Below, one piece after another: positions 1 to 11,359 of a stretch of DNA of 11,359 bases (within the stretch, counting starts at the first letter, position 1; each line of letters opens with the position of its first letter). Made by a program: the position numbers and the translations under genes. Under the pieces are notes generated by a model. That model searched no databases. It was not told the DNA's origin and worked only from the letters and a program-made list of their open reading frames with translations. This DNA is from Victivallales bacterium. Lineage in GTDB: Bacteria > Verrucomicrobiota > Lentisphaeria > Oligosphaerales > Oligosphaeraceae. The DNA lies in NCBI GenBank assembly GCA_017964325.1, contig JAGCSE010000025.1:1-11359 (forward strand), in the 5' to 3' direction.

Positions 1-1350
1 ACGGTTGTCTTTGAACGGCGCCACCATCGGCACGGCCAGTCCGTCGTAGATGTCATATCCCTGTGCGGCGGAATCGACGAACGGGTCGTCGCCTTTCGCC
101 GTCCAGAAGCCTGTCACACCCATGAGAAGATAACGGAAACCATTCCAATTGAAGAAGGAAGGACATTCGTTCGTGTTGCGCATAGGCTGTTGCGGCCCCG
201 CCATCGGGAAATTAGGATCGACATGCGTCCAGTCGGAATCAATGTCTTTCGCCTTCCATGTTCCAGAACCGCAGTACATCGTCAGTGAATCGTCCGGATT
301 CGTATAGATGCTCGGATTCTCCGCCGTGTTGAAGACTTTCGGTACTTTCGTGAAATGAATGCCGTCTTTGCTGACAGCGTAGGTGGAGCCAGAAAGCGTC
401 ATGCCGTACAGTTCGTCACTGGCAAAAGGACGCATCTTCCCATGCGTTTTGAAATACTTGTCCATGAACACGGAAGCCGTCCGTTCCCACGGCACGACGC
501 GCGTCGTGTGCCATCCATGCGTAAAGTAGTATTTTCCTTTATGATGGAACATCGTTCCCGTGCCGACGGACTGCCATGGTTCGTCCAATTCGAACATCGG
601 GCCATGGTCCGTCCAGTCCACCAGATCCGTCGATGTCAGCTGATGGAAATAATGCGCTCCGCCTCCCCAGCGATTGCCGTGGTGGTGGCGGTCAAGAAAA
701 TAAATCAGATGGAAGACGCCGTCATGGAAAAACGTCACAACATCGCCCGCCCACGTATTGAATCCGCGCGGCAGATAATGCTGTACGGAACCTTCGTAGG
801 TGCGTTTATGCTCAACACGTTGCAAATGCTTAAGATCCGTCGCCACTTCGAAATTAGACAAGAACGCCTTGTCCGGCCCGATTGGCACTCCCGTTGGATC
901 CTTCAACCAGCCGACGGGCATGTTTTCATTGACAAGTTCGCCATCGATGAAAATCTGCAGTCGCGTCTTCGTGTAGGCCATGGCGATGCGCCGCTCTTTC
1001 CAATTCTCCTCCAAAAGCGACAGTGGGAAGCCGATTTTCATCGACTGCCAGTTCGGATGGTCCGGCTGTTCGACAAATATTTCAATCTCCATGACATGGC
1101 AATGACCGTCCGCCTCCGACAACGAGCGGAAATTCTCCGCCCGCTCCCAGCCGCCTTCCGCCGCATCGTTCGGAATGTCGCGACAAGTAAGTTTCAGCGT
1201 TCCAGGCACTTCAAAAAGAACATCACCGTTTTTCGGCAAGGCGTTTAATTTGAAGCGGAAGACGAATCCGTCGCGGAAGCGCATCCCGTCTTTCAACGGC
1301 TGGAAGCACATCCAGGCGAAATCATAGATGAAATATTTTTCCGTAATCAT
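1..1350 (-). CDS. GH32-like five-bladed beta-propeller glycosidase, C-terminus outside window
   Basis: This is an open frame of 450 codons with no stop before the window edge, so the C-terminus is missing. Residues from about 200 onward read like the GH32/GH43/GH68 propeller superfamily: a blade-1 segment with Asp203 in FNTWAGDVV at the place of the usual NDPNG nucleophile, then HLIYFLDRHHHGNRWGGGAH and TSTDLVDW (239-246), and an NECPSFF segment whose Glu395 matches the ECP acid/base of GH32. The first ~190 residues look like a beta-sandwich with a phrase resembling a LamG-type domain (LQIFIDGELVNE). Canonical GH32 enzymes carry their sandwich at the C-terminus, so this arrangement is odd. 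No signal peptide is visible, suggesting a cytoplasmic enzyme. The start at 1350 has no clear Shine-Dalgarno site. It lies 56 bp downstream of the GH38 gene and is probably cotranscribed. Substrate (fructan or another glycoside) cannot be told. Confidence 0.78.
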   Translation of the reverse strand, partial: MITEKYFIYDFAWMCFQPLKDGMRFRDGFVFRFKLNALPKNGDVLFEVPGTLKLTCRDIPNDAAEGGWERAENFRSLSEADGHCHVMEIEIFVEQPDHPNWQSMKIGFPLSLLEENWKERRIAMAYTKTRLQIFIDGELVNENMPVGWLKDPTGVPIGPDKAFLSNFEVATDLKHLQRVEHKRTYEGSVQHYLPRGFNTWAGDVVTFFHDGVFHLIYFLDRHHHGNRWGGGAHYFHQLTSTDLVDWTDHGPMFELDEPWQSVGTGTMFHHKGKYYFTHGWHTTRVVPWERTASVFMDKYFKTHGKMRPFASDELYGMTLSGSTYAVSKDGIHFTKVPKVFNTAENPSIYTNPDDSLTMYCGSGTWKAKDIDSDWTHVDPNFPMAGPQQPMRNTNECPSFFNWNGFRYLLMGVTGFWTAKGDDPFVDSAAQGYDIYDGLAVPMVAPFKDNR

Positions 1351-1384
1351 GAACTACTAACCACTTATAACTGACCACCGGTCA
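1351..1384. repeat. Degenerate repeat-like spacer with small inverted repeat
   Basis: The gap between GH38 and the GH32-like gene contains CTAACCACTT and, further on, TGACC-ACC-GGTCA (1372-1384), a perfect five-base inverted repeat with a three-base loop. The text resembles a decayed version of the CCACTAG repeat seen after mazG, but copies are not regular. A second small inverted repeat (GAGCG 1390-1394 with CGCTC 1404-1408) overlaps the GH38 stop. No T-run follows on the coding strand, so this is not a good terminator. Confidence 0.35.
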
Positions 1385-1406
1385 CGCAGGAGCGTGTCCC
1401 TCCCGC

Positions 1407-3530
1407 TCACATGACAGGCTTCATGCCACGCGTGTAATCGGCCGTGATGAGCGGACGCTGCATCATCGTCGCCAATTGATCTAGCTTTTCGGGCGTGACG
1501 TCTTCACCAGCCATAAACCAGAAATGGAAATCGTGTTCGCCGCGATCGGAATAACGGCCGTCCAGACGGCCGCCTGGATACGGATCGTGATGGGCCATCT
1601 GCGGACTGCGCAGCAACGTCAGGCGAAGGCGGTCCTTCGTGCCGTCCAACGCGAATACATCGGGGCTGACAATCGCCAGTTTCTCTTCTGCATCCAACGG
1701 CACCATCGTCCAGTCGCGGACGGGCCGTTCTGCGCCGTCCTGAGCACGATCAATGCAGCCGCCAGGGATGCCATCTGTGCGGCTCTCGCCATTCGCCTCG
1801 ACAGGCATGACCAATTTCAAGACTTTGTTATGTTCTTGCCAATCAACACGCAACAGCAATTCAACAGCCCCCGTGTCGCTGTAGATGCGGAAGCGGCGCA
1901 GCAAATCGCTGTTGCCGATGCGGCCACGTTGCGCGATTTCACGGATATGCTTGCCGTCGTTCAAAACCTGCGGCACGCCCCACGTCGGCAACGTCTCGTC
2001 TTTGTCCAGATAACGGTCGATGCCGTGCGACCATGTGTCGCTGTTGTCAGGATACAGCAATATGTCAGGCAGCGCGAAACTCCAACTGCCGACCATCATT
2101 TCGGGCGGATACAATGCCACCGCCGCACCCAACTGGTTGCCCATGCAATGCGCATCTCCCGTGAATGCAGGCTCTTCAAACGCTTCTTCCTCCTTTTTAT
2201 CATCAATATGCAACGCCGTAATCTGACCAGGCGCGACATTTACGCGGACGGCCAATCGGTTGCCCCCCGTAAGTGATTCATTTAGAATCTTCTGGAACAG
2301 AACAGGATTGTTCTGTTCATCAAAAACGCCGAATTCATCATGCCAGCCGCGCAGTCCCATCCATGGCTCAACCTCCATCCAGCCGTTGTATGGGAGGTCC
2401 GACGCGTTGTACAGCATGATACGCTGATGTTCGTCATCCGGCAGTTGCCGCATGCGGATTCGCAACACATCGTTCAACAACGAGTTGCCCCATTCCTCCG
2501 CCGCACCCAATTCATTCTGCACATGGCGGTAGGCGGACGGCAGGCAGGTGCCGCCAAGCGTGTCATGGAACTGGTGGAAGACGACATTCCGCCAATGATT
2601 TCGTAACGCCTTCACCGAACAATCCGTCTTGCTTTCAGGATAATTTTCAAATGCGGTTTCCACTTGGCGAAGCCGTTGCGTCGCAGCTTTCAACGCCGTT
2701 TTTCCTGCGCGATGGACCGTGTAGCAGCCGACGGCGTGATGCTGCAGTTCGCCTTCGACGACGGGCAGCTTGTCCTCCTGCCCTGCAATCGCATCGAAGA
2801 ATCGCTTCGCCGTGGAGAACACGATTTTCAAATCTTTCGTTTCAACGGCGAGTTCGCGGATCTGGCGTATGAGCGTCTCCGTGGGGCCGCCGCCATGGTC
2901 GCCGACGCCGCAGAAGCAAGCCGTATGTTCAATGCCTTCAGGAAGTTCCGTCGTGCATGCACGCAGGAAATCCTCCGACATCTCGCGGCAGCAGTAGGCC
3001 CGTGCGATGCGGAACGTCGTCAATTCACCGCCGCCAACGCCACGCCAGCGGAAGATCCTTCCTGGCAACGACTTCTCATGTTCCTGCGGACGCATGAAGA
3101 CGTATTTCTTCTGGCCGAATTCGTTCATGATTCGTGGCAGACTCGCATTGTGACCGAAGGAGTCCGGATTGAAACCAATTTCAGGGAACTGGCCGAACGT
3201 GTCCAGAAAATACTCACGCCCCATCTGAATCTGATGGCGGATGCCGATTTCCTCTGGGAAATTGCAGTCGGGCTGCGTCCACCAGCCACCGATGATCTCC
3301 CAACGGCCCGCCGCGATATGCTCTTGAATCCGCTTAAATAGGCCTGGATCAAGTCGTTCGACCTGATGATAGACCCACGCCTCGCCCTGTGTGAAACAGA
3401 CATCCAGATTCGCGTCCAGACGTTCGCAGGCTGAACGGCACGTCGAAAGCGCCTCGTCTATGCCCGCGTGCCACGGCCACAGCCAAATCGGATCCAAATG
3501 CGCATTGAAAATCACATGAACAGTCAGCAT
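1407..3530 (-). CDS. Glycoside hydrolase family 38 alpha-mannosidase
   Basis: A 707-residue protein that hydrolyses alpha-mannosidic bonds, probably in the cytoplasm since no signal peptide is seen. The GH38 zinc and catalytic residues are all present: HLDPIW with His11 and Asp13, NPDSFGH with the nucleophile Asp123, GDHGGGPT (210-217), and FHQFHDTLGGT with His322 as the likely fourth zinc ligand. The order is catalytic barrel (about 1-280), helical middle domain (about 285-360) and beta-sandwich C-terminal part (from about 370). At 707 residues it is on the short side for the family, with a reduced C-terminal part, but all key residues precede that. The start is supported by AAGGG seven bases upstream. 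It lies between mazG (56 bp upstream) and the GH32-like gene (56 bp downstream), all in one direction. Bacterial GH38 enzymes differ in linkage specificity, which is not readable here. Confidence 0.93.
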   Translation of the reverse strand: MLTVHVIFNAHLDPIWLWPWHAGIDEALSTCRSACERLDANLDVCFTQGEAWVYHQVERLDPGLFKRIQEHIAAGRWEIIGGWWTQPDCNFPEEIGIRHQIQMGREYFLDTFGQFPEIGFNPDSFGHNASLPRIMNEFGQKKYVFMRPQEHEKSLPGRIFRWRGVGGGELTTFRIARAYCCREMSEDFLRACTTELPEGIEHTACFCGVGDHGGGPTETLIRQIRELAVETKDLKIVFSTAKRFFDAIAGQEDKLPVVEGELQHHAVGCYTVHRAGKTALKAATQRLRQVETAFENYPESKTDCSVKALRNHWRNVVFHQFHDTLGGTCLPSAYRHVQNELGAAEEWGNSLLNDVLRIRMRQLPDDEHQRIMLYNASDLPYNGWMEVEPWMGLRGWHDEFGVFDEQNNPVLFQKILNESLTGGNRLAVRVNVAPGQITALHIDDKKEEEAFEEPAFTGDAHCMGNQLGAAVALYPPEMMVGSWSFALPDILLYPDNSDTWSHGIDRYLDKDETLPTWGVPQVLNDGKHIREIAQRGRIGNSDLLRRFRIYSDTGAVELLLRVDWQEHNKVLKLVMPVEANGESRTDGIPGGCIDRAQDGAERPVRDWTMVPLDAEEKLAIVSPDVFALDGTKDRLRLTLLRSPQMAHHDPYPGGRLDGRYSDRGEHDFHFWFMAGEDVTPEKLDQLATMMQRPLITADYTRGMKPVM

Positions 3531-3562
3531 AATTATTCCCTTAATATTTTATAGATTATTTT

Positions 3563-4345
<783 letters not shown>

Positions 4346-4393
4346 GTTCATTTTCCTTGTGAGTAGCAGATTTCTCAGTTGATTTTATTCCTT

Positions 4394-4424
4394 ATTATAA
4401 TAAATGTGATTCCCTCAATCGCAA
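4394..4424 (-). promoter_or_regulatory. Likely mazG promoter
   Basis: On the minus strand a perfect TATAAT (4399-4394) is preceded by TTGCGA (4424-4419) with a 19-base spacer, long but workable. The -10 box lies within a 12-bp palindrome (TTATTATAATAA, 4392-4403). It is about 50 bases upstream of the mazG start and would serve mazG, GH38 and GH32-like genes. Confidence 0.45.
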
Positions 4425-4545
4425 ATCCGCAGCCCCTCCAAAAGTGACTTTCACCACCGATTCACCATTTTCAATGTGTTCTTTTGCTGAAAAAACACCT
4501 AAATAGGTTGTAAGATTTGATTTTTCTTTTATTTTATAGTAAATG

Positions 4546-4561
4546 AATGTTTTTGTACATT
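4546..4561. promoter_or_regulatory. Inverted repeat upstream of the transporter operon, possible operator
   Basis: AATGT-N6-ACATT is a perfect five-base inverted repeat, located 45 bases before the binding-protein start and just after a very AT-rich stretch (4511-4545, containing TTGATT and TATAGT) that probably holds the promoter. It could bind a dimeric repressor, but such short repeats also arise by chance in AT-rich DNA. Confidence 0.25.
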
Positions 4562-4606
4562 GTTTTTGTCTTGAAAACCAATCCAAAACAACAAAAGGAA
4601 CAAACC

Positions 4607-5563
4607 ATGAAAAAAATCCTCACATGCTTCTGTGCGCTGATGCTGTGCTTGGGACTCGCCTCCTGCGGAAAATCGAGCGTTGACGCCCCGAACCCAGACG
4701 CAACTACGAAACACAAGATCGGCATTCTCGCCCCTGCAGTCACCCATGGTTGGGTCGCCGCCGTCGCCTTCTTCGCCGAACAGCGCTGCAAAGAACTGAA
4801 AGACATCGAATACAAGCTCCTTACCAGCGAATCTGCTGAAAAAATGACACAGCAACTCGACGATCTCGAAGCCTGGGGCGCGGAAGCCATCGTTACCTTC
4901 CCGCAGTGGCAGGGCATGGAAGCTCCATTCGCGGCCGCCATCAAACGCGGCATCAAAGTCGTCAGCTTCGATATCGAAGTCAAGGCAGACGGTATCTATC
5001 TCGTCTCCGGCGACAATGAAAGCATGGGCGTCGCCTCCGCAAAATACATCGTCGAAAAAGTTGGTAAAGACGCCACCGTCGCCGTCCTCACGGTCCCGAC
5101 CTCCGGCTCCGTCTCCGAACTCCGCCTCAAAGGCTTCATGGACACCGTGAAAGAAATCGCCCCCAACCTCAAACTCATTGAACGCGCCACCAAATTCACG
5201 CGTGACGCCGGCTTGAAAGATTTCTCGGATATCCTCACAGCTGAAAAGAAAATCGACGCCGTATTCTCCATGGATGACGAAACTTCCATCGGCGTGCTCC
5301 AGGCCATCAAGGAAGCCGGTCGTAAGGACATCAAGGTCGTGACCGGCGGCGGCGGTTGCCAGGAATATTTCAAGATGATGCCCCAGAACCAGGAAATCTG
5401 GATTCAATCCGCCCTCTACTCCCCCAGCATGATCATCGAAGCCGTCAACACGGCATACGATCTTGTCAACGGCAAGAGCTCCATGCCCAAGAAGATCATC
5501 CCGACGCGCGTCGTCGATCGCACCAACTGCGCCGCCGAACTCAACGAAAACTCCCCGTACTAA
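4607..5563 (+). CDS. Sugar ABC transporter substrate-binding lipoprotein (RbsB/Peripla_BP_4 type)
   Basis: This 318-residue protein is the extracytoplasmic binding component of a CUT2 (ribose-type) importer. It begins with a lipoprotein signal: MKK, a hydrophobic stretch, and the lipobox LASC with Cys20 as the lipidated residue. The mature part follows the type I periplasmic-binding fold: HKIGILAPAVTHGW (36-49), AIVTFP (94-99), VVSFDIEV (118-125), GDNESMGVASAKYI (135-148), the domain-2 start VAVLT (158-162), and FSMDDETSIGVLQAI (220-234) followed by KVVTGGGG (243-250). The open frame extends 20 codons further upstream, but the ATG at 4607 has AAGGA at 4595-4599, seven bases away, and gives the signal peptide, so it is the start. 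It is the first gene of a three-gene transporter cluster, followed by a hairpin. The ligand is not predictable from sequence; a pentose, hexose or related small sugar is likely. Confidence 0.92.
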   Translation: MKKILTCFCALMLCLGLASCGKSSVDAPNPDATTKHKIGILAPAVTHGWVAAVAFFAEQRCKELKDIEYKLLTSESAEKMTQQLDDLEAWGAEAIVTFPQWQGMEAPFAAAIKRGIKVVSFDIEVKADGIYLVSGDNESMGVASAKYIVEKVGKDATVAVLTVPTSGSVSELRLKGFMDTVKEIAPNLKLIERATKFTRDAGLKDFSDILTAEKKIDAVFSMDDETSIGVLQAIKEAGRKDIKVVTGGGGCQEYFKMMPQNQEIWIQSALYSPSMIIEAVNTAYDLVNGKSSMPKKIIPTRVVDRTNCAAELNENSPY

Positions 5564-5577
5564 TTAAGGAGAGCTCC

Positions 5578-5622
5578 CATGCAGCCCGCTATTTAATCAG
5601 TGGGCTGCATGACCGCTTTTTT
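5578..5622 (+). terminator. Terminator-like hairpin between binding protein and ATPase genes
   Basis: The stem is CATGCAGCCC (5578-5587) pairing with GGGCTGCATG (5602-5611), ten perfect base pairs, extended inward by three more (one G-U). The loop is eight bases (5591-5598). A run of six T (5617-5622) starts five bases after the stem. It lies 14 bases after the binding-protein stop codon, before a gene of the same operon. Such a partial terminator or 3'-end stabiliser is a known way to make more binding protein than ATPase and permease. Confidence 0.7.
5579..5596 (+). CDS. Five-codon mini-ORF (MQPAI) with strong ribosome binding site
   Basis: ATG CAG CCC GCT ATT TAA is preceded by AAGGAG at 5566-5571 with seven-base spacing, a better site than that of either downstream transporter gene. 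The mini-ORF covers the 5' arm of the terminator-like hairpin and stops in its loop. A ribosome here would block the hairpin. It could be a leader peptide, or the leftover start of the ATPase gene in an ancestor; translation is unproven and there is no run of repeated amino-acid codons as in classical attenuators. Confidence 0.35.
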   Translation: MQPAI

Positions 5623-5629
5623 CCATAGC

Positions 5630-7117
5630 ATGAAGATTGAATTCGACCATATTTTCAAGTCGTTTGGCAACACAGAAGTCCTTCATGACGTGTCATTTGC
5701 CGTCCAAGACGGGCAAATTCTCGCCCTTCTTGGCGAAAATGGCGCTGGCAAATCGACCCTCATGAACATCCTCGGCGGACTGTTCCCGCCTGTCAGCGGG
5801 CAGGTCATCATCGACGGCCAGCCTGTGCATCTGCATTCGCCGAACGATTCAATCGAACATGGCATCGCCTTCATCCATCAGGAATTAAGCCCCGTCAACG
5901 ACCTGCGCGTCTATGAAAATATGTTTCTCGGCCGCGAAGAGCGCATCGCCTTCGGTTGGCTCAACCGCGAATCCATGCGCATACAGGCAAGAAACATTCT
6001 CGATTCGCTAGGCATCGCCATCGATGAACAGAGCTATATGCGCGACCTAGGCGCATCCCACAAGCAGATCGTCGAAATCTCCCGCGCCCTCCTATGCAAG
6101 GCCCAAACCATCATCATGGACGAACCGACGACCTCCCTCGCCGAGCATGAAATCGACCTCCTGTTCGAGCTTGTCCGCAAGCTCAGCGCACAGGGCGTCA
6201 ACATCATCTTCATTTCACATAAGCTCAATGAAGTCAAAACATTATGCACGCATTACGTCGTGCTCCGCAACGGATGGAAAGTCGCCGAAGGCAACATGAA
6301 GGACGTCGAGACACAGACGCTCTCCGAACTCATCGTCGGCCGCGAGCTCGCCCACATGCAAAAGGCCGAACCACAAAAGCATGAAAAGGAAATCCTGCGC
6401 GTCGAAAACCTTTCCCTCGGAAAGGATTTCCAGAACGTCTCTTTTACCGCCAAGGCTGGCGAGATTCTCGGCTTTACAGGACTCCTCGGCGATGGACGAA
6501 GCGAACTCTTCCGCGCTATTTTCGGAGACACACCCAACTACACAGGCAACATTTTCCTCAACGGCGAAAAATACCACGCCAAAAGCACAACCGCCGCGCT
6601 CAAAAATCGCATAGCCTACGTGCCCAGCAACCGAAAGGAAAACGCCATCATCCCAGACCTCAGCGTCAAGACCAACGGCACGCTCGCCACGCTGAAACGC
6701 TACTGCAAATTCTTCCTCCTCCAAAACGCCCCGCAACATGATGATTTCGCAACGCACGCAGCAGATTTCCGCATTAAATATGCAGACGAAAATGACTTGA
6801 TCACAACGCTTTCCGGCGGAAACCAGCAAAAGGTCATCCTCGCACGCTGGATCAACACGAAACCGCAGGTACTGATTCTAGACAACCCGACACAGGGCGT
6901 CGATATCGGTGCCAAGCAGGAAATCTACGAAATCGTCAAGAAGATTGCCCAAAGCGGCGTCGCCGTCATCGTCCTTTCGGGCGAAGGGCAGGAAATCGTC
7001 CGCCTCTGCGAACGCACGCTCGTCATGTTCCATGGCAAAATCGCCGGCGAACTTTCGGGCGACCAACTCAATGAACAGGAAATCATGAAGCTCGCAACCG
7101 GAGCTAATTTAATATAA
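5630..7117 (+). CDS. Sugar ABC transporter ATP-binding protein, two fused ATPase domains (RbsA/MglA type)
   Basis: This 495-residue protein energises the CUT2 importer at the cytoplasmic face. Domain 1 has Walker A GENGAGKST (35-43), the Q-loop FIHQE with Gln84, a divergent signature LGASHKQIVEI (140-150), Walker B IIMDEPT with Asp164 and Glu165, and the H-loop ISHK with His197. Domain 2 has a lysine-less Walker A (TGLLGDGRSEL, 283-293), the family signature LSGGNQQK (394-401) and the Walker B LILDNPTQGVD, in which the usual Glu is Asn419. Loss of catalytic residues in the second domain is normal for the RbsA/MglA family. The frame stays open back to a GTG at 5600, but that lies in a hairpin; ATG 5630 gives the family's usual N-terminus. 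No Shine-Dalgarno site precedes 5630. It sits 66 bp after the binding-protein gene and 54 bp before the permease gene. Confidence 0.93.
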   Translation: MKIEFDHIFKSFGNTEVLHDVSFAVQDGQILALLGENGAGKSTLMNILGGLFPPVSGQVIIDGQPVHLHSPNDSIEHGIAFIHQELSPVNDLRVYENMFLGREERIAFGWLNRESMRIQARNILDSLGIAIDEQSYMRDLGASHKQIVEISRALLCKAQTIIMDEPTTSLAEHEIDLLFELVRKLSAQGVNIIFISHKLNEVKTLCTHYVVLRNGWKVAEGNMKDVETQTLSELIVGRELAHMQKAEPQKHEKEILRVENLSLGKDFQNVSFTAKAGEILGFTGLLGDGRSELFRAIFGDTPNYTGNIFLNGEKYHAKSTTAALKNRIAYVPSNRKENAIIPDLSVKTNGTLATLKRYCKFFLLQNAPQHDDFATHAADFRIKYADENDLITTLSGGNQQKVILARWINTKPQVLILDNPTQGVDIGAKQEIYEIVKKIAQSGVAVIVLSGEGQEIVRLCERTLVMFHGKIAGELSGDQLNEQEIMKLATGANLI

Positions 7118-7130
7118 AATAATCCCACCA

Positions 7131-7144
7131 TCCGCCACGGCGGA
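7131..7144 (+). other. Small inverted repeat between ATPase and permease genes
   Basis: TCCGCCACGGCGGA is a perfect palindrome apart from the central AC, giving a five-base stem with a four-base loop. A T-rich but not pure-T stretch follows (to about 7160). It is too short for a confident terminator and may tune expression between the two genes. Confidence 0.35.
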
Positions 7145-7171
7145 ATCAATTCATCTTTTCAACGACACGAC

Positions 7172-8191
7172 ATGAAATTCCTCAAATGGTTCAAAACACA
7201 GTGGAACAACAATCCGCTGTTCAGTACGACGCTCGCCCTGCTGGTCATGATCATCCTCCAGACGCTCGCCCTCGGCACCAATTACGATTCCTTTGGCGCC
7301 TGGTGGACGAATTTCTGCGTCAACTGGATCAACGTCCTGCGCAACAACGCATCCGTCGGCATCGTCTCCCTCGGCATGGCATTCATCATCATTTCAGGCG
7401 GCATCGACCTGGCAGTTGGCTCCACGCTCGCCATGACAGGCGCCTTCTTCCTCCTACTAACGGATAGTTCGGCTTCCGGTTGGCTGGGCGCCATGCACAT
7501 TACAGGCTGGCCCGCCTTCGCCATCGCCTTCGTTCTCGTCATCCTATTCGGCGCTCTGCTCGGAGCCCTCAACGGCGTACTTGTCGCCGACGGCGGCATC
7601 CCGCCGTTCATCGTCACGCTCGGTACGATGAAAGTCTTCCGTTCCGTGACGCAGTATTTCATGCAAGGCCGTTCACCTGTGTTTCCAACTGATTTTCTAG
7701 CCTTCGCAAGCCTCCGTTTCGGACGCTACATGGTCATGCCAATCCTCTACTGGCTTGTCATCGCCGCCCTCCTCTATGTCGTTTCCAAGAAGACGGTCTT
7801 TGGCAACCACGTCATTGCCGTCGGCTCCAACGAAAAGGCCGCGAAGCTGACGGGTATCAACGTAAAGGCCGTCAAACGTTGGGTCTATACGATTACCGGC
7901 GCACTCGTCGCCATGGCGACCATCATCAACATCAGCCGAATCGGCTCCATGGACTACGCCAACGCAGGAAGCGGCTATGAAATGGATGCCATCGCGGCCG
8001 TCATCGTCGGCGGCACCCGCATGGCCGGCGGCCGCGGCTCCATCATCGGCACAATGCTTGGCGTTCTTATCATAGGCGTTATGAATAACTTACTGAATCT
8101 CGTCGGCGTCAACCCCTTCCTTTGCGAAGCCTTCAAAGGCTTCATCGTCGTCGTCGCCGTGCTGATCCAGAAGAAAGAAGCCACCTCCTAA
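7172..8191 (+). CDS. Sugar ABC transporter permease (RbsC type, BPD_transp_2)
   Basis: This 339-residue integral inner-membrane protein forms the translocation path of the importer. It shows many hydrophobic segments, for example around residues 16-34, 61-75, 115-137, 187-204, 237-252, 292-311 and 322-332. Two family hallmarks are present: SGGIDLAVGS (75-84) and GGTRMAGGRGS (280-290), the latter in the region that contacts the ATPase. Length is slightly above E. coli RbsC. The start ATG has no evident Shine-Dalgarno site, and the 54-bp gap before it holds only a small inverted repeat. It is the last gene of the cluster; only one permease gene is present, so a homodimer is expected. Immediately after the TAA stop begins the 9-bp tandem repeat array that separates it from the convergent GH16 gene. 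Confidence 0.94.
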   Translation: MKFLKWFKTQWNNNPLFSTTLALLVMIILQTLALGTNYDSFGAWWTNFCVNWINVLRNNASVGIVSLGMAFIIISGGIDLAVGSTLAMTGAFFLLLTDSSASGWLGAMHITGWPAFAIAFVLVILFGALLGALNGVLVADGGIPPFIVTLGTMKVFRSVTQYFMQGRSPVFPTDFLAFASLRFGRYMVMPILYWLVIAALLYVVSKKTVFGNHVIAVGSNEKAAKLTGINVKAVKRWVYTITGALVAMATIINISRIGSMDYANAGSGYEMDAIAAVIVGGTRMAGGRGSIIGTMLGVLIIGVMNNLLNLVGVNPFLCEAFKGFIVVVAVLIQKKEATS

Positions 8192-8194
8192 AAA

Positions 8195-8306
8195 CTAGAG
8201 CTTCCAGCTCTTCTAGAGCTTCTAGAGCTTCTAGAGCCGCTAGAGCGCTAGAGCTTCTAGAGCTTCTAGAGCCGCTAGAGCTTCTAGAGCCGCTAGAGCT
8301 TCTAGA
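8195..8306. repeat. 9-bp tandem repeat array (CTAGAGCTT / CTAGAGCCG) filling the convergent gap
   Basis: Twelve head-to-tail units plus a five-base remnant. Most units are CTAGAGCTT (8195, 8213, 8222, 8248, 8257, 8275, 8293) or CTAGAGCCG (8231, 8266, 8284). Unit 2 is CCAGCTCTT, and unit 6 (8240-8247) has lost one base. The array starts four bases after the permease stop codon and ends inside the last codons of the convergent GH16 gene, whose TAG stop (8302-8304) is part of it. On the GH16 strand, seven successive TAG codons stay in frame because the unit is nine bases. Units 1 and 2 form a perfect six-base stem (8197-8202 with 8206-8211). Confidence 0.96.
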
Positions 8307-9222
8307 TTTCATCAAACACACGCACGTGATCCACTTCAAACCAGTCCGGCAGAACCGCTTGCGACAAAATCGGCGCAGGCGTCCCAAAGGGATGCCCCGC
8401 AGGGGCGGTGAAGCCTCCTCCACGGTAGCCATGGCATTCCGTGGAGACCAGAATGAACTGCTCCACTTCTGAAACCGGCCCGATGGACGTGCTTCCTTCC
8501 TTCAGCCACCGTTTGCCTCCTTCTGCGAACATCATATTCGCTTCCGCCGCCCGTTCCGGCGGCAGCACACGGCCGACGAGCCGTCCATCCGCATAGAAAT
8601 AATATCCGGCGGGACTCCAATCGACGCCGTAGTAATGCCATCCGTCCGCCGTCTCCTGATAGTCCCATTGGAAATGGCGTGAGCCATGGCAGTCCTTTCC
8701 ATAACCGCCCCAAATGTTTCCGCCGATGATCTTTCCTTCCGTGTGCTGCCGGTAGTTTTCCATGATGTCGCATTCGACGCCCGCAAAACGCGCATCTGGA
8801 TGCGAACCGACTCCCGGTGCCTGCAACCAGAAAGCAGCATGCCAGCCTGGGTTCTTCGGCAATTTGCAACGGATTTCATAATAGCCGTAGCGATGCATGA
8901 AACGCGGTGTTTCCATCTTGCCAAATGGCCAGAAACGCGGCGAATCCTTCGGAATATCATACGTCAGGGAACCGGTCTGAAGATGCGGCGAATAATAGTC
9001 GTCGCCCTTTTTGATGAGATGCAGCTTCAGATGGCTCTGCCCGTCAAGCTCCACGCCTTCCTCCGTGTACGTCTTGAAACGCTGCCCCCAGAAATTCAGG
9101 CGGAAGCCCCATTTGCTGCGGTCCAGTTCCGTCTCGTCGAATTCATCCTGCCAGACAAGTTTCCATGCCTTGCCTTCCGGCAGAAAACTGTCAGCGTGTC
9201 CTTCAACCGCATAATTCTGCAT
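8302..9222 (-). CDS. Glycoside hydrolase family 16 beta-glycanase, no signal peptide
   Basis: A 306-residue single-domain GH16 enzyme (laminarinase/agarase/porphyranase superfamily). The start of the fold is seen in WKLVWQDEFDETELDRSKW (20-38). The catalytic strand is VECDIMENY, with nucleophile Glu150, Asp152 and acid/base Glu155 in the ExDxxE spacing of the beta-bulge GH16 subgroups, all intact. GYYEIRCKLPKNPGWHAAFWLQ (113-134, key residues Glu116, Trp127 and Trp132) and WHYYGVDWSPAGYYFYADG (195-213) are typical neighbouring blocks. The start is well supported by AAGGAG five bases upstream. The protein has no signal peptide, which is unusual because most GH16 enzymes are secreted. It lies after the hisG terminator, so it probably needs its own promoter or read-through. 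The TAG stop is the first repeat unit of the adjoining tandem array. Polysaccharide target not determined. Confidence 0.9.
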   Translation of the reverse strand: MQNYAVEGHADSFLPEGKAWKLVWQDEFDETELDRSKWGFRLNFWGQRFKTYTEEGVELDGQSHLKLHLIKKGDDYYSPHLQTGSLTYDIPKDSPRFWPFGKMETPRFMHRYGYYEIRCKLPKNPGWHAAFWLQAPGVGSHPDARFAGVECDIMENYRQHTEGKIIGGNIWGGYGKDCHGSRHFQWDYQETADGWHYYGVDWSPAGYYFYADGRLVGRVLPPERAAEANMMFAEGGKRWLKEGSTSIGPVSEVEQFILVSTECHGYRGGGFTAPAGHPFGTPAPILSQAVLPDWFEVDHVRVFDEI

Positions 9223-9249
9223 GTGTTCTCCTTTTGCGCACCCTATATG

Positions 9250-9280
9250 AAAAAAGCGCCTCCCGCAAGCGAAAGGCGCT
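9250..9280 (-). terminator. Intrinsic terminator after hisG
   Basis: On the minus strand, AGCGCCT (9280-9274) pairs perfectly with AGGCGCT (9261-9255), with a further GC-rich three-pair stem in the loop (9264-9266 with 9269-9271), and is followed by six T (9255-9250, sharing the last stem base). It begins 20 bases after the hisG stop and is directional, since the plus strand has no T-run. It separates hisI-hisG from the GH16 gene. Confidence 0.88.
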
Positions 9281-9299
9281 CCCGTCTATTATCCAAATC

Positions 9300-10172
9300 C
9301 TACGGAATCACTTTGTTAAGATTGTATTCCACAATGCCTTCCGCACCGGCCTTCTTCAAGTCGGGGATGATGTCGCGCACAATGTGCTCATCGACGACCG
9401 TCGTCAGCGAATACCAATTCTGGTCCGACAGATGTGCAATCGTCGGGCGGTTCATCGCCGGCAGAATCTTTAAAACCGCCTCCAGATTGTCAACATGGCA
9501 GTTCATCATGAGGCCGACCTTGTTCTCGGCCGTCAGAACAGCCTGCAGCAGCAATGCGATCTTCTCCATCTTGTTGCGTTTGAACTCATCCTTCGCGGCG
9601 TCGTTGTTCGCAATGAAGCGCGTTGTCGTCTCACAGAGCGTATCGACGATGCGCAAGTTGTTGGCCTTCAGGCTGGAACCCGTCTCCGTGATCTCCACGA
9701 TCGCGTCCGCCAGATGCGGCGGCTTCACTTCCGTCGCGCCCCAGCTGAACTCGACTTTCGCGTTGACGCCGTTCTTCTCCAGATATTTCTTCGTCATGCC
9801 CATCGCCTCCGTCGCGATGCGCTTGCCTTCCAAGTCTTTGGCGCAATTGATCGGCGAATCGTTCGGTACGGCCAGAACCCACCGCAACGGCTTGCGACCG
9901 ACCTTGCCATAGACCAGTTCCGCGATTTCCGTCACGTTCGCGTCGTTCTCCAGAACCCAGTCGTATCCCGTCAGACCGCAATCCAGCAGCCCCATCTCCA
10001 CATAGCGTGCGATTTCCTGCGCACGAATCAAGATGCACTCGATTTCCGGATCGTCGATTTTCGGATAATAGGAACGGGACTGAACGTCAATATTGTATCC
10101 AGCACGTTTGAACATGCTGAAAGTCGTCTCCTCCAGACTGCCTTTCGGCAAACCCAGCTTCAATACTGCCAT
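9300..10172 (-). CDS. hisG: ATP phosphoribosyltransferase, long form
   Basis: HisG condenses ATP with PRPP to give phosphoribosyl-ATP, the first and feedback-regulated step of histidine synthesis. At 290 residues it is the long form, with a C-terminal regulatory domain and no need for HisZ. Visible features are [10 protein letters not shown] near the N-terminus (6-15), CGLTGYDWV (65-73), the PRPP phosphate-binding loop around [14 protein letters not shown] (161-174), and the C-terminal regulatory segment from about residue 210, with [20 protein letters not shown] and [20 protein letters not shown]. The C-terminal domain is where histidine inhibits the long-form enzyme. The start has an AAGGAA upstream at about nine bases. 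It follows hisI by 38 bp on the same strand, so the two are probably cotranscribed, and an intrinsic terminator follows closely. The remaining his genes are not in the window. Confidence 0.97.
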
Positions 10173-10210
10173 AATCGTATTTCCTTATGAATTAATGCGT
10201 TCTGAATTAT

Positions 10211-10594
10211 TTACTTCTTATACACCTCGGCGGGATCGAAAACCCGCTCGCCAATCGTCGTCAAGCTGCCGTCAGCCTCGACCTTGCGGAAGAAACAGCT
10301 GCGGTACCCTTCGTGACACGCCGCCCCGCCGACTTGCTCGATCTTGAAAATGACCGTGTCCAGGTCGCAATCGACGAGAATCTCCTTTACTTTTTGAATA
10401 TTGCCGGACGATTCGCCCTTCACCCAGATCTTCTTGCGCGAACGCGTCCAATATGTTGCAATGCCGGTGGCCAGCGTCTTTTCCCACGCCTCTTCGTTGA
10501 TGTACGCAAGCATCAGGACGTCGCCTGTCTTGTAGTCCTGCGCAATTGCAGGAATCAGCCCGTCAGCACTCTTCGAGAAATCCAATTTAACCAT
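10211..10594 (-). CDS. hisI: Phosphoribosyl-AMP cyclohydrolase
   Basis: HisI opens the adenine ring of phosphoribosyl-AMP, the third step of histidine synthesis. The 127-residue protein is a stand-alone HisI and lacks the HisE (phosphoribosyl-ATP pyrophosphatase) domain found in HisIE fusions, so HisE must be encoded elsewhere. Key motifs are present: [18 protein letters not shown] (48-65), VDCDLD with Asp75, Asp77 and Asp79 as the magnesium ligands and Cys76, and [11 protein letters not shown] with Cys93 and Cys100, giving the three cysteines that bind zinc. The frame is open 21 codons further upstream, but the ATG at 10594 has an AAGGA seven bases away and gives a family-like N-terminus ([20 protein letters not shown]). 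The upstream extension would also overlap the likely promoter. It is the first gene of the hisI-hisG pair and divergent from the secreted-protein gene. Confidence 0.96.
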
Positions 10595-10646
10595 TGTCTT
10601 TTCCTTTATTATTGTTCCTTCCTTGTTTTTCGGTAAAAAAATACAA

Positions 10647-10673
10647 TTTATACGCATTTTGAAAAAGTTCCAA
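10647..10673 (-). promoter_or_regulatory. Likely hisI-hisG promoter
   Basis: On the minus strand TTGGAA (10673-10668) and TATAAA (10652-10647) are separated by 15 bases, slightly short. A transcript starting near 10640 would have a ~45-base leader with two AAGGA-like sites, the second one serving the ATG at 10594. No leader peptide with histidine codons is seen, so classical his attenuation is not indicated. Confidence 0.4.
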
Positions 10674-10688
10674 TTATTTTTTCACTTA

Positions 10689-10706
10689 TGATGAAAAATA
10701 TCATCA
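10689..10706. promoter_or_regulatory. Inverted repeat in the hisI / secreted-protein divergent region
   Basis: TGATGA-AAAATA-TCATCA is a perfect six-base inverted repeat placed just upstream of the likely hisI -35 box and about 50 bases before the opposite promoter. It may be a regulator site acting on one or both genes; it has no T-run to be a terminator in the plus direction. Confidence 0.3.
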
Positions 10707-10758
10707 CGCCATGTCTTAACAGCCTCGGCAAAAAAATGTTTTTTCTATCTGCCACTGT

Positions 10759-10786
10759 TTGACTTTATACCTATATTTAATAGATT
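10759..10786 (+). promoter_or_regulatory. Possible promoter of the secreted-protein gene
   Basis: TTGACT (10759-10764) and TAGATT (10781-10786) with a 16-base spacer lie about 40 bases before the ATG at 10827, in AT-rich DNA. The -35 box is good and the -10 box is moderate (four of six). Divergent from the hisI promoter. Confidence 0.4.
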
Positions 10787-10826
10787 ACTATAGATTTTCA
10801 TGTTTTCTATTTGCAAGGTACACGGT

Positions 10827-11359
10827 ATGCTCCACCATAAATTGTTCCTCCCGATCATCCTACTCACAGCAACACTTTTCGCATTTGACGGCTTCGACAT
10901 CTCATCCGCCAAATACAGACTGTCAATCGGCGAAATTTCTGACGTCACATCTCCTGACAAACCGACTTCCGTAACCGTCACCGTTTTCAACAAGACAAAC
11001 AAGGCGGCGAAAGCCGCCGTAACCATCCACAAGCTTGTCGATGACTGGAAAGTCGTGGGACAACCGTCCCAAACGGCCGAACTGCCGCCGAATTCGCAAA
11101 AAAATGTAACGTTCCAAATCGTCTCCGGCCCGTTTGTCTTCGACGCCCGCTATCCCGTTCACGCCCATGCCGTCTTTACAGCGGAAGACGTTCAGGCAGA
11201 GACGCTTGACGCCGTCCGCGTCTTCCTGGTCAAGCAGAACAGGCTCGCCGCCAACCTCCCAAAACCACCGGACATTCCCATGATCGCCGTCAACGACGGC
11301 TCCTCCATCTGCCTGGCGGACCTTGTCGGTGATGCCTCCATCGAATGGCAGTATTTCGG
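10827..11359 (+). CDS. Unrecognised secreted protein with Ig-like N-terminal domain, C-terminus outside window
   Basis: The open frame gives 177 complete codons and runs off the right edge. The first ~20 residues (MLHHKLFLPIILLTATLFAF) are a short basic start and a hydrophobic core, a likely signal peptide, with a possible cleavage after Ala19. Residues about 30-120 alternate hydrophobic and polar residues in beta-strand style and contain KPTSVTVTVFNKTNKAAKAAVTI and ELPPNSQKNVTFQIVSGPF, the pattern of a CARDB/NEW3-like immunoglobulin fold that often sits next to carbohydrate-active or surface domains. From about 145 a new segment starts (PKPPDIPMIAVNDGSSICLADLVG) that I do not recognise. The ATG has AAGG eight bases upstream. 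It is divergent from hisI with a 232-bp AT-rich gap. No function is assigned. Confidence 0.7.
   Translation, partial: MLHHKLFLPIILLTATLFAFDGFDISSAKYRLSIGEISDVTSPDKPTSVTVTVFNKTNKAAKAAVTIHKLVDDWKVVGQPSQTAELPPNSQKNVTFQIVSGPFVFDARYPVHAHAVFTAEDVQAETLDAVRVFLVKQNRLAANLPKPPDIPMIAVNDGSSICLADLVGDASIEWQYF

Follow-up and report, generated by a model that had tools for sequence, protein, structure and literature searches.

What fills the gap between two convergent genes in a stretch of ordinary gene content, and why does it begin just past one stop codon and supply the other? The window, by which we mean the whole 11,359-nucleotide stretch of Victivallales DNA analysed here, encodes GH38, MazG, a sugar ABC transporter, GH16, HisG and phosphoribosyl-AMP cyclohydrolase. 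The 110-bp convergent gap between its permease and GH16 genes (8192-8301) consists almost wholly of CTAG-bearing units. A preliminary description had placed an array of 12 CTAG at 8195-8306, filling this gap and providing the GH16 stop codon; extent, coordinates and stop codon are all correct, the stop being the minus-strand TAG in the final CTAG. The features discussed below are as follows.

7172..8191, plus strand: sugar ABC transporter permease (BPD_transp_2)
8189..8191, plus strand: permease stop TAA; the array starts three bases further on
8195..8306, no strand assigned: CTAG array, 12 CTAG, mostly 9-bp units CTAGAGCTT / CTAGAGCCG
8197..8211, minus strand: small hairpin then T-rich tail, formed from the odd CCAG unit; a terminator-like match on the GH16 strand only
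8213..8287, no strand assigned: full-length fit to the CTGGA/TCCAG ladder model, scoring 42.0 bits on the plus strand and 36.2 on the minus strand
8302..8304, minus strand: GH16 stop TAG, within the array's last CTAG
8302..9222, minus strand: GH16 glycosyl hydrolase
3563..3596, no strand assigned: second array, CCACTAG heptamer (CTAGTGG on the MazG strand)
3587..4351, minus strand: MazG gene, with its TAG stop inside the heptamer array

The 12 CTAG of the GH16 gap lie within 111 bp, the first at 8195 and the last at 8302-8305, at successive steps of 18, 9, 9, 9, 8, 9, 9, 9, 9, 9 and 9 bp; the unit at 8204-8212 carries CCAG in place of CTAG. Tandem Repeats Finder (TRF) also reported super-units of 35 and 53 bp, which fit growth of the array by multi-unit blocks and so support the block duplication proposed in the preliminary description. 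Seven in-frame TAG on the GH16 strand, also described there, are present when the GH16 stop is counted, before an 8-bp unit shifts the frame; six come after the stop. There was no Rfam match at gathering score.

CTAG had been called rare elsewhere in the window, and it is: of 21 CTAG, 16 lie in two arrays and 5 outside both, where base composition predicts about 44 in total; 21 or more were reached in one of 200 dinucleotide-preserving shuffles. The second array, (CCACTAG)n at 3563-3596, had been overlooked and provides the stop codon of MazG. Adjacent spacers in period-7 CCACTAG arrays are identical, so these arrays need no explanation that distinguishes core from spacer.

The window comes from an uncultured member of the Lentisphaeria, of rumen origin and related to Oligosphaera. 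Its closest relatives, judged by HisG identity, are rumen MAG RUG12186 (L001; genome G001) at 99% and Victivallales MAG RGIG7794 (L002; genome G002) at 97%, followed by L003-L005 at 84-86% and Oligosphaera ethanolica (L015; genome G006) at 78%. CTAG arrays occur genome-wide in close relatives and are scarce in the rest of the class. Matches to a triple-CTAG pattern, of which one long array gives several, number 799 in G001, 345 in G002, 166 in G005, 1 in G006 and none in G003 or G004. In the GTDB family of G001, which includes O. ethanolica, 18 of 29 sampled genomes match, 16 of them with at least 16 matches. Across the class, 38 of 197 genomes match; 21 of the 38 are not of this family, most of them (16) with six or fewer matches, the highest counts there being 38 (G134), 18 (G157), 16 (G090), 16 (G121) and 10 (G072). 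In 400 kb of G001 we counted 198 CTAG against 1535 predicted by composition, 88 of them within 16 arrays. A single occurrence, with none at gene ends in relatives, would have refuted the preliminary reading; the arrays are instead genome-wide and stand at gene ends in relatives. Because G005 contigs C1, C9, C94, C103 and C106 start inside CTAG arrays, the repeats probably break assemblies and our array counts are probably lower bounds. We recognised no description of CTAG or CTGGA ladders in those parts of the open-licence PMC literature that we covered.

We also found a variable-spacer CTAG array on an IMG/VR contig (L227:2401-2458) similar to the arrays of O. ethanolica's family; the contig may belong to a virus infecting such hosts or may be DNA of the host itself. 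A viral origin of CTAG arrays was considered and rejected, since arrays on viral contigs are mostly of low variation and lie inside open frames of at least 150 codons (106 of 161 arrays, and 27 of 42 variable ones, among the matches listed). Five-core CTAG matches on viral contigs comprise at least 119 stretches at period 9 and 24 at period 8.

With genes called by our own script rather than a published tool, none of 35 CTAG arrays in stretches of G001, G002, G021, G017 and the window lies wholly within a called gene. The 23 arrays of G001, G002 and the window with both neighbours known divide into 14 in convergent, 8 in tandem and 1 in divergent gaps, against 22% convergent, 55% tandem and 23% divergent among intergenic bases (convergent excess, P = 8e-5; divergent deficit, P = 0.02). 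When two arrays in one gap are merged, 13 of 22 are convergent (P = 2e-4). Eight arrays of G021 and G017 (7 tandem, 1 divergent) are without this excess, so it is shown for the closest relatives only. Edge arrays were left out, one of G001 and one of G002 from the 23 and two of G021 from the 8.

Within arrays, the core is kept and the spacers are not. In 22 arrays of period 8 or 9 with at least four CTAG, 115 of 125 interior cores are intact (a larger set of 172 interior cores includes period-7 arrays), and 4 of the 22 have unbroken runs of 9-13 cores; of 422 positions compared between neighbouring spacers, 194 (46%) differ. A neutral simulation with the same detection left 66-74% of interior cores intact and gave at most one run of nine intact cores in over 2000 detected arrays. 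Slippage-driven filling of the gap, one role raised in the preliminary description, explains the changes in array length and leaves the kept core amid free spacers unexplained. A multi-site binding platform, also raised there, is favoured by the kept core, with the recognising factor itself a putative one.

In two relatives, G002 and G026, we identified a kindred design, which we call a ladder: typically four CTGGA cores, a loop and four TCCAG cores. CTGGA-N4 triples number 276 and 241 in G002, 209 and 200 in G026, and 29 and 26 in G001; the reversed control gave none in any of the three. When CTGG and CCAG were accepted as well as CTAG, arrays appeared whose left arm has CTGGA cores and whose right arm has TCCAG cores, at L160:4620, L167:19331 (with CTAG in its middle), L329:10578, its orthologue L330:12135, and L339:7835. 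Ladder arm order and polarity are fixed. By our own reading, the CTGGA run stood left of the TCCAG run, within 100 bp, in 14 of 14 cases among the matches listed; at 20 fetched loci, arrays holding each core twice or more were CTGGA-left in 14 cases, reversed in none and mixed in 2. The two counts are not independent, as the 20 loci were drawn from the matches listed (14 with a listed partner arm and 6 without). Arms of four plus four occur in 9 of 18 ladder rows, as do loops of 12-13; the rows represent 16 loci, L376 and L386 contributing two each. Odd CTGG/CCAG cores in CTAG-majority arrays mostly break the arm rule, 5 against and 2 for by our reading.

Ladders also lie at gene ends. A stop codon falls within 60 bp at 18 of 19 loci, and 12 of 15 ladders in tandem gaps are closer to the stop than to the start; unlike CTAG arrays, ladders occupy tandem gaps at 15 of the 19 loci and convergent gaps at 2. 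Called genes contain 4 of 22 CTGGA/TCCAG/CTAG arrays at the fetched loci, 2 of 42 arrays from the search that accepted CTGG and CCAG, and 3 of 19 ladder loci.

Conservation in ladders is confined to the cores. Spacers in hairpin register pair less often than with shuffled partners (0.39 versus 0.457, s.d. 0.029). For a model, we aligned seven ladders from the 16 loci and L388, one of them with one CTAG core, omitting L373, which MAFFT had shifted. The core pairs are invariant, with standard pairing in 97-100% of cells against 32-57% at spacer positions, and cores alone are conserved in ladder alignment A2. Tested for covariation, the seven aligned ladders gave structure scores no better than shuffled partners. 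A core that is invariant, rather than changing but complementary, points to recognition of its sequence.

A covariance model built from the seven ladders found the window array as its top match in 442,784 bases, at full length and with 42.0 bits (E = 1.5e-8), followed by the minus strand of the same array and then its orthologues in L002 and L001; a sequence-only ladder model gave the window array a partial match of 14.3 bits (E = 0.017). Since a palindromic core at 9-bp steps fits the ladder model by construction, the window match indicates compatibility. Two G021 arrays scored 40-47 bits, and G017 arrays weakly, with 20.6 and 16.6 bits. Up to E = 1 the model reported the L001 array and, among 16 CTAG arrays from stretches of G001, L098:7117 and L100:16308 alone; period-8 arrays do not fit it. 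Nearer to evidence of descent are the spacer words AACT, AGCT and AGCC, common by our reading to CTAG arrays and ladders, and one site occupied in G001 by a CTAG array and in G026 by a CTGGA ladder. The two kinds of repeat, CTAG arrays and CTGGA/TCCAG ladders, may be one element.

Comparison of orthologous sites revealed both persistence and change. The GH16 gap carries a CTAG array in all three assemblies compared, with 12 CTAG in the window, 9 in L001 and 6 in L002 and with related but different spacers; array length, which the preliminary description had proposed to compare between strains, does vary. L002 has a canonical hairpin with a T-run, separate from and beside its array; in L003 and L004 gene order differs at this site and there is no GH16 match. 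Eight gaps with a CTAG array in G001 were compared: an array of three or more CTAG persists at two of them in G002, and at two of the seven that could be mapped in G026. The L098:7117 and L100:16308 gaps hold a CTAG array in all three genomes, the period at L100 being 8 in G001 and mostly 9 in G002 and G026. In other gaps, different short-period families occupy the equivalent site in close relatives. Most arrays other than the GH16 one turn over fast.

Other repeats were seen at and near these sites. The coding end of MazG in L001 (16239-17051) and L002 (6189-6965) enters a GCTGAAA-type array giving TGA or TAA, so that the MazG stop is TAG, TGA or TAA depending on the local array and protein C-termini differ accordingly. 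Intergenic inserts with CACGAATGGACACGAATGAA-like repeats (L001:4976-5502, L002:884-1251) occupy different gaps in each and look like a dispersed element. A dispersed GC-rich palindrome, CGGGAGGGTCCCGCTCCTGCGGGAACG-like, is present in two copies per gap (L001:6691-6865, L001:17052-17187) and adjoins TTAGTGG-type or AGCTAAA-type arrays.

Short periodic cores other than CTAG also occur in the family. GTCCC-N4 arrays have period 9, a non-palindromic core and, again, varied spacers; matches on both strands number 138 in G001, 87 in G006, 56 in G026, 36 in G017, 30 in G002, 8 in G004, 2 in G003 and 1 in G021, with a reversed control of 0 except in G017 (1) and G006 (16). We looked for a rule of orientation relative to genes among the G001 TRF arrays and by our reading found none consistent. 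At L106:14063-14145 and L130:6162-6271, in gaps called convergent, a GGGAC array is followed on its right by a GTCCC array whose spacers do not match its own; these pairs are the ladder design with another core. In O. ethanolica, L136:2774-3382 consists of period-9 GATC blocks with a GACCGATCA-like left arm and a TCCGATCCG-like right arm, which can pair but for single positions at regular intervals; there are 1277 GATC triples in G006 and 1381 in G016. The CTAG-free sisters G003 and G004 have nearly uniform AGGTCGGAC nonamer arrays instead (for example G003:C16:9838-10003), and AGGTC-N4 matches on both strands number 250 in G003 and 22 in G004. We rejected AGGTC-N4 in G003 as a ladder, as AGGTCGGAC is nearly uniform and has no opposite-strand partner among the matches listed.

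To the opening question, the answer we favour, at roughly even chances, is that the window array is one copy of an intergenic repeat that is dispersed and lineage-specific, a REP-like 3'-end element with a palindromic core recognised by a factor. Its constant part is a short CTAG core every 8-9 bp, with the 4-5 intervening letters largely free. Because CTAG is palindromic, the array has two-fold symmetry and is able to fold back on itself; in the kindred element of G002 and G026 the core is divided into complementary halves, CTGGA and TCCAG. Copies are found close downstream of stop codons, and in a convergent gap one symmetric copy stands at the 3' ends of both genes. REP/REPIN elements are thought to be recognised as hairpin RNA or single-stranded DNA. 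Here a sequence-specific factor would most likely recognise the core on duplex DNA or on a hairpin of RNA or single-stranded DNA; cores would be kept because the proposed factor reads them, spacers would drift, and copy number would change by slippage and unequal exchange. Spread, 3'-end position, a kept core amid free spacers, the arm order and polarity of ladders, and turnover at orthologous sites are observed; this factor, its action on DNA or RNA, any benefit to the cell and the unity of arrays and ladders we infer. A more speculative extension, which we think possible but rather doubtful, is a class of fold-back repeats at gene 3' ends in which a ladder of cores pairs across two arms and spacers stay unpaired. 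Its core code would switch between lineages (CTAG; CTGGA/TCCAG; GGGAC/GTCCC; GATC with GAC/GTC in Oligosphaera) and be read by a dedicated putative factor co-evolving with the code.

Several other explanations must be weighed against a recognised core. The arrays could be neutral or selfish minisatellites resembling STRRs, which arise, grow by slippage and vanish in gene-end gaps, free there of coding and promoter constraint; core-keeping units would keep duplicating, giving the core a conserved look with no use to the cell. CTAG arrays are indeed one short-period intergenic family among several (TRF reported 120 arrays of period 4-20 in 420,870 bases of G001, 85 of them intergenic and 14 of these with CTAG), arrays of different families share one site in close relatives, and mere avoidance of genes and promoters would also lead to the observed positions. 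Against this account stand a core kept far beyond its spacers, the fixed arm order and polarity of ladders with their frequent four-plus-four design, and the CTAG arrays retained at the GH16, L098:7117 and L100:16308 gaps. Our search for a candidate recognising protein, covering TrpR and an IS630-type domain, found none; this, together with fast turnover, lack of covariation, breaks of the arm rule, poor folding of G017 arrays and ladders in tandem gaps, leads us to keep the neutral or selfish account as a real, if less than probable, alternative. Pairing alone might instead be selected, for a bidirectional transcription terminator or 3'-end RNA hairpin of convergent genes. Arrays fold well (mean z = -4.3 for 28 arrays, mononucleotide shuffles, plus strand) and lie at 3' ends; CTAG arrays, and by our reading many AGCT-containing units, also fold well in a column-permutation test that covered 153 intergenic arrays of period 6-20 and 28 bp or more. 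Of the GC-rich stem and direct T-run of an intrinsic terminator, the window array offers one match, at 8211-8197 on the minus strand, which is weak because the window holds 15 terminator-like matches against 12.6 expected. A terminator is nonetheless unlikely. L002 has its separate canonical hairpin, by our own reading the ladder flanks shown do not begin with a T-run, and pairing alone would permit compensatory core changes, of which the seven ladders contain none. Folding is not in excess among non-palindromic families: intergenic arrays without CTAG rank among the best-folding 5% in 14.8% of cases (n = 128) versus 13.3% of coding arrays (n = 75), for which reason we rejected RNA folding as a principle of all arrays. 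Two G017 arrays, with 11 and 12 CTAG, fold worse than with shuffled spacers.

The preliminary description had also proposed a transcription or translation insulator; as a stop-codon insulator, CTAG would be selected for presenting TAG on both strands. The TAG of CTAG is the stop of GH16, MazG and several G001 genes, and distinct intergenic units of period 7 show a mild excess of stop codons (19 of 21 versus 15.2 in shuffled units). Those of period 9 hold fewer than shuffled units do (14 of 31 versus 18.0), a 9-bp period closes one frame per strand only, and CTGGA/TCCAG and GTCCC cores contain no stop codon. We find no general support for stop codons as the selected feature, and consider insulation very improbable; anchoring on stop codons looks like a by-product, a boundary effect. 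Arrays would expand to a stop codon and not into the gene, and because growth would halt at the gene end, the TAG within CTAG would often serve as the stop. CTAG is also a target of IS630-type elements, and TrpR operators have CTAG half-sites 8 bp apart, so core and spacing would suit transposase target or footprint arrays, or repressor operators. The TrpR family (PF01371) occurs in 10 of 29 family genomes and, of the 16 that are array-rich, in G023 and G024 only; absent from 14, including G001 and G002, it was rejected. DDE_3 (PF13358) is likewise in 10 of 29 and, of the array-rich genomes, only in G001, G020 and G022; its absence from 13 of 16 led us to reject IS630 targets, and either origin is extremely improbable. 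An assembly artefact can be given next to no credence: the CTAG arrays seen are from metagenome assemblies, and several G005 contigs start inside arrays, but three assemblies have different arrays at the GH16 gap and the isolate genome of O. ethanolica carries GTCCC-N4 and period-9 GATC arrays.

Returning to the proposed REP-like element, its likeness to REP/REPIN elements is one of position and fold-back design. These are described as high-copy intergenic sequences between unidirectional and convergent genes, downstream of coding regions, with inverted units able to form hairpins and several families per genome (PMC3733652, PMC3116915). CTAG arrays and ladders are similarly high-copy, extragenic, and downstream of genes or between convergent or tandem genes; ladders have hairpin-capable inverted units, and CTAG arrays are palindromic by their core. 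REPs, as described there, are 20-40 bp palindromes with GTAG or CGTC tags and RAYT transposases for GTAG (PMC3733652, PMC3116915), whereas the elements here have short cores every 8-9 bp and free spacers. GGGNATC heptamers of Xanthomonas and Nostoc are also abundant intergenic tandem repeats near stop codons and under-represented between divergent ORFs, many lying within 50 bp of a stop codon or overlapping it; their 7-bp unit is nearly fixed and forms G-quadruplexes (PMC4692102), while here a 4-5 letter core alone is fixed. The TAACTGA repeats of Beggiatoaceae, Cyanobacteria and Bacteroidetes share dispersal as short tandem repeats, patchy taxonomy and turnover between relatives, and occur mixed with other heptamers; they are fixed heptamers, in Beggiatoa mostly just upstream of start codons (PMC4679880), unlike CTAG arrays. 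Stem-loop repeat families of bacterial genomes are mostly intergenic with a common predicted fold, and are defined by sequence-family models (PMC2267715); our arrays share mainly periodic cores, their spacers being too variable. CCACTAG arrays match the short fixed unit of about 7 bp of STRR-type repeats; CTAG arrays of period 8-9, with their 46% spacer difference, do not. A fixed small core with free spacers sets these arrays apart from known fixed-unit heptamer repeats.

What appeared as an oddity of one gap becomes a family-wide element that follows testable rules: its core and arm polarity are fixed, its spacers are free and it lies at 3' ends. Since such arrays can provide stop codons and vary between strains, gene ends and protein C-termini next to them call for careful annotation. 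If a factor does read the core, the arrays would represent a new REP-like system in a group with few cultured members, one whose recognition could be read from its lineage-specific cores.
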